Origin: Algibacter pectinivorans
GTDB taxonomy: Bacteria; Bacteroidota; Bacteroidia; Flavobacteriales; Flavobacteriaceae
DNA: 64,000 nt
Direction of reading: 5' to 3'
NCBI RefSeq assembly: GCF_900112595.1
Contig: NZ_FOMI01000002.1
Span: forward strand, 202,690-266,689
Of this stretch, positions 1 to 64,000 are shown piece after piece. How positions within the stretch are numbered: position 1 is the stretch's first letter; each line of letters opens with the position of its first letter. The translations under genes and the position numbers were made by a program. The notes under the pieces were generated by a model. That model was given only the letters and a program-made list of their open reading frames with translations, searched no databases and was not told the DNA's origin.

Positions 1-648
1 GAAAAAGGTAATTATTATCACATCTTTAATCGAGGTGTAAATGGCGAAACCATTTTTAAAAGTGATGATAATAAAATTTATTTTTTAAATCTCGTTCAAA
101 AACACTTAGACCATAAAGCAGCTATTTTAGCCTACTGCTTAATGGATAATCATTTTCATTTCTTATTAGAAATTATTTCCGAAACTAAGGTAGCACATCA
201 ATCTATTTCGAACCTGTTCAACGCCTATGCAAAAGCTTTTAATAAACAACAAAATAGAACAGGAAGTTTGTTCGAAAAACATTTCCGAAGAAAAAAAATA
301 GATACCGAAGCTTATTTAAAAAATGTTATTCTATACATTCATACAAATCCTCAGCTTCATAAAATTAGTAATAATTACAAAAACTACGAGTTTTCATCAT
401 TTCGCATTTACAATAATAACACCTTAAAAAATATAGTATCCATTGATAAATCTTATGTCATTCAACAGTTTAATGACTTAAATAATTTTATTTTTGCTCA
501 TAATGAATATTTATCGTTACCTGATAATAATTTAGGCACAGACCTACAAGGTTTTAAAAACCTCGCAGGTCAAGAAACTTTTACCAAAAACGAGAAGCAA
601 AACCAGCAAGATCTAAAAGACCTTGAAGGATTGAAAGGCAAACAATCA
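1..648 (+). CDS. REP-associated tyrosine transposase (RAYT/Y1), 5' truncated by window edge, open into hemF
   Basis: RAYTs are single-strand DNA transposases of the IS200-like Y1 class that act on palindromic REP sequences. The frame is open from base 1 and shows the family signatures YHIFNRGVNGE near the start, the metal-binding HUH-type motif in CLMDNHFHFLL (about codon 44 onward), and the catalytic-tyrosine helix AYLKNVILYIHTNP. After roughly codon 170 the family similarity fades into a polar linker that contains a palindrome (541-571). No stop codon follows: the frame runs straight into HemF at 649. It may therefore be a RAYT that lost its stop, a fusion, or a gene whose real end I cannot see. 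The N-terminus lies outside the window. Family assignment is confident; the 3' boundary is not. Confidence 0.8.
541..571. repeat. REP-like imperfect palindrome inside the RAYT-hemF linker
   Basis: Arms at 541-555 and 557-571 (GACCTACAAGGTTTT against AAAACCTCGCAGGTC) pair at 13 of 15 positions; the two non-Watson-Crick positions would be G-U or A-C type in RNA. It lies just after the RAYT core, where the REP partner of such transposases often sits. A fragment sharing CCTACAAGGTT occurs at 34914-34924 in another repeat-rich gap. That this is the substrate of the neighbouring transposase is inference. Confidence 0.55.
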
Positions 649-1551
649 ATGAAAGATAAATTCTACCAATACATACAAAACTTACAAGACAGCATAACCT
701 CAAAACTAGAAGCTATTGATGGCAAAGCTAAATTTCAAGAAGACATTTGGAAACGACCAGAAGGTGGTGGCGGCCGCACGCGTGTTATTGAAAACGGTAA
801 TGTTTTTGAAAAAGGAGGCGTTAACATTTCTGGTGTTCATGGTAAATTACCAGACAGCATGCAAAAATATTTTGGCGTAGAAGATGCCGATTTTTTTGCC
901 TGCGGATTAAGTTTGGTTTTGCATCCTAAAAACCCAATGGTGCCAACCGTACATGCCAATTGGCGTTATTTTGAAATGTATGATAAAACAGGAAACATTG
1001 TAGACCAATGGTTTGGCGGTGGACAAGATTTAACGCCATATTACTTGTTTGAAGACGATGCTAAACACTTTCACCAAACCTGTAAAACAGCTTGCGATAA
1101 GCATAATCCAGAATTCTACCCAAAATACAAAGCACGTTGCGACGAATATTTTTATAATGCACACCGAAATGAAGGCCGAGGTTTAGGCGGTTTATTTTTC
1201 GATTATTGTAAAGCTACCGATGATATGAGTATGCAAAACTGGTACAATTTTGTAACCGAAGTTGGTAATAGTTTCCTAGAAGCTTATGTTCCTATTGTTG
1301 AAAAACGCAAAGATTTACCATATACAGATGCCCAACGCAATTGGCAAGAAATTCGTCGCGGACGCTATGTAGAGTTTAATTTAGTACACGATAAAGGCAC
1401 GCTTTTTGGCTTAAAAACTAACGGACGTATAGAAAGTATTTTAATGAGTTTACCACCGCATGTACAATGGGTTTACGACCACCATCCGGAAGCTGGGAGC
1501 GAAGAAGAAAAACTTATTAAAGTATTACAAAATCCCATAAACTGGGTTTAA
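649..1551 (+). CDS. hemF: oxygen-dependent coproporphyrinogen III oxidase HemF
   Basis: HemF converts coproporphyrinogen III to protoporphyrinogen IX with O2 in haem synthesis. The 300-residue product has the full family length and the expected blocks: a glycine-rich PEGGGGRTRVIENG early, VNISGVHG, the substrate-site stretch HANWRYFEM, WFGGGQDLTPYY, then RNEGRGLGGLFFDY and RRGRYVEFNLVHDKGT near the C-terminus. I place the start at 649 because MKDKFYQYIQNLQDSI aligns with the N-terminus of known HemF proteins, although the same frame is open upstream through a RAYT. hemB, another haem gene, lies 3 kb downstream. A YchJ-like gene follows after 10 bases and is probably cotranscribed. Confidence 0.95.
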   Translation: MKDKFYQYIQNLQDSITSKLEAIDGKAKFQEDIWKRPEGGGGRTRVIENGNVFEKGGVNISGVHGKLPDSMQKYFGVEDADFFACGLSLVLHPKNPMVPTVHANWRYFEMYDKTGNIVDQWFGGGQDLTPYYLFEDDAKHFHQTCKTACDKHNPEFYPKYKARCDEYFYNAHRNEGRGLGGLFFDYCKATDDMSMQNWYNFVTEVGNSFLEAYVPIVEKRKDLPYTDAQRNWQEIRRGRYVEFNLVHDKGTLFGLKTNGRIESILMSLPPHVQWVYDHHPEAGSEEEKLIKVLQNPINWV

Positions 1552-1561
1552 AAACATTATT

Positions 1562-1948
1562 ATGGACTGTTACTGCGGAAGTTTAAAAACCTACTCGAAT
1601 TGCTGCCAAAAGGCTCATATAAACATAACTGATGCCAAAACCGCAGAGCAACTTATGCGCTCTAGATATGCGGCTTTTGTTAAAGCCGATGGCGATTATT
1701 TAATGGCAAGTCATCATGCTTCTACCCGACCAATAAAAGAAAAAGCGTCGATTGTAAAATGGGCAAAATATGTAGAATGGATAAAGCTAGAAGTTCTAGA
1801 AACAACAAAAGGCACCGAAACCGATACCCAAGGTACCGTAACCTTTCAAGCGTATTTTTATGAGAAAGGCAAAGTGGAAATCATTTACGAAAAATCGGCT
1901 TTTGTAAAAGAAAACAATACTTGGTTTTATTTAGGTTTGAGTAAATAA
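1562..1948 (+). CDS. YchJ/UPF0225 family protein with SEC-C motif
   Basis: A 128-residue protein beginning with a SEC-C type zinc-binding motif (MDCYCGSLKTYSNCC, pattern CxC...CC), followed by a small alpha/beta domain of the NTF2-like kind typical of UPF0225/YchJ proteins (MRSRYAAFVKADGDYLMASH). No biochemical role is established that I know of. Start ATG lies 10 bases after the hemF stop, suggesting one transcript. Its stop directly abuts the convergent helicase stop, so the two genes meet tail to tail with no spacer and no obvious terminator between them. Confidence 0.85.
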   Translation: MDCYCGSLKTYSNCCQKAHINITDAKTAEQLMRSRYAAFVKADGDYLMASHHASTRPIKEKASIVKWAKYVEWIKLEVLETTKGTETDTQGTVTFQAYFYEKGKVEIIYEKSAFVKENNTWFYLGLSK

Positions 1949-4585
1949 CTACTTCCAAACAATCACCTCTTTAGACACCTCTTTAAACGCATTATAAGCA
2001 TGAAATAATCGTGCCTTTAAAAGAAGTTTTCGGCCATCAACTTGTCGTGTAAACACCATTTTATTTCTACCCAAAAATTTTGTCCAATGCTTCTTAAAAA
2101 CGAGTGCATTTTCCTTCTTGTTGCCAAAAATTTCAGGAACAGGATAAAAATTTTCAACATTAAGTCGTTTTCTAAAAAAACTGGTCTTTATAATTAAATA
2201 TCGAGGCGAATCTACAGGAGCTAACATTTCGGTTAATGCACTAGAAAACAAAGCACTCTCATAATTATTAGCTCCAACTAGCATACATACCACATCTCCT
2301 TTATCTAAGCGTGCTGAAACAACTTCAATATTTTGAATATTAGTATTTAAAAGCTTCAACTCATACATGGTATTAAGTATGGCTAAACCTATTTTTTTAA
2401 TCTTTTTATGCAAGTATCCATAACGTAAATACAACGACACCGCTTTGTATAATTTTAAACCAAAACGAAAAACAAAAGCCCCCATAAACGCATAAATAAA
2501 ATACGTTAACCCGCGACTAATTATAAGTTGCAGACCTTCTAGAATAAACTCAAAATAAAACCACAATATGGTTAGCGATAATTCGGCAACAAAAAACCGT
2601 ACAACATCAAAAAAGTAAATTTGCTTTTGGGCTTCATAAGGTTTCTCATCTAGATAAAGCCATTTAACTTGTTTAGTTAATTTTGTACCGCTCCCAATGG
2701 AGCTTGCCCATTGCTTTGTTATTAATGGTCTTTGTCGAGATTTCTGTAAAGTTTCAGCATTTAGACTATCAATAGCTTCTACCGTTAGGTTTTCAGGTAA
2801 ATTAAGACGATCAAAACCATTAGATATATAAGGAATTGAGGTGTATGTAATACCAACAAAGGCCTCAAAACGTCGTTTTAATATATCAACTTCTCGTCCG
2901 CCATCTGTTACCGTAGGGTCTACACAAGCTAAATGCCAAATGTTTCCTGTTTTATTAGGTTTGCTAGCATCTTTTCTAATCGCTCTACCTCGCATTTGGT
3001 TTGATGACACAAAAGACCCCACAAAAGAAGCTAAAATTAAACTGTTAATTGAAGGTGCATCCCAACCTTCGCCTAACAACGATTTTGTTCCTATTAAAAC
3101 TTTTATTGTACCATTCTCAAAAAGCTGCGTAAGTATTTCGACTATCGATTTTTCGGGTTTACCTTTAGTCGTTACTTCCAAAAATTCGTGATCACTAACT
3201 AGAGTAGAAAACGAAAAATTATCCATATTCCCTATCGCTTCAAAAGCCTTTAAAATAGAAGTGTGAATTATAACCAAACTACCCGTTAAAACAGCTAATT
3301 CGTTGTTATGAGAACAATATGTTTTTACATATTTAAAAATAGGTAAAACACCAATTTTATTAATGGTTTCAATAGCTTGTTTAGAGGTGTTTAAAAACTC
3401 TTTCCGTATATAATCGGTTAAAATGACACAACTTAAATTTTCTCCCAAAGATTCCCTTTCGGACGCCACAATTTTTACAATACTTTTAAGCTTGCTTGGG
3501 CTATACGCCAAAGATTTATAAAGCAATTGCTCGCCAACAAAATTCACTTGGTTACGCTCTAAAACATTAAGTCTTCTTAGTTTTTTTTCGAGCGTTACAA
3601 GATAATCTTCGTGAGTTATCAAAGTTTCTCTATCTGTTACTAAAAGGTTTTGAAGCAGAATTTCCAACCATTCTAAATTGAGTTTTGGAAACCGAATGGT
3701 TTCATTTTTATTAAAACCCAGAATTTCTAAGGTTTCTGCTTCTATGTAAACTCCACAGGCATTCAAAAAAATTAAAATGGATGAGAAGTAGGTTGTATTT
3801 GTGTAAATTTCATCTAAATGAATCTTTGGATTCTTATAAAACCTATGATTTTTAAGAAGCGCTATAAACGATTCATCATGCAATACATCGTCTTGAAATT
3901 TCGAGATTTTTTGTCGGTAGTCAACAATGAAATTAATTTCTAAATCGTTGGGTTTCGAAAAATACACAAAATCTTGATGCGGACATAAATCGTTTTCTTT
4001 TACCAAATCGGGTACCGCAATTTCATCGTCTACCTCGCCACACAATGTAAAGTATTTGGCAAGCTCACTTCGGCTACTATCGTAAGGCGGTGTTGCAGTT
4101 AGTGCCACTACAAAAAACGAATTACGGTTTTTTAAAGCCATCAAACATTTCCACCAAGCACTTTTTAAATGGTGTGCTTCATCTAAAACTACGGTTTCAA
4201 TATTATGGGTTTCGAAAAATTTAAAATAATCTTCTTCATCTTCAAAAGACTTATAAAGCGCATGAAGTGATTGGTAGGTTGAAAATGTAATAGCACTAGG
4301 CGATTTTATGTTAAAGGAACAAGCGTCGAAACCATTGTTTTTAGTAAAAAACTCCTGCAACCTGTTTTCCCACTGATTTCGTATAGTTAGCGTAGGTGCT
4401 AATATCAATGTCTTTTTGCCTAATCGCCTTAAAATTTCGATTCCTAAAATGGTTTTTCCCGATCCTGGAGGCGCAATAACATGAAAATGGTGGTCTAAAA
4501 CATGACTATCAAAATTTTTTAATAGGGTTTCCTGATAACTTCGCCAAGGGAACTTAAATTCTAAAACACTTAGGGATTCTAGCAA
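1949..4585 (-). CDS. superfamily II DEAD/DEAH helicase with C-terminal membrane segments
   Basis: An 878-residue SF2 ATPase. Seen: Walker A PPGSGKT (about 39-45), DEAH box VLDEAHHL (133-140), motif III ALTATPP (161-167), and the second RecA lobe with GEGWDAPSINSLIL and QMRGRAIRKD (motifs V and VI). Roughly residues 650-720 hold two long hydrophobic stretches (VAELSLTILWFYFEFIL and TYFIYAFMGAFVFRFGL), which would anchor the enzyme in a membrane; this is unusual for SF2 helicases. The last 150 residues are unrecognised. The start is TTG; no ATG is available nearby. It is convergent with YchJ and divergent from hemB. Substrate unknown. Confidence 0.8.
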   Translation of the reverse strand: MLESLSVLEFKFPWRSYQETLLKNFDSHVLDHHFHVIAPPGSGKTILGIEILRRLGKKTLILAPTLTIRNQWENRLQEFFTKNNGFDACSFNIKSPSAITFSTYQSLHALYKSFEDEEDYFKFFETHNIETVVLDEAHHLKSAWWKCLMALKNRNSFFVVALTATPPYDSSRSELAKYFTLCGEVDDEIAVPDLVKENDLCPHQDFVYFSKPNDLEINFIVDYRQKISKFQDDVLHDESFIALLKNHRFYKNPKIHLDEIYTNTTYFSSILIFLNACGVYIEAETLEILGFNKNETIRFPKLNLEWLEILLQNLLVTDRETLITHEDYLVTLEKKLRRLNVLERNQVNFVGEQLLYKSLAYSPSKLKSIVKIVASERESLGENLSCVILTDYIRKEFLNTSKQAIETINKIGVLPIFKYVKTYCSHNNELAVLTGSLVIIHTSILKAFEAIGNMDNFSFSTLVSDHEFLEVTTKGKPEKSIVEILTQLFENGTIKVLIGTKSLLGEGWDAPSINSLILASFVGSFVSSNQMRGRAIRKDASKPNKTGNIWHLACVDPTVTDGGREVDILKRRFEAFVGITYTSIPYISNGFDRLNLPENLTVEAIDSLNAETLQKSRQRPLITKQWASSIGSGTKLTKQVKWLYLDEKPYEAQKQIYFFDVVRFFVAELSLTILWFYFEFILEGLQLIISRGLTYFIYAFMGAFVFRFGLKLYKAVSLYLRYGYLHKKIKKIGLAILNTMYELKLLNTNIQNIEVVSARLDKGDVVCMLVGANNYESALFSSALTEMLAPVDSPRYLIIKTSFFRKRLNVENFYPVPEIFGNKKENALVFKKHWTKFLGRNKMVFTRQVDGRKLLLKARLFHAYNAFKEVSKEVIVWK

Positions 4586-4660
4586 TACAAAATGAGTTTT
4601 AATGATTAACTTTGTATTTGATAAAAGTAAACATTATCAGAACAATTTTACATTAAAACT

Positions 4661-5650
4661 ATGTTTCCATTACGAAGAAATAGAAGATTAAGAACCAACG
4701 CAGCCATTCGCGCTTTAGTTCGTGAAACCGTTATAACACCAAACGATTTTTTAGTGCCGCTTTTTGTGGTTGAAGGCAAAGGCATAAAAGATGAAATCCC
4801 ATCGATGCCAAATTACTTTCGCTATAGTTTAGATTTGCTTGAAGGCGAAGTTAAAGAACTTTGGAGTTTGGGTTTAAAATCGGTGTTACTTTTTGTAAAA
4901 GTGCCAGATAATTTAAAAGACAACCAAGGTAAAGAAGCCTTAAACCCTAACGGATTAATGCAACGCGCTATTAAAACCGTTAAAAATGTGTGCCCAGACA
5001 TGTTGGTAATGACCGATATAGCTTTAGATCCATATTCGGCTTACGGACACGATGGTATTATTGAAAACGGACAAATTATAAACGATGAAACCGCTGAGTT
5101 TTTAGCAGAAATGAGTGTTTCTCATGCGACCGCTGGAGCCGATTTTGTGGCACCAAGCGATATGATGGATGGTCGTATTCTTAGCATTCGCGAAGCTCTA
5201 GAAGATGAAGGTTTTATTAATACCGGCATTATGAGTTATTCTGCAAAATACGCATCGGCTTTTTACGGACCATTTCGCGATGCTTTAGACTCTGCTCCTG
5301 TTGATTTAGTAGATATTCCGAAGGATAAAAAAACCTACCAAATGGATTTTGGTAACCGTTTTGAAGCGATTAAAGAAACCGAAATGGATATTGACGAAGG
5401 TGCCGATATTGTTATGGTAAAACCAGGTCTTTCTTATTTGGATATTTTAAGAGACATTAAAAACGAGGTCGATGTTCCTGTGGCTGTATATCAAGTTTCT
5501 GGAGAATATGCCATGATAAAAGCAGCAGCCGAAAAAGGTTGGCTAAACCACAACCAAGTTATGATGGAAACCACTATGGCATTTAAACGTGCTGGTGCAG
5601 ATATTATAGCAAGCTACTTTGCTAAGGATGTTGTAAAATTATTATCGTAA
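4661..5650 (+). CDS. hemB: delta-aminolevulinic acid dehydratase (porphobilinogen synthase)
   Basis: HemB condenses two 5-aminolevulinate molecules to porphobilinogen, the second committed step of tetrapyrrole synthesis, in the cytosol. The 329-residue protein carries the active-site lysine regions SYSAKYASAFYGPFRDA and MVKPGLSYLDIL, plus VYQVSGEYAMI. In the metal-site segment TDIALDPYSAYGHDG the zinc-binding cysteines of animal and yeast enzymes are replaced by Ala/Asp, the pattern of the magnesium-type bacterial and plant class. It is followed 24 bases later by the CNNM gene. A TAACTTTG -7-like box lies at 4607-4614, but I see no good -33 partner. Confidence 0.95.
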   Translation: MFPLRRNRRLRTNAAIRALVRETVITPNDFLVPLFVVEGKGIKDEIPSMPNYFRYSLDLLEGEVKELWSLGLKSVLLFVKVPDNLKDNQGKEALNPNGLMQRAIKTVKNVCPDMLVMTDIALDPYSAYGHDGIIENGQIINDETAEFLAEMSVSHATAGADFVAPSDMMDGRILSIREALEDEGFINTGIMSYSAKYASAFYGPFRDALDSAPVDLVDIPKDKKTYQMDFGNRFEAIKETEMDIDEGADIVMVKPGLSYLDILRDIKNEVDVPVAVYQVSGEYAMIKAAAEKGWLNHNQVMMETTMAFKRAGADIIASYFAKDVVKLLS

Positions 5651-5674
5651 ATTAGCCATTAACAAAATAAACCT

Positions 5675-6760
5675 ATGAGCGCATTACTTTTTTGGGCAAC
5701 CATTTCTATTTTCTTTTCTTTTTTATGTTCCATCCTCGAAGCTGTTTTATTAAGCGTTACTCCAACCTTTATAAACGTTAAAAAACAAGAAGGAAAGGAC
5801 TATGCTCTAACTTTAGAGTCCTTAAAAAAAGATGTAGACAAACCGCTAATAGCCATACTTACGCTAAACACTATTGCACATACTTTAGGTGCAATGATGG
5901 TTGGTATTGAAGCCGAAAGCTTACCTTATAAAATTGAACTTTGGGGTATAAATACTGTAGGTGTAGTATCGGCAATCATGACATTTTTAATATTAGTAGC
6001 CTCAGAGATTGTACCAAAAACCATTGGCGCAACCTACTGGAAACAATTAGCAAACTTCACCTCTAAAGCGCTTACAGTATTGATTTTTCCTTTAAAATGG
6101 ACAGGAATTTTATGGCTATTGCAATTAACTACAAAATTAATTGGCGGTAAAGGTCATGGTAGCGTTTTAAGTAGAGAAGGGTTTATGGTAATGACCGATA
6201 TGGCTCATGAAGAAGGTGTTTTTCAAGAAAACGAAAGTAAAATCATTAAAAACCTTTTAACCTTTAAAGAAATATTTTCGAAAAATATCATGACACCAAG
6301 AACCGTTATGAAAACCGAAAACGAATCGACTACAGTTGAAGATTTTTTTAATAGAAACTTAAACCTTCGCTTTTCTAGAATTCCAGTATTTTCTGAAACC
6401 GAAGACAACATAAAAGGCCTAGTTTTAAAAGACGAAATTTTTAAAGAAATGGCTTTAGGTAATGGTAATAAAAAATTAGCAGACCTTAAAAGAGATATTA
6501 TTATTGTAAATCGTGATTTAGCCATCCCTACACTTTTTGAAAAACTTGTAGAAAGCAGAAACCACATGGCCCTGGTAGTCGATGAATATGGGTCGGTAAG
6601 TGGTTTAGTAACCATGGAAGATGTTATTGAAACGCTTTTAGGATTAGAGATTATGGATGAGAGCGATAATGTTTCAGACCTACAACATTTAGCAAGAAAA
6701 AGCTGGGAAGCACGTGCTAAAAAACTAGGTATTATTGAAGAAGATAAAGCTTCAGAGTAA
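5675..6760 (+). CDS. CNNM/HlyC-CorC family transporter-like protein (DUF21 plus CBS pair)
   Basis: A 361-residue inner-membrane protein. The first ~150 residues form a DUF21 domain with an N-terminal helix (ALLFWATISIFFSFLCSILEA) and further hydrophobic segments. About residues 190-320 form a CBS pair (ILTMTP-like region around KNIMTPRTVMKTENES, then RIPVFSETEDNIKGLV and VVDEYGSVSGLVTMEDVIE). Relatives are linked to Mg/Co homeostasis. The usual C-terminal CorC/HlyC domain is absent; the protein ends about 40 residues after the CBS pair, making this a short variant. It is likely cotranscribed with hemB and perhaps ogt. Confidence 0.85.
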   Translation: MSALLFWATISIFFSFLCSILEAVLLSVTPTFINVKKQEGKDYALTLESLKKDVDKPLIAILTLNTIAHTLGAMMVGIEAESLPYKIELWGINTVGVVSAIMTFLILVASEIVPKTIGATYWKQLANFTSKALTVLIFPLKWTGILWLLQLTTKLIGGKGHGSVLSREGFMVMTDMAHEEGVFQENESKIIKNLLTFKEIFSKNIMTPRTVMKTENESTTVEDFFNRNLNLRFSRIPVFSETEDNIKGLVLKDEIFKEMALGNGNKKLADLKRDIIIVNRDLAIPTLFEKLVESRNHMALVVDEYGSVSGLVTMEDVIETLLGLEIMDESDNVSDLQHLARKSWEARAKKLGIIEEDKASE

Positions 6761-6824
6761 TGTAATATTCATATTTAAACCAACATGAATGTTGCAATTA
6801 ACCATTTAAAATAAAACAATTCAG

Positions 6825-7298
6825 ATGGAAAGCTGCATCATTAAATCACCTTTAGGATTCACTAAAATAATTGGTGATGTTGATGGCATTTCATCTGTTA
6901 CCGTGCTCAATTCCGAAGAAAAAATTACAGATATTATTCCCGTAGAATTAGAGGATTGTGCAATTCAGCTCCAAGAATATTTTACGGGCCAGCGCAAACA
7001 ATTCAACCTTAAATTAAATGCTAGCGGCACAGATTTCCAAAAACGCGTTTGGAGCACTCTAGAGCAAATTCCCTACGGAAAAACAACCTCTTATTTAGAA
7101 TTATCAAAACAATTGGGCGATGTTAAAGCTATTCGCGCTGTGGCCAATGCTAATGGTAAAAATCCATTATGGATTATCGTGCCGTGTCATCGTGTAATAG
7201 GCAGCAACGGCTCACTTACAGGTTATGCAGGCGGTTTGCACCGTAAAAAATGGTTGCTAGAACACGAAAGTCCCTATAAACAACAAAGTTTGTTTTAA
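6825..7298 (+). CDS. ogt: methylated-DNA--protein-cysteine S-methyltransferase
   Basis: A suicide repair enzyme that takes the methyl group from O6-methylguanine onto its own cysteine. The 157-residue protein has the DNA-binding helix region RVWSTLEQIPYGKTTSY and the active-site motif VPCHRVIG with Cys121, followed by GYAGGLHRKKWLLEHE. The N-terminal domain is short and lacks Ada-type regulatory parts, so this is the stand-alone Ogt/MGMT form. It lies 64 bases after the CNNM gene. A dispersed repeat begins 3 bases past its stop. Confidence 0.93.
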   Translation: MESCIIKSPLGFTKIIGDVDGISSVTVLNSEEKITDIIPVELEDCAIQLQEYFTGQRKQFNLKLNASGTDFQKRVWSTLEQIPYGKTTSYLELSKQLGDVKAIRAVANANGKNPLWIIVPCHRVIGSNGSLTGYAGGLHRKKWLLEHESPYKQQSLF

Positions 7299-7301
7299 GT
7301 T

Positions 7302-7392
7302 TTGGGCGTTACCACAAGGGTCGCGCTATACGTTACTAGTTTTGGCTCAAAGCGGCCGCTCGCCAAAAGCTAACCACTACTATCGCTAACGC
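7302..7392 (+). repeat. dispersed TTGGGCG...CTAACGC repeat, copy A
   Basis: The element starts TTGGGCGTTACCACAAGGG and ends ATCGCTAACGC. Its middle holds an inverted repeat (GTTTTGGC / GCCAAAAGC) around the palindrome GCGGCCGC. Two relatives with the same ends lie at 19648-19736 and 34931-35007, all in the same orientation. It is non-coding and sits between ogt and the next promoter region. Confidence 0.75.
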
Positions 7393-7483
7393 ACCTATTT
7401 GCCAACATCAAGTTTTACCAAAAAAACAAAGTATACTTTTTAAAGATTCCCTATATTTAGTACATTAAAAACGTTTTAAAAAC

Positions 7484-8629
7484 ATGAAATTTATAAAAAA
7501 GCTATTTAAGTGGCTTATGGCTCTATTGGCCATTATCATAATTGCATTATACATTTTCGATTACGAATATATCCTTAGAGGTGTAAAAGTTGTCTATTTT
7601 ACAGGACATAAAACGGCCTTTATAGATGACTATCCGTACTTTGAAAACGACACCATAAAAAAAGGCGACACGGTAGATGAATGGCCAATACATAAAAACT
7701 ATAACAGCGTACAACCAACCGAAAAACTGAGTACAGTAAATAAAGATTGGGGAACCATAGCTTATGTAATTATTAAAAACGATAGTATTTGGTTCGAAAC
7801 ATATTACGATGGTTTTAATGCCGCATCAAAAACCAATTCGTTTTCAATGGCAAAAAGTATAACCTCTGCCCTTTTAGGAAAAGCCATTATGGATGGTTAT
7901 ATAAAAAACCTAGACCAGCCACTTAGCGATTTTTATCCGCAATATAATTACGCCAAAACCACCGTTGGCGATCTATCATCCATGGCCTCTGGTCTGGATT
8001 GGGTAGAGCATTACACGAGTCCGTTTTCGGTTACCGCAAGGGCCAATTACGATGACGATTTAGCCGAAACCATTTTAAACCAGAAAGTAGTAAAAACACC
8101 AGGAGAATCTTTTGAATATTTAAGCGGAAGCACACAACTTTTAGGTATGGTATTAAAAAAAGCAACTGGTAAAACGCTATCCAATTACCTATCCGAAAGT
8201 TTTTGGAAACCTATGGGAGCCGCAAACGATGCGTATTGGCAGGTAGACGATGAAGATAACCAATTAGCAAAAGCCTTTTGCTGTATAGCAAGTAACGCAA
8301 GAGATTTTGCACGCTTTGGAAAATTATATAAGGACAATGGAAAATGGAATGGTAAACAGCTTTTAGATTCCGCTTTTGTTAAAAAAAGTATTACACCGCG
8401 CTTTAAAGAAAGTCCAGAATATGGCTATGGCTGGTGGTTAAAAAATGTTGGAGACAAACATTTTTTTATGATGCGCGGGCATTTAGGACAATACGTCATT
8501 GTGGAGCCCGAAGACAATGTAATAATTGTGCGTTTAGGACATAAAAAATCGCCAGACCAAGGCATTGGTAAATTTACAAACGATATTACGGTGTATATTG
8601 AAGAAGCCTATAAAATGATGAATAAATAA
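7484..8629 (+). CDS. membrane-anchored serine hydrolase of the beta-lactamase (class C/PBP-like) fold
   Basis: A 381-residue protein with an uncleaved N-terminal anchor (residues ~10-26, LMALLAIIIIALYIF) placing the enzyme on the periplasmic side. The nucleophile motif SMAK (SxxK, in NSFSMAKSITSALLG) is clear; the second motif appears as YLSGS (YxS rather than YxN), and the third as GHLGQ near the C-terminus, as in many esterase/peptidase members. Substrate unknown; resistance should not be assumed. It follows a repeat-bearing gap and has TATATTTAG as a near-consensus -7 box upstream. The exonuclease gene follows after 25 bases. Confidence 0.85.
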   Translation: MKFIKKLFKWLMALLAIIIIALYIFDYEYILRGVKVVYFTGHKTAFIDDYPYFENDTIKKGDTVDEWPIHKNYNSVQPTEKLSTVNKDWGTIAYVIIKNDSIWFETYYDGFNAASKTNSFSMAKSITSALLGKAIMDGYIKNLDQPLSDFYPQYNYAKTTVGDLSSMASGLDWVEHYTSPFSVTARANYDDDLAETILNQKVVKTPGESFEYLSGSTQLLGMVLKKATGKTLSNYLSESFWKPMGAANDAYWQVDDEDNQLAKAFCCIASNARDFARFGKLYKDNGKWNGKQLLDSAFVKKSITPRFKESPEYGYGWWLKNVGDKHFFMMRGHLGQYVIVEPEDNVIIVRLGHKKSPDQGIGKFTNDITVYIEEAYKMMNK

Positions 8630-8654
8630 ATTATCGCTTTCGCGGAAATTAAAG

Positions 8655-9368
8655 ATGATTAGTAAATTAAACCTCGAAAACATATTATTTCTGGACATTG
8701 AAACGGTTCCTGAAACGCAGTATTTTTCAGATTTAGATGACACCAAACAAGCCCTTTGGGAGCAAAAATCGAGATACCAAAGAAAAGAAGATTATACAGC
8801 CGAAGAGTTTTATGATCGTGCTGGAATTTGGGCAGAATTTGGCCTTATAGTTTGTATTTCGGTGGGTTATTTTACGTTTCAGGGTGAAAACAGAATATTT
8901 AGAGTCACTTCCTTTTATGGCGATGAAGTAAAAATATTGAAGGACTTTAAAAATCTTATTATTTCTCATTTTAGTCAAACCAAACATTTACTTTGCGCGC
9001 ACAACGGTAAGGAATTCGACTTTCCTTATATTGCAAGGCGCATGATTATTAACGGTATTGAACTACCTTACAAACTCAATTTATTTGGCAAAAAACCTTG
9101 GGAAGTACCACATTTAGACACCTTAGAATTGTGGAAATTTGGCGATTATAAAACCTATACCTCTTTAAAATTATTAACCAATGTTTTAGGAATTCCATCG
9201 CCTAAAGACGATATTGATGGCAGTGAAGTGTATCGGGTGTTTTATGAAGAAAAGGAAATCGATAGAATAATTATCTATTGCGAAAAAGACACGATTGCCG
9301 TTGCCCAAATATTTTTACGCTTAAGAGGCGATTCCATTTTAACCGACGACGAAATTATACATATTTAA
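8655..9368 (+). CDS. DEDD-type 3'-5' exonuclease (PolB exonuclease-like)
   Basis: A 237-residue ribonuclease H-fold exonuclease, probably acting on DNA. Acidic motifs are visible: Exo I FLDIETVPE, Exo II CAHNGKEFDFP, and Exo III YCEKDTIAVAQIFL, where the Y-x3-D spacing fits the DEDDy subclass. No polymerase domain is attached, so it is a stand-alone nuclease of the predicted PolB_exo_2 group common in Bacteroidota. Its TAA is directly followed by the ATG of the ABC ATPase gene, strongly suggesting translational coupling. A degenerate CGCTTTCGCGG palindrome occupies the short gap before its start. Confidence 0.85.
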   Translation: MISKLNLENILFLDIETVPETQYFSDLDDTKQALWEQKSRYQRKEDYTAEEFYDRAGIWAEFGLIVCISVGYFTFQGENRIFRVTSFYGDEVKILKDFKNLIISHFSQTKHLLCAHNGKEFDFPYIARRMIINGIELPYKLNLFGKKPWEVPHLDTLELWKFGDYKTYTSLKLLTNVLGIPSPKDDIDGSEVYRVFYEEKEIDRIIIYCEKDTIAVAQIFLRLRGDSILTDDEIIHI

Positions 9369-11048
9369 ATGGCTGAAACTCCTATATTACAAATTAAAAA
9401 TCTTACTATTTCGTTTGGAAACAACGAAGTAATTCATGGCATTTCTTATAATTTAAATAAGAATGAAATACTCGGAATAGTAGGCGAATCCGGATCGGGT
9501 AAATCGGTGTCATCCTTAGCTATATTAGGTATTCTTCCTAAAAAAATATCAAAAATAAATTTTGGCAACATACTTTATAATAACGATGATTTAACAACAC
9601 TTTCGCCAAAATTATTTCAAAACATAAGAGGTAATAAAATTGCCATGATTTTTCAGGAACCTATGAGTTCGTTAAATCCATCGATGACTTGCGGGAAACA
9701 AGTTGAAGAAATCCTATTACAGCACACCAACTTATCTAAAAAAGAAGCAAAAAACGAAACGCTTTTACTTTTTGAAAAAGTTAAACTCCCCAATGCAGCC
9801 ATTACACATCAAAAATACCCGCATGAAATATCTGGCGGACAAAAACAACGTGTTATGATTGCTATAGCCATTGCCTGCAAACCCGATATTTTAATTGCCG
9901 ACGAGCCTACAACAGCACTGGATGTTACGGTACAAAAGGACATTATTAGCCTGCTAAAAGAATTACAAGCCGAAACAAAAATGAGCATTATTTTTATAAC
10001 GCACGATTTGGCTTTAATATCTGAAATTGCACACAATGTTTTGGTTATGTATAAAGGTAATATTGTTGAACAAGGCCATGTATCTGATATTTTTAATAAC
10101 CCACAGCACAACTACACCAAGGCCTTAATAAACTCTAGACCAACTTTAGATACTCGACTTAAAACACTACCAACTATTCAAGATTTTTTAGATGATACCA
10201 TTTCAACAGAAATTGTAACTACGGCACAACGTAAAAAAAATCATGAAAAACTATATGCAAAACCACCACTTTTAGAGGTTATTAATGTTGAAAAAGAATA
10301 TATTTCTAAATCGGGTTGGTTTTCTAAACCTCAGCATTTTAAAGCCGTAAACAATGTAAGTTTTAAACTTTACGAAGGCGAAACACTTGGCTTGGTGGGC
10401 GAATCGGGTTGCGGAAAATCAACCTTAGGTAACGCCATACTGCAACTAGATAAAGCTACTGCCGGTGCCATATTATATAAAGGTGTGGATATTACTAAGT
10501 TGTCAAAATCTAAAATTAGAACGCTTAGAAAAGACATTCAAATTATATTTCAAGATCCGTATTCCTCTTTAAATCCTAGAATTCCGGTTGGCGAAGCCAT
10601 TTTAGAACCCATGATAGTTCATAAACTATATAATTCTGATAGTGAACGAAAACAAAAAGTAATTGAAATTTTAAACCGCGTAGGTTTATCTGAAGATTAT
10701 TATAACCGCTATCCTCACGAATTTTCTGGCGGACAAAGGCAACGTATTGGTATTGCTAGAACTATAGCTTTACAACCCAAATTAATTGTTTGCGACGAGT
10801 CGGTTTCTGCTTTGGATATATCGGTTCAAGCACAGGTTTTAAACCTTTTAAATGAGCTAAAAGAAGATTTTGGTTTTACTTATATATTTATTTCTCACGA
10901 TTTAGCCGTAGTTAAATATATGTCTGACCAATTACTGGTAATGAACAAGGGTAAAATTGAAGAATTGGATGACGCCGATACTATTTATAGCAATCCGAAA
11001 AAAGAGTACACAAAAAAATTAATTCATGCTATTCCAAAAGGATTATAG
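9369..11048 (+). CDS. fused two-domain ABC transporter ATPase, oligopeptide/dipeptide type
   Basis: A 559-residue protein with two complete ABC modules in tandem, like YejF or a DppD-DppF fusion. The first has Walker A GESGSGKS (39-46) and signature ISGGQKQR; the second has GESGCGKS (about 343-350) and FSGGQRQR. Both carry the C-terminal oligopeptide extension (NNPQHNYTKALI and SNPKKEYTKKLIHAIP). It would energise peptide or related solute uptake across the inner membrane. No permease or binding protein is present within the window, so its partners must be encoded elsewhere. Translation starts immediately after the exonuclease stop. Confidence 0.92.
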   Translation: MAETPILQIKNLTISFGNNEVIHGISYNLNKNEILGIVGESGSGKSVSSLAILGILPKKISKINFGNILYNNDDLTTLSPKLFQNIRGNKIAMIFQEPMSSLNPSMTCGKQVEEILLQHTNLSKKEAKNETLLLFEKVKLPNAAITHQKYPHEISGGQKQRVMIAIAIACKPDILIADEPTTALDVTVQKDIISLLKELQAETKMSIIFITHDLALISEIAHNVLVMYKGNIVEQGHVSDIFNNPQHNYTKALINSRPTLDTRLKTLPTIQDFLDDTISTEIVTTAQRKKNHEKLYAKPPLLEVINVEKEYISKSGWFSKPQHFKAVNNVSFKLYEGETLGLVGESGCGKSTLGNAILQLDKATAGAILYKGVDITKLSKSKIRTLRKDIQIIFQDPYSSLNPRIPVGEAILEPMIVHKLYNSDSERKQKVIEILNRVGLSEDYYNRYPHEFSGGQRQRIGIARTIALQPKLIVCDESVSALDISVQAQVLNLLNELKEDFGFTYIFISHDLAVVKYMSDQLLVMNKGKIEELDDADTIYSNPKKEYTKKLIHAIPKGL

Positions 11049-11171
11049 CATGAATATCTTTTTTGTTAAATAAACCAAACTCCTAAAAAACTGAATATTA
11101 TGTTTCAGAGTTTCCTTGAATTTGCTTTCGTCATTAGTAGGTAATTCAGGTAGATTTGTTGCAAAATTCAT
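11043..11171 (-). CDS. possible 42-residue protein (doubtful)
   Basis: A short ATG-initiated frame encoding MNFATNLPELPTNDESKFKE... and ending KKIFML, opposite the end of the ABC gene, with a 6-base overlap. A TATATTTG box (11235-11242, minus) lies upstream, but the -33 element is missing. I recognise no family. The rest of the 291-base gap to scoB shows nothing else. It may be a small gene or chance. Confidence 0.25.
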   Translation of the reverse strand: MNFATNLPELPTNDESKFKETLKHNIQFFRSLVYLTKKIFML

Positions 11172-11339
11172 AAGCGGTTAGTTTAAGGTAGATTTGGGGA
11201 AATCTTTATATTAAATTGGTTTCATTGGGCTCTACAAATATAGCACAGATTTTCAATATATCGTTAAAAAACACAATTAATCGATGAAACGCACTTAATT
11301 TTAACATTTAAGCGATTTTACCCGCAATAAAGACTTTGC

Positions 11340-11993
11340 CTAAATATCCATTTCTGGAATCTCACCTTCAATAATCAAGGTGCCTTCGGTAGCATTTTTA
11401 ATAGTTTCCACGCTTACTCCCGGCGCACGTTCTAAAAGTTTAAAACCTTGATCTGTTACTTCTAAAACTGCAAGGTTAGTTACAATACGTTTTACACAAC
11501 CAACACCAGTTAATGGTAAACTACATGCTTTAAGCAGTTTAGATTCGCCACGCTTATTGGTATGCATCATAGCCACAATTATATTCTCTGCACTGGCCAC
11601 TAAATCCATGGCACCTCCCATACCTTTAACCATTCGCCCAGGAATTTTCCAATTGGCTATATCGCCATTTTCAGCCACTTCCATAGCACCTAAAATGGTT
11701 AAATCTACATGCTTACCACGTATCATTGAAAAACTAAGTGCCGAATCGAAAAAACTAGCACCTGGAAGCGTTGTTATGCTTTGTTTTCCAGCGTTAATAA
11801 TATCGGCATCTTCTTCGCCTTCAAAAGGAAACGGTCCCATACCTAAAACCCCATTTTCACTTTGAAATTCAACTTCTATATCATCTCTCACATAATTAGC
11901 AACAAGTGTTGGAATGCCAATACCAAGATTAACGTAAAAGCCATCTTGTACTTCTTTTGCTATGCGTTTTGCTATTCCGTTTTTATCTAACAT
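11340..11993 (-). CDS. scoB: 3-oxoacid CoA-transferase subunit B
   Basis: The beta subunit of a family I CoA-transferase (succinyl-CoA:3-ketoacid type), which moves CoA between succinyl-CoA and acetoacetate or a similar acid. The catalytic glutamate motif SENGVLGMGPFP is present near residue 42, with GSSFFDS-like GASFFDSALSFSMIRGKHVD and GMGGAMDLVASA downstream. Length (217) is normal for the small subunit. It is read after scoA with a 66-base gap that contains two direct repeats. Exact acid specificity cannot be read from sequence. Confidence 0.9.
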   Translation of the reverse strand: MLDKNGIAKRIAKEVQDGFYVNLGIGIPTLVANYVRDDIEVEFQSENGVLGMGPFPFEGEEDADIINAGKQSITTLPGASFFDSALSFSMIRGKHVDLTILGAMEVAENGDIANWKIPGRMVKGMGGAMDLVASAENIIVAMMHTNKRGESKLLKACSLPLTGVGCVKRIVTNLAVLEVTDQGFKLLERAPGVSVETIKNATEGTLIIEGEIPEMDI

Positions 11994-11997
11994 CTAT

Positions 11998-12036
11998 TTA
12001 AGTTATAAGTTAATACATATTTAAAGTTATAAGTTA
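11998..12036. repeat. direct repeat TTAAGTTATAAGTTA between scoA and scoB
   Basis: Two near-identical copies (11998-12012 and 12021-12036) of an AAGTTATAAGTTA unit occupy most of the scoA-scoB spacer. A related AAGTTATGAGTT unit forms a 16-bp inverted repeat between atpA and atpG (39462-39505). Role unknown. Confidence 0.5.
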
Positions 12037-12059
12037 CTCACTCTATGGTAAGCTTAACT

Positions 12060-12764
12060 TTAAGTAATTTTTGGTCTTACAGTACGTTGTTCAATTCGTT
12101 TTTCGAAAACTTCACCTTTAAAAATGCGTTGCACAAATATCCCTGGAATATGAATTTGATTAGGGTCCAATTCGCCCAAAGGCACCATTTCTTCAACCTC
12201 AGCAACCGTAATTTTTGCTGCACCACACATGTTAGGATTAAAATTTCTAGCAGTTCCTTTAAAAATTAAGTTACCAGCAGCATCGCCTTTCCAGGCTTTT
12301 ACAAAAGCAAAATCGGCTTTAAAAGCATGCTCTAAAACGTACATTTTACCATCAAATTCTCGTGTTTCCTTACCTTCGGCAACTTCAGTACCATATCCTG
12401 CAGGTGTATAAATAGCAGGAAATCCGGCTTGTGCTGCTCTACAACGCTCGGCTAAAGTACCTTGCGGAATCAACTCAACATCCAACTCACCAGACAACAT
12501 TTGACGCTCAAACTCATCATTTTCACCAACGTAAGAGGACACCATTTTTTTTATTTGTCTTTTTTGAAGCAACAGCCCTAATCCAAAATTATCGACCCCA
12601 GCGTTATTGGAAATACAGGTTAATCCTTTTACACCAAGTTTAACTAATTGTGCAATGGCATTTTCTGGAATTCCACTTAGCCCGAAACCGCCAAACATAA
12701 ATGTCATATTATCAGATACGCCTTTTAAGGCATCTTGTACATTTGCTACTTTTTTATTAATCAT
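12060..12764 (-). CDS. scoA: 3-oxoacid CoA-transferase subunit A
   Basis: The alpha subunit partner of scoB, forming the heterodimeric CoA-transferase used in ketone-body or branched acid metabolism. The glycine-rich CoA-binding segment [16 protein letters not shown] is near the N-terminus, followed by [12 protein letters not shown] and FGGK-like elements; GTEVAEGKE and [10 protein letters not shown] appear later. The frame extends 21 codons further upstream, but I choose the ATG at 12764 because [16 protein letters not shown] matches family N-termini. It is 234 residues long. The terminator of PBP1A lies just upstream. Confidence 0.9.
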
Positions 12765-12825
12765 TATATTCAGTTTTTGCAATATAAATTTACGAATAAT
12801 TGAATGATAAGTGGAAATTAATAAC

Positions 12826-12857
12826 AAATAAAAAAACCATCCTTTTCAGAATGGTTT
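12826..12857 (-). terminator. intrinsic terminator of the ricT-gldH-PBP1A operon
   Basis: On the minus strand, AAACCATTCT-GAAA-AGGATGGTTT forms a 10-bp stem (one G-U) followed directly by a long T run. It lies 30 bases past the PBP1A stop and upstream of scoA, so it separates the two operons. Confidence 0.85.
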
Positions 12858-12886
12858 ATACTCTATAATTTTATAAGGTTTAGATA

Positions 12887-15235
12887 TTATCCAAAATCTA
12901 AATCTTCTGGTGTATTTTCATCTTGATCTTCATCGGCATCAGAGGTACTTTCATGCTTAGAACAATCTACATTAATTGATAAGTTTTCAGGTTTTTTAAA
13001 ATCTTCTTTAGAAATATCTAGTGCTTCATCTTCATAACAACTTTTCATATAAACACCCCAAATTGGTAATGCCATTGCTGCACCTTGACCGTAAGTTATC
13101 GATTTAAAATGCGCTGCTCTATCCTCGGCACCAACCCAAACTCCTGTAACTAAATTAGGTACCATACCCATAAACCAGCCATCACTTTGGTTTTGTGTAG
13201 TTCCTGTTTTACCTGCAATAGGGTTTGTTAATTCGTAAGGATATCCGGTAATAACCTCCTTGTATTCTTGCCTGTTTCTAGCCCAACTATGTCTTAATCG
13301 TGCACCCGAACCAATCTGTGTTACGCCTTCCATAAGCTTTACAGCCACATACGTTGTTTCTTCACTTAATACATCGCGCGTTTCTGGTTTAAACTGGTAT
13401 AAAATAGTTCCATTTTTATCTTCAATACTAGTAACCATAACAGGCTTTGTATAAACCCCTTGGTTTGCAAAGGTTGAATATGCGCCTACCATCTCGTATA
13501 CACTAATATCTGGTGTTCCTAAGGCAATGGATGGCACCGGAAGCATTTCGGACTCAATACCTAGTTTTTTAGCCAAATCGACAACCGTTTGCGGCCCTAC
13601 TTTATCTATTAACTGCGCTGTTACTGTATTTACAGAGTTTGCTAAGGCATTTTTTAAAGTTCTTGTTCCGCCGTAATCACTGTCGCCATTAGAATTTTTT
13701 GGACACCACTCTTCTGGGTTTCCAAATTTATTAGCCTCTATACAAAACGGTACATCTGGAAATTCATCGCAAGGCGAATAATGCAATTGATCGATGGCTG
13801 CGGTGTAAACAAAAGGCTTAAACGTAGACCCAACTTGACGCTTTCCTTGTTTTACCATGTCGTATTGAAAATGCCTGTAGTTAATACCACCAACCCATGC
13901 TTTTACGTGTCCGGTTTGCGGATTCATAGACATCATACCTGTTCTTAAAAAGGATTTGTAATAACGCATAGAGTCAATAGGCTTCATGAGCGTATCTACT
14001 TCTGATGCTTTACCGTCTTTCCATTCAAAAACCGTCATTTTTACTGGCTTATTAAACGACTTGATAATCTCATCGTTAGATTTTTTTAAATCGTATTTCA
14101 TGTGCCTCCAACGCTCAGATTGTTTCATTCCGCGTTTTAACAAGGCATCAATTTCCTCTTTTTCTAAATCTAAAAAAGGCGCTGTTGGATTTCTTTGCGG
14201 TGTGTTTTGGTTAAAAAATTCGGCTTGTAGCTTTGGCATGTGTTGCTGTACAGCATTTTCAGCGTAGGTTTGCATACGTGAATCGATAGTTGTATAGATT
14301 TTTAGTCCATCGTTATACAAGTTCCATTTTGTGCCATCTGGCTTTGGATTGTTTTTAATCCAGTCTTTCATAAAACCATCTAAATACCCCCTAAAATAAG
14401 TAGCAATACCCTCGCGATGCGATTCTGGAGAATAGTTTAAATCTAGTTCGGTTTTTTGAAGTGAATCTTTTACAGCTTCGGTAATAAAATCGTATTTATA
14501 CATTTGTGCCAACACCACATTACGTCTGTTTTTAACGCCTACAGGATTACGCTCTGGCCTTGGATTATATAAGGACGAATTTTTAAACATCCCTACCAAC
14601 ATAGCAGATTCTTTAATACTTAAATCTTTAGGCTCTTTACCAAAATAAATACGTGCTGCACTACGAATACCATCGGCATTGTTACCAAAATCGTAGATAT
14701 TAAAATATTGCGCAATTATTTCTTCTTTAGTGTATTGACGCTCTAAACGCGTTGCAATAATCCACTCCTTAATTTTTTGAGAAATTCTACCAAAAGTACT
14801 TCTAGAAGCCACTCCTGTAAATAATTGTTTTGCTAATTGCTGAGACACGGTACTTGCACCACCACCGCCACCTAAAGTAACAATAGCACGTAACGTACCT
14901 CGAGCATCGATACCAGAATGTTCATGAAAACGAACATCTTCGGTTGCTATAAGCGCATCGACTAAATGTTGAGGAAATTCTGAATAGTTAACTGGCGTTC
15001 TATTATCGTTTAAATAGAATTTACCTAGTGTTTGCCCATCCGAAGAAATAATTTCGGTAGCTAAATGTGTTTTAGGATTTTCTAAAACCGTGTGATCTGG
15101 TAAATCCCCGAAAATAGAGGTTAGAAAAAAAATCAGGAAAAGAGAAATAACACCTCCTAAAAATACGATCCAAAACCAACGGACATATTTTGAAAAATCT
15201 TGAACTGCTTTAGTTTCTTTTTTTGCTTTTGCCAT
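12887..15235 (-). CDS. class A penicillin-binding protein 1A (transglycosylase/transpeptidase)
   Basis: A 782-residue bifunctional peptidoglycan synthase. A single membrane anchor lies at about 18-41. The glycosyltransferase domain (GT51) shows ATEDVRFHEHSGID with Glu99 and STVSQQLAKQLF (128-139). The transpeptidase has the acyl-enzyme serine in GSTFKPF (Ser470), SVN (534-536) and KTGTT (676-680). The C-terminus is acidic (DADEDQDENTPEDLD). It is transcribed after ricT and gldH with 46 bases between gldH and this gene, an arrangement I know from other flavobacteria, and it ends in a strong terminator. Confidence 0.95.
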   Translation of the reverse strand: MAKAKKETKAVQDFSKYVRWFWIVFLGGVISLFLIFFLTSIFGDLPDHTVLENPKTHLATEIISSDGQTLGKFYLNDNRTPVNYSEFPQHLVDALIATEDVRFHEHSGIDARGTLRAIVTLGGGGGASTVSQQLAKQLFTGVASRSTFGRISQKIKEWIIATRLERQYTKEEIIAQYFNIYDFGNNADGIRSAARIYFGKEPKDLSIKESAMLVGMFKNSSLYNPRPERNPVGVKNRRNVVLAQMYKYDFITEAVKDSLQKTELDLNYSPESHREGIATYFRGYLDGFMKDWIKNNPKPDGTKWNLYNDGLKIYTTIDSRMQTYAENAVQQHMPKLQAEFFNQNTPQRNPTAPFLDLEKEEIDALLKRGMKQSERWRHMKYDLKKSNDEIIKSFNKPVKMTVFEWKDGKASEVDTLMKPIDSMRYYKSFLRTGMMSMNPQTGHVKAWVGGINYRHFQYDMVKQGKRQVGSTFKPFVYTAAIDQLHYSPCDEFPDVPFCIEANKFGNPEEWCPKNSNGDSDYGGTRTLKNALANSVNTVTAQLIDKVGPQTVVDLAKKLGIESEMLPVPSIALGTPDISVYEMVGAYSTFANQGVYTKPVMVTSIEDKNGTILYQFKPETRDVLSEETTYVAVKLMEGVTQIGSGARLRHSWARNRQEYKEVITGYPYELTNPIAGKTGTTQNQSDGWFMGMVPNLVTGVWVGAEDRAAHFKSITYGQGAAMALPIWGVYMKSCYEDEALDISKEDFKKPENLSINVDCSKHESTSDADEDQDENTPEDLDFG

Positions 15236-15281
15236 TTACTATGTATTAAAAAACACTTAGCCTAAACCAAGTGAGACCATT

Positions 15282-15776
15282 TTATTTTGCATTATTATGT
15301 TCTACCCTAAACCCTATATCTGTAATACCATCCAGCTCCACAACACCATTTACCTTTCCGTTTTCGCGCATAGCATGCTGAATGTTTACCGTATAAGTGC
15401 CCGATTCTTGAAAAACCACACCTTCCTTATACCACAACTTATTTTCTTTAATATCGGTATAACCTTCGCCTAAAAGTTTACCACTTGGTTCGGCCATCCT
15501 ATACTCTAAAGTGTCTTTTATTGTTTTACCATGCGGAAAAACCATTTCGACAATTAAAAAAATATTGTTGAATTTATAAGCATTAGTATTTCTTAAATTA
15601 ACAAATAAATTATGCTTGTTTATAGAATCTGGAGGGGTAACCTTAAAACTTATAATAGAATCTTTATGCCATGCATTAGGAACCGATTTGTATTTATCAT
15701 ACACCCCATTAGAATCACAAGACACTGTTACAATAGTAACTATTAATAAAAATAATACAACTTTATTTTGCAGCAT
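15282..15776 (-). CDS. gldH: gliding motility lipoprotein GldH
   Basis: GldH is an outer-membrane-associated lipoprotein required for gliding in Flavobacterium johnsoniae and tied to the type IX secretion machinery. The start is set at 15776, giving a clean signal peptide MLQNKVVLFLLIVTIVTVSC with lipobox VTVSC; the frame is open 20 codons upstream, but that part would destroy the signal. The start overlaps the last 14 bases of ricT, so the genes are translationally linked. The 164-residue length fits GldH. Presence of gldH does not by itself prove motility. Confidence 0.88.
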   Translation of the reverse strand: MLQNKVVLFLLIVTIVTVSCDSNGVYDKYKSVPNAWHKDSIISFKVTPPDSINKHNLFVNLRNTNAYKFNNIFLIVEMVFPHGKTIKDTLEYRMAEPSGKLLGEGYTDIKENKLWYKEGVVFQESGTYTVNIQHAMRENGKVNGVVELDGITDIGFRVEHNNAK

Positions 15777-17094
15777 TATTATTGTTTTGAGGTTTTTTCC
15801 TGTTGTTTTTTCTGCGTTTGTTTTGACCTTGACCACCTTGACCTTGATTTTTTACATTAGGCTTGTTAGGGTTTGGCTTTTGGTTATTTTGGTTTCTATT
15901 TGATGCCGCATTTTTATTGTTTGAAGCACCTTTGGCATTAGAAGGCTTTTTATTACCCTGATTACCTTTCCTTCTATTATTTTTACGTTTATTATTGCCT
16001 TTTGGACTATCAAAACGTGTTAAACTATCTTGACCAACAACGTTTTCAAAAACCTCTTTAGTATCCACCTCTACAAGCTCAGAAGCATATTCTTCAAGAC
16101 TAGCTACTTTTTTCTTTTGCTTATTTAGCTCAATAATTTCGTTTGCTTGATCGGTTGTAATTTTGTGCCAATTCATCCACTCACCTTCATAGGCATACCA
16201 TAAGTGGCCCTTAAAAATGTCTGTTTTTTGGCAAACTGCAGTTCCCTTTTGGGTGTATAACTTGGTATCGTTTTTAGGAAAGCTTTTTAAGGCATCTAAA
16301 TACGTGTCTAGCTCATAATTTAAACAGCATTTTAATTTACCACACTGTCCTGCTAACTTTTGAGGGTTTAACGATAATTGCTGATAACGAGCCGCCGATG
16401 TACTTACCGAACGAAAATCTGTTAACCACGTAGAACAACATAACTCGCGGCCACAAGAACCAATACCACCAAGTCTTGCAGCTTCTTGACGAAACCCCAC
16501 TTGTTTCATTTCAATACGGGTTCTAAACTCGCGTGCAAAAACTTTAATTAACTCTCTAAAATCAACACGCTCTTCTGCAGTGTAATAAAACGTCGCTTTA
16601 CTAGCATCGCCTTGAAATTCGATATCCGAAATTTTCATTTGAAGTTTCAAATCGATTGCAAATTGACGTGCTCTAACCTTCATAGGTTCTTCCTTGTCTC
16701 TTGCTGCCGACCAAATATCTATATCTTTCTGACTTGCTTTGCGGTAAATTTTTAGAACTTCTTCCGGGTTTTCCGAAATGTTTTTACGTTTCATTTGAAC
16801 GCGCACCAATTCCCCCGTAAGGGTAACCATACCAATATCATGACCAGATTTGGCTTGTGTAGCAACAATATCGCCAATACTTAAGGTTAAATTTTCTGTG
16901 TTTTTGTAGTACTCTTTTCTGCCGTTTTTGTAACGTACCTCAACCCAATTATATGGTTTTTCTCCGTTAGGTAAAGACATGTTTGCCAACCAATCAAAAA
17001 CGGTTAACTTATTACAACTGTCTGTACCACAAGTACCATTATTTTTGCAGCCTTTTGGAGAGCCGTCTTTAGTTGAGCAACTTGCGCAAGCCAT
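15763..17094 (-). CDS. ricT: RicT/YaaT-like PSP1-domain protein
   Basis: A 443-residue PSP1-domain protein. Its relative RicT in Bacillus forms a complex with RicA and RicF that carries iron-sulfur clusters and affects RNA processing. The N-terminus is cysteine-rich (MACASCSTKDGSPKGC, then more cysteines to about residue 27). The PSP1 core holds the conserved pairs GSCGRELCC and QCGKLKCCLNYE. The last 80 residues are a low-complexity tail of Asn, Lys, Gln and Arg, probably disordered and possibly RNA-binding. It heads the operon with gldH and PBP1A. The symbol is given by family; RicA/RicF partners are not in this window. Confidence 0.8.
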   Translation of the reverse strand: MACASCSTKDGSPKGCKNNGTCGTDSCNKLTVFDWLANMSLPNGEKPYNWVEVRYKNGRKEYYKNTENLTLSIGDIVATQAKSGHDIGMVTLTGELVRVQMKRKNISENPEEVLKIYRKASQKDIDIWSAARDKEEPMKVRARQFAIDLKLQMKISDIEFQGDASKATFYYTAEERVDFRELIKVFAREFRTRIEMKQVGFRQEAARLGGIGSCGRELCCSTWLTDFRSVSTSAARYQQLSLNPQKLAGQCGKLKCCLNYELDTYLDALKSFPKNDTKLYTQKGTAVCQKTDIFKGHLWYAYEGEWMNWHKITTDQANEIIELNKQKKKVASLEEYASELVEVDTKEVFENVVGQDSLTRFDSPKGNNKRKNNRRKGNQGNKKPSNAKGASNNKNAASNRNQNNQKPNPNKPNVKNQGQGGQGQNKRRKNNRKKPQNNNNAAK

Positions 17095-17311
17095 ATTTTA
17101 TATATATTGATTCCGTATAGAAAAGTATCTAGCGGAAGATGGTTCGTAACTATTCTTTTTTTAATTTCATCTTACAGCATAGCAACCTGTAAATACCTGA
17201 TAATGAAATTTTAAGAAGCCCACATATAACTGCTATAATAAAAAAGGCTTCAAGATGTAAATATAAGATTATTCTAAGAGACTATAAAGCAATGGGTTTT
17301 TTAATTTTTTT

Positions 17312-18316
17312 TCAATTAAAGTTCACATCATAATTAAGCTTATTAGATGTTGTATCAAGTTGTTTTTTAGATTTAAAAATATTAGAAAACAGTAATTTAC
17401 TCCAACCTATTTTCTTACTAAACTCATTAAAACTTTCTTCTTTCCAATTAAAATTTTCTTTCCAAAAACTAGTAGGAGACACATAACAAAAGGTATAATC
17501 GAATATAAAACTAGCTTCGTTTTTATGTGCTAATTCAGTAATTGATTTAGGCGCCAACAAGGTTATTTTATTAGACTTACAATGTTTCGAAATGCCTTGT
17601 ATTATTTCGGAATAGCTATCCTTTAAACTCGAAATATCAAAATTATTATATTCTGTATTGCCTATTTTTTGAATGGGGCGCACTTGAAGAATATCGAAAC
17701 TATCGCCATCAAAATAACTAAAAAAGTCTTTTAACTCATGAAAATTATCCTTATTAAACGTATAATTTATACGCACTTTAAAATCGTATTGTTTTTTAAG
17801 TTTTTTAAAGGCATTAAAAGCAGCATGAAACTTGTCGTAATCTGCTTTTTTCATGAAGCTTTCGTAAGATTCCCTTTTAACGCCATGAAGCGAAATGGTA
17901 AACTCGTTTAAGCCGGCTTTTAAAAGTTCCACTATTTTCGTTTCGGTAAGTAAATTAGCATTTGTAGTAAGCGATATATATGGCACTTTATAAACTTTAC
18001 CTAATGCTATTAATTCTGGTAATTTCTTGTACAATGTAGGTTCTGTACCACAACCAACTTGTAATTTTAAAGCACGGCTAAAAACGGTTTCGGCAACACG
18101 TTTAATTTCTTCCTCTTTAAACTGGCCTTTTAACTTTTTAACATATTCTTTATCTGTAAAATAACACATTTTACAACGTAAATTACATGCCAAAACAGGA
18201 TCTAAATTTACCGCTAAATACCTTTTATTCAACTTATGTAAAATATACAACCCCAGAAATTTCACCCTATGGTTTTTTATTTTCTTATTAAGTTTTAAAA
18301 GTTTATATATATCCAT
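17312..18316 (-). CDS. radical SAM protein of unknown substrate
   Basis: A 334-residue enzyme with the [4Fe-4S] radical SAM motif CNLRCKMC (CxxxCxxC) near residue 44, followed by GCGTEPTLYKKL (the glycine-rich SAM region) and ISLTTNANLL. Later cysteines are few (CKSN, TFCYVSP), so a full SPASM domain is not evident. The C-terminal part is Lys/Phe-rich. It stands alone between ricT and trhO, both more than 180 bases away, so the neighbourhood does not reveal its target. Peptide-modification or cofactor roles are possible; I cannot choose. Confidence 0.75.
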   Translation of the reverse strand: MDIYKLLKLNKKIKNHRVKFLGLYILHKLNKRYLAVNLDPVLACNLRCKMCYFTDKEYVKKLKGQFKEEEIKRVAETVFSRALKLQVGCGTEPTLYKKLPELIALGKVYKVPYISLTTNANLLTETKIVELLKAGLNEFTISLHGVKRESYESFMKKADYDKFHAAFNAFKKLKKQYDFKVRINYTFNKDNFHELKDFFSYFDGDSFDILQVRPIQKIGNTEYNNFDISSLKDSYSEIIQGISKHCKSNKITLLAPKSITELAHKNEASFIFDYTFCYVSPTSFWKENFNWKEESFNEFSKKIGWSKLLFSNIFKSKKQLDTTSNKLNYDVNFN

Positions 18317-18472
18317 TAAATTATTTTCTGCGCTTCAAAAGTATACAATTAATCGGTTTTACATAGTAACTGATTGTTCATTATATATAAAACATAACCC
18401 TTTACCCACTATTAAACTCCAAAAAACCAAAAAAATTATACAGCTTTATAAAACCACAAAACACCCAACACT

Positions 18473-18504
18473 AAAAAAGGCTCCAAAATTTTGGAGCCTT
18501 TTTT
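18473..18504. terminator. bidirectional intrinsic terminator at the trhO stop
   Basis: A perfect 32-base palindrome, AAAAAAGGCTCCAAAA and its complement, with A/T runs on both sides. It touches the trhO stop codon at 18505 and would end trhO transcription. Confidence 0.9.
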
Positions 18505-19569
18505 CTATTTTTTAAAACTTTCAAAAATGTTTCGCAAGTCTTTTTTATACGGTAAGTGGTCGGCACGACCCTTTTTAAATATATCGTTACTATTGCCCTG
18601 ACCTTTTCGTAAAGCCTTTTGCTCCTCGTACGGTAAAGCATGTATTTCTTTGCACGTTGTAGAGCAGCAATTATTCATCTCTTCCTTACATTTATCGCAC
18701 TGTATAAACAGCAAATGGCAAGCATCGTTAGCACAATTAGTATGCACATCAAAAGCATCGCCACATTGGTGGCATTGCGCAATTACATCATCGCTAATAC
18801 GTTCGGCGCGTCTTTCGTCAAAAACAAAATTCTGCCCCATAAACTTATTTTCTAAGTCTTTATCTTTCACCTGGCGTGTGTATTCAATAATACCACCTTC
18901 TAACTGAAACACATTTTTAAACCCTTTGTGTTTAAAATATGCACTTGCCTTTTCACAACGAATACCGCCAGTACAATACATAACCAAATTCTTATCTTCC
19001 TTATGGTCTTTTAAATCGTCCTCAATAATATCTAACGATTCTCTAAAAGTATCCACATCTGGCGTTACCGCATTTTTAAAATGCCCTATTTCGCTCTCAT
19101 AATGGTTTCGCATATCCACCAAAACGGTGTTATCGTCTTCAATAAGCTCGTTAAACTTTTCAGCATCAACATGCACGCCTTTGTTAGTCACATCAAAAGC
19201 GTCGTCATTTAAACCATCGGCAACAATTTTATTACGCACCTTAACTTTTAATTTTAAAAACGACATGTTATCTTGCTCAATAGCAATGTTTAAACGAATG
19301 CCTTTTAAAAAATCAATAGTATCTAAATGTGTTTTAAACTCATTAAATCGGTCTGCTGGCAATGAAAGTTGACCATTTATGCCCTCTTGAGCCACATAAA
19401 TACGTCCTAAAACGTCTAAACTGTTCCAAGTAATAAATAGTTGATCTCTAAATTCCTGAGGATTTGTAATTTTGGCGTATTGGTAAAAAGACAGTGTTAA
19501 TCGATCCTTTCCGGCTTTTTCGATTAACTCAGCTCTTTCCTTCGCGCTTAATGTATTGTACAGTTGCAT
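18505..19569 (-). CDS. trhO: tRNA uridine(34) hydroxylase TrhO (YceA family)
   Basis: TrhO makes 5-hydroxyuridine at tRNA position 34 using O2. The 354-residue protein has the N-terminal ferredoxin-like part (YVAQEGINGQLSLP, ~58-71), the rhodanese-like centre with VDMRNHYESEIGHFKNA and the reactive loop CTGGIRCEK (Cys199), and a C-terminal cysteine-rich region (CHQCGDAFDVHTNCANDAC, CDKCKEEMNNCC) likely to bind zinc. Full length and well conserved. It is monocistronic, with a terminator at its stop, and is divergent from recA across a 498-base gap that holds a dispersed repeat and a candidate small RNA. Confidence 0.93.
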   Translation of the reverse strand: MQLYNTLSAKERAELIEKAGKDRLTLSFYQYAKITNPQEFRDQLFITWNSLDVLGRIYVAQEGINGQLSLPADRFNEFKTHLDTIDFLKGIRLNIAIEQDNMSFLKLKVKVRNKIVADGLNDDAFDVTNKGVHVDAEKFNELIEDDNTVLVDMRNHYESEIGHFKNAVTPDVDTFRESLDIIEDDLKDHKEDKNLVMYCTGGIRCEKASAYFKHKGFKNVFQLEGGIIEYTRQVKDKDLENKFMGQNFVFDERRAERISDDVIAQCHQCGDAFDVHTNCANDACHLLFIQCDKCKEEMNNCCSTTCKEIHALPYEEQKALRKGQGNSNDIFKKGRADHLPYKKDLRNIFESFKK

Positions 19570-19647
19570 GCTATACTAAATTTTAAGTTAAAGAATATTT
19601 TAAGCTGCAAAAATACAATTAATATACAATTACACAATTTTAAAAAT

Positions 19648-19736
19648 TTGGGCGCTCCCTAAAGGTCGGGCTATACATTGCAAGTCCTCGCACTTCCTTC
19701 GTCAGGCTGTGGGCTTTCCATTACTATCCCTAGCGC
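19648..19736 (+). repeat. dispersed TTGGGCG...CTAGCGC repeat, copy B
   Basis: The ends TTGGGCGCTCCCTAAAGGTC and ACTATCCCTAGCGC match copies at 7302-7392 and 34931-35007. It lies in the trhO-recA gap, 78 bases upstream of the trhO start. Confidence 0.75.
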
Positions 19737-19789
19737 AACTATCAGCCAGGGTTATAGTTTTAAAACCAAACACACATCTGCTTAACAAC

Positions 19790-19821
19790 AAAAAAGCACC
19801 TAAAATAGTTGTTTTAGGTGC
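19790..19821 (-). terminator. intrinsic terminator of the candidate small RNA
   Basis: On the minus strand GCACCTAAAA-CAACTA-TTTTAGGTGC forms a perfect 10-bp stem followed by six T. It lies between two divergent genes, so neither annotated gene needs it. Confidence 0.85.
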
Positions 19822-19898
19822 CTTTTATCGAGTTTAGAGTTAGTCGTTATTTCAAAAACTCATTTGGTAAATTTGATAGCAATATCTTTTCCCTTTTT
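19790..19898 (-). ncRNA. candidate ECF-sigma-dependent small RNA (~105 nt)
   Basis: No usable reading frame exists here (the only ATG gives a three-codon peptide), yet the segment has the two ends of a small transcript on the minus strand. Upstream is a promoter-like site matching that of the nearby ECF sigma operon (19904-19930); downstream is a strong intrinsic terminator (19790-19821). The start at about 19896-19898 is inferred from the usual distance to the -10 box. The first ~75 bases are unstructured by eye and could pair with targets, as in sigma-E-driven RNAs of enterobacteria. Existence as an RNA is inference. Confidence 0.5.
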
Positions 19899-19903
19899 AT
19901 TAC

Positions 19904-19930
19904 TAGATGCATAAGATTAAAAAAGGTTGC
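19904..19930 (-). promoter_or_regulatory. ECF-type promoter-like site GCAACC-N15-CATCTA
   Basis: The minus strand reads TTTTACGCAACC, 15 bases, then CATCTA. It shares TTTTACGCAACC and GCATCT, with identical spacing, with the site before the ECF sigma operon at 21208-21234. The AAC/-35 and CATCT/-10 pattern resembles ECF promoters in general. Confidence 0.55.
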
Positions 19931-20007
19931 GTAAAACCAAAAAATATTTTTTTCACCTCATAAAATCAAGTATTTACCACTACATTTAAGGCTGTTGAAA
20001 ACTATTA

Positions 20008-20038
20008 TTGTAACATGAAAAAAGATATAGTACTTTAG
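20008..20038 (+). promoter_or_regulatory. recA promoter, Bacteroidota type
   Basis: TTG at 20008-20010, a 20-base spacer, then TACTTTAG at 20031-20038 (7 of 8 against TAnnTTTG), 30 bases before the recA ATG. Confidence 0.5.
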
Positions 20039-20067
20039 CATACAATTTTTCAGAAAAAACAAAGAAA

Positions 20068-21078
20068 ATGAGCAGCGATAAAGAAAAAGAAGCAAAATTA
20101 AAAGCATTAAAATTAACTTTAGATAAATTAGATAAAGCCTACGGAAAAGGAACCGTAATGAAAATGAGCGATTCTGCAATAGTAGATGTAGAAGCCATTC
20201 CTTCAGGTTCATTAGGTTTAGATATTGCCTTAGGCGTTGGCGGTTATCCACGCGGTAGAGTCATTGAAATTTACGGACCAGAATCTTCTGGTAAAACAAC
20301 CCTAACCTTACACGCCATTGCCGAAGCACAAAAAGCAGGAGGTATTGCCGCATTTATTGATGCAGAGCATGCTTTCGATCGTTTTTATGCCGAAAAATTG
20401 GGTGTCGATATCGATAACCTTATTATCTCGCAACCAGATAATGGCGAGCAAGCCTTAGAAATTGCCGATAATTTAATTCGTTCTGGCGCTATCGATATTG
20501 TAGTAATAGATTCTGTGGCTGCCCTAACACCAAAAAGTGAAATTGAAGGCGAAATGGGAGACTCTAAAATGGGACTTCACGCGCGTTTAATGTCGCAAGC
20601 CTTACGTAAACTAACAGCCTCAATTAGCAAAACCAATTGTACGGTAATCTTTATTAACCAATTACGTGAAAAAATTGGTGTTATGTTTGGTAACCCAGAA
20701 ACAACAACTGGTGGTAACGCCCTAAAATTCTATGCTTCAGTACGTTTAGATATTAGACGCTCTACTCAAATAAAAAGCACAGACGGTAACGTTATGGGTA
20801 ACAAAACCCGTGTAAAAGTGGTTAAAAACAAAGTAGCACCTCCATTTAGATTAGCAGAATTCGACATTATGTATGGCGAAGGCGTATCTAAAGTTGGCGA
20901 AATTCTAGATTTAGCCGTAGAGCAAGAAATAATAAAGAAAAGCGGTTCTTGGTTTAGTTACGACGAAACCAAATTAGGCCAAGGTAGAGATGCTGTAAAA
21001 GCATTGATAAAAGACAATCCAGAACTTATGGACGAGCTTGAAGCCAAGGTTAGAAAGTTTATAGAAGAACAAGAATAA
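20068..21078 (+). CDS. recA: recombinase RecA
   Basis: RecA forms ATP-dependent filaments on single-stranded DNA, drives strand exchange and stimulates SOS autocleavage. The 336-residue protein has Walker A GPESSGKT (70-77), Walker [10 protein letters not shown], the L1 loop region around [20 protein letters not shown] and the L2 start [20 protein letters not shown]-type segment. The C-terminus is acidic ([14 protein letters not shown]). A -33/-7 promoter lies at 20008-20038 and a terminator follows the stop. I see no classical LexA box, in keeping with many Bacteroidota. Confidence 0.98.
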
Positions 21079-21086
21079 AAAATTTA

Positions 21087-21112
21087 AAATCCCGTTAATT
21101 CGGGATTTTTTA
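21087..21112 (+). terminator. recA intrinsic terminator
   Basis: AATCCCG-TTAATT-CGGGATT stem (21088-21094 with 21101-21107) followed by a T run, 10 bases past the recA stop. Confidence 0.9.
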
Positions 21113-21207
21113 GTTTAAAAGCCTTTCCACTTAGCATTAAAACATTAAAAAAGTATTAACTTTAATACCATTAGTGCTCTACAAAAACAAATAAACATAT
21201 TTTTTAC

Positions 21208-21234
21208 GCAACCAATCTGTTTGTTTTGCATCTT
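21208..21234 (+). promoter_or_regulatory. ECF-type promoter of the lipoprotein-sigma-anti-sigma operon
   Basis: GCAACC at 21208-21213, a 15-base spacer and CATCTT at 21229-21234, about 40 bases before the first gene. The same pattern and spacing recur at 19904-19930 on the other strand. Autoregulation by the downstream sigma factor is inferred. Confidence 0.6.
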
Positions 21235-21275
21235 AATAGTGCAAACATGTAGATAACCCTAAAATTTATTTTGCG

Positions 21276-21686
21276 ATGAAAAAATTACTTGTACTTTGTT
21301 TAACACTTATACTGTGTGCCTCTTGTAGTATTGATGATGACGGTACGCGTTATAGTTTTGAAATTTTACCTGTAGAAAGCGTGGATATACCAGACGAATT
21401 TGAGTTAGGCGAAATTTATCCAATAACAGTAACCTACTTAAATCCATCATCGTGCCATAGCTTTAAAGAGTTTTATTATTTAAAAGAAAATAACGAAAGA
21501 ACAGTAGCACCAATTACATATGTTTTTGATGAAAACAACTGTGAAACTTTTGAAAATGAAGAAGTAGAAGCTACTTTTAATTTTAAAGTAACCAGTAACG
21601 GTTCGTATATTTTTAAGTTTTGGCAAGGTGAAGATGCCGATGGCGAATCGCAATATTTAACCATAGAAGTGCCCGTTGTAGAGTAA
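21276..21686 (+). CDS. small lipoprotein of unknown function, first gene of the ECF operon
   Basis: A 136-residue protein with a type II signal peptide ending in the lipobox LCASC (MKKLLVLCLTLILCASC). The Asp-rich SIDDDG just after the cysteine may affect sorting or surface export. The mature part is acidic, beta-rich by appearance, with a lone pair of cysteines (SSCHS and NNCET). I recognise no family. The sigma gene follows 14 bases after its stop and the ECF-type promoter lies 42 bases upstream, so it is probably part of the sigma regulon and may sense or signal envelope state. Confidence 0.75.
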   Translation: MKKLLVLCLTLILCASCSIDDDGTRYSFEILPVESVDIPDEFELGEIYPITVTYLNPSSCHSFKEFYYLKENNERTVAPITYVFDENNCETFENEEVEATFNFKVTSNGSYIFKFWQGEDADGESQYLTIEVPVVE

Positions 21687-21700
21687 GTATTAATTAATAC

Positions 21701-22252
21701 ATGTTTAAATTGAGTTTAAACCAACTCATAGAAGATTGTAAGAATGATAATACTAAAGCACAAGGCGAATTATATAAACTCTATTCGGGTAAATTATTCG
21801 CTATATGCTTAAAGTATTCGCGTAACTATGCCGAAGCGCAAGATAATTTGCAAGACGCATTTTTAACAATTTTTAAAAAAATTGAACAGTATAAAAACAA
21901 GGGCTCTTTTGAGGGTTGGATAAAACGCATTACCGTAAACACCGTGTTACAGCGTTACCGAAACGAAAAGGTTTTTGATATTATAAACGAAAACACCATT
22001 GAAGATGTAGAAGTTGAAGTGGATGAAGACGAACTCTCCATTGACTATCTTCTAAAAATCATTCAAGAATTACCAGATAGGTACCGGTTAATTTTTAACC
22101 TGTATGTTCTAGATGGCTATTCGCATAAAGACATTGCTAAAATGCTAGATATAAACATAGGCACATCAAAATCTAACTTAGCGCGAGCAAGACAAATTTT
22201 GAAAAAAACGATTGAAGATTATAAAACAACACAACGTTCACAATCCTTATAA
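21701..22252 (+). CDS. ECF-family RNA polymerase sigma factor
   Basis: A 183-residue sigma-70 family protein with only regions 2 and 4. Region 2 covers about 20-90 (LYKLYSGKLFAICLKY, DNLQDAFLTIFKKI, GSFEGWIKRITVNTVLQRYR); region 4 lies at about 120-175 (LPDRYRLIFNLYVLDGYSHK, then DIAKMLDINIGTSKSNLARA). An acidic linker (EDVEVEVDEDE) separates them. The stop is directly followed by the ATG of the anti-sigma-like gene (22253), so production is coupled. It likely directs the GCAACC/CATCT promoters in this window (inference). Confidence 0.93.
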   Translation: MFKLSLNQLIEDCKNDNTKAQGELYKLYSGKLFAICLKYSRNYAEAQDNLQDAFLTIFKKIEQYKNKGSFEGWIKRITVNTVLQRYRNEKVFDIINENTIEDVEVEVDEDELSIDYLLKIIQELPDRYRLIFNLYVLDGYSHKDIAKMLDINIGTSKSNLARARQILKKTIEDYKTTQRSQSL

Positions 22253-23854
22253 ATGAGCGATAAAAAACATATAGACCGATTATTTCAGGAAGGATTTAAA
22301 GATTTTGAAGCCGCACCTAACGATGCCGTTTGGAAAAACATTGAAGCAAAACTGAACGAAAAGAAGAAAAAACGACGCGTTATTCCTGTTTGGTGGCGTT
22401 ATGCTGGTGTTGCTGCACTATTAGCGTTATTAATTACGGCGGGAGCGCTCTTTTTTAATAATACAGACGCAAACAACAGTAATCAAGTTGTAGATACCAA
22501 AACCAATACCCCAGAACATCTTGAGGTAAAGGACAACAACCAACCTATTAGCAACACCGTTAAAACTCCTGTTATCGCTTCAAACGAAGACGACCAAAAC
22601 AACACGAATAGTAGCACAGAAGTATCAAAACAAGAATCTAATACAATTAGCAATTCAGCAAATGCTTCAAACAACATAGCCAGTTCTAATAATGCGCCTT
22701 TAAATAGCAATAAGCAAAAATCGGCTAACAAAACAAATGCTAAATCACTTTATAACACAACAACAATAGCAAGCTCTAATAATAATAATAACAAAAAGAG
22801 TAGAGTTGCAAATACGGTTTCAGAAGAAAAAAGAAAGGCCAACAACCTTCAAAATTCAACGGAAAACTCAACACAAGTTGCTAATACTTCCGTGGCAAAT
22901 AACACGACTACTAATTTAAAAAAGGAAACCACTTTAGTAAACAAGGAAAAAGCAACTAGGCTTATTGAAGAAGCTTCCCAAAAGGAAACAGCTGTTGCAA
23001 AGGCTAATGATAATACAGCAGTAAACGAAGCTGAAAAAGATTCAAAAACAGAAGCAACCCCAGAAGAGAATAAACGCTCTATCGAGGAAGCCTTAAATAA
23101 CACCGAGGACATTGCAAATAACAACGAAACACCTACCAACAGATGGCGCGTAGCACCAAATGCTGCTCCGGTTTATTTTAATACCTTAAACGAAGGCTCA
23201 TCTATAGACCCGCAGTTTAATTCAAATTCTAAAACGGGCGAAATTAATATGAGTTATGGTATTTCTGCAAGTTATGCTGTAAACAAAAAACTAAGCGTTC
23301 GTTCTGGAATTAACCGTGTTAATTTAGGTTACAACACCAACAATGTTGTTGTGTTTCAATCGGTTGGTTTTAGTTCTAAAAGTAGTGCGTTACAAAATGT
23401 AAGTGCTCGTGGCAATTCTAGTAATGCCGATGTTGCACTTATAAGTTCAGAAAATTTAAATGCCAATACTCCAGATTCGTTTGCGGCCTCTAATGCTTCT
23501 ATAAATCAAGCTTTAGGTTATATTGAAATCCCACTGGAAATTCAATATACGCTTTCCAATAAAAAACTTGGTGTTAATGTTATTGGTGGTTTTAGTTCGT
23601 TCTTTTTAAATAACAACGAGATTTATTCCGAAGAACAAAACGGCACCAGAACCTATCTTGGTGAAGCCAACAACATAAATAATATAAGCTATAGTGCCAA
23701 TTTAGGAATGGGTTTAAATTATAAGGTTACTAAAACATTCGATTTGAATTTAGAGCCTATTTTTAAATATCAATTCAACACATTTAACAATACTTCCGGT
23801 AACTTTTCACCATTTTTTATTGGTGTATACACCGGATTCTCTATTAAGTTCTAG
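22253..23854 (+). CDS. putative dual membrane-spanning anti-sigma factor with C-terminal beta-barrel
   Basis: A 533-residue protein in three parts. The first ~47 residues are a cytosolic segment (MSDKKHIDRLFQEGF, then PNDAVWKNIEAKLNEKKKKR) of the kind that binds ECF sigmas. One transmembrane helix follows (about 48-68). Residues ~70-295 are an Asn/Ser/Thr/Lys-rich low-complexity linker suited to cross the periplasm. From about 297 the sequence looks like an outer-membrane beta-barrel (INMSYGISASYAVNKKLSVR, alternating strands, terminal FIGVYTGFSIKF with final Phe). This matches the Dma architecture reported for Bacteroides thetaiotaomicron, recalled from memory. Start abuts the sigma stop. 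Confidence 0.75.
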   Translation: MSDKKHIDRLFQEGFKDFEAAPNDAVWKNIEAKLNEKKKKRRVIPVWWRYAGVAALLALLITAGALFFNNTDANNSNQVVDTKTNTPEHLEVKDNNQPISNTVKTPVIASNEDDQNNTNSSTEVSKQESNTISNSANASNNIASSNNAPLNSNKQKSANKTNAKSLYNTTTIASSNNNNNKKSRVANTVSEEKRKANNLQNSTENSTQVANTSVANNTTTNLKKETTLVNKEKATRLIEEASQKETAVAKANDNTAVNEAEKDSKTEATPEENKRSIEEALNNTEDIANNNETPTNRWRVAPNAAPVYFNTLNEGSSIDPQFNSNSKTGEINMSYGISASYAVNKKLSVRSGINRVNLGYNTNNVVVFQSVGFSSKSSALQNVSARGNSSNADVALISSENLNANTPDSFAASNASINQALGYIEIPLEIQYTLSNKKLGVNVIGGFSSFFLNNNEIYSEEQNGTRTYLGEANNINNISYSANLGMGLNYKVTKTFDLNLEPIFKYQFNTFNNTSGNFSPFFIGVYTGFSIKF

Positions 23855-23915
23855 GTTTTTGGTTAGATCTAGGTATGGGTTTCCATTTAAGCTCGGAAAT
23901 TCATATCAAAAAAGG

Positions 23916-23945
23916 AAACTGCTCGTCCCCTCGAGCAGTTTTTTT
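23916..23945. terminator. intrinsic terminator between the ECF operon and plsC
   Basis: AAACTGCTCG-TCCCCT-CGAGCAGTTT stem with T run after it on the plus strand and an AAAAAAGG run before it, so it can serve both converging genes. Confidence 0.88.
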
Positions 23946-23970
23946 ATTTTTAGAAGTATTGTATTAAAAA

Positions 23971-24711
23971 CTATTTACTTTCAAAAGCTTCTAGCTGATT
24001 TAAGATTATAGTCCTAGATTTTTCATTTAAACCTTTAGTATCTTCAATCTTTAAACCTTGGGTAGGAATAAATTTATGGATTTTAACGCGCATACGTCCT
24101 GGACTTCCGCTAAAAAAAGTATACGAAAAACGTTTTTTATTATCGGCAAAAGCAATAGGCACAATAGGAATTTGGTGGTTAATAGCTAACCTAAAGGCGC
24201 CATCTTTAAAGCTATCTAACATAACATGCTCTTCTGGCACACCGCCCTCTGGAAATATACAGATACTAAGCCCCGATTTTAAACGGCGTTGTGCTCTTAA
24301 AAACACCGCTTGCCTACTCTTTGGCGAACTTCTATCTACCAAAATACAGGTGCGTTTATAAAAGAAACCAAATAGCGGAATTTTGGCCAATTCTGCTTTA
24401 CCAACAAACACAAAAGGATTTTTAACTGCCACCAACATAAGCATAATATCTGCCATCGAGGTATGGTTAGCAATAAACATATAACTCTTATTTTTATCTG
24501 GCACTTCGTCGCGCTTAATACTATAGGCAAACCCCATACCTACTAAAATAAACTTTGCCCATAACCTAGCAATCCTAAAAAAGTAAGGATACCAAGATTC
24601 TTTAGCGATTGATACTAAAAGAATTGGAAAAAGTAAAAGAATAGGCAAGGCTACTAGTATATAAAACCAAATACGATAAAGTAGCCAGAAAATATATTTA
24701 AATAGTTTCAT
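23971..24711 (-). CDS. plsC: 1-acyl-sn-glycerol-3-phosphate acyltransferase (PlsC family)
   Basis: The enzyme acylates lysophosphatidic acid to phosphatidic acid at the inner membrane. Seen: an N-terminal hydrophobic anchor (IWFYILVALPILLLFPILL), the catalytic HX4D motif in IANHTSMADIM, and the substrate motif FPEGGVPEE. The ATG at 24711 is preferred over an in-frame TTG three codons earlier. The protein is 246 residues, normal for the family. It is convergent with the ECF operon across a terminator and divergent from trpS. Other lysophospholipid or lipid A-like acceptors cannot be excluded. Confidence 0.88.
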   Translation of the reverse strand: MKLFKYIFWLLYRIWFYILVALPILLLFPILLVSIAKESWYPYFFRIARLWAKFILVGMGFAYSIKRDEVPDKNKSYMFIANHTSMADIMLMLVAVKNPFVFVGKAELAKIPLFGFFYKRTCILVDRSSPKSRQAVFLRAQRRLKSGLSICIFPEGGVPEEHVMLDSFKDGAFRLAINHQIPIVPIAFADNKKRFSYTFFSGSPGRMRVKIHKFIPTQGLKIEDTKGLNEKSRTIILNQLEAFESK

Positions 24712-24735
24712 AAGCTTCAAAAATACATAATTGTA

Positions 24736-24766
24736 TTGAGCTATTTTATTAAAACGTTTACCTTTG
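24736..24766 (+). promoter_or_regulatory. trpS promoter, near-perfect Bacteroidota consensus
   Basis: TTG at 24736-24738, 20-base spacer, TACCTTTG at 24759-24766. A small hairpin ATTCCTT/AAGGAAT (24803-24822) lies between it and the trpS ATG, over the ribosome entry zone; it may modulate translation. Confidence 0.65.
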
Positions 24767-24828
24767 CTCTTGGTAAAACAAAATTGAATACTAATTAAAG
24801 AAATTCCTTCATTATAAGGAATGAAAAT

Positions 24829-25797
24829 ATGGCAAGAATACTAACAGGCATACAAAGTACAGGAACACCGCATTTAGGAAACATTTTAGGGGCCATTATG
24901 CCAGCAATTGAAATGGCTAAAAATCCAGAAAATGAGTCGTATTTATTTATTGCAAATATGCATACTTTAACACAAATTAAAGATGCAAAAACCTTACGCG
25001 AAAACACATACTCTACCGCAGCAACGTGGTTAGCATTTGGTTTAGACATAGAAAAAACGGTGTTTTACAGACAAAGCGACATCCCTCAGGTAACCGAACT
25101 GTCTTGGTATTTAAGCTGCTTTTTTCCTTACCAACGCCTAACATTAGCGCACAGTTTTAAGGACAAAGCCGATAGATTAGAGGATGTTAATTCTGGGTTG
25201 TTTACCTACCCAATGCTTATGGCTGCCGATATATTATTATACGATGCCGAAATAATACCTGTTGGAAAAGATCAAGAACAGCATTTAGAAATGACTCGCG
25301 ATGTGGCCTCGCGTTTTCATGCTAAAGTTGGCGAAACCTTTGTTTTACCAAAAGCTTCGGTGCAAGAAAACATTATGCTAATTCCTGGTACTAATGGCGG
25401 AAAAATGAGCAAAAGCCAAAACAATACCATTAATATATTTTTAAACGATAAAAAGCTACGCAAGCAAATTATGTCTATTGAAACCGATAGCACACCGCTT
25501 GAAGATCCTAAAGACTGGAGCACCTGCAACTGTTTTGGTATTTATAAATTATTAGCCAATGAAGCACAAATTGCCGAAATGAAAGCTAATTACGAAAATG
25601 GTGGTTACGGCTACGGCCATGCTAAACAAGCCTTATTTGAGTTGATTGTTGAAACGTTTGCCAAACCTCGCGAGCGCTATAATTATTACATGAATAACTT
25701 AGAGGAAATTGACAAAGCACTTTTAGTTGGTGCCGAAAAAGCCAAATTAATAGCTAATGATGTTTTGGCTAGAGTTCGCGAAAAAGTTGGCTATTAA
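24829..25797 (+). CDS. trpS: tryptophanyl-tRNA synthetase
   Basis: A class I aminoacyl-tRNA synthetase charging tRNA-Trp. The 322-residue protein has the HIGH-type signature as TGTPHLGNILGA (about 11-22) and the KMSKS loop as GGKMSKSQNNTI. The central region carries the tryptophan pocket segments (VFYRQSDIPQ, LYDAEIIPVGKDQEQHLEM). Length is standard for the bacterial enzyme. Its last four bases overlap the convergent yoeB stop. The upstream promoter is among the clearest in the window. Confidence 0.96.
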   Translation: MARILTGIQSTGTPHLGNILGAIMPAIEMAKNPENESYLFIANMHTLTQIKDAKTLRENTYSTAATWLAFGLDIEKTVFYRQSDIPQVTELSWYLSCFFPYQRLTLAHSFKDKADRLEDVNSGLFTYPMLMAADILLYDAEIIPVGKDQEQHLEMTRDVASRFHAKVGETFVLPKASVQENIMLIPGTNGGKMSKSQNNTINIFLNDKKLRKQIMSIETDSTPLEDPKDWSTCNCFGIYKLLANEAQIAEMKANYENGGYGYGHAKQALFELIVETFAKPRERYNYYMNNLEEIDKALLVGAEKAKLIANDVLARVREKVGY

Positions 25798-26060
25798 TAA
25801 TGGTATCGGCATTGAATAATTGTAAGTACCTGCTCCCCTTTATTTCCTGAAACTTTATAGACAAGTCTATGTTCATGTGTTATCCTTCTTGACCAATAGC
25901 CACTTAAATTTTCCTTTAAAGGTTCAGGCGTTCCGATTCCATCAAACGGAGTTCTTTGTGTATTTTTAATCAGTCTTGTTAATTTATTGAATATTTTTCT
26001 ATCTGTACTTTGCCAATAACAAAAATCCTCAAAAGCATTACTCGAGAAAAAAACATTCAT
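25794..26060 (-). CDS. yoeB: YoeB-family toxin (ribosome-dependent mRNA interferase)
   Basis: YoeB toxins cut mRNA in the ribosomal A site. The 88-residue protein shows the family core WSRRITHEHRLVYKV and ends with CRYHY, which supplies the catalytic His-Tyr pair; the upstream Glu and Arg expected for catalysis lie in the RRITHEHR block and earlier helix. It is the second gene of a pair: the antitoxin stop and this ATG overlap (TAATG). It is convergent with trpS, overlapping by 4 bases. It looks intact, so activity is plausible. Confidence 0.92.
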   Translation of the reverse strand: MNVFFSSNAFEDFCYWQSTDRKIFNKLTRLIKNTQRTPFDGIGTPEPLKENLSGYWSRRITHEHRLVYKVSGNKGEQVLTIIQCRYHY

Positions 26061-26311
26061 TAAATATCAACTTTTTTCAATTCATTTTTTTCAACTTCAG
26101 CCAAAGATTCTTCTAATCTTTTACGATTAGCCTCAGTAGCAGTTAAATAATTAGTTTCAATTAAAGAATTATATTCACTAAGAGGCATTATTACAACTGC
26201 CTCATCATTCTCAGAATTTCTTGGTATTAATAAAGTTTCACAAGATTCAGAAACTAAATCTAGAAAATACTTCATTCTATTTCTTAGTGATGTAGATGTT
26301 ATCGTTTTCAT
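26060..26311 (-). CDS. yefM: YefM/Phd-family antitoxin
   Basis: An 83-residue antitoxin that binds the operator through its N-terminal half and neutralises YoeB through its C-terminal half. The start at 26311 gives MKTITSTSLRNRMKYFLDLV, matching the family; 20 more open codons upstream are rejected because they are hydrophobic and overlie the promoter. VIMPLSEYNSLIETNYL is the typical Phd/YefM core and the acidic/Lys-rich tail is the toxin-binding part. The operator lies 41-60 bases upstream of the start. Confidence 0.92.
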   Translation of the reverse strand: MKTITSTSLRNRMKYFLDLVSESCETLLIPRNSENDEAVVIMPLSEYNSLIETNYLTATEANRKRLEESLAEVEKNELKKVDI

Positions 26312-26351
26312 TTTATAAGGTTTTATGTAAAGGGTGCAAAAGATATACCAA

Positions 26352-26371
26352 ATGTACATTATTATGTACAT
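26352..26371. promoter_or_regulatory. yefM-yoeB operator: two ATGTACAT palindromes 12 bp apart
   Basis: ATGTACAT occurs at 26352-26359 and 26364-26371, so the TGTACA cores are centred exactly 12 bp apart. In E. coli the YefM-YoeB operator is known to consist of long and short palindromes with TGTACA cores at that spacing. Function here is inferred from that match. Confidence 0.8.
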
Positions 26372-26444
26372 TGTTATTAAACAGGTTTATATTAATAATC
26401 TATTAATCCACCTCGAAACAATAGTTAAAATTGATACAACGCCC

Positions 26445-27548
26445 TTAAATAACCTCAAACAATTTCCCAGGAAGCGGTCTTACAACGCCTTTAAGCTCCA
26501 TATTTAAAAGGGTTCCAGAGACTTTAAAAATAGGCAAATTACAGTTTAATGCAATGCTATCTAACTGTTGTTTATCGTTTTCCTTTAAGTAATTATAAAT
26601 CACTTTTTCGGTGGCATCTAGCTCGACAAATAGTTGCTTTTGTATAACGGGCTGTTTCTCACTTTCCAATTCCCAACCCAAAATATAAGGCACATCCAAA
26701 GGCGTAGTAAGCATATGCGCTTTTTGGTGCTTAATTAAATTATTACACCCTATACTTTGGCTATCGGTAGTACGACCCGGAACAGCAAACACATCGCGGT
26801 TATACGAGTGCGCAATATCTGCGGAAACCAAACTACCACCTTTTTCGGCCGATTCTATAACAATTGTCGCTTCGCTTAAGCCAGCAATAACTCTATTTCG
26901 CTTTAAAAAATTATTCTTATCAAAGGTATCTGTACTCCAAAAGTCGGAGAAAAACCCACCGTTTTTTTCCATATCAACCATATACTTTTTATGCACTTTC
27001 GGGTAAATTTGATTTAGTCCATGCGCTAAACAGGCTACCGTTTGCAACTTATGCTTCATAGCCGCTTTGTGTGCCGTAATATCCGTACCATAAGCAAAAC
27101 CCGAAACAATTATAGGATTATATACGGCTAATTGCTCCACCAAATTTTCGCAAAAGGCTATACCACTAGTAGTAATCTTTCTGGCACCGACTATGCTAAT
27201 AATAGGTTGGTTTTTTAAATCTATATTTCCGGTCTGGAACAACAAAATAGGGCTATCAATGCAGTGCTTTAGCTTTTCAGGGTAGTTAGCCTCGTTAAAA
27301 TAAGACACCTCAATATTATTTTCCTTTATAAACCGAATCTCTTTTTCGGCTTCCTTTACATGGTGAGGCTTAAACAAATCGCTAATAGTAACGCTTCCTA
27401 TACCATCTATTTTAAGTAAGTTTTGCGATTTCTCTTTTAAAACCGCCTCGGCAGAACCACAATGCGAAATCAGTCGTTTAGCAGTAATATCGCCAATATT
27501 TGGCACATGTTGCAAGGCTAAAGTATAAAGCAAATCATTTTCTGTCAT
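26445..27548 (-). CDS. dprA: DNA-processing protein DprA/Smf
   Basis: DprA loads RecA onto incoming single-stranded DNA during transformation. The 367-residue protein has an N-terminal helix-hairpin-helix/SAM-like part (VPNIGDITAKRLISHCGS), the Rossmann core with SIVGARKITTSGIAFCENL and SGFAYGTDITAHKAAM, GGSLVSADIAHSYNRDVFAVPG, and a C-terminal winged-helix DML1-like domain (EKVIYNYLKENDKQQLDSIA). All three parts are intact. It is divergent from the HU/SPOR gene. It is common in Bacteroidota regardless of proven competence. Confidence 0.95.
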   Translation of the reverse strand: MTENDLLYTLALQHVPNIGDITAKRLISHCGSAEAVLKEKSQNLLKIDGIGSVTISDLFKPHHVKEAEKEIRFIKENNIEVSYFNEANYPEKLKHCIDSPILLFQTGNIDLKNQPIISIVGARKITTSGIAFCENLVEQLAVYNPIIVSGFAYGTDITAHKAAMKHKLQTVACLAHGLNQIYPKVHKKYMVDMEKNGGFFSDFWSTDTFDKNNFLKRNRVIAGLSEATIVIESAEKGGSLVSADIAHSYNRDVFAVPGRTTDSQSIGCNNLIKHQKAHMLTTPLDVPYILGWELESEKQPVIQKQLFVELDATEKVIYNYLKENDKQQLDSIALNCNLPIFKVSGTLLNMELKGVVRPLPGKLFEVI

Positions 27549-27652
27549 GCTATCTTATTGATTTTAAAACTACAATAAAAGAATTTTTACTTTGTTAATA
27601 AAAAGTTCGCCCTAAATTTTAATACAAACTACTTTTTTATAACTTTGTTTTT

Positions 27653-28588
27653 ATGCAATTAGAAACCTACATAAGCGACTTACTATATAGATATGAGTGC
27701 GTTACCATTCCTGAGTTTGGTGCCTTTTTAACGCAGCAAGTATCTGCAAGCATTAATGATGCTACAAATACCTTTCATGCACCTAAAAAAGTGGTGTCAT
27801 TTAACGAGCAAATTCAGCAAAACGATGGTTTATTGGCACATTATATTGCCGATGTAGAAAAAATCCCTTTCGAGGCAGCAAACAAAAAAATTGCAAAACG
27901 TGTTAAACTTTTAAAGTCTTATTTAACACAAGGCGAAACGCTTACTTTTAAAAACATAGGCGAAATCGTTTTTAATAAAGAAGGTAAAATTTTATTTGAG
28001 CCTACGTATCATTTAAATTATTTAACCGATTCTTTTGGACTTTCTCAATTTGTAGCACCTGCCGTAACACGCGAGGTTTACAAAGAAGAAGCCGAAGCCA
28101 TAGAAAAAGTAATTCCTATTGGTGTAACACCAGAAAAGCGCAAGTCTAAATCGTATTTAAAATATGCTGCAGTCGCTTTAATAGCCTTAACTTTAGGTGG
28201 TTTTGGAGCTTCTAATTATTATGTAGGCCAAATTGAGCAACATAACCAAATTGCACAAAGACAAGCCACACAGCAGTTAGATACTAAAATACAACAAGCC
28301 ACTTTTAACCTAAACCCGTTACCAGCAATTACCTTAAACGTTACCAAACAAACAGGTAATTACCATATTGTAGCAGGTGCTTTTAGAGTTGAAGAAAACT
28401 GCGATACCCGAGTAAAACAACTAAAAGCCGATGGTTTTAGTGCCCGAAAAATTGGCACAAACAAATACGGTTTACACCAAGTTGCCTATGCAAGCTACGA
28501 AAGTAGACTAGATGCTTTACAAGCACTTCGAGACATTAAAAAATCGCATAACAGAGACGCTTGGTTACTAGTACAAAAACTAGACTAG
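27653..28588 (+). CDS. HU-CCDC81 plus SPOR domain membrane protein
   Basis: A 311-residue protein joining a DNA-binding-like HU/CCDC81 domain pair (about 1-125; YRYECVTIPEFGAFLTQQ, VSFNEQIQQNDGLLAHYIA) to a transmembrane helix (about 170-190, YAAVALIALTLGGFGASNYY) and a periplasmic SPOR domain (about 235-311, YHIVAGAFRVEENCDTRV). SPOR domains bind denuded septal peptidoglycan, so the protein may link the nucleoid side to the division site. This composite is characteristic of Bacteroidota. A TAACTTTG -7 box lies close upstream. The function of the HU-like part is not proven. Confidence 0.85.
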   Translation: MQLETYISDLLYRYECVTIPEFGAFLTQQVSASINDATNTFHAPKKVVSFNEQIQQNDGLLAHYIADVEKIPFEAANKKIAKRVKLLKSYLTQGETLTFKNIGEIVFNKEGKILFEPTYHLNYLTDSFGLSQFVAPAVTREVYKEEAEAIEKVIPIGVTPEKRKSKSYLKYAAVALIALTLGGFGASNYYVGQIEQHNQIAQRQATQQLDTKIQQATFNLNPLPAITLNVTKQTGNYHIVAGAFRVEENCDTRVKQLKADGFSARKIGTNKYGLHQVAYASYESRLDALQALRDIKKSHNRDAWLLVQKLD

Positions 28589-28671
28589 TTTACAATATCC
28601 TTTTTCTTTACTGTAAATTCAAACAATAAATGCTATTAGTTTGTAACTTTGCCGCATTATAAAAATCTACA

Positions 28672-29181
28672 ATGCAAGCAAAAACACCCGAACAATCTAA
28701 AACAACCATGACAGATTTGGTTTTACCCAGTGAAACCAACCCACTAAACAACCTTTTTGGTGGCGAATTATTAGCGCGTATGGATCGTGCGGCTAGTATT
28801 GCTGCGCGTCGTCATTCCAGACGCATTGTAGTAACCGCATCTGTAAACCACGTGGCGTTTAATCGTGCTGTACCTTTAGGAAGCGTTGTAACTGTAGAAG
28901 CTAAAGTATCGCGTGGGTTTAACACCTCTATGGAAGTTTTTATTGATGTTTGGATGGAAGATCGCGAATCTGGAGCCCGAACAAAAGCCAACGAAGCCAT
29001 TTATACCTTTGTGGCTGTCGATGAAACCGGACGCCCAGTAAAAGTACCCCAAGTAAAACCAGAAACCGAACTTGAAATAGAGCGTTTTGAGGCCGCTTTA
29101 CGCCGAAAACAACTTAGTCTATTACTTGCAGGAAAAATAAAGCCTAACGAAGCTACAGAGTTAAAAGCGCTGTTCGATTAG
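28672..29181 (+). CDS. acyl-CoA thioesterase, hotdog fold (YciA/BACH-like)
   Basis: A 169-residue cytosolic thioesterase that hydrolyses acyl-CoA to free acid. The hotdog signature is visible: NPLNNLFGGELLARMDRAAS (catalytic Asp in the MD segment), VVTASVNHVAFNRAVPLGSV, then the core strands VEAKVSRGFNTSMEVFIDVW and ANEAIYTFVAVDETGRP. Chain-length preference cannot be read. TAACTTTG lies upstream as a -7 box. It is the last core gene before the retron-like locus. Confidence 0.88.
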   Translation: MQAKTPEQSKTTMTDLVLPSETNPLNNLFGGELLARMDRAASIAARRHSRRIVVTASVNHVAFNRAVPLGSVVTVEAKVSRGFNTSMEVFIDVWMEDRESGARTKANEAIYTFVAVDETGRPVKVPQVKPETELEIERFEAALRRKQLSLLLAGKIKPNEATELKALFD

Positions 29182-29282
29182 CGTTTTTTTCTGCTATTAG
29201 TAATTTAGATATATTTAAAGCATGGGTTTTGTGTATGAAACGAGGCGTATAAAAAAGCGCTAACTTTTCAGATTAAACACGA

Positions 29283-29302
29283 GCCAAATTTAAAAATTTG
29301 GC
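29283..29302. repeat. perfect hairpin GCCAAATTT-AA-AAATTTGGC downstream of the retron RT
   Basis: A 9-bp perfect stem within the 181-base gap between the thioesterase and the reverse transcriptase genes. There is no T run, so it is not a standard terminator. It could be an mRNA 3' end or the edge of an inserted cassette. Confidence 0.6.
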
Positions 29303-29362
29303 AGTCTGCACAAACACACAAAAACCTTTCGAAAAGCCTGTAATAGCAATATTTTATTTACA

Positions 29363-30211
29363 TCATTGGCAACTGACTTTTTTGCCGTAATTAGCTCTGT
29401 CAACCTTTTCTTTATACCTTTTTAGTCCAGCAATTTGTTCCGCTGTTTTATTATTAGTAGATTCCAATTTTTCTACAAATGATTTAGGTAATTTCAAATG
29501 ATTATTCATTGGATGAAGTCCTGTAATATTTGGATTTCTAGAGTAATTAGTTTTCTTGTGGCTAATTTTATAATCGTTCGTGATAATTTCTAAAATCTTT
29601 GGAATTTTATTCTTAAAATCTTTTGCAGAGGAAAAAGTCATATCATCAACGAATGAAGTAAAAGTCGCATTGTTTTCTTTTGCAAATTCTTGTAATATAT
29701 CTCCAGTTTTGATGAAAACTAAATTAGCCAAAGTTGAAGAAGTTGGTGCTCCTTGTGGAATTCTGCCTTTATAGGTTGTTAACTTTGTTAGAAGGCTTGA
29801 AACTTCTGGCGAAAACCCTTGACTTACGAACATTTTGAAAACAGATTTGTTCGTTATAGATGGAAAAAAATCTTTTAAATCGGTTGTGAATTTATATCTT
29901 TTTCCCTGGTGTTGCTTAGCGTTTGCGACGTTATCTTTCCCTTTTACAGCACCAAACGCATAACTTGGCATTTCAATTTGGCTCAGAATGTTTCTGTGTA
30001 TTCTAGTCTGAATTATTTTCAGTCTTTTTGTACTTGGATTTATTACCCTTTTTTTAGGCTCTCCTTTTGCATCCAATTTTGGTTTATCAAACTTATCTTT
30101 TTTAATTTCAATTTTCTCCCTGTAAAAATTGTCGATATTATTGAGAATTGAATTTATCTCTTTGATATCCACTTTTAAAGTATAAGCTAAATGTTTTGGT
30201 GTGTTAATCAT
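29363..30211 (-). CDS. retron-type reverse transcriptase
   Basis: A 282-residue reverse transcriptase. Retron hallmarks are present: the NAxxH motif as NAKQH (97-101) in GKDNVANAKQHQGKRYKF, palm motif A DLKDFFPSI (111-119), IPQGAPTSSTLANLV (151-165), the catalytic box FVDD (187-190; YxDD with Phe for Tyr) and a VTG-like ITGL (229-232). The C-terminus is short for the family but ends in a basic region. It is the last gene of an operon: its ATG overlaps the TGA of the XRE gene. Retron RTs make msDNA and act in phage defence. A diversity-generating or group II origin is unlikely given NAKQH and ITGL. Confidence 0.9.
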   Translation of the reverse strand: MINTPKHLAYTLKVDIKEINSILNNIDNFYREKIEIKKDKFDKPKLDAKGEPKKRVINPSTKRLKIIQTRIHRNILSQIEMPSYAFGAVKGKDNVANAKQHQGKRYKFTTDLKDFFPSITNKSVFKMFVSQGFSPEVSSLLTKLTTYKGRIPQGAPTSSTLANLVFIKTGDILQEFAKENNATFTSFVDDMTFSSAKDFKNKIPKILEIITNDYKISHKKTNYSRNPNITGLHPMNNHLKLPKSFVEKLESTNNKTAEQIAGLKRYKEKVDRANYGKKVSCQ

Positions 30212-30501
30212 TGAGTAGTAAAAAATTGATTTATCAATGATTTTACAGAAGGTGCAATTATATTGAAAGCATCTTCTTTTTCCGGACTAATATCATCACT
30301 ATCTATTGATAGGAAAAATAGAATAGGCAAAGGTGTTTCTAATTTATTCGAAATCGTTTTTAAAGTCGAAAGGTTCGGTTCCTTGTTGTTATTCTCAATC
30401 TGTGATAAATAAGCTTGAGTAATATCGCAGAGTTCCGCAAATTGGTTTTGTTTTAAACCTTTTTGTTTTCTAATTGATTTTATTGCTAATCCTAAATCCA
30501 T
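30208..30501 (-). CDS. XRE (Cro/CI) family DNA-binding protein of the retron operon
   Basis: A 97-residue protein with a helix-turn-helix at about 5-60 (IRKQKGLKQNQFAELCDITQ, AYLSQIENNNKEPNLSTLK). The C-terminal ~35 residues (ISPEKEDAFNIIAPSVKSLI) do not match a domain I know and may dimerise or bind the RT or msDNA. It overlaps the RT start by four bases (ATGA), implying coupled translation. It may repress the operon through the palindrome at 31202-31216, or be the retron accessory protein itself, as in retron types that carry a small HTH protein. Confidence 0.88.
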   Translation of the reverse strand: MDLGLAIKSIRKQKGLKQNQFAELCDITQAYLSQIENNNKEPNLSTLKTISNKLETPLPILFFLSIDSDDISPEKEDAFNIIAPSVKSLINQFFTTQ

Positions 30502-30537
30502 ATGTTATGTATTTGAAAAAATTTATGGGGTGTCAGG

Positions 30538-30783
30538 TCAGAAAATGTTCGGGAAATCATCAAAACTGGTAATCACTCTGTTGAGTAAATCAATTCCTTT
30601 GAAAACTAAACTCCAATCTATAGGCTTATTATCGCTTTCTTTTTTAGAGTTTTCTAAATATCTAATTGCATTAGATAAATGAACTTTTTCTTCGTCTGAG
30701 AATGAACAACGGTTCTCAGAAAGGATAGTTCTTATACCAAGTATAAGACCATCAACGTGTTGATAATTGTGCTTTTTACGCAT
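30538..30783 (-). CDS. unrecognised 81-residue protein, first gene of the retron operon
   Basis: Start ATG at 30783 gives MRKKHNYQHVDGLILGIRTI; an in-frame TTG at 30810 would add nine residues. The sequence looks helical and charged (FSDEEKVHLSNAIRYLENSK, then VFKGIDLLNRVITSFDDFPN). No domain, signal peptide or membrane helix is visible. It is 36 bases upstream of the XRE gene, on the same strand, directly behind the candidate msr-msd RNA. It is a candidate retron accessory or effector, but no function can be assigned. Confidence 0.7.
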   Translation of the reverse strand: MRKKHNYQHVDGLILGIRTILSENRCSFSDEEKVHLSNAIRYLENSKKESDNKPIDWSLVFKGIDLLNRVITSFDDFPNIF

Positions 30784-30839
30784 ATCTTTTATGTATTTAA
30801 TTAAAGGCAATATCGCCTTGCTACATTTGCAATACGCTT

Positions 30840-31149
30840 GTAATTAAATCCAATATGCGTTGTTCACATTATCACCCCAAAATTATTCCTTGCTACTTAT
30901 AATAAATGCGTCATAATGACTTTTTAGCAAGTTATCAGTTTTATTCATTTCAAGTTGACTTAAAGCGTTTTTAGGGGTTTTCCTAAATGCATCTTTACAG
31001 CTTTCCTTGTTGAATGACTTCGAGTTTTCAGCGTTTGCTTAAACCGAGTTTCAACGTCGTTCTCTTTATAGAGCGCTACGTGTCGTCGCCAATAGAACCA
31101 TAATTGGTTGTGTAACTTAATACACTTTAGTAGTTTGGATATTAATTAC
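30840..31149 (-). ncRNA. candidate retron msr-msd RNA
   Basis: The segment is bounded by complementary arms: a1 GTAATTAATATCCAA (31135-31149, minus) and a2 TTGGATTTAATTAC (30840-30853, minus), 14 pairs with one bulged base. Just inside a1 come three consecutive hairpins: GTGTA/TACAC (31110-31125), CCAAT/ATTGG with a 9-nt loop (31089-31107), and ACGT..CTCT/AGAG..ACGT (31054-31081). A strong promoter lies ~37 bases before a1 and the RT operon follows, the usual retron order. The branching G and msd stem are not identified. Two overlapping frames (30960-31145 and 30883-31038) lack stops, so a decayed gene is the alternative. Confidence 0.5.
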
Positions 31150-31185
31150 TACAATTTTCAATACTCTTTCAAAGAACTTAGGATG

Positions 31186-31216
31186 CAAAGATAAAAGTTA
31201 TTTTGGATTCTCCAAA
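31186..31216 (-). promoter_or_regulatory. retron operon promoter with overlapping palindrome
   Basis: On the minus strand TTG (31213-31215), 19-base spacer, TATCTTTG (31186-31193): a full Bacteroidota consensus. The palindrome TTTGGATTCTCCAAA (31202-31216) covers the -33 element and could be the operator of the XRE protein. Confidence 0.65.
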
Positions 31217-31472
31217 GAAAATCGTAAAAAATATTACTGTGAGTATATAAAAAGTATTAAATAATATTCTTTAGGAAATAAAAAGTTGGTGATTTATTAC
31301 AATTTTCAGCTTGTGTACAACACGTTATACAACAACCTCTATGTTTTATTTCACAAAAAAACACCGTTAATTAACGCCTTTTAAATGTGGAGTTTTATGT
31401 CACGTAAATGTTTTACTAAAAATCCTAATAGCTAAGGCGTTTTAAATAATAGGTGTAGCTTTTAATCGTGAG
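31217..31472. other. AT-rich gap upstream of the retron promoter, no gene seen
   Basis: No convincing frame on either strand. It contains TTGTGTACAACACGTTATAC (31311-31330), a small CGTT/AACG hairpin near 31364-31375 followed on the minus strand by a T run that may weakly terminate the envC operon, and nothing else I can name. Confidence 0.5.
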
Positions 31473-31492
31473 ATTCCTGCTTTCGCAGGAAT
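31473..31492. repeat. 20-nt ATTCCTGC hairpin, copy 1
   Basis: In transcript sense ATTCCTGC-GAAA-GCAGGAAT, 7 bases after the EnvC-like gene stop. One of five copies in the window placed at gene 3' ends. Confidence 0.85.
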
Positions 31493-31499
31493 GTGTGAG

Positions 31500-32729
31500 T
31501 TACATTTTATAAATCCAACTCGCAGGATTCTCGGTTGCAGTACCTTTAGATAGCGTAAAACTTAATATTGTTTCACCGTTTGATGGGTTTGTAAACACCT
31601 CGCCAATAACCTGCTTGGTTTTAACCTTATCCCCTTTTTTAACATACACTTGCGATAAGTTTCGGTAAAGTGTCAGGTAATTTCCGTGGCGAATCATGAC
31701 TATAGGGTTCACGTTTTTCATTTTAAGAATCTCGCTTACTTCGCCATCAAAAACCGCTCTGGCTTTTGCGCCTTTTTCGGTAGCAATACGCACACCGTTA
31801 CTATTTATGGTTAACGATCTATCAATAGGATGCGGTTGTTTACCATAACCTAAACGCACAAACCCTTTTTCGACTGGCCAAGGTAATTTTCCTTTATTCG
31901 AAATAAAGTTAGAGGCTAGCACCTCTTCTTCAGCTGTTAAAGCAAAACTTTTAGAACTGGTGGTTTTCCCCGCTTTTTTGTTAGATTTTGCAATAGCCGC
32001 TTTAATAATACGGTCTATTTCTCTATCAATTTTATCGGCTTCGCGTTGCTTTTGTTTAATTTCGGCAACATACCTAGACATGTTCTTTTTTAAGGCCGCC
32101 ATAACCACTTCGTGCTGTTTACGTTCGGCTTCTAAGGATTTTTGAACCACTCTGTTTTCGGCAATTAATTTCTTTTTATCCTCTTGTTGCTTTAATAAAC
32201 TCGCATTAATATCTTGCAGCTCCAGCGTTTTAGCCTTTATAATCTCGCCTTGTTGCTTCTGGTGGTCCGAGTATTGCTTTATGTACTGCAAGCGCTTATA
32301 AGCTTGCTTAAAATCGTTACTAGACAGCAAAAACATAATACGACTCTGTTGGTTTTTGCTTTTATAAGACTTCACAATCATAGCAGCATAATCTTCCTTT
32401 AACTGCTTTAGCTCGTCTCTTAAATTAGATATTTTATTTTGGTTTGTGTTTATCTCTCGTGTAAGTAAATTGGCTTGCTGGTTGGTTACCTTTATTAAAT
32501 TAGAAAGCACACTAATTTTATGGTTAAAATCTTCAATTAAACTAAGCTCGGACTTTGTTTTAGATTTAGTCTGGTTGCGTAACTCGTTAATTTTTTCAAT
32601 TTCTCTGCGCAGCTCTTGTCGGCGAGATTCTAGTTGCTTCTGCTTATCGCTTTGCGAAAAACTAAAACTACTGCACAACAAAAACCCTAAAATAAAAATA
32701 AGCCGGTATGTACTTTTACTCACTTTCAT
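31500..32729 (-). CDS. EnvC-like murein hydrolase activator (coiled coil plus M23/LytM domain)
   Basis: A 409-residue exported protein. A signal peptide (FILGFLLCSSFSFSQ) precedes a long coiled coil (about 25-250, dense in Gln, Lys, Glu) and a C-terminal LytM domain (about 285-409). In the LytM part the zinc ligands look degenerate: the usual final HxH is replaced by SFTLSKG, so the protein is probably a catalytically dead activator like EnvC rather than an endopeptidase. It is last in a three-gene run: its ATG directly follows the DUF4292 stop. Activation of amidases during division is the family role; here it is inferred. Confidence 0.88.
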   Translation of the reverse strand: MKVSKSTYRLIFILGFLLCSSFSFSQSDKQKQLESRRQELRREIEKINELRNQTKSKTKSELSLIEDFNHKISVLSNLIKVTNQQANLLTREINTNQNKISNLRDELKQLKEDYAAMIVKSYKSKNQQSRIMFLLSSNDFKQAYKRLQYIKQYSDHQKQQGEIIKAKTLELQDINASLLKQQEDKKKLIAENRVVQKSLEAERKQHEVVMAALKKNMSRYVAEIKQKQREADKIDREIDRIIKAAIAKSNKKAGKTTSSKSFALTAEEEVLASNFISNKGKLPWPVEKGFVRLGYGKQPHPIDRSLTINSNGVRIATEKGAKARAVFDGEVSEILKMKNVNPIVMIRHGNYLTLYRNLSQVYVKKGDKVKTKQVIGEVFTNPSNGETILSFTLSKGTATENPASWIYKM

Positions 32730-33497
32730 TTATAGCTCAATTTCTTCAAAACCCGAAGGTATTTTAAACGGAAAACGTAACGCCTCGTTTAAAGACACAC
32801 TTTTCATTTCTAATTCTATAAGCATTTCCTCGTTCGCCTCAACAGCAATTACTTTTATTAACTCCGGAATAATTTGACTATCCACATCTTGATACTTTAA
32901 ATAATCGATTTGTAAATGCCTAAATTCCTTGGGTTGCGATATTTGCTGCGATTTTACCTTAAAGTTCGATGCGTTTAATAAAAAGAAAATCTCGAATAAC
33001 GCTCGCTGATTTTTTGGCTGAACAATATAAGCTTCTTGGTCTACACTGGTTGTGTAATCGCTAGCGTTTAAATTGTATAAGGTTTCGCCTAACAGTAAAT
33101 TCTCAACCTTATTAAAATCCAACTCGGTGCCCAGTAAATCGCTTAAATATTTGTAATCGCCATCAAAATACGTTTTATCCAACTTATTGTAAAAGCTCAC
33201 TTTTTCTGGAGTTACCAAAGCGCGTATAACAGAAAACGGCGCGTTTATCCATATGGATTCGCCCTTTTTGGCTCTAAAAGTAACCGTGTGCGACTGCGAT
33301 TTTCCCTTTTGTGTATAGCTTATTTTTAGTCTAGATTGCAAAGTTTTAAAAGTGGCAACTTGTTTAGCGTTTTCCTTTATAACTTGTCGTGTAGATAAAT
33401 TTAAATTAGCCTCACCACCTCTTACTGTTTTTGCAGATTTACAATTAAACAGTAGTATAGTACATAAGCCTAAAATAATTTTTGAAGTTGTTTGCAT
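32730..33497 (-). CDS. DUF4292 lipoprotein
   Basis: A 255-residue lipoprotein with signal peptide and lipobox LLFNC (residues ~15-19). The mature part is beta-rich with SRLKISYTQKGKSQSHTVTF and GESIWINAPFSVIRALVTPE, a shape reminiscent of LolA/LolB-like carriers, although that likeness is only an impression. The DUF4292 family lies next to the EnvC-like gene in many flavobacteria. Its start overlaps the upstream TPR stop by one base and its stop touches the next ATG. Function unknown; an envelope role is likely. Confidence 0.82.
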   Translation of the reverse strand: MQTTSKIILGLCTILLFNCKSAKTVRGGEANLNLSTRQVIKENAKQVATFKTLQSRLKISYTQKGKSQSHTVTFRAKKGESIWINAPFSVIRALVTPEKVSFYNKLDKTYFDGDYKYLSDLLGTELDFNKVENLLLGETLYNLNASDYTTSVDQEAYIVQPKNQRALFEIFFLLNASNFKVKSQQISQPKEFRHLQIDYLKYQDVDSQIIPELIKVIAVEANEEMLIELEMKSVSLNEALRFPFKIPSGFEEIEL

Positions 33498-34858
33498 TAA
33501 TTTTGGGGATGTATTTGTTTTGCCTTATCACTAAACGCTTTTGCTTTTGTTGTATTGTTTAGTAAGGTATAAGCTTTACTAAGTTGCTTGTAAAAATCGG
33601 CTTCCATTTTGCTGTCTTCAACAATATAATCTACTCCAGTTTCTAAAGCTTCAATAGCATCTTTAGGTTGGTTTAAGGCGTTTAAAGCCACACCATTTAT
33701 AAGGTAAATAACCGGTTGCGAAGGGTAGCTTTCCAGCGCTACGCTACTTTTTATTTTAGCCTGCTCAAACTTTTCTAAATCGATATATAACAGCATCACA
33801 TTTTGCAGAATCTTAAAATTATTTGGTTCTAGTTTTAAAGCTTCTTCAAAATGTTCTAAAGCTTTTACCTTATTGTTTTTTGCTAAATAATATTGTCCTA
33901 ACTCCTCTACAGATTTACTAGTATCGGCATCGCTAACCAAAGCTGTAGCCTCAACCAAATCGCTTTCGTACTCCGGATTTTCTTTAACAAAACTCACAAA
34001 ATCTCTAAGCACTTTTAATTTCGCTTCGGGCTTAATTTTAGTGCTTTTAACCACTAATTTCATGCTTTCAATAGCCTGTTCAGCATCGTTATCATCTAAA
34101 TAAAACTTGTATAATGCCAAATGCACTAATTGCGAATTGGGGTTAACCTTTAAAAGTTCTTTAGCCGTTTCAAAAGCCTTTTCTTTTTCGTTATTTTCAC
34201 TATACCTAAAAATAAGTGCTAAATAATTCGATTCCTTTTCGGGGTTATTTTCAACGCGCGATTCTAAATTTTCTATTTGGTCCTCTTTACGTCCTGTAGC
34301 TTGGTAAATTCGATTTCGCATAACGTCTCGACTTATCGAAACGCCAAATTCGGCATCTAAAGCATCTAAAATTTCTAGCGCATTATCATACTTTTTTGTT
34401 TGCATGTAAAGCGATGCTAAATCCTCTTTGTAATCCGGATGAAATCGCACCAACTGCTTTACCGTTTTAATGGCTAAATCGTACTCGTTTTGCGAGGCAT
34501 AATAGCCGTAAAGCTCGTCTAAAAACCATTCGTTATCTGGGTCTTTATCCACCGCTTTTTTTAAGGCATCTTCAGCTTCACCAAAATTTTTAAGCTTTAT
34601 GTAACTTTTACCCAACTCAAAATATAACACAGGCACCGAATTATCCATGTCAATACACTTCTGCAAAGCTTCGGCAGCTCTATCATAATTCTCAATACCT
34701 TTTTGCTTCAACGCTTCGTAAAATAACTCCTGAAACGCATCTTCGTTATTCCCTAAATCGTCATCGGGCGTTTTATTAAAATCTACCTGCGCATAGTTTA
34801 TCTGCGGAAGCAATAGCATTCCGAAGAGAAAAAATAATATGTAGATTTTTTGTTTCAT
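33497..34858 (-). CDS. tetratricopeptide repeat protein, exported
   Basis: A 453-residue TPR protein. I set the start at the ATG 34858; an in-frame TTG three codons earlier is less likely. The signal peptide is MKQKIYILFFLFGMLLLPQ with a probable cut after NYAQ. At least nine TPR-like units run through the mature chain (for example YFELGKSYIKLKNFGEAEDA and EHFEEALKLEPNNFKILQNV). Such proteins serve as scaffolds. It is cotranscribed with DUF4292 and EnvC-like genes, suggesting a periplasmic cell-wall complex. No enzymatic motif. Confidence 0.87.
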   Translation of the reverse strand: MKQKIYILFFLFGMLLLPQINYAQVDFNKTPDDDLGNNEDAFQELFYEALKQKGIENYDRAAEALQKCIDMDNSVPVLYFELGKSYIKLKNFGEAEDALKKAVDKDPDNEWFLDELYGYYASQNEYDLAIKTVKQLVRFHPDYKEDLASLYMQTKKYDNALEILDALDAEFGVSISRDVMRNRIYQATGRKEDQIENLESRVENNPEKESNYLALIFRYSENNEKEKAFETAKELLKVNPNSQLVHLALYKFYLDDNDAEQAIESMKLVVKSTKIKPEAKLKVLRDFVSFVKENPEYESDLVEATALVSDADTSKSVEELGQYYLAKNNKVKALEHFEEALKLEPNNFKILQNVMLLYIDLEKFEQAKIKSSVALESYPSQPVIYLINGVALNALNQPKDAIEALETGVDYIVEDSKMEADFYKQLSKAYTLLNNTTKAKAFSDKAKQIHPQN

Positions 34859-34877
34859 TATTTTCAATATTTGGGCG

Positions 34878-34897
34878 CCTGCCTGCCGGCAGGCAGG
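34878..34897. repeat. perfect 20-bp palindrome CCTGCCTGCC/GGCAGGCAGG
   Basis: GC-rich palindrome inserted between TTGGGCG (34871-34877) and TTACC (34898-34902), which are contiguous in the intact repeat at 34931. This looks like a palindromic element that landed in an older repeat fragment. Confidence 0.75.
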
Positions 34898-34930
34898 TTA
34901 CCTTTTACTCATGCCTACAAGGTTAAAACC

Positions 34931-35007
34931 TTGGGCGTTACCTAAAGGTCGGGCTTTCACAAGTCGCTCTCTGCGAGGAGCTCCAACAGTTGCTCAATCC
35001 CTAACGC
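34931..35007 (+). repeat. dispersed TTGGGCG...CTAACGC repeat, copy C
   Basis: Starts TTGGGCGTTACCTAAAGGTC, ends AATCCCTAACGC; same family as 7302-7392 and 19648-19736. It is preceded by an AAGGTT/AACCTT hairpin (34919-34932) and followed by a CAGTCTGCAGTTGGCAGTCT tandem-like run (35012-35031). The 34859-35094 gap holds only repeats. Confidence 0.75.
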
Positions 35008-35074
35008 GGGTCAGTCTGCAGTTGGCAGTCTTCAGTTATTGGTCAAATACTATTTGCTAACATCGTGTTATGAG

Positions 35075-35094
35075 ATTCCTGCCTTCGCAGGAAT
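35075..35094. repeat. 20-nt ATTCCTGC hairpin, copy 2
   Basis: In transcript sense ATTCCTGC-GAAG-GCAGGAAT, starting on the base right after the TAA of the nucleotidyltransferase gene. Confidence 0.85.
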
Positions 35095-36114
35095 TTATTC
35101 TAACACCGAATAATCACCAATACTTATGCTAGTAAATTCGCCATTATACTTAACGTTATTACCAATCATAGCATTGTTTAACTTAGCGTTTTTAATTTCA
35201 GAATCCGTTTGAATCAAGCTGTTTTCAATAGTACAATTTTCAATAACTGTGCCATTTCCAACCGATACAAAAGGTCCAATAGTTGTGTTTTTAAGCACCA
35301 CATTTTCACCAATAAAACACGGCTCAATAATTTTAGAATTTTCAAGTTTAGCCGAATCTGCTACTAATGTTTCCTCGCCATCGGCCTTTAAAAACCCTAA
35401 CATACGTTGGTTAGTTTCTATGGTTATGGCTTTGTTTCCGCAGTCCATCCACTCATCAACCGTTCCTGTTTTAAATACTTTACCTTCGGCCATCATGCGT
35501 TTAATACCATCGTTAATTTGGTATTCGCCACCATTCATAATGTTTTCATCAAGGATTTCTTGTAGTTTTCCTTTTAAAACAGCCACATCTTTAAAGTAAT
35601 AAATGCCTATTACTGCTTGATCGGACACAAAAGTTTCTGGTTTTTCAACCAACTCCACAATCTCTTGGTTAGCATTTAACTTAACCACACCGTAAGCTTC
35701 TGGGTTATCCACTTGTTTTGTCCAAATAACGCTATCGGCCGTTGGGTCTAAATCGAACTCTGCTCTAATTAAGGTATCGGCATAAGCAATTACTGCAGGA
35801 CCCGACAAAGATGGTTTTGCACACATAATAGCATGACCTGTTCCAAGTGGTTTATCCTGGCGGTAAATAGAAGCTTTAGCGCCTAAATCTGTTGCCAATT
35901 TTTCCAGACTAGCAACAACCTCGTCTCCAAACCATGCCGGATCACCTAAAACAAACGCTATTTCCTCTATAGGTTGTTTTAAAACCTTGGCGATATCCTT
36001 TACCAATCTGTGAACAATAGGTTGTCCAGCAACTGGAATTAATGGTTTTGGTACAGTTAAACTATGTGGGCGCAATCGAGATCCTCGACCTGCCATTGGT
36101 ACTATTATTTTCAT
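35095..36114 (-). CDS. sugar-phosphate nucleotidyltransferase with left-handed beta-helix tail
   Basis: A 339-residue NTP transferase that activates a sugar-1-phosphate, most like glucose-1-phosphate thymidylyl- or uridylyltransferases. The nucleotide loop is MKIIVPMAGRGSRLRPHSLT, with the lysine in VPKPLIPVAGQP, DTLIRAEF-type metal site YADTLIRAEFD and VEKPETFVSDQAVIG. The last 90 residues show hexapeptide-like steps (ENSKIIEPCFIGENVVLKNT, IENCTIENSLIQ). It sits in the cluster with a flippase and dut. Which sugar it uses is open. A REP-like hairpin abuts its stop. Confidence 0.87.
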   Translation of the reverse strand: MKIIVPMAGRGSRLRPHSLTVPKPLIPVAGQPIVHRLVKDIAKVLKQPIEEIAFVLGDPAWFGDEVVASLEKLATDLGAKASIYRQDKPLGTGHAIMCAKPSLSGPAVIAYADTLIRAEFDLDPTADSVIWTKQVDNPEAYGVVKLNANQEIVELVEKPETFVSDQAVIGIYYFKDVAVLKGKLQEILDENIMNGGEYQINDGIKRMMAEGKVFKTGTVDEWMDCGNKAITIETNQRMLGFLKADGEETLVADSAKLENSKIIEPCFIGENVVLKNTTIGPFVSVGNGTVIENCTIENSLIQTDSEIKNAKLNNAMIGNNVKYNGEFTSISIGDYSVLE

Positions 36115-36122
36115 ATCACATG

Positions 36123-36137
36123 CCCCGCTTGACGGGG
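36123..36137. repeat. short CCCCG/CGGGG hairpin upstream of the nucleotidyltransferase start
   Basis: CCCCG-CTTGA-CGGGG, 8 bases upstream of the start codon at 36114. GC-rich in AT-rich surroundings, like other palindromes in this cluster. Confidence 0.6.
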
Positions 36138-36156
36138 TATCTTTTAATGTTAAACT

Positions 36157-36471
36157 TTATTTTCTTAATTTATTGTAATTTAAATTCCAGTTAATACTCA
36201 AATCCGACCAACTAGGATTCATATCTTCAATTAATTTAATTTTCCAATCTCGTTTCCATTTCTTGAATTGTCTTTCTCGTTTTTCAGTTTCATTGCCGTT
36301 ATCAAACTCTTCAAAATACATCTATTTATCACAATTATACTTCGCGGTAAATGATTTAGGATAAACCTTTAATTTATGCTCTTTTACTCTTTCTTCAATA
36401 CTGTCTGTAAAACCAATGTATAATACGCCATTAGGCTTATTTGACATTATGTAGACATACCAATATTTCAT
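36157..36471 (-). pseudogene. GIY-YIG endonuclease-like gene broken by an in-frame TAG
   Basis: The minus strand encodes MKYWYVYIMSNKPNGVLYIG, a GIY-YIG nuclease start of the small YhbQ/UPF0213-like type, up to codon 49 (NCDK), then TAG at 36322-36324. The same frame continues YFEEFDNGNETEKRERQFKK and ends NPSWSDLSINW..., which is the normal C-terminal half. One nonsense change therefore splits an otherwise complete ~104-codon gene. The second half starts with an ATG right after the stop, so a split protein is conceivable but unlikely. It lies between dut and the nucleotidyltransferase gene. A sequencing error is the trivial alternative. Confidence 0.85.
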
Positions 36472-36487
36472 TATTATCGACTTAGAG

Positions 36488-36507
36488 GTTCCTGCCTCCG
36501 CAGGAAC
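36488..36507. repeat. 20-nt ATTCCTGC-type hairpin, copy 3 (compensated stem)
   Basis: In transcript sense GTTCCTGC-GGAG-GCAGGAAC; the first base is the G of the dut TAG stop. Outer pair A-T of other copies is G-C here, a compensatory change. Confidence 0.82.
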
Positions 36508-36941
36508 TATTTGACTCCCGTACTCCCAAAACCACCTTCACCTCTAGCCGTTTCAGAAAGTACTTCTACTTCATCCCATACGGCACGTTCATGTTTTGCA
36601 ATGACTAATTGAGCAATACGTTCGCCGTTTTCTACGGTAAAGTTTTCATGTGATAAGTTAATTAAAATCACACCAACTTCACCTCTATAATCTGCATCGA
36701 CTGTTCCCGGAGCATTAAGCACTGTAATGCCCTTTTTAGCCGCTAAACCACTTCTAGGACGCACTTGTGCTTCAATACCAACAGGAAGCTCTAAAAACAA
36801 GCCTGTAGGTACTATTTTGCGTTCCATGGGTTGTAATGTGATGCTTTCGGTAAGGTTGGCACGTAAATCCATACCTGCCGAAGCCATCGTTTCATAAAGC
36901 GGTAAATCGTGATTAGATTTATTTATAATTTTAATTTGCAT
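36507..36941 (-). CDS. dut: deoxyuridine 5'-triphosphate nucleotidohydrolase
   Basis: dUTPase hydrolyses dUTP to dUMP and pyrophosphate, keeping uracil out of DNA. The 144-residue trimeric-type enzyme shows all five motifs: [41 protein letters not shown] (containing the uracil-binding turn and catalytic Asp), RIAQLVI and the flexible C-terminal GEGGFGSTG. The start codon comes 1 base after the flippase stop, suggesting one transcript. A hairpin element overlaps its stop codon. Confidence 0.96.
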
Positions 36942-36942
36942 G

Positions 36943-38403
36943 TTATCGTTTTAAAAGTTGTTTAATGACTTTCTGTTCAGCAAAATATACTATCGCCAAA
37001 AATACAATTAACATAGAAATTCCAACAATATATTGGCCTCTAAATTGATAAAAAGATACTAAAGACAGTGCTATGGATAGCCCTAAATACATAGCAATTT
37101 TATTAATGTTGTATGGAATAGGATAATATTTTCTACCAAAATAATACGACAATAACATCATAGACGCATAGGCTGCTAAAGTGGCTATAGCCGAACCTTT
37201 ATAACTTAATATAGGTATTAACCAAAAGTTTAATACTAAGGTTAACACAGCGCCGAAAATAGATATATAGGCGCCAAACTTAGTTCTATCGGTAACTTTA
37301 TACCAAACAGAAAGGTTATGATAAATACCTAAGCAAAAATTGGCTATTAAAATTACCGGAACAATCCACATGGCTTCCCAATACTCTTGATTGCCAATAA
37401 AAATAACTTTTAACACATCGGCAAAAACCACAACTGCCAGTAAAATAACAGATCCAAAAATGACAAAATACTCTAGTATAATGGCGTAATTTTTTTGTGG
37501 GTTTTCTGTTTTAGCATGACTAAAAAAGAAAGGCTCTACACCCAAACGATAAGCGGTAGCAAATAGCATCATAAACAACGCGAGCTTATAACACGCCGAA
37601 TACATACCTATTTCTGTTTTGGCAATAGCTTCGGGTAATAATTTGTCTAATAAAATACGATCGAAACTTTCGTTTATGGAAAAGGCAACACCGGCAATTA
37701 AAACCGGAAAAGCGTACTGCATCATCTGTTTCCAAAGCACCTTGTTGAAAGTAAATTTAACCTTAAAGTAGAAAGGCATCATTAATACTAAAGTTACTGC
37801 ACTGGCTACTAAATTGGCTATAAATATATAATTAACTTGATAGTTGGGTTTGTACAACGGCTCTAGTACAGCGTACTCTGATGCCAAATCTTTTAACCAT
37901 AGCAGTAAAAACAGGTTTAAGCCTAAATTTATAACCACGTTTAGTATTTTAACAATAGCATACTTCATGGGTTTTGCATTGGCTCTTAACCATGCAAATG
38001 GAATAATTACCAAAGCATCTAATAACAGAATCCAAACCACTAGCTGGATGTATTCTACTTTAATATCTACAAAGTTGGAGATTTGGTTTTGAAACAGTAA
38101 AGCAAGAACAAAAAACCCAAAAGATGTTATGATTAGCGATATGGTAGAGGTGCCAATAACCTTTGCTTTATCGTCTTCCTTATTAAAAAACCTGAAAAAT
38201 GCCGTTTCCATACCATAAGCTAAAATGACATTAAAGATTACGAAATAGGAAAATATTAAGGATACATCGCCATAATCGGCAACCGATTTTAGCACACTTT
38301 CATCGGTATGAAGGCGAACCAACAAGAAACTCAACATTCTGGGTAAGACCGTAGCTAACCCGTAAATAAATGTTTGTTTGAATAAAGATTTTAATCCGCT
38401 CAA
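36943..38403 (-). CDS. Wzx-like polysaccharide flippase
   Basis: A 486-residue integral membrane protein of the MOP superfamily (oligosaccharide flippase type), with about 12-14 hydrophobic segments, for example [19 protein letters not shown]-like and [16 protein letters not shown] at the end. It would move lipid-linked sugars across the inner membrane. The start is TTG (TTG AGC GGA), since the next in-frame ATG falls within the first helix region. It heads a cluster with dut, a nucleotidyltransferase and cell-wall proteins. Substrate unknown. Confidence 0.85.
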
Positions 38404-38451
38404 AAAAAAATTGCTTATTTATAAGGTTAAAAATAGGGCTTTTAAACCAAA

Positions 38452-38479
38452 AAAACCTAACTCGTTAAAGTTAGGTTTT
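38452..38479 (-). terminator. terminator of the ATP synthase operon
   Basis: Stem AAAACCTAAC/GTTAGGTTTT with 8-nt loop, T run on the minus strand; 37 bases past the atpG stop and before the flippase gene. Confidence 0.82.
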
Positions 38480-38492
38480 AGATTTTGTTAAG

Positions 38493-38512
38493 ATTCCTGT
38501 CTTAGCAGGAAT
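38493..38512. repeat. 20-nt ATTCCTGC hairpin, copy 4
   Basis: In transcript sense ATTCCTGC-TAAG-ACAGGAAT, 3 bases after the atpG stop and before the operon terminator. One inner pair is mismatched. Confidence 0.8.
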
Positions 38513-38515
38513 GTA

Positions 38516-39376
38516 TTAATTATTTAAAGCTTCTGCACCACCAACAATCTCAAGGATTTCGTTAGTAATAGCAGCTTGACGTGCTTTGTTATAAGTTAAT
38601 TTAAGTTGGTCTCTTAACTCGGTAGCATTATCGGTTGCTTTATGCATTGCCGTCATACGTGCACCGTGTTCAGAAGCAAAAGAATCTCTAAGCGCTTTGT
38701 ACAATTGTGTTTTTAAAGACTTAGGTATTAACTCTTCTACAATTTCTAATTTTGATGGCTCAAAAATGTAATCTGCATTTACAACAACCTCACCTTCTAC
38801 AGGTACGATTGGTAAAAATTGCTCGGTCATTACTATTTGAGTGGCAGCATTTTTGAATTTGTTATAAACTATTTCAATTTTATCAAACTCTCCAGCAACA
38901 AACGTCTCCATTAAACTTTCTGCAATTTCGGCAACATTTTCAAAACTTAAATTATCGAAAATCTCACTTTTATTGGCAATTACATTATTGGTTTTCTTAA
39001 AAGCATCGTTTGCTTTTTTACCAATAGCGAAATAAGAAACTTCTTGGTTTGCATAAGTTTCAGACGTTAATCTGTTAACTTCTTTTATAATGTTTGAATT
39101 AAATGCACCCGCTAAACCTCTATTAGAAGTAATTGCAACTATAAGTACTTTTTTTAATTCGCGTTGTTCAGAATATGCACTTCCAGAATCTGCATCTAAA
39201 GTTGCACTTAAACTTTGTAAAAGTTCGGTTAACTTATCAGCATAAGGACGCATTGCGGTAATAGCATCTTGCGCTTTCTTTAACTTTGCAGCCGATACCA
39301 TTTTCATGGCACTGGTAATCTGCATCGTTGAAGATACCGATGATATTCTGTTACGTATTTCTTTAAGATTCGCCAT
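38516..39376 (-). CDS. atpG: ATP synthase F1 gamma subunit
   Basis: Gamma is the central rotor shaft of F1. The 286-residue protein has the conserved ends: N-terminal NLKEIRNRISSVSSTMQITS, AMKMVSAAKL, and C-terminal SEHGARMTAMHKATDNATEL, with QAAITNEILEIVGGAEAL at the tip. The SNRGLAGAFNSNI block is typical. It is last in the atpBEFHAG run; beta and epsilon (atpD, atpC) are not in the window, which fits the split arrangement in Bacteroidota. The 139-base gap to atpA holds a long inverted repeat. Confidence 0.96.
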   Translation of the reverse strand: MANLKEIRNRISSVSSTMQITSAMKMVSAAKLKKAQDAITAMRPYADKLTELLQSLSATLDADSGSAYSEQRELKKVLIVAITSNRGLAGAFNSNIIKEVNRLTSETYANQEVSYFAIGKKANDAFKKTNNVIANKSEIFDNLSFENVAEIAESLMETFVAGEFDKIEIVYNKFKNAATQIVMTEQFLPIVPVEGEVVVNADYIFEPSKLEIVEELIPKSLKTQLYKALRDSFASEHGARMTAMHKATDNATELRDQLKLTYNKARQAAITNEILEIVGGAEALNN

Positions 39377-39461
39377 TCTTTATTTTTATAAAGACTCTTA
39401 GCTACTTAGACTGCCATTTGAACAGGCTACACTTAGAGTGACATTAATTTTACACTTTAAA

Positions 39462-39505
39462 TTTAAAGTTATGAGTTAGAAACGCTCTAAACTCATAACT
39501 TTAAA
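39462..39505. repeat. 16-bp perfect inverted repeat in the atpA-atpG spacer
   Basis: Arms 39462-39477 (TTTAAAGTTATGAGTT) and 39490-39505 are exact complements with a 12-base loop that can extend the stem. It lies inside the operon, so it may act on mRNA processing or stability. The unit resembles the repeats at 11998-12036. Confidence 0.8.
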
Positions 39506-39515
39506 CTCTCACTTT

Positions 39516-41096
39516 TTATGCTCTATATTTACCTGATAAATCTTTTGCTACAGCTGTTAATGTATCTGTAACTTCATCAGTTAATTTACCTGCTTTTAAA
39601 GTTGCTAAAACATCACTATGTTTAGCTTTTAAGAATTCGATAAAATCGCGTTCAAATTCTTTTACTTTCTCTACAGGAACATCTTTTAATAAGTTTTTAG
39701 ATCCTGCGTAAATTATTGCAACTTGATCTTCAACAGTAAATGGATCGTTTTGAGCTTGTTTTAAGATCTCTACGTTACGCTTACCTTTATTAATTACGTT
39801 TAAAGTAACGGCATCTAAATCTGAACCAAACTTAGCGAAAGCTTCTAACTCACGGAATTGTGCTTGATCTAATTTTAAAGTACCAGATACTTTTTTCATT
39901 GATTTAATCTGAGCGTTACCACCAACACGAGATACAGAAATACCTACGTTAATTGCTGGACGTACACCAGAGTTAAATAAATCTCCATCTAAGAAAATCT
40001 GACCATCCGTAATAGAAATTACGTTTGTTGGAATATATGCCGAAACGTCTCCCGCTTGAGTTTCAATAATTGGTAAAGCTGTTAATGAACCACCACCTTT
40101 AACGATTGGCTTAAGCGACTCTGGTAAATCGTTCATTTCTTTAGCAATTGCATCGTTATTAATAACTTTTGCAGAACGTTCTAATAATCTTGAGTGTAAA
40201 TAAAATACATCCCCAGGATATGCCTCACGTCCTGGTGGACGACGTAATAATAAAGATACCTCACGGTAAGCAACGGCTTGTTTTGATAAATCATCAAATA
40301 CAATTAATGCTGGACGACCAGTATCTCTAAAATACTCTCCAATAGAAGCTCCTGTAAATGGTGCATAAACTTGCATTGCAGCAGGATCTGATGCATTTGC
40401 AGCTACTATAGTAGTATAAGCTAATGCGCCTTTTTCTTCTAATGTTTTAGCAATAAGTGCTACTGTTGAGGCTTTTTGACCTACAGCAACATATATACAA
40501 TATACAGGCTCACCTGCATCGTAAAATTCTTTTTGATTAATAATGGTATCAATACAAACCGCTGTTTTACCAGTTTGTCTATCTCCAATTACCAACTCAC
40601 GTTGACCTCTACCCACTGGAATCATAGCATCAATTGCTTTAATACCTGTTTGTAAAGGCTCGGTTACTGGCTCTCTATAGATAACACCAGGCGCTTTACG
40701 CTCTAATGGCATTTCGTAAGTTTCGCCTGTTATTGGTCCTTTACCATCAATAGGGTTACCTAAAGTATCAACAACACGACCAACAATACCTTCTCCAACT
40801 TTAATAGATGCAATACGAGAGGTACGTTTTACAGTAGATCCTTCTCTTACTCCAACAGAAGTACCTAACAATACGATACCTACGTTATCCTCTTCTAGGT
40901 TAAGTACAATACCTTCTAATCCGCCTTCGAATTCTACTAACTCACCATATTGCGCGTTAGCTAATCCGTAAGCACGAACAATACCGTCACCTACAGTTAA
41001 TACAGTTCCTACTTCATCTAATGAAGCGCTAGCCTCAAAACCTGAAAGTTGTTTTTTTAAGATTGCTGATATTTCAGCTGGTTTTACTTCTGCCAT
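39516..41096 (-). CDS. atpA: ATP synthase F1 alpha subunit
   Basis: Alpha forms the hexamer with beta and carries a non-catalytic nucleotide site. The 526-residue protein has Walker [11 protein letters not shown], the family block [17 protein letters not shown] and [17 protein letters not shown], the Walker B-side [15 protein letters not shown] and the signature [14 protein letters not shown]. Full length. It follows atpH by 28 bases. All residues expected of an active assembly are present by eye. Confidence 0.97.
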
Positions 41097-41124
41097 CTTA
41101 TTGTTTATTTAGACCTAAAAGATC

Positions 41125-41661
41125 TTAGTTTAATGTAAATTCTTGTTTTAACTTATTTAGCTGATTTGCAACACTTGCGTTGTATTGTGTATCACCTATG
41201 CGTAAAATGAAACCACCTAAAATGTTTTCATCTATAATATTTTCTACCTCAACATCTTTACCTGTAAGTTCTTTAGCTTTTGCTAAAACCTTCTTTTTTA
41301 AATCTGCTGTTAATTCTACTGCTGTAGTAACTGTTGCAATTTGAATACCTTTAGATTCATCAAATAACTGATTGTATTTTGAAGCTACATGCTGTAAAAT
41401 AGAAATTCTGTTATTTGTACTTAATGTATTAATTAAATCTAAAGTGCTTTTATCAGACGATTTAAACACCTCTAATAAAACAGCTTTTTTATCTGAAGAC
41501 GTTATCACAGGACTTTGAAGCATGTCGTTCAATTCTTTATTTCCTGCAACGGTATCAGCAATTAGCTTCATATCTGTGTTAACAACATCTGTTGTTTTTA
41601 GATCTGTAGCTAAACTTAATAATGCCTTTGCGTAACGTATTGCTGCTCTTGCTCCCGCCAT
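41125..41661 (-). CDS. atpH: ATP synthase F1 delta subunit
   Basis: Delta (OSCP-like) couples the alpha3-beta3 head to the peripheral stalk. The 178-residue protein has the N-terminal helical domain (ARAAIRYAKALLSLATDLKT, MLQSPVITSSDKKAVLLEVF) and the C-terminal signature region VENIIDENILGGFILRIGDT. It lies 6 bases after atpF, as expected in the operon. Sequence divergence is usual for this subunit; the position supports the call. Confidence 0.94.
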   Translation of the reverse strand: MAGARAAIRYAKALLSLATDLKTTDVVNTDMKLIADTVAGNKELNDMLQSPVITSSDKKAVLLEVFKSSDKSTLDLINTLSTNNRISILQHVASKYNQLFDESKGIQIATVTTAVELTADLKKKVLAKAKELTGKDVEVENIIDENILGGFILRIGDTQYNASVANQLNKLKQEFTLN

Positions 41662-41667
41662 TATAAC

Positions 41668-42168
41668 TTAGTTTAATGATTTTTCACCCAACATCGTTTC
41701 AACCAATTGTAATTGCTTGTCTTTGTTAGATAATTCTGTACGCACTACTTTTTCCGCAATTTCTACTGATAAGTTAGCTACTTGCGATTTTAAATCTGCA
41801 ATGGCTGCTTTCTTTTCAGATTCTATACTTGCTTGAGCTTGTGCTACTAATTTATTAGCAGTATCGTTAGCTTCAGTTTTAGCATCTTCGATAATCTTAT
41901 TTTTCATATCGCGTGCTTCTTTAAGCATTTCCTCACGCTCTGCTCTAGCTTCTTTTAATAACCTTTGGTTATCTGCCTGAAGATTTTGCATTTCTAATTT
42001 TGCATTTTCAGCAGATTTTAAAGCATTTGCAATTCCTCCTTCTCTTTCATCAAGAGCATTAAGAATTGGTTTCCAAGCAAATTTTCTCATTAATAAAATA
42101 ATAATTAATAAGATAACCGCTTGCATTACGAATAAGCCTACCGAAAAATCATTTAATAAAGTTTCCAT
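41668..42168 (-). CDS. atpF: ATP synthase F0 b subunit
   Basis: Subunit b forms the peripheral stalk. The start at 42168 yields METLLNDFSVGLFVMQAVIL with one N-terminal membrane helix (to about residue 30) and then a long charged helix (ALKSAENAKLEMQNLQADNQ and following). Twenty more open codons upstream are rejected: they are basic, lie in the hairpin-bearing spacer and do not fit the family. 166 residues, normal length. Between this gene and atpE is a strong non-terminator hairpin. Confidence 0.94.
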   Translation of the reverse strand: METLLNDFSVGLFVMQAVILLIIILLMRKFAWKPILNALDEREGGIANALKSAENAKLEMQNLQADNQRLLKEARAEREEMLKEARDMKNKIIEDAKTEANDTANKLVAQAQASIESEKKAAIADLKSQVANLSVEIAEKVVRTELSNKDKQLQLVETMLGEKSLN

Positions 42169-42208
42169 ACTATATAGATTACTTAACTTTTTTTGTTTAA
42201 TTTTTTTT

Positions 42209-42248
42209 AAAACAGCTTCTGCAACCAACCGTTGCAGAATACTGTTTT
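42209..42248. repeat. two-tier hairpin in the atpE-atpF spacer
   Basis: Outer stem AAAACAG/CTGTTTT and inner stem CTGCAAC/GTTGCAG. On the transcribed strand no T run follows, so it is more likely an mRNA stabiliser or processing site than a terminator. Subunit c is needed in more copies than b, which such a structure could help achieve (inference). Confidence 0.7.
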
Positions 42249-42268
42249 ATTTGTTTTTTAGGAAATTC

Positions 42269-42457
42269 TTATTTCCCTAAGATTAATGCACCGAATGCTA
42301 AACCTTCTAATAAGGCACCGATGATGATCATCGCAGTTTGAATTTTTCCAGCTGCTTCTGGTTGTCTAGCAATACCTTCCATTGCTTTTCCACCAATTTG
42401 ACCTAATCCGATTCCTCCTCCGATTACGATTAATCCTGCTCCAATTAAATTGTACAT
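42269..42457 (-). CDS. atpE: ATP synthase F0 c subunit
   Basis: The c-ring proteolipid. The 62-residue protein is two hydrophobic helices joined by the polar loop ARQPEA ([13 protein letters not shown]). The ion-carrying glutamate is in [13 protein letters not shown]. The residue after the glutamate is Gly rather than the Ser/Thr of sodium-type rings, which favours proton use, though a Gln lies in the first helix (GIGLGQIGG). It is a little shorter than the E. coli protein, as usual for this phylum. Confidence 0.95.
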
Positions 42458-42496
42458 AATAATTGTTTTTATAAATATTAATTAAACAAATTCTTG

Positions 42497-43603
42497 TTAG
42501 TGATGGTCATGTTCTTCAACTGCCATTCCTATAAATAACGATGATAACATCGTGAAAATAAACGCTTGTAAAAAGGCTACCAATATTTCGATAACCGATA
42601 TAAATAATGCTAACACTAAAGACATACCTGTTGAAAGTGCTGGTCCAAAATCTTGCTTTAAAGTAATCATTAATGCTATTAAACTCATTACAACAAAGTG
42701 ACCTGCCGTCATGTTTGCAAATAAACGCACTAATAAAGAGAAAGGCTTAATTAATACAAAACCAACCAACTCTATAACGGCAAGTATTGGTCTTAGTATT
42801 ACTGGAACACCAGGCATCCATAAGGTGTGCGCCCAAAAATCTTTACTACCACTAAATAAATATATAACAGCCGTAAAAAGTGCTAAACAAACGGTTACTG
42901 CTATTTGTCCTGTAACGTTAAAACCTAGCGGTGTTAACCCTAATAAATTTAATATCCAGATAAAGAAAAATACGGTAAGTAAGAACCCCATAAATTTTCT
43001 GTATTTTTTATCGCCAATGTTTGGCTTAGCAATATCGTCTCTAACATAAATTACTAAAGGCTCTAAAACACGACCAAACCCAGTTGGTATTGGTCCTTTT
43101 TTGTAGCTTCTAGCCAAAGCAACAAATCCTAAAAACATTAACAAACCAGCTAATAACATACCAAATACACTTTTAGTAATAGAAAGATCTAAAACCTTGT
43201 GTGCGTTTGTTGCGTGATGGTCTTCATCGAAACTAACAGATGTTGCTCCGCTTTCTAACTCATATATTTTGCTGTGAATTTTTGTTAACTTAACACCACC
43301 TTTTTCTACAATTACATGACCTGCATCGTCGTGATGAAATGCAGAAGACATAAATGTTTTTAAACCTTCGCTTGTCCAAACAATAACAGGAAGTGGAAAA
43401 CTGTAATGTGTTCCAGAAGCATTATTTGTAAATAAATGAAAATCGTGAGAATCCTTTAAGTGATGTGAAATGTATTCTTTAATTTCATCGGGGGTATCGA
43501 TGGTGTTGCCTTGCGGGTTTTTGTCGCCGTTTGCAAAACCGTTAAAAGAAACTAAGAATAGTACTAGAAATTTTATAAACTTGATAGATTTTTTTGCCAC
43601 CAT
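42497..43603 (-). CDS. atpB: ATP synthase F0 a subunit
   Basis: Subunit a forms the ion half-channels next to the c-ring. The 368-residue protein begins with a signal-peptide-like segment (FIKFLVLFLVSFNGFANG) and a ~130-residue periplasmic extension, a feature I know from Bacteroidota AtpB. The core has SLLVRLFANMTAGHFV with the essential Arg, and a C-terminal helix ISVIEILVAFLQAFIFTMLS. It ends EEHDHH. It is first of the structural atp genes, 116 bases downstream of the DUF6168-like gene. Confidence 0.95.
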   Translation of the reverse strand: MVAKKSIKFIKFLVLFLVSFNGFANGDKNPQGNTIDTPDEIKEYISHHLKDSHDFHLFTNNASGTHYSFPLPVIVWTSEGLKTFMSSAFHHDDAGHVIVEKGGVKLTKIHSKIYELESGATSVSFDEDHHATNAHKVLDLSITKSVFGMLLAGLLMFLGFVALARSYKKGPIPTGFGRVLEPLVIYVRDDIAKPNIGDKKYRKFMGFLLTVFFFIWILNLLGLTPLGFNVTGQIAVTVCLALFTAVIYLFSGSKDFWAHTLWMPGVPVILRPILAVIELVGFVLIKPFSLLVRLFANMTAGHFVVMSLIALMITLKQDFGPALSTGMSLVLALFISVIEILVAFLQAFIFTMLSSLFIGMAVEEHDHH

Positions 43604-43719
43604 TACGTCTTTACTAAATAATGAAATTTATGCTCTGTAAAATTTGTGCAAATGTACACAATAATTCATAATTGCAAACTCTTTTTTATATTAGTTTTTA
43701 ATCCTTAAAAAACGACTAA

Positions 43720-44091
43720 CTATTTATCGTTTAATAGTTTCCCTACAACAACCGCCTCAGCTATTAAAAACAAAAACAATGGCACAACCAAATTTATGCG
43801 TTCTGCCTGCGATAACACGACTTCATGAAATACACTTTTTTGGAAAATTAAAACAAATGCACCAATTTTTAAACACATCATCATAAGGTAAGCATAGCCT
43901 GCTTGGTTGGGTAATTTACTATAAACACCCTCCACTGTGGCATAGACCAAAACCGCACTTACCGCAAAAAACAGGTAAATATTTAGCAGAGAATAGGTTA
44001 AATTAAGATCTACTACGGCACTATGAACACCATAACCAAAGGCAAATAATAGCATAAACAATACCGCTACTAAAACTATTCGTTTAATCAT
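43720..44091 (-). CDS. small membrane protein of the ATP synthase locus (DUF6168-like)
   Basis: A 123-residue protein with four hydrophobic segments (IVLVAVLFMLLFAFGYGVHS, LLNIYLFFAVSAVLVYATVE, AYLMMMCLKIGAFVLIFQ, VVPLFLFLIAEAVVVGKLL). I match it from memory to DUF6168, found in this position in flavobacteria; the place is that of AtpI-type assembly factors. Its ATG overlaps the AtpZ-like stop. A role in c-ring assembly or cation supply is only positional inference. Confidence 0.7.
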   Translation of the reverse strand: MIKRIVLVAVLFMLLFAFGYGVHSAVVDLNLTYSLLNIYLFFAVSAVLVYATVEGVYSKLPNQAGYAYLMMMCLKIGAFVLIFQKSVFHEVVLSQAERINLVVPLFLFLIAEAVVVGKLLNDK

Positions 44092-44345
44092 TAAGAATTT
44101 TTATTGGTTATTTTAATAACTTGTTTTATTACCGAATAAATGGCAAAAAACACCGCCAGAAGAGATACTATTTTATAATAAAGTTGATTTTCGTTACCTA
44201 GTTTAACATCTAACCATGCACCCAGTTTACTACCTAAATAAATGGTTAAACCCATTTGAATAGCTATGGAAGAAAACCTAATATAAGGGTTAAGCTGTTT
44301 TCCCTGTTTTTGGTTTTCCTTCTGGTAGTTTTCCTTGTTGGCCAT
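44091..44345 (-). CDS. AtpZ/AtpI family protein
   Basis: An 84-residue protein with a charged N-terminus (MANKENYQKENQKQGKQLNP) and two membrane helices (SSIAIQMGLTIYLGSKLGAW, VSLLAVFFAIYSVIKQV). AtpZ/AtpI proteins assist F-ATPase assembly or Mg/Ca uptake. Its start lies 56 bases inside the bactofilin gene in another frame, and its stop overlaps the next ATG, so three genes are tightly coupled. Confidence 0.82.
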   Translation of the reverse strand: MANKENYQKENQKQGKQLNPYIRFSSIAIQMGLTIYLGSKLGAWLDVKLGNENQLYYKIVSLLAVFFAIYSVIKQVIKITNKNS

Positions 44346-44721
44346 TATTTATATCTTTTCCTGCGCCTTTCATAACGCAAGTTACGTTAAACGTTGCTCC
44401 GGGTTCTACTGCTAATTTTCCTGCCACAACCTCGCCATCAATATGCGCAGAAGCTTTTAAGGTTAAGGTGCCAGATAATACTAATTTTCCGGAAAACTTG
44501 CCTTCAAAATAAGCATCGGTACCAGTTAAAGTACCTTCTATTACACCCGATTTACCAACAACCACTTTACCCGCAGTTTTAATATTTCCTTCAATACTGC
44601 CATCTATCCTTAAATCGCCTTGGCTTGTAAAGTCGCCAACCAATTGAGTACCTTTAGATATTATATTTTGACTTCCGTTGCTTTCTGTCATTTGTTTTAC
44701 TTTTTTACTATCAGAGAACAT
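44290..44721 (-). CDS. bactofilin (polymer-forming cytoskeletal protein)
   Basis: A 143-residue bactofilin; these form non-polar filaments that scaffold envelope proteins. The beta-helix core is seen as repeated short strands: GTQLVGDFTSQGDLRIDGSI, IKTAGKVVVGKSGVIEGTLT, LVLSGTLTLKASAHIDGEVV. A disordered basic tail (PEGKPKTGKTA) overlaps the atpZ start. It lies between porW and the atp genes, which is a known flavobacterial order. The partner is unknown. Confidence 0.9.
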   Translation of the reverse strand: MFSDSKKVKQMTESNGSQNIISKGTQLVGDFTSQGDLRIDGSIEGNIKTAGKVVVGKSGVIEGTLTGTDAYFEGKFSGKLVLSGTLTLKASAHIDGEVVAGKLAVEPGATFNVTCVMKGAGKDINNGQQGKLPEGKPKTGKTA

Positions 44722-44735
44722 AATGTGATTTAGGT

Positions 44736-47303
44736 TTAATTATTGTCGATATTCAAATAATCATCCAAATTTTTATGAATTTGTATAATTTGATAATTTG
44801 TAGATGATACTACAAAATAAGGGGTGTTAATTTTATATTGATCCTCTTCCGTTAGAAGCTGATTAAATGTTTGCGCTACTTGCTCGGTTTTTATACCATG
44901 TATTACCACAAATTTAGTGTCGGGATTATAAACATCTACCGATGCACTTAATTTATAATATTTTACATTGCCTAAAACCTCATCTAGCGTTTCTTTAAAC
45001 CCAGAAATTGTTTCTTTTGGTGCGTTTTTAAATTGAAACACAACCTTATAGTTTTCTGGAATACTATCGCTTGCTTTAACAAATGCTTTACTTTCTAACT
45101 TTGGAAATATATTAGACTCTATATTTTGAGCCTGCTTACCTTCGGGTGTATTAGCATAGGTAATGGCTAAGTAATTTACGCCTTTTTTATAAGCCTCGAA
45201 ACCATATAATCGACCAGAAGCTGTAGCTTTTAAAAGTTCGAATTTTGGTACCATAGCATCACCGTCAAAGGTTTTAATATACTCTTCGCTTTTAGAAATT
45301 ACATCGGCGTATTCTTGATTTTCATGCTGAATGTACAAGGCTTCATACAAACTCTCCGGACTATTTTCATCGCGATCTGTAATTAACTCTGGATTTTTTA
45401 AAATCGTTGCGTATCTAGAATCGGGGTACGTATCAATAATTTGGTTTTTTGCAATTGCTGCCTCGGCATTTTCACCTAACAATTCATAAATTTTATATAA
45501 ATTATATTTTGAAGGCAATATTAATCGTTCTTCAGGATTACTTTTTAATAGATCTTGAAATTTACTTTTTGCTAAACTATACTCTTTAAATTTTTCTTTA
45601 TAGATCAATCCTAATTGATAATAGGCATAATTACGATCTTTAGAAATGCTATCTATTTCTTTTTCTGCTGAAGGAATTTTAGAAATATAAAACTGAGGGT
45701 CGAAACGTTCTTCATCTGAAGCAATATCGGCAATACTAACATTAGCGTTATTGGTTATATTATTTGATGCTCCTTTACTAGACCATCTCCAATTATCTTC
45801 TAACGGTCTGTCTCCCCAATACCTATTAAACTCATTTTTACCATACGATATGGTTGTTGGATTGTAAAAATAAAAAAGAGTTGATTCCTCTTTATTACCT
45901 ACCCGATTAACTTGTACACCTCCAGGACTGCCTGCTGTTGCAAGCCCACTATTTCTATTGGCTGCTTCTAATTTTTCCTTTTCTTCTTCTGCCTTAATTT
46001 TTAAATCTTCAACAAAAGCCTCAAAATAAGTTAACCTTTCGGCTTCCGATAAATTTACTAAATGCAAAATACTATCGTTGGTTTTAGCTATGGCTTCGTA
46101 ATAAATAACATCTTCTAAATTATCTCGTTTACGCTTTATAACACGGTAAGGTTTGGAGTTTAAAACTAAGTTGCTCATGGTGCTATCGTAATACTGACCT
46201 GCCTTGGCATATACCGAAGCATCAAAATTTATATCACCTAGTGTTTCGAAGCTTTTGGCTTTTAGTAGTTTATCGCGCGTGTCTGTGCGTAAAGATTTAT
46301 TATAGTATGCAACAGCCAACGAGTCTGAACCATTTTGTAAATGGTATGCAGCTATTTGGTGGTAAATTTTATCTAAATATGGGCGATTTTCTCGGTTTTC
46401 TTCAAGCTCGGTTAGTAGTTCGGTTAATTCAAGCTTATCGCCATTTTCAAAATCGAAGTTTTTTATTTTTTCTAAATGTGCCGAAATTAAATAGATTCTT
46501 GGTGTTCTTCTGTTTAGTTCTATCACTTTATCGAAAGCAATATTAGCACTATCCTTATACCCTAACTGATTATATAACTGCCCTTGAATGAAACGGTACC
46601 GACCGCGCTCGTCGTTATTTTTTGTAGCTGTTGCAGCAATTTCTAATTGGGTAATAGCTGTGTCAATAACTTTTGTGTTAAGGAACGCTTGCGCTAAAAT
46701 AGAACTAGCATCAGCTAAATCTTGCCCCTTTAAATCTTCTTGCTTTAAAAGACGCTTTAAGTTCTCGATAGCCAACTCGTTATTATCAAGTCTAATATTT
46801 GCTTTTTCTCGCCAAACTTTAGCTTGATTAATTTTATCGCTGGCAGGATATTTATATAAAATATAGTTTAAAGCTTCCAAAGCTGGTACGAAACGCTGAT
46901 CGAAATATCGCGCTTTACCTAAAAGTAAGTAAGCTTCATCCATTTGCGGATTATGCTCCTTACCATCAATATTCATACTGTGTTTTTGAATAGCTTTTAC
47001 TGCCTTTTCTTCGGCCCTAGAAAAATTTTCGTTTTTAGATTGCCCAGGAAGCACAATATCTTCAAAAATCTGCATGCGTTCTATGGGTAAAACCTCCCAA
47101 TAGTTATCGAAATAGGCGTCGTTAAGTGCTTGCCTACCTTCTTCTAAAGCAATGTAACCGTTATAAAGCGCATTAAACTCTGCGGTAAGCGCATGAAAGT
47201 TTCTATTAATAAATTTATCTTTCTTTCTAGAACAACTAAATGCAATAAAAACAGTTAAAATAAGTAATAATATGGCTTTAGTAGGTGTTTTCAACGCTGG
47301 CAT
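44736..47303 (-). CDS. porW: type IX secretion system lipoprotein PorW/SprE
   Basis: PorW (SprE in F. johnsoniae) is a large TPR lipoprotein required for type IX secretion and gliding, associated with the trans-envelope complex. The 855-residue protein has a lipoprotein signal (ILLLILTVFIAFSC), then FINRNFHALTAEFNALYNGY typical of the family, TPR units over residues ~100-370 and ~560-680, a low-complexity middle (AGSPGGVQVNRVGNKEEST) and a C-terminal beta domain. It is upstream of bactofilin by 14 bases. The upstream gap has an inverted repeat at 47343-47390. Confidence 0.88.
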   Translation of the reverse strand: MPALKTPTKAILLLILTVFIAFSCSRKKDKFINRNFHALTAEFNALYNGYIALEEGRQALNDAYFDNYWEVLPIERMQIFEDIVLPGQSKNENFSRAEEKAVKAIQKHSMNIDGKEHNPQMDEAYLLLGKARYFDQRFVPALEALNYILYKYPASDKINQAKVWREKANIRLDNNELAIENLKRLLKQEDLKGQDLADASSILAQAFLNTKVIDTAITQLEIAATATKNNDERGRYRFIQGQLYNQLGYKDSANIAFDKVIELNRRTPRIYLISAHLEKIKNFDFENGDKLELTELLTELEENRENRPYLDKIYHQIAAYHLQNGSDSLAVAYYNKSLRTDTRDKLLKAKSFETLGDINFDASVYAKAGQYYDSTMSNLVLNSKPYRVIKRKRDNLEDVIYYEAIAKTNDSILHLVNLSEAERLTYFEAFVEDLKIKAEEEKEKLEAANRNSGLATAGSPGGVQVNRVGNKEESTLFYFYNPTTISYGKNEFNRYWGDRPLEDNWRWSSKGASNNITNNANVSIADIASDEERFDPQFYISKIPSAEKEIDSISKDRNYAYYQLGLIYKEKFKEYSLAKSKFQDLLKSNPEERLILPSKYNLYKIYELLGENAEAAIAKNQIIDTYPDSRYATILKNPELITDRDENSPESLYEALYIQHENQEYADVISKSEEYIKTFDGDAMVPKFELLKATASGRLYGFEAYKKGVNYLAITYANTPEGKQAQNIESNIFPKLESKAFVKASDSIPENYKVVFQFKNAPKETISGFKETLDEVLGNVKYYKLSASVDVYNPDTKFVVIHGIKTEQVAQTFNQLLTEEDQYKINTPYFVVSSTNYQIIQIHKNLDDYLNIDNN

Positions 47304-47342
47304 TTTTAGTCTAGATAATAACTATAAAGTCTTGCTATTATT

Positions 47343-47390
47343 ATATATAGCGTGGTAAAAATAAGCATCTTTTTGGATTTAGCTATATAT
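47343..47390. repeat. ATATATAGC/GCTATATAT inverted repeat upstream of porW
   Basis: Nine-base arms at 47343-47351 and 47382-47390, 30 bases apart, in the 212-base gap before porW. Possible operator; AT-rich context makes chance plausible. Confidence 0.35.
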
Positions 47391-47515
47391 TGACACATAA
47401 AATGGTTGCGCAAAAACACGAATACCCTAAGTTAGGGCCTTAAAAAAGTTACTTTACATTTGAAAACCACCAATAACATTGGCCATAAATAATCTTGAAA
47501 ATCTAGTATAAAAAC

Positions 47516-48223
47516 TTATAGGACTTCGCTCCCCGAGAAATGAGCTTCCAACTCTTTTAAAGTCGCTGCGTTTGTTTCTAAATCTTTAACAATTTCGCCT
47601 TTTTCAAGCACAACAATACGCTCGCAAACATCGGTAACATGTAACAAATCATGACTAGAAACTAATACTGTTACACCTTGCTTTTCGGCGAGTTCTTTTA
47701 TAATCGTTTTAAGCCTTATTTGCGTTGTAGGATCTAGATTTGCAAATGGCTCATCTAAAATAATAACTTCTGGATTGCCTATTAAAGCCGCAACTATTCC
47801 TGCCTTTTTCTGATTACCTTTGCTAAGGTCGCGCAAGTATTTTTTTTGTCCTAAAATTTCGCCATGAAAAAAATCTTTAAACTGTGCCACCAAAGCATCT
47901 ACATCGGCTTTATTTTGTCCGCGTAATTCGCCAATAAAATAAAAATATTCTTCGGGCGTTAAGTAGCCTATTAAAAAGGTTTCGTCTATAAAAGCAGCAG
48001 TAAACGGCTTCCAATCTTCACTTTTATCCACCTGTACGTCGTTAATTTTAATGTGTCCAGTAGTTGGCTGGATTAAATCCAACAACAAACTAAAATAAGT
48101 GGTTTTTCCGGCACCATTATTTCCTACTAAACCAAAGCTTTGCCCCTTAGGAATATCTAAAGCATCTATACTTAACACTTGATTTCCGTTATATTTTTTT
48201 GATAAATTAGACGTTGTTATCAT
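47516..48223 (-). CDS. ABC transporter ATP-binding protein (export type)
   Basis: A 235-residue ATPase with Walker A GNNGAGKTT, Q-loop region AAFIDETFL, signature LSKGNQKKAG and Walker B VIILDEPFANLDP, then SSHDLLHVTDVCERI. The LSKGN variant of the signature is typical of ABC-2 type exporters. It follows the DUF5687 membrane gene by 22 bases and should form the transporter with it. Substrate unknown. Confidence 0.9.
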   Translation of the reverse strand: MITTSNLSKKYNGNQVLSIDALDIPKGQSFGLVGNNGAGKTTYFSLLLDLIQPTTGHIKINDVQVDKSEDWKPFTAAFIDETFLIGYLTPEEYFYFIGELRGQNKADVDALVAQFKDFFHGEILGQKKYLRDLSKGNQKKAGIVAALIGNPEVIILDEPFANLDPTTQIRLKTIIKELAEKQGVTVLVSSHDLLHVTDVCERIVVLEKGEIVKDLETNAATLKELEAHFSGSEVL

Positions 48224-48245
48224 GATATTTAGTTTTTAAAACTTA

Positions 48246-49724
48246 TTAGTTATCTTGATTGAAAGCATCAATCATTTTATATTTTGAATCTGTATATTTC
48301 TTAGTAATTAATTTCATTATTTTATGATGGAAAACAATACCAACCACACCTAAAATTATTAAAACCAAGCACGCTATTTCAAAACCTGTTAAAAAATATA
48401 CTACAGCAAAAATTGCCATTGGTAAAAGCAATATAGGAATTCCTATTAGCCATTGTACTGCTCCAGTACCTTGGTAATTAAACGCCGCTTTTTCATTAAG
48501 GTTTATTTTTTTACGATTAAAGGAACCGCCTAATAAAATAACATGTGTATTTACACCTATATTATAAATAGCAGCCGCTAAATGCGCAAATAATACCTTC
48601 CAACCAAAATACACGTACGGAATGCCTAAAACGAATAAGATTAATACGCTTAAAGCCATTAAAGTGAATTTTGATTTTAAATATTGCTCGTATTTTAGGT
48701 TTTGGGTCATTAATAGTCCGTAATAACTACTATCCCAGGCAGGAACAAACTGGCCAAAATTCATTAAAAAAATACCAGAAGAAAAGACACCAACAAATAT
48801 GTAAGACGGTGTCATGCTTAAAAATTGTGGATTAACGTAAAATACCAACCCATATAAAAGCCCAAAAACAACCATCCAAACTGTAGACTTAGTCCGTTTG
48901 TTTCGCCAAATTAATTTTAAATCCAATTGCAAAAACGGGGCAATATCTCCAAAGTTTTTAGTCCAATCCAAATTAGAAGCACTTACTTCCTTAATTTTTG
49001 TTTTTAATCCGCTATCTAAAAACAGGTTTTGTTTTAGTAATTTAAAATTGATCACATAACAAGCAAACAGAATTAATATGGGTACACAAATAAAAAGGGA
49101 TTGATTGTAAATAGCATTAAAACCATTGCCAATAATTTCGTTAAAGGACACCAGATTAAAATAATTTAAGCCATACAACCCTCCTGCTAAAACTAAAATT
49201 GGCAGAAAGGACAACTCTCTTTCAGCAGAAAAACTTTCTATAATAAAATTTAAAAAATTAATAATAAGTACCACTATAATTAAAGCTAGCACCCACCCTA
49301 AAACTTGGCTTACGGGATAACCCTCAACTATTAAAGTAACACCAAACGGGATAATGGCAAATAAAGGCAGGGCATTAAAAAATGAAAACACCGATTTTCT
49401 TAACACATAATTTACAATCTTACTTCGTTTTATTGGAAGAATTAGTAAAGGCATAACGCTCATTACAGGTAGTTTTTGAAAGAAAAAACGAATTACCAAA
49501 TCGCCTAAAACCCAATAAAAAAGAAAACTATTTACAATTAATAAAGGATCGCTGTCCGGAAAAAGCTTTTTAAGCGCAGGAAAAAGGCCAATACCCATCA
49601 TTAAAAATACAGCTATTAAATACAGGCTTAAAAAGCCCATAAATATTTTAATACCTAAAGTTTTACCAAAGCTAGCCGACCTAAAAAAGGATTTCCATTC
49701 TAAACTTAAAAAACGCTTTATCAT
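48246..49724 (-). CDS. DUF5687 membrane protein, ABC exporter permease partner
   Basis: A 492-residue protein with about a dozen hydrophobic helices (for example FMGFLSLYLIAVFLMMGIGL, WVLALIIVVLIINFLNFIIE, PILLLPMAIFAVVYFLTGFE). It matches the DUF5687 family as I recall it. Direct pairing with the downstream ATPase argues that it is the transmembrane half of an ABC-2-like exporter. It is divergent from the oxidoreductase gene across 194 bases. Confidence 0.8.
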   Translation of the reverse strand: MIKRFLSLEWKSFFRSASFGKTLGIKIFMGFLSLYLIAVFLMMGIGLFPALKKLFPDSDPLLIVNSFLFYWVLGDLVIRFFFQKLPVMSVMPLLILPIKRSKIVNYVLRKSVFSFFNALPLFAIIPFGVTLIVEGYPVSQVLGWVLALIIVVLIINFLNFIIESFSAERELSFLPILVLAGGLYGLNYFNLVSFNEIIGNGFNAIYNQSLFICVPILILFACYVINFKLLKQNLFLDSGLKTKIKEVSASNLDWTKNFGDIAPFLQLDLKLIWRNKRTKSTVWMVVFGLLYGLVFYVNPQFLSMTPSYIFVGVFSSGIFLMNFGQFVPAWDSSYYGLLMTQNLKYEQYLKSKFTLMALSVLILFVLGIPYVYFGWKVLFAHLAAAIYNIGVNTHVILLGGSFNRKKINLNEKAAFNYQGTGAVQWLIGIPILLLPMAIFAVVYFLTGFEIACLVLIILGVVGIVFHHKIMKLITKKYTDSKYKMIDAFNQDN

Positions 49725-49918
49725 TTTTGGTGGTTTTAGTTTTTATAAATGTAAGTGTATCTATATATAAAATTGTTACAGACTTAAATTAATATTTTAA
49801 TATAACACGCTTTAAGAAGGCTAGATTTTTGAACTAAAAGATAAACAAGCTTCACTTTTTATTGAAAAAAACACTTTTTATTTAAAGGCTTCCTTATTTT
49901 TGTTGAAAACAATTACCT

Positions 49919-50977
49919 ATGTCATCATTTCATAAACTTTCAGTAAAAAATATAACAAGAGAAACAGATAAAGCGATTAGCATATCCTTTAATCTTCCTG
50001 ATAATTTAAAGGAGGCTTTTACCTTTAAAGCAGGCCAATACATTACTCTAAAAACTGAAATAGATGGCAATGAAATACGCAGAGACTATTCACTGTGTGT
50101 ATCTCCAAAAAGCGGCGAAATAAAAGTGGCTATTAAGGAGGTTAAAGAAGGTACTTTTTCGGCTTATGCCAATAACACTTTAAAAGTTGGCGATTCTATT
50201 GAAGTTGCTCCACCAAAAGGTCGATTTGTTTTTGAGCCAAACGACTCTAAAACTAAAAACATAGCCTTATTTGCAGCTGGGAGTGGTATTACACCCATTT
50301 TAAGTATTATTAAATGTGCTTTAGAAGAAGAAGTAAACAGCAAGGTTATTTTAGTTTACGGTAATAAAACAACCAAAGACACCATGTTTCTTAATGAGCT
50401 GCTAGAATTACAGCATGCGCATAAAGATCGTTTCTCTATTCAATTTGTATTTAGCCAGCAAGATGAAGACGATGCCATTTTTGGTAGAATTGAAAAAAGC
50501 ACGGTTAATTATGTTATGAAAAACAAACATAAACATATTGAGGTTGATGCGTTTTACCTTTGTGGACCAGAAGCGATGATTCATACTGTAAAAGATGTAC
50601 TAACAGAACACGATATTGATGAAAATCGCATTCATTTTGAACTTTTTAAAGCCGCAAAACCAGCAGAAGTTCAAGAAGAAATTACCTCAGCTAAAGGAAA
50701 CACAAAAATTACGGTAACTGTTGACGATGAAACCACAACGTTTGATATGTCGCAAAAACAAACCATTCTTGAAGCTGCTTTAGATGAAGATTTAGATGCG
50801 CCTTATTCCTGCCAAGGTGGTATTTGCAGTAGCTGTTTAGCCCGTATTACCGAAGGTAACGCTACCATGAGACAAAACAATATTTTAACTGAAAGCGAAG
50901 TTGCCGAAGGTTTAATTTTAACGTGTCAAGCACATCCAACAACACCAACTATTACTGTCGATTTTGATGATGTTTAA
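49919..50977 (+). CDS. FAD/NAD(P)-2Fe2S oxidoreductase (PaaE/ferredoxin reductase-like)
   Basis: A 352-residue electron-transfer protein: FAD-binding beta-barrel with RRDYSLC (about 57-63), NAD(P) domain with GSGITPILSIIK (about 120-131) and LCGPEAM, and a C-terminal plant-type 2Fe-2S ferredoxin with CQGGICSSC and a later Cys (LTCQAHPTT). The order matches PaaE, the reductase of phenylacetyl-CoA epoxidase, but no paaABCD genes are nearby, so a general oxygenase or desaturase reductase is equally likely. TATTTTTG lies upstream as a -7 box. Confidence 0.88.
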   Translation: MSSFHKLSVKNITRETDKAISISFNLPDNLKEAFTFKAGQYITLKTEIDGNEIRRDYSLCVSPKSGEIKVAIKEVKEGTFSAYANNTLKVGDSIEVAPPKGRFVFEPNDSKTKNIALFAAGSGITPILSIIKCALEEEVNSKVILVYGNKTTKDTMFLNELLELQHAHKDRFSIQFVFSQQDEDDAIFGRIEKSTVNYVMKNKHKHIEVDAFYLCGPEAMIHTVKDVLTEHDIDENRIHFELFKAAKPAEVQEEITSAKGNTKITVTVDDETTTFDMSQKQTILEAALDEDLDAPYSCQGGICSSCLARITEGNATMRQNNILTESEVAEGLILTCQAHPTTPTITVDFDDV

Positions 50978-51029
50978 ACGCATCATCTATTAATCCAAAA
51001 AGTGCTTTAATTAGGATTGCTCCATGCTT

Positions 51030-52049
51030 TTAAAGTACGGAGACGATTTTTTCAACAACTGTTTTGGGCAAAATACTTCCGGCCGCTTCTTTATAATCAC
51101 CAGGGTATTTGTTACCGTAAACCGAAGTTGGGATTAATGGATATTTCGCACCGTCGGCTAACAAAGCATACTCTTTAGGTTGATTAAAAGGTGCAAAACC
51201 AGCAAAAGGATGGGTAACACCCCAAATTGTAACGACCTTAACACCTAACATTGCTGCTATATGTGCATTTCCAGAATCCATAGAAAGCATGACATCTAAA
51301 TTGGAAATAACATCCAATTCTTCATCAAGGGATAATTTACCTGCAAGATTGGTTGTATTATCAAAACTATTTTGGAAACCGTTAAGTATTTCAGACTCAT
51401 ATTTTCCGCCTCCAAACAAAATAATATTATGGTCTTTCGATAGCTTTTCTATTACCAATTCCATTAAGTTTAAAGGATACATTTTCCCTTCATGTGCTGC
51501 AAAAGGAGCAATTCCTACACTCTTTTTTAAAGGGTCTTTAATAAACTTTTTTAACTCGGGATTTAAGTCTATTTTTTTTGGAAAACTAGGTTTGCTTAAG
51601 TCTATTTTATACCCCAACGCGCCAAAAACATCGGCATAGCGTTGATGGGTTGTTTTAAGCTGTTTATTTAACTTTTTTGATGTTAAAAGTCGCTTTTCTT
51701 TTCGGCCTTTATCAATTGAAATGAAGCGTTTACAGGTAATAAAGTTTTTAAGAATTTTACTTCGCAGTACATTATGTAAATCGGCCACTACATAAAACTG
51801 TTTTTCATTTAAGGCTTTACCTAATTTATAGAGTCCAAAAACACCTTTATGCTCTCCTTTTACATCGGCCGAAAACACCTCAACACGATCTAAATCTCTA
51901 AAAAAAGGTATAAAAAACCCACGCGTTAATACGGTTACTTTAAGTTCGGGATGCTGTTGGGTTAAAGCTCTTAAAACGGGAACCGCCATAGCCACGTCTC
52001 CCATTGCCGAGAGACGAATAACTAGCATGTTTTTTTGTGGTTTTGGCAT
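51030..52049 (-). CDS. glycosyltransferase family 9 (heptosyltransferase-like)
   Basis: A 339-residue GT9 protein, the family that adds heptose to lipopolysaccharide core. Seen: MLVIRLSAMGDVAMAVPVLR with the family SxMGD start, VLTRGFFIPFFRD, IAPFAAHEGKMYPLNLM, and the donor-site LMLSMDSGNAHIAAMLGVKV. The ATG at 52028 (MLVIRL) could also be the start. It is downstream of the DUF4254 gene on the same strand, a usual pairing in this phylum, and likely acts on LPS core. Confidence 0.88.
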   Translation of the reverse strand: MPKPQKNMLVIRLSAMGDVAMAVPVLRALTQQHPELKVTVLTRGFFIPFFRDLDRVEVFSADVKGEHKGVFGLYKLGKALNEKQFYVVADLHNVLRSKILKNFITCKRFISIDKGRKEKRLLTSKKLNKQLKTTHQRYADVFGALGYKIDLSKPSFPKKIDLNPELKKFIKDPLKKSVGIAPFAAHEGKMYPLNLMELVIEKLSKDHNIILFGGGKYESEILNGFQNSFDNTTNLAGKLSLDEELDVISNLDVMLSMDSGNAHIAAMLGVKVVTIWGVTHPFAGFAPFNQPKEYALLADGAKYPLIPTSVYGNKYPGDYKEAAGSILPKTVVEKIVSVL

Positions 52050-52067
52050 CTCAGCAATTGGGATGAG

Positions 52068-52087
52068 ATTCCTGCCTACACAGGAAT
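52068..52087. repeat. 20-nt ATTCCTGC hairpin, copy 5
   Basis: In transcript sense ATTCCTGT-GTAG-GCAGGAAT (one G-T pair), 1 base after the DUF4254 stop. Far from the other four copies but with the same placement. Confidence 0.83.
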
Positions 52088-52088
52088 T

Positions 52089-52694
52089 TTATTTTTGCGA
52101 ACGAAGTACCGGGTTTAGTTCATCGTCGTTGTACATTTTCATTTGCTTATACACTTTCATATACTTATCTCCTGCTTCAATATCGCTTAAAAGCGTATCA
52201 ATTGCTGTTGATAAATCTACCCGTTGTTCTAACAAAATATCTAGCTTTTTCTGGCAAGCTGCTTTGTGTTCCGCGGAAGCGTCATTACGAGTTGCTTCCT
52301 CATTCATGTGATATACTTTTAATGCCAAAATAGATAACCTATCGACTCCCCAAGCTGGACTTTCGGTATTTATAGTTGCGTCTGGTTTTACCGTTACGTC
52401 TTTATATTTTTCTAGAAAATAGCTGTCAATATATTCCACCATATCAGTTCTATCTTGGTTTGAAGCATCAATTTTACGTTTTAATGTTAATGCTGCAACA
52501 GGATCTATTTGCGGATCGCGAATAATGTCTTCATAATGCCATTGCACCGTATCTATCCAACATTTTCTGTATAGTAAATGCTCTAATAAATCGCTTTCTG
52601 GATAAGGGTTTTCAAAAGGTTGATCTACGGTATTAATAATATGGTATTTCTCAATGACGTCTTGAAAAATTTTGTTAGCTTTATTTGTAAACAT
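52089..52694 (-). CDS. DUF4254 protein
   Basis: A 201-residue soluble, mostly helical protein of the DUF4254 family (LYRKCWIDTVQWHYEDIIRD is the conserved core, with IDASNQDRTDMVEYIDSYFL and WGVDRLSILALKVYHM). It is usually next to GT9 genes in Bacteroidota, as here, and so probably takes part in lipopolysaccharide core assembly. No catalytic motif is evident. A hairpin element separates it from the GT9 gene. Confidence 0.83.
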   Translation of the reverse strand: MFTNKANKIFQDVIEKYHIINTVDQPFENPYPESDLLEHLLYRKCWIDTVQWHYEDIIRDPQIDPVAALTLKRKIDASNQDRTDMVEYIDSYFLEKYKDVTVKPDATINTESPAWGVDRLSILALKVYHMNEEATRNDASAEHKAACQKKLDILLEQRVDLSTAIDTLLSDIEAGDKYMKVYKQMKMYNDDELNPVLRSQK

Positions 52695-52829
52695 ATTTAG
52701 TAAATTTTATGCTGCGAAATTACGTAATTTATCTAAGATTCTTAAATTTAAAAAATCGCCAAAATGGGTTGTTATTAAAGTTTTAATTGTGTTTCATTAA
52801 CTTTACTATCAAAATCTAGATTTTCACTT

Positions 52830-53489
52830 ATGACAATTCATAATTTATCACTTACCAACTCGGTTTTAAACACCTTTATTTCTCAAATAAGGTCCATTGA
52901 TATTCAAAAGGATAGCATGCGTTTTAGAAGAAATATTGAGCGCATTGGAGAAATTTTGGGCTACGAAATGAGTAAAACTTTAAGTTTTAATACTGAAACA
53001 ATTGAAACACCTCTAGGGCAAAACAACATAGACCTACCAACCAACAATATTGTATTGTGTTCTATTTTACGAGCCGGTGTACCGCTGCACAACGGATTAC
53101 TTAATTATTTTGATAATGCTGAAAACGCTTTTATTTCGGCATACAGACACCACAAACACAACCCTGAAAGTTTTGAAATTATTGTAGAGTATTTAGCTTG
53201 CCCAAATTTAGAAGGTAAAACACTTATTCTTGCCGACCCTATGTTAGCTACAGGACAATCGATGTTAGCGACTTTTGAAGCTTTAAAGCCTTTTGGAACA
53301 CCTAAAGACATTCATTTAATTAGTGTTATTGGGGCGCAAGAAGGTGTAGATTTTGTATCGCAACATTTTGATAAAAACACACATTTATGGATTGCTACTG
53401 TTGATGACACCTTAAACGACAAAGGTTACATTGTTCCTGGACTTGGAGACGCTGGCGATTTAGCTTTTGGCGAAAAACTACAGCAATAG
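52830..53489 (+). CDS. upp: uracil phosphoribosyltransferase
   Basis: Upp makes UMP from uracil and PRPP in pyrimidine salvage. The 219-residue protein shows CSILRAGVPLHNGLL, the PRPP loop ADPMLATGQSMLATF, and the uracil-binding tail GLGDAGDLAFG. Its end overlaps the convergent DUF6427 gene by 12 bases. N-terminal part (HNLSLTNSVLNTFISQIR) is typical. TAACTTTA upstream is a weak -7 candidate. Confidence 0.95.
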   Translation: MTIHNLSLTNSVLNTFISQIRSIDIQKDSMRFRRNIERIGEILGYEMSKTLSFNTETIETPLGQNNIDLPTNNIVLCSILRAGVPLHNGLLNYFDNAENAFISAYRHHKHNPESFEIIVEYLACPNLEGKTLILADPMLATGQSMLATFEALKPFGTPKDIHLISVIGAQEGVDFVSQHFDKNTHLWIATVDDTLNDKGYIVPGLGDAGDLAFGEKLQQ

Positions 53490-54401
53490 CAGGACAAAAG
53501 GAAGCACAATTAACACACCTAAAAAGAGTTCCTTAAACCATTTGTCGGGTATAATTTCTATATAATTGGCTATTATTACCGCCAAAGGTGCAAACAAAAA
53601 TAAAAACTCGCTCCCATTTTTTTCTGGAGCTATTATTACTACAATAAACCCTATTATTGCAGCTAAAATGATGGTTTTAAACGATACCCTAAATGCTTTT
53701 TTCTGCTTTTTTATATTGCTTAAATAAAACACAGAAGACCATATACCAAAGGATAGCAAGACTGTAATAGCAATTAAATATGACGCAGAATTATAATTAC
53801 TAAAATCGTAACTTATTTCTGGAGACCAGTTAATGAGGTAAAAATAATTATCGAACAACACTATTGATGCACTACAACTAATAACCAAAACGGTAAGCAC
53901 CCCCAAAAACGGGATTAACCAATGCCGAATATTATTATCGGTATATAGCACAAGTGACAGCAATATTATTGGAAAAAACAGAATAGACCAGAAATAAAAA
54001 AGCGCAGCTATTGCAATCCAAAATGCGGCATCAAAAAGTTTTTTCTTAATATTTCTAGGCGAACGCATACTCACTATGCGTCTTAACCCAAGTAAAACAA
54101 AAAAGTTTGAAAATAAAATATTACTGCTATTTGTTGTTTGCGTTATAAATAACAAAAAGAGACTAAACAAAAGGACTTCGTAACTGTTTCTGTTTGTTAA
54201 TTGGTTTTTGTTAGTAATAAAATTTAAGAGCAAAATACAGGCATATACCACACAAATTAGTAGCGTTTGTTTTAATATATAACTACCGTTTAATGCATCG
54301 TTTACGGTGTAAAGTCTAGCATTTACAAAAGCTAAAAGCACTATAAAAAAAACAACAACAAAATATATTGGTTTAGATTTATTAAAAAAGCTTGTAATCA
54401 T
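53478..54401 (-). CDS. DUF6427 family membrane protein
   Basis: A 307-residue integral membrane protein with about eight to ten helices (YFVVVFFIVLLAFVNARLY, YACILLLNFITN, AAFWIAIAALFYFWSILFF, LIVLPFVLLLL at the end). I match it to DUF6427 from memory and from its position between upp and the small DUF6341-like gene, an order seen in other flavobacteria. No function is known. It is divergent from the next gene; a strong promoter for that neighbour begins inside the start region of this one. Confidence 0.75.
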   Translation of the reverse strand: MITSFFNKSKPIYFVVVFFIVLLAFVNARLYTVNDALNGSYILKQTLLICVVYACILLLNFITNKNQLTNRNSYEVLLFSLFLLFITQTTNSSNILFSNFFVLLGLRRIVSMRSPRNIKKKLFDAAFWIAIAALFYFWSILFFPIILLSLVLYTDNNIRHWLIPFLGVLTVLVISCSASIVLFDNYFYLINWSPEISYDFSNYNSASYLIAITVLLSFGIWSSVFYLSNIKKQKKAFRVSFKTIILAAIIGFIVVIIAPEKNGSEFLFLFAPLAVIIANYIEIIPDKWFKELFLGVLIVLPFVLLLL

Positions 54402-54421
54402 TAACTGTTTTTGTATTTTTG
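54392..54421 (+). promoter_or_regulatory. promoter of the small membrane protein gene
   Basis: TTG at 54392-54394, 19-base spacer, TATTTTTG at 54414-54421. The -33 element lies within the first codons of the divergent DUF6427 gene. Confidence 0.6.
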
Positions 54422-54474
54422 CTACGTAAATATACTAACTAAAAAATGGTTGGTAAATAATAAACAAACACAAA

Positions 54475-54702
54475 ATGAAAGATTTCTTTAACGCAATACA
54501 AGATTTATTTGTTAATGTTCTTTTTGCTCCTATGGATGCTATAAGAGCATTAGAACTAGAAAATTGGTTTGCTGCAAATACAATTTCTTGGATTTTTATT
54601 ATTATTTGTATTGTAGCTATGGTTTACTGGATGTTACAACTTAAAATATTTAGTGACAACAATGAAGAAGATAAAAGTATATCTTCTCATTCTTTCCTAT
54701 AA
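54475..54702 (+). CDS. small single-helix membrane protein (DUF6341-like)
   Basis: A 75-residue protein with an amphipathic N-terminus (MKDFFNAIQDLFVNVLFAPM), one clear transmembrane helix (ISWIFIIICIVAMVYWML) and an acidic C-terminus. I associate it with DUF6341, found beside purD in flavobacteria. Its last six bases overlap the convergent purD stop. The good promoter upstream supports it being a real gene despite the size. Confidence 0.72.
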   Translation: MKDFFNAIQDLFVNVLFAPMDAIRALELENWFAANTISWIFIIICIVAMVYWMLQLKIFSDNNEEDKSISSHSFL

Positions 54703-55968
54703 ATCGAATCCAATATCTTTACGATAATACATCTTATCAAAATGTAGTTTTTCTATACTTTGGTAAGATTTTTTTATGGCCTCTTGGTATGTGTTACCAT
54801 ACGAGGTTATAGCCATTACACGCCCACCAGAAGTTACTATTTTTCCATCTTTAATTTGCGCTCCTGCATGAAATGGAATAGAATCTTCTATAGTTTCTAC
54901 CCCTGTAATTTCCTTGCCTTTTTCGTAAGCTTCAGGATAACCACCAGATACCGTCATTATTGTTGTGGCAGCACGCTCATCAATTTCAATGTCAATGTTG
55001 TTTAAAGTACCATGAGCCATGGCTTGTAAAATATCAACAAAATCATTTTTTAATCGTGGTAAAACAACTTCGGTTTCTGGGTCGCCCATACGTACATTGT
55101 ACTCAATAACTTTAGGGTCGTCTCCAACTTTTATAAGTCCTATAAACACAAAACCAACATAAGGCAATTTATCCTTTTTAAAACCAGCAATTGTAGGTTT
55201 TACAATGCGCTCTTCAATTTTATTAAGAAACTCATCGGTAGCAAAAGGTACCGGAGAAACAGCTCCCATACCACCAGTATTTAATCCTGTATCGCCTTCG
55301 CCAATACGCTTATAATCTTTAGCTGTTGGTAAAATTTTATAATGCTCGCCATCGGTTAACACAAAACAACTTAACTCGATACCATCTAAAAACTCTTCAA
55401 TAACTACTTTTGTGCTTGCCTCACCAAATTTGGCATCAACAAGCATACTTTTTAATTCAGCTTTAGCTTCATTAATATCATTTAAAATAACAACACCTTT
55501 ACCTGCTGCTAATCCATCGGCCTTTAAAACATAAGGCGCATTTAAAGTCTCTAAAAATGCATAACCCTTTTCAACGGTTTCTTTAGTAAAACTTTCGTAA
55601 GCTGCAGTTGGTATATTATGGCGATATAAAAACTCTTTTGCAAACTCTTTACTTCCTTCTAACTCGGCAGCAGCCTTTTGTGGTCCAATAACAGAAACAT
55701 GTTTAATGGCATCATCGTTTAAAAAGAAATCATGAACACCTTGCACTAGCGGGTCTTCTGGCCCAACAACCACTAAATCTATATGATTACTAAGAACTAG
55801 TTCCTTTATAGCCGGAAAATCTGTTACACCAATATTTACGTTTGTTGCTATTTCATTAGTCCCAGAATTTCCTGGTGCTACAAATAGTTTATCGCATTTT
55901 GGACTTTGAGCAATTTTCCAAGCAAATGTATGTTCTCTTCCTCCAGAACCAAGTATTAATATATTCAT
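54697..55968 (-). CDS. purD: phosphoribosylamine--glycine ligase
   Basis: PurD makes glycinamide ribonucleotide, the second step of purine synthesis. The 423-residue ATP-grasp protein has the N-domain LILGSGGREHTFAWKIAQS, the ATP-grasp segment YVLKADGLAAGKGVVIL, DYKRIGEGDTGLNTGGMGAV and VIEYNVRMGDPETEVVLP. It is complete. Other pur genes are absent here. It is transcribed away from the polysaccharide cluster. Confidence 0.96.
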   Translation of the reverse strand: MNILILGSGGREHTFAWKIAQSPKCDKLFVAPGNSGTNEIATNVNIGVTDFPAIKELVLSNHIDLVVVGPEDPLVQGVHDFFLNDDAIKHVSVIGPQKAAAELEGSKEFAKEFLYRHNIPTAAYESFTKETVEKGYAFLETLNAPYVLKADGLAAGKGVVILNDINEAKAELKSMLVDAKFGEASTKVVIEEFLDGIELSCFVLTDGEHYKILPTAKDYKRIGEGDTGLNTGGMGAVSPVPFATDEFLNKIEERIVKPTIAGFKKDKLPYVGFVFIGLIKVGDDPKVIEYNVRMGDPETEVVLPRLKNDFVDILQAMAHGTLNNIDIEIDERAATTIMTVSGGYPEAYEKGKEITGVETIEDSIPFHAGAQIKDGKIVTSGGRVMAITSYGNTYQEAIKKSYQSIEKLHFDKMYYRKDIGFDL

Positions 55969-56146
55969 AATATAAGTTGTTTGCGCAAAAATAAAATTAA
56001 TGCTTCTATTTCACGAATATTTTTTATTTACTTTACATAAAATTCTAACTTTAAATAATTGTGTTGCTAAAAGTGTACTTCGCTAAAGCATTTATAATTA
56101 TTTTTGACTTTCGGGCATTATTAAATAATTCGGTATTCTTTTTAAC

Positions 56147-57466
56147 TTGAATGTATTCGACTTTTCATTACAATTAAATGGCTTTCCTATAAAGGAGGCT
56201 AAACATGTATTAAAATCAATTCAAGATATAAACGAAAAAGATTATGCGGCACATATTGAGAGTAAAAAGCAAGATATAGTTACATTTCACCTTAAAAACA
56301 ACCCGTATTATAGGTCGTTTATAAAAGATACAGACACCTCTAATTGGAACAACATTCCTGTTTTAACAAAACAAGATTTACAACAACCTTTAGAGGACCG
56401 ACTTACAAAGCATTATACCAAGTTTGATATTTATATTAATAAAACATCAGGGTCGTCTGGAACGCCTTTTGTTTTTGCTAAAGATAAATTTAGTCATGCC
56501 TTAACTTGGGCTATTATTCAAAACCGTTTTGGTTGGTATAATTTAGATTTTAACACCTCTAAACAAGCTCGTTTTTATGGTATTCCTTTAGATAAAAAAG
56601 GGTATTACAAAGAACGTTTTAAGGATAAACTTAGTAGTAGATTTCGGTTTTCGGTATTCGATTTAAGCGAGTCGGCTTTCGAAAAACACCTTCAAAAATT
56701 TAAAAAAACCCCTTTCGAATATCTTAATGGGTATACAAGTTCAATTGTGCAATTTGCCAAATTTCTTAAACTTAAAAACCTGGTTTTAAAAACCATTTGC
56801 CCAACATTAAAAGTCTGTGTTGTTACCTCCGAAATGTTATTTGAAGACGATAGAAAACTCATGGAAACTCAATTTGGAGTGCCAATAATTAACGAATATG
56901 GCGCTTCGGAACTAGATTTAATTGCCTTTGAAAACCCCAACGGAAACTGGCAAGTTAATAGCGAATCTCTTTATGTTGAAATTCTTGATGATAATAATTC
57001 TGTTTTGCCTTACGGCGAAGAAGGCCGCATTGTAATAACATCGCTTTACAATAAAGCACACCCATTTATTAGATATGATATTGGCGATGTTGGGATCCTA
57101 TCAAAAAACAGCACGACTAAAACACCTATTCTTGAAAAACTAGTAGGGCGAACAAATGATATTGCTATTTTAGCAAGCGGAAAAAAGGCCGCTGGATTAA
57201 CATTTTATTACATTACAAAAAGTATTATTGAAGATGATGGCAATGTAAAAGAGTTTATAATTGAACAACATAAACTTAATTCTTTTAAGATTCTTTATGT
57301 AAGCTCCAAACCCCTTTTGGAAGAAAAAATTAAAATGATAACCACCCAAATGGAAAATTACCTTGAAAAAGGACTCCATTTAACCTTTGAAAGGCAAGAT
57401 CAATTAGTTAGATCAAAAAGTGGTAAATTGAAGCAGTTTACATCCTACTTAAACCAAAATATATGA
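56147..57466 (+). CDS. PaaK/CapK-like adenylate-forming enzyme of polysaccharide cluster
   Basis: A 439-residue protein of the phenylacetate-CoA ligase family. The nucleotide-binding loop is NKTSGSSGTPFVFAKD, followed by VVTSEMLFEDD, INEYGASELDLIAFE and RYDIGDVGIL. Such CapK-like members occur in capsule clusters and may activate or transfer acyl groups onto sugars. The start appears to be TTG (56147), since no ATG is near and an upstream TAA closes the frame. It overlaps wecB by four bases (ATGA). Substrate unknown. Confidence 0.82.
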   Translation: MNVFDFSLQLNGFPIKEAKHVLKSIQDINEKDYAAHIESKKQDIVTFHLKNNPYYRSFIKDTDTSNWNNIPVLTKQDLQQPLEDRLTKHYTKFDIYINKTSGSSGTPFVFAKDKFSHALTWAIIQNRFGWYNLDFNTSKQARFYGIPLDKKGYYKERFKDKLSSRFRFSVFDLSESAFEKHLQKFKKTPFEYLNGYTSSIVQFAKFLKLKNLVLKTICPTLKVCVVTSEMLFEDDRKLMETQFGVPIINEYGASELDLIAFENPNGNWQVNSESLYVEILDDNNSVLPYGEEGRIVITSLYNKAHPFIRYDIGDVGILSKNSTTKTPILEKLVGRTNDIAILASGKKAAGLTFYYITKSIIEDDGNVKEFIIEQHKLNSFKILYVSSKPLLEEKIKMITTQMENYLEKGLHLTFERQDQLVRSKSGKLKQFTSYLNQNI

Positions 57467-58548
57467 ATGTTACTATAGTTGCAGGTGCCAGACCAAACTT
57501 TATGAAAATCGCGCCTATTATTGAAGCTATTAAAAACAAGAAAAATAAAGGCTTTAATATTAATTATAGACTTGTACATACGGGGCAACATTACGATAAA
57601 AACTTAAGTGGCACCTTTTTTGAAGAATTAAACATACCGCTACCCGACAGTAATTTAGAAGTAAAAAGCGGTACTCAAGCAGAACAAACTGCAGCCATAA
57701 TGATTGGTTTTGAAAACGAACTCGTGGTAAACAAGTGCGATTTAGTAATGGTTGTTGGCGATGTTACCTCAACTATGGCTTGTACAATAGTTGCTAAAAA
57801 AGCAGGCATTAAAGTAGCCCATGTTGAGGCAGGAATTCGGTCGGGGGATATGCTAATGCCCGAAGAAATTAATAGAATTGTTACTGATAGTTTAACCGAT
57901 TATTTTTTTACAACGTCCACTTATGCGAATAAAAACCTAAGCGCATTAGGTGTTCCAGACTCCAAAGTGTTTTTTGTTGGAAACGTTATGATTGATACGC
58001 TGTTAAAAAATAAGAGTAGATTTACAAAACCAAACCTTTGGGATGAATTTAATTTATCTGAAAAGAAGTATATGGTTATGACGCTTCATAGACCTAGCAA
58101 TGTTGATGAAGAACGGCAATTAAAAAGGCTAATTACACAAATTGTAACTTTAGGAAAAGATTATCCTATTATTTTCCCGGTGCACCCTAGAACTAAAAAG
58201 CTTTTAAGCAATCTTAATTTAAAGTTTAATAACTTGCACTATGTAAATCCATTAGGGTATTTAGAATTTAATTATTTGGTTAAAAATGCTATGGCGGTTA
58301 TAACAGATTCTGGCGGTATTACCGAAGAAACCACTGTTATGAATGTGCCGTGTATAACTTTGCGAGATAGCACGGAACGCCCAGAAACTTGCGATATTGG
58401 AACAAATATTTTAGTTGGTAGCGACCCAAAAGAAATAAAAAATGCTTTTAATATTCTATTCTCTGGAACATGGAAACAAGGCGTAACCCCCGATTTATGG
58501 GATGGTAATGCCGCAAAGCGCATAGTGCACCATCTAGTATCAATTTAA
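57463..58548 (+). CDS. wecB: UDP-N-acetylglucosamine 2-epimerase (non-hydrolysing)
   Basis: Interconverts UDP-GlcNAc and UDP-ManNAc. The 361-residue GT-B fold enzyme has VAGARPNFMKIAPIIEAI, HTGQHYD, VVGDVTSTMACTIVAKK, VEAGIRSGDMLMPEEINR and ITDSGGITEETTVMNVPCIT, all hallmark segments. No wecC dehydrogenase is visible in the window, so UDP-ManNAc may be used directly. It is translationally linked to the CapK-like gene and 7 bases ahead of a GT4 gene. Confidence 0.94.
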   Translation: MNVTIVAGARPNFMKIAPIIEAIKNKKNKGFNINYRLVHTGQHYDKNLSGTFFEELNIPLPDSNLEVKSGTQAEQTAAIMIGFENELVVNKCDLVMVVGDVTSTMACTIVAKKAGIKVAHVEAGIRSGDMLMPEEINRIVTDSLTDYFFTTSTYANKNLSALGVPDSKVFFVGNVMIDTLLKNKSRFTKPNLWDEFNLSEKKYMVMTLHRPSNVDEERQLKRLITQIVTLGKDYPIIFPVHPRTKKLLSNLNLKFNNLHYVNPLGYLEFNYLVKNAMAVITDSGGITEETTVMNVPCITLRDSTERPETCDIGTNILVGSDPKEIKNAFNILFSGTWKQGVTPDLWDGNAAKRIVHHLVSI

Positions 58549-58555
58549 AGCTGAG

Positions 58556-59719
58556 ATGAAAGACCTACTTATCATAACAAACTATTATCCTCCAGAAACG
58601 GGAGCTGCATCAAATCGTATCTTTCATTTATCTCAAGGCTTACAAAAATACAATTTTAATGTATCCGTTTTAACACCCTTACCAAATTACCCTAAAGGCA
58701 GGGTGTTTGAGGGCTATAGGGGCCGATTTAAGCAGACTTCTATTGAAAACGATATAACCATCCATAGACTGTGGATTTACGCTAGTAACTCTAAAAACAA
58801 ACTACTGCGCCTTATAGCCATGTTATCTTATAGCTTAAGTTTGATTTGGTTTTTTATTTGGAACAAAATTCCTAAAACGGTAATTATACAGTCGCCACCT
58901 TTACTTGTGGCTTTTACATCTGTTCTATTTTTACGCTCTAAAAAAAGAAAACTCATTTTAAATGTTAGCGATTTATGGCCACTTGCTGCATTAGAGTTAG
59001 GTGCCTTAAAAAAGAACTTTGGCTATAAAATACTAGAAAAAATAGAGCGTTTTAATTATAGACATGCCGACTTAATTCTAGGACAAAGTGATGAGATACT
59101 AGCTCATGTAAGCTCTATATACAAACATAAAAACAGCTTACTATACCGCAACTACCCCTATTTTAAAGCACCTTTACCAACTTACAAAACACAAACTTCA
59201 GATAAACTAAAAATAGTATATGCGGGCTTACTAGGTATTGCCCAAGGTATTTTAAAGCTATGTAAAGAACTTGACTACTCTAAAATTCAATTTCATATTT
59301 ATGGCGCCGGAGCGGAACAACTTGCCATTCAATACTTAATAAAAAACAACACAGAACTTGATATTATTTATCATGGCGAAGTTTCTAGGCAAAAACTGCA
59401 TAGCGTTTTAACGCAATACGACGTAACCATAATTCCCTTACTTAATAGAATTTATGGTTCAGTACCGTCTAAAATATTTGAATATGCACGCTTAGGAATG
59501 CCTATGCTTTATTTTGGTGGAGGTGAAGGTGAAACTGTAATTAATAAATATGAACTTGGTTGGGTAGCTAACGCTAGTGATTATACTGAGTTAAATACAG
59601 TAATATCGAATTTAGATAAAACCAAATTAGCTCTAGAAAACAGAATTAAAATACAAAAGACAGCCTTAAACTGTTTTGATTTTAATAAACAGTTAAAACA
59701 ATTAATTGAAATTATTTAG
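58556..59719 (+). CDS. glycosyltransferase family 4 (WbuB-like)
   Basis: A 387-residue GT-B glycosyltransferase. The N-domain start ITNYYPPETGAASNRIFHLS and VSVLTPLPNYPKGRVFEGYR are typical of the WbuB group that transfers deoxyamino sugars in O-antigen synthesis. The C-domain has VYAGLLGIAQGI, HGEVSRQKLHSVLTQYDVTI and SVPSKIFEYARLGMPML (donor site). Likely uses a nucleotide sugar made nearby. Its end overlaps the convergent sugar transferase by four bases. Confidence 0.9.
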   Translation: MKDLLIITNYYPPETGAASNRIFHLSQGLQKYNFNVSVLTPLPNYPKGRVFEGYRGRFKQTSIENDITIHRLWIYASNSKNKLLRLIAMLSYSLSLIWFFIWNKIPKTVIIQSPPLLVAFTSVLFLRSKKRKLILNVSDLWPLAALELGALKKNFGYKILEKIERFNYRHADLILGQSDEILAHVSSIYKHKNSLLYRNYPYFKAPLPTYKTQTSDKLKIVYAGLLGIAQGILKLCKELDYSKIQFHIYGAGAEQLAIQYLIKNNTELDIIYHGEVSRQKLHSVLTQYDVTIIPLLNRIYGSVPSKIFEYARLGMPMLYFGGGEGETVINKYELGWVANASDYTELNTVISNLDKTKLALENRIKIQKTALNCFDFNKQLKQLIEII

Positions 59720-61068
59720 TAAGCTTTCTCTTCGCCTTTAATAGCGTTGGTAAATGTTTGGATAGCGATTTTAATATCTAATAACAACGACCAGTTTTCA
59801 ATATAAAAGATATCGTACTTTACACGGTTAATAATATCTTTATCCGTCTCTATCTCACCTCTAAACCCACTAACTTGAGCCAAACCTGTAATACCCGGTT
59901 TTACAAAATGACGCACCATAAACTTATCTATACGTTGTGCGTACATATTGGTATGACTTACCATGTGTGGTCTTGGTCCAACAACCGACATATCACCAAA
60001 TAACACATTAAAAAATTGAGGTAATTCATCTATACTTGTTTTTCTAATAAAGGCTCCCATTTTGGTAATTCTTAAATCACCTTTAGTTGCTTGAGATAAA
60101 TGTGCATTCTTATTAGGCGTCATAGACCTAAACTTATAACAATCAAACTCTTTGTAATTAAAACCATTTCTAGACTGTTTAAAAAACACAGGCCCTTTAG
60201 ATTCTAACTTAATTAATAAAGCTATAATTGGTGTTAACCACGATAGTACAAAAACGATAATGAACAACGAAAACAAAATATCAAAAAGCCTTTTAACAAT
60301 CTTATTTACAGATTCTTGAAGTGGTATGGCGCGAAGAGACAAAATTGGTATATAATCATAGTACTCATACTTGAGTTTTTTAGAATATATCTCTTTATTA
60401 TCTGGTATAAACTTAAGTTCTCGTAAATTATTATCAGCAAAATCAATTAACCTATTAATTTGCTTATTAGATAATTCTGAAACAGAAAAATAAATTTCAT
60501 CAATACTATTCTCTATTATATAATTAAAGCAATTATCTAAAGAGAAGTCTTTATCCTTAACACTAAATTTAGCTTTAAACTTATACCCATAATCTAACCT
60601 CGTATTAAATGTTTTAATAAGTTGTCTAGCTTTATCATTACTTCCAATTACAATAACCTTTCTATTATTACCTCTTAAAACTGTTCTATATTTTTTTAAC
60701 AGAAAAGTGGCAAAAAATTTAAATATAGAAATTAATAAAAAAACACATAATAAATAGTTTCCTAAAGCTAACCGACTAACATTTGGTTGTTTAAAAAACC
60801 CAATAAATGCGTAAAGTACTATAGTAAAAAGTATTATTTGCTTAAATAAAAGTGGAACGATTTGAATTATGCGAGTATGTCTTTGCACTTCATAAAAATG
60901 ATTTTTAAGCGCAAGTATAACCCATGAAGCTGAAATGTACAAACAAAAAATATAAGTGTCTTTTATATTTATATCATAATAAAAAACAGTCATATTTATT
61001 ATGACTAAATCTACAAAACCAAATAAAGGCTTAATTAGGCTAGAATATCTTCCTTTTTTATAATCCAC
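59716..61068 (-). CDS. polyprenyl-phosphate sugar-1-phosphate transferase (WcaJ/WbaP type)
   Basis: The initiating enzyme that places a sugar-1-phosphate on undecaprenyl phosphate. The 450-residue protein has four N-terminal helices, a cytosolic CoA-binding-like domain (about 135-240, KVIVIGSNDKARQLI), a fifth helix (LFDILFSLFIIVFVLSWLTP) and the catalytic domain with FKQSRNGFNYKEFDCYKFRS, TSIDELPQFFNVLFGDMSVV, GPRPHMV and PGITGLAQVSGFRG. The start is GTG, directly after the UXS stop. Sugar identity cannot be read. Confidence 0.92.
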   Translation of the reverse strand: MDYKKGRYSSLIKPLFGFVDLVIINMTVFYYDINIKDTYIFCLYISASWVILALKNHFYEVQRHTRIIQIVPLLFKQIILFTIVLYAFIGFFKQPNVSRLALGNYLLCVFLLISIFKFFATFLLKKYRTVLRGNNRKVIVIGSNDKARQLIKTFNTRLDYGYKFKAKFSVKDKDFSLDNCFNYIIENSIDEIYFSVSELSNKQINRLIDFADNNLRELKFIPDNKEIYSKKLKYEYYDYIPILSLRAIPLQESVNKIVKRLFDILFSLFIIVFVLSWLTPIIALLIKLESKGPVFFKQSRNGFNYKEFDCYKFRSMTPNKNAHLSQATKGDLRITKMGAFIRKTSIDELPQFFNVLFGDMSVVGPRPHMVSHTNMYAQRIDKFMVRHFVKPGITGLAQVSGFRGEIETDKDIINRVKYDIFYIENWSLLLDIKIAIQTFTNAIKGEEKAY

Positions 61069-62055
61069 TTATTTTTTTATATGTTCTTTAAAATTTTTAT
61101 GTTCGCTCTTAAATAGCTCTTCTTGGGATAAAGACTTAAAATATTCAAAAGTTATTTTCATGCCTTCACCTCTATTAACTTTAGGTTCCCAATTTAGTAC
61201 TTTTTTTGCTAATGTAATATCAGGTTGTCTTTGCAAAGGATCATCTTGGGGTAAATTTTTATAAATAACTTTTTGTTTTGTTCCGGTAAGCGATATTATC
61301 TCCTCTGCGAAGTCTTTTATTGTAATTTCGTTTGGGTTACCAATATTTACTGGATTTGAATAATCGCTTAATAATAGTCTGTAAATTCCTTCTACTTGAT
61401 CGTCTACATAACAAAAAGATCGTGTTTGAAGTCCATCTCCAAAAACAGTTAAATTCTCTCCTCTTAGGGCTTGTCCTAAAAAAGCTGGAATAACGCGTCC
61501 GTCATTTAGGCGCATTCTAGGGCCATAAGTGTTAAATATACGTGCAATTCGTGTTTCTAAACCATGAAATCTATGGTATGCCATAGTTATAGATTCTTGA
61601 AAGCGTTTGGCTTCATCATAAACTCCTCTTGGCCCAATAGTATTAACGTTTCCGTAATAATCTTCTGTTTGTGGGTGTACTAAGGGGTCTCCATAAACTT
61701 CGGATGTTGAAGCAATAAGCATACGTGCTTTTTTAGCTTTGGCTAACCCTAAAAGATTATGTGTACCCAAAGCACCAACTTTTAAAGTTTGAATTGGTAT
61801 TTTTAAATAATCGATTGGGCTTGCGGGTGATGCAAAATGTAAAATGTAATCTAAATTAGCTTCTATGTTTATAAAATTTGTTACATCATGTTTTACAAGT
61901 TGAAAATTTGATAATTGCAATAAATGCTCAATGTTTTTTTTATCTCCGGTAATAAAATTATCCATTCCAATAACATAAAAACCTTCTTTAATAAATCGAT
62001 CACAGAGGTGCGATCCTAAAAAGCCTGCTGCTCCAGTTATTAGTATTTTTTTCAT
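61069..62055 (-). CDS. UDP-glucuronate decarboxylase-like SDR (UXS)
   Basis: An extended short-chain dehydrogenase that would turn UDP-glucuronate into UDP-xylose. The 328-residue protein has the NAD loop [55 protein letters not shown], the catalytic YxxxK as YDEAK, and [20 protein letters not shown]: all characteristic of UXS. No UDP-glucose dehydrogenase is present here. Its start overlaps the polymerase stop by four bases. Confidence 0.9.
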
Positions 62056-63221
62056 TTAAAAAATTTGGTTTTTATATTTAAAAAACTTCTGGATAAATAA
62101 GCCTCTTTTTCTTTAGTTTTTAACAAAAATAGGCATGTCATAAATATAAAAGTGTTTACTGGAAAGTAAAAAAAATTTCCTGCAAAAAACATCATGGTAG
62201 TAACTGTAAAAAAATAAATTTTACTAACCCGACTATCACAACACTCCCTATAAATATTAACCATTATCACTCCATAAATAATAAGCCCAAAAAGTCCAAA
62301 AAATAAAAAAACATCTACAAACTCTAATTCGCAACGAAATATACTTAAATCTTTACAGCCAAAAATAACATTAAAATTTGTAGTTGATATATCACTAAAA
62401 ACCTTAATTAAATGCTTATCTCTTATTGAAGCTAATGCTGTTAACAAACCTTCTTGCTCAATAATTCTTTTAAATATTGGTGTGTTCAAAAATAAAAATA
62501 AAACAAACAATGTAGCTACTAGTAAAAAGATTATTTTTTTTATCACATGTTTTTTATCAATAAAAAGTAAGTAACCTAGAAAAAAAACAAAAATGCCTAA
62601 AATTAAAACCTTTACGCCAATCATTAAACATGAAAATAGTGTTATTAAAAACAGTATTGTTTTTTTTTGATAAATAAGAACAGCCAAAAACGACATATAC
62701 ATATATGGTGATTGCATTTGGTTTAACATTAAGCCATTAAACCCAAATCGATTTTCATTATAGGTTAAGAATAAATTATTGTTTGATATAAAAGCATAAA
62801 TAATTAGTAAAAAATTAAAAACTACAAATATATCTATTAAAGGAAATAATATTGAACAAAGTTGATTTGTTAAATTTTTTGTTTTAATTATTATAAATAC
62901 GGCAATTACAAAAAAGAAAAACAAATAACGTATTAAATAGTTTAGAAAATCTTCGCTATAAGGTTTTACAACGGTAAAAATAACAACTAATAAACCAGCG
63001 ATTATAATTAGTTTTATTAGTTGTTGTTTTACCAATTTAAAGTTAAAGAAGCACAATAAACCAGAGAGCAACACAAAAACTAACTTACTAAACCTATTTA
63101 ATTTTATAGTGGCAACGTCTGCATTATTAATATTAATTTTATCTAAGAAATCGAATAAAATTGTAGCTAAAAAAAAACCAATTACTAAATATATGCTGCT
63201 TTTTTTTGTTGTGATTTCCAT
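62052..63221 (-). CDS. O-antigen polymerase-like (Wzy) membrane protein
   Basis: A 389-residue, very hydrophobic protein with around ten to eleven helices and one larger periplasmic loop (about 265-305, [19 protein letters not shown] region), the Wzy/WaaL layout. No signature motif distinguishes polymerase from ligase; placement with UXS and sugar transferase favours a polymerase. Very AT-rich, as Wzy genes usually are, which suggests exchange between strains. Low similarity is expected, so the call rests on topology and context. Confidence 0.7.
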
Positions 63222-63305
63222 GGCTACTAACTATTACTTATAACCTATACACAAAACTAATATAGCCTATAATAAGCAAATTTAATTTTATGCTTTTAGT
63301 CTTTT

Positions 63306-64000
63306 TTATTTGATAGTTTTTAAAAGGTACGATTCATATTGCTTATTAATAATATCCCAACTATATTTTGTGTTAATTTTTTCAATATTTAAATAACAAA
63401 AATCTTCCTTTCGCACAAAATAGCTATCGTCATCAAATATAACTTGAAGGTCTCCTGCTTTATGAAAATACTTACACTCTTTATTTAAAATACTTTTGTT
63501 AAAGATATTATCATGAGCAATAATAAGGCTTTTTGATGCCATTGCTTCTAATAATGATGGGTTAGTGCCACCAACTGAATGACCGTGGCAATAATACCTA
63601 GAATAGTATCTTAAATTATCTAGATGGTTTTGATTGTAGATAGCTCCTAAAAATTTAATCCTAGAGTCGGTTTTATATTTTTCTTTTAAATAGGACCCAA
63701 ATTTATTTATTTTACCTATTACTAAAAACGGAGTTGCGCTTTTAGAATTGTGAAATCCATCTAAAATAGTTTCAATATTATTTTCTGGCTCCATACGAGC
63801 AATTAGCATAGAGTAATTATGTTTTGTTAAGTTATACTCTAATAAAATAGCTTCATTTGGATTATTAAACACTTTTGCACCATAGGCTATAAACTCTGAT
63901 GTTTTATTATATGTTTTTTGCAAATAGTTTTGTATACCTATAGAATCTGAAATTAAAAAATCGCTATATTTTGCGCCCCACAATTCGGCTCTTTTTAAAA
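63306..64000 (-). CDS. GT-B glycosyltransferase, N-terminus beyond window
   Basis: The C-terminal ~230 residues of a glycosyltransferase; the frame stays open to base 64000 (LKRAELWGAKYSDFLISDS), so the gene continues outside. The donor domain is visible: MLIARMEPENNIETILDGF, FLVIGKINKFGSYL, FLGAIYNQNHLDNLRYYSRY, CHGHSVGGTNPSLLEAMASK with the conserved Glu of GT1/GT4 enzymes. It resembles DUF1972-type rhamnosyltransferase-like proteins. It belongs to the polysaccharide cluster read on the minus strand. Confidence 0.82.
   Translation of the reverse strand, partial: LKRAELWGAKYSDFLISDSIGIQNYLQKTYNKTSEFIAYGAKVFNNPNEAILLEYNLTKHNYSMLIARMEPENNIETILDGFHNSKSATPFLVIGKINKFGSYLKEKYKTDSRIKFLGAIYNQNHLDNLRYYSRYYCHGHSVGGTNPSLLEAMASKSLIIAHDNIFNKSILNKECKYFHKAGDLQVIFDDDSYFVRKEDFCYLNIEKINTKYSWDIINKQYESYLLKTIK

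Follow-up and report, generated by a model that had tools for sequence, protein, structure and literature searches.

A type VI retron locus in Algibacter pectinivorans with coevolving RNA arms and a locus-specific repeat shared by the probable msd and the small-protein leader

PADLOC describes retrons of type VI through models of their proteins: a reverse transcriptase (RT) and two accessory proteins, an HTH protein and a small protein (SP). A recent preprint is said to deal with this type. At the level of structure, a comparison is offered by retron Ec86 (Eco1), the RT of which is the best solved relative of the RT reported here (PDB match, 2e-26); its RNA likewise has a1 and a2 arms with hairpins after a1, and its effector is a nucleoside deoxyribosyltransferase-like protein. 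A looser parallel is offered by type I toxin-antitoxin systems, in which the antisense molecule is an RNA. Within the literature, phrases on type VI retrons occur in PMC8541194 and PMC13249269, and the passages of PMC12548924 and PMC8934634 available to us do not describe them. At the level of search listings, none of three leader features reported below (a repeat pair, a palindrome and a start motif) was found described, and we assert no novelty for any of them.

We analyzed a 64,000-nt stretch of A. pectinivorans contig NZ_FOMI01000002.1 (hereafter, the window), in which a retron locus occupies positions 31178..29363 of the minus strand in the order ~300-nt structured RNA, SP, XRE-type HTH protein and RT. 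SP (30538..30783, minus strand) has 81 aa counted from its ATG, with the reading frame open to a TTG at 30810, and matched the PADLOC model SP_VI (4.5e-29) while a Pfam profile search returned no match for it. The HTH protein (30208..30501, minus strand; 97 aa) matched HTH_VI (1.4e-30) and Pfam HTH_3 (2e-15), and the RT (29363..30211, minus strand; 282 aa) matched RT_VI (1.2e-76; next best RT_III-A, 1.3e-54) and Pfam RVT_1 (1.1e-13). Because the RT and both accessory proteins match type VI models, the operon is a type VI retron in PADLOC's sense, carrying a small protein and an HTH protein instead of the Ec86 effector. Judged by these profiles, it is a new member of an already known type and likely an anti-phage system. 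The PADLOC models cover the proteins; the start motif, palindrome and repeat pair come from the present analysis. No Rfam family was found at the RNA locus at gathering or permissive thresholds, the best match being a chance hit to snoR28 (E = 1.8).

The retron block is flanked by a thioesterase gene on one side and an EnvC-like gene on the other. The latter was present in nine genomes of the same genus, none of which had an RT match, and the distance from the thioesterase end to the EnvC-like gene was 77-494 bp in seven of the nine compared to ~2.3 kb in the window; one further locus (L067) aligned on the EnvC side only. A 97% identical genome (G004) has two other genes between its equivalents of positions 29181 and 31356. 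Since genomes of the genus lack the block and G004 carries other genes in its place, the retron is exchangeable cargo spanning roughly 29182-31355. A palindromic-looking, REP-like repeat lies beside the end of the EnvC-like gene (31459-31496) and has two matches near gene ends in the G004 locus (L068). Elsewhere in the window we noted a toxin-antitoxin pair of the YefM-YoeB type, flanked by trpS and dprA (25794-26371), at the place of which L068 has no ORF of at least 100 aa, and a Flavo-1 RNA (RF01705) on the minus strand at 7315-7400, scoring 44.1 bits against a gathering score of 42.

For comparison, 23 loci supplied leaders: the window, L012-L014, four found by an SP_VI search of family genomes (L017-L020; 8 of 397 matched), seven by the same search at phylum level (L024-L030; 11 of 395), four by an SP alignment search of order genomes (L042-L045; 7 of 395), three on plasmids (L032-L034) and one found later by an RNA model (L073); the SP search counts include the A. 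pectinivorans genome itself, genomes met before and false matches. Four weak SP matches (L021, L022, L023 and L031) were dropped because they had neither an RT nor the start motif GTTCTTTGA, and L015 because it offered an RT fragment at a contig start. RT matches were found in 192 plasmid and 44 phage records, of which the best 20 of each were examined and three plasmids followed; viral contigs searched by RT yielded no confirmed relative, and a DNA search with leader plus SP found nothing in plasmids or phages. In 22 of the 23 loci the leader is intact at its 5' part, where the remaining one (L033) has an insertion sequence. Near-copies L012, L013 and L018 were kept outside the permutation tests, and L030 was also kept outside the representative set.

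SP, HTH and RT genes follow one another in that order in the loci read. The exceptions are L032 and L073, both without an HTH gene, where the small ORF is separated from the RT by 25 and 31 nt, respectively. These two loci (L032:2261-3358; L073, minus strand, 1768-2848 of the reversed locus) are otherwise type VI-like and possibly represent a sub-type. Their small proteins are strongly basic (net charge +15 and +13, compared to 0 in the window) and matched no PADLOC model at E = 0.1. The L033 locus (647-1922) is a Riemerella plasmid retron in which IS4351 adjoins the leader, a floR gene lying on the far side of the element.

The preliminary description of this region had placed a strong promoter just before the RNA, and a promoter box is indeed present there. 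Just upstream of the RNA on the minus strand is TATCTTTG (31193-31186), which we take to be a -7 box of the Bacteroidota type, and 20 of 21 loci, all but L028, have a box of the form TA..[TC]T[TC][GA] (TAnnTTTG-like) that begins 12-19 nt ahead of the leader motif. The leader motif itself, GTTCTTTGA (31169..31177, minus strand), stands at the predicted RNA start and was exact in 20 of 22 intact leaders, with L013 and L028 one base off. The corresponding 11-mer, GTTCTTTGAAA, resembles the boxA of Escherichia coli rRNA operons and is not enriched in the A. pectinivorans genome (four occurrences compared to eight of the reversed word). The A. pectinivorans assembly gave no 16S match, and the comparison with host rRNA was made in four relatives, whose rRNA leaders have a GTTCAT motif soon after the promoters. 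None of ten 16S leaders from these relatives contained GTTCTTTGA; the six rRNA leaders inspected read GTTCATTGG, GTTCATTAA, GTTCATAAA or GTTCATTGA downstream of the promoter, a difference of one to three bases. Identity of the start motif with the hosts' rRNA boxA was therefore not borne out letter for letter, and 'boxA-like' denotes a loose resemblance. The motif may act in antitermination, as a putative NusB/NusE binding site.

Further upstream is a candidate HTH operator, ACTCACAGT (31236..31244, minus strand), built on the palindrome ACTNNNAGT. Of 21 leaders, 9 have an exact copy of ACTNNNAGT in the 110 nt preceding them (three of the nine, the window, L012 and L013, being near-copies), compared to 0.49 expected and a maximum of 3 in 300 resamples. 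Measured from the start of the leader, these copies sit at -31 to -36 or -63 to -70. When one mismatch was allowed, sites were found at 18 of 21 leaders compared to 9.4 expected. L032 and L073, the pair of loci that lack an HTH gene, had no such site even with one mismatch, which lends weak support, from two loci, to the palindrome as the HTH site. The HTH protein thus perhaps binds the palindrome and controls its own promoter.

The RNA had been proposed as an msr-msd RNA on the basis of a 14-bp inverted repeat with one bulge spanning ~310 nt, and the two arms do pair in this way on the minus strand: a1 is GTAATTAATATCCAA (31149-31135) and a2 is TTGGATTTAATTAC (30853-30840). In the window alone, the helix is unremarkable for an AT-rich stretch. 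Its duplex energy was -13.2 kcal/mol, and 148 of 1,000 dinucleotide shuffles were as good for one choice of windows (23 of 300 for slightly wider ones); the AT-rich 1 kb around the locus holds 82 inverted-repeat pairs. The case for the a1/a2 helix rests on the relatives. Covariation among homologues, a check set beforehand, came out in its favor: across 18 loci, own a1/a2 duplexes averaged -22.0 kcal/mol compared to -16.0 for arms from mismatched loci (0 of 100,000 permutations), and the preference persisted after double centering for composition (0 of 50,000; 17 loci). This signal lies in the sum, with the own a2 ranking first for only 6 of 18 a1 arms. In per-locus shuffles, 18 of 19 duplexes fell below their own shuffle mean, at most 15 of 300 shuffles were as good in only 6 of 19 loci, and L044 showed no signal (188 of 300). 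L033 is absent from these tests because IS4351 occupies the place of the 5' part of its leader.

Individual changes can be followed in the close family, in which ATCCAA or ATTCAA in a1 is matched by TTGGAT or TTGAAT in a2. Relative to the window, L014 has a C-to-T change in a1 accompanied by a G-to-A change in a2, giving an A-U pair, with L013 as the G-U intermediate.

Hairpins follow a1 directly and in close order, as the preliminary description had it. Hairpin 1 (H1; GTGTA-TTAAGT-TACAC, 31125-31110, minus strand), hairpin 2 (H2; AACCA-ATTA-TGGTT, 31109-31096, minus strand) and a third, CTCT-ATAA-AGAG, are all present in the minimum-energy fold. One detail of that description did not hold, namely a 9-nt loop like that of the Ec86 msr: the fold contains none, the loops of H1 and H2 being 6 and 4 nt, while the arms, hairpins and promoter box were right in substance. 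Over nine loci, all 45 cells of H1 were paired and two of its five pairs changed on both sides; the covariation score was reached by 2 of 500 shuffles, and two other measures were modest (changed-pair count, 22 of 500; pair types, 213 of 500). The first G of H1 and the A preceding it were invariant in 9 of 9 loci, making G31125 a candidate branching G by its position. H2, with hand-picked arms, was a tight hairpin in 14 of 15 loci listed despite varying arms (for example AACC/GGTT, AATGGC/GCCATT and GGTT/AACC), a count in which L017 requires shorter arms and L045 is represented by a 3-bp match at a later place. The z score of the whole fold against shuffles was -2.15 for the minus strand and -3.06 for the plus strand, so folding energy gives no preference for the RNA strand. 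Paired a1/a2 arms and msr hairpins beside an RT are thus supported by the comparison of loci, whereas the window by itself does not establish them.

A covariance model of the 5' module (R1), built from nine loci and containing no protein information, was then applied to genomes. Among 335 class genomes it gave four matches at E up to 0.1, three of them known and one new. The new match (L073 in genome G494; E = 0.009) is immediately followed by a basic small ORF of 70 aa and a retron RT of 278 aa, in a genome where the earlier SP_VI profile and SP alignment searches had found nothing. Four matches were also obtained among 351 order genomes: the A. pectinivorans locus, G494, a training locus (L045 in G862) and a false match attributed to chance (L075 in G1025; E = 0.047). 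In four non-training loci (L027, L042, L043 and L032), R1 matches began exactly at the leader start (E = 0.029-0.44). The model reported nothing for L017, L018, L019, L025, L028, L034, L044 or the truncated L033, and likewise nothing for nine other retron-RT loci (L002-L010). The a1/a2 covariation, the H1 pairs, the type VI operon and the recovery of a new retron operon by R1 together support the retron reading of the preliminary description, and we put at about 0.88 the probability that the window RNA is the msr-msd RNA of a type VI retron, its control step being a separate matter.

The 3' part of the RNA contains a direct repeat. In the window, GTAGCAAGG occurs in the probable msd before a2 (copy 1; 30888..30896, minus strand) and again in the SP leader, between a2 and the SP start (copy 2; 30816..30824, minus strand). 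Counted from the SP ATG, copy 1 sits at -104 to -133 and copy 2 at -40 to -69 in 16 of 20 loci; no clear pair was seen in L019, L026, L028 or L034. The letters vary between loci and agree within each: GTAGCAAGG in the window, AATGGCAAGG in L014, TACGGCAGGA in L024, AGGAGCAGGG in L017, AGGCGGGC in L029 and L030, TTTTAGGCACGTG in L032 and TGTAACAGG in L073. Match scores averaged 8.57 for own pairs compared to 6.55 for cross pairs over 20 loci, and 8.27 compared to 6.38 over 15 representatives (0 of 100,000 permutations each). As with the arms, it is the sum that carries the signal: since many loci share a GCAGG-like core, the own copy 2 ranked first for 6 of 20 copies 1.

Controls were flat for three windows further upstream (14,209, 2,534 and 8,573 of 20,000) and for the SP coding start (14,536 of 20,000). 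The windows of the repeat test were chosen after the pattern had been seen, and L073, found later, carries its own variant in both places. A first test with wider windows was weaker (390 of 100,000), narrower ones gave 0 of 200,000 and windows placed around the same spots gave 0 of 100,000. In the narrower test, a shift by +40 is no control because the shifted window overlaps copy 2. For L073, windows that cut through the copies gave a match of 6 nt and wider windows 9. No conserved msd stem was resolved among the loci, and the upstream RNA body held no coevolving partner of copy 1 (8,279 of 50,000); a shared RNA partner of both copies inside the leader body was unsupported (8,279 and 4,077 of 50,000). 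After copy 2 comes a small hairpin with hand-picked arms, GGCGATATTGCC (30806..30817, minus strand), the 3' arm of which lies 24-41 nt before the SP ATG in all 17 loci listed (L019, L028 and L034 being left out of this listing), followed by a1', TTTAATTAAAT (30795..30805, minus strand), a segment that can pair with a2 instead of a1.

From this arrangement we infer the following order of events. A single transcript would probably run from near 31180 through RNA, SP, HTH and RT; pairing of a1 with a2 would fold the RNA and present the G next to H1 to the RT for priming; and the RT would copy upstream from a2 through copy 1, which in window coordinates would lie 35-43 nt into the template. Because an RT starting at a2 passes copy 1, the msDNA would carry a strand matching copy 2. 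This complement of copy 1 could therefore pair with copy 2 in the SP leader and keep SP, the likely effector, silenced for as long as no phage interferes with the msDNA or the RT, with the HTH protein as the likely regulator of its own promoter. Among the forms of control weighed here, we favor as most likely a role of msDNA as antisense DNA against the SP message, tentatively and at somewhat less than even odds. More tentative still is a fuller version, in which a type VI retron would resemble a type I toxin-antitoxin system, with the msDNA acting as antisense through the coevolving repeat, the boxA-like start keeping the leader transcribed and the HTH protein setting the level. The likeness would consist in a small effector gene whose structured leader could be blocked by antisense pairing, and the difference in the antitoxin being reverse-transcribed DNA rather than RNA.

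The main rival to antisense control by msDNA holds that both repeat copies are binding sites on the RNA for one protein (RT, HTH or SP), the copies changing together because the preference of the protein changes. The GCAGG-like core in many loci and the near-constant spacing of the copies fit such sites, yet the repeats reach 13 nt with locus-specific letters in L032, and the RTs of the window and L014 are 81% identical while the letters differ in both copies; we regard this explanation as doubtful. Another reading treats the leader mainly as a message switch in which a2 pairs either with a1, giving the retron fold, or with a1' just ahead of the SP start, the repeats serving only for tuning. 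It draws on a preference of the a2 region for the last 50 nt of its own leader (own, -15.7; cross, -11.4; 0 of 50,000 permutations; 17 loci) and on a2/a1' duplexes that are clear in L017, L025 and L032 and visible by eye in L033. That test includes local hairpins, however, its best duplex is one other than a2/a1' in the window and in several other loci, and a1' is not evident by eye in L029, L030, L045 or L020, so that we consider a switch of this kind unlikely.

An alternative of another order concerns not the control step but the RNA itself, which might be only a structured 5' leader of the operon, with the RT template elsewhere. Such a view would fit the lack of significance of the a1/a2 helix when the window is taken by itself, and the msDNA of this locus is a prediction, but the order a1, hairpins, body and a2 upstream of a retron RT, the coevolution among loci and the recovery of a retron locus by R1 make it very improbable. 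Reading the RNA as the msr-msd and its msDNA as antisense on SP, the repeat pair joins the probable reverse-transcribed segment to the leader of the effector and keeps pace with itself from locus to locus, which predicts base-pairing regulation by a DNA copy. The start motif and palindrome, if confirmed, would explain how a long untranslated RNA is made and controlled, and the repeat pair addresses the question of how effectors are controlled in retrons outside the few types that have been studied.
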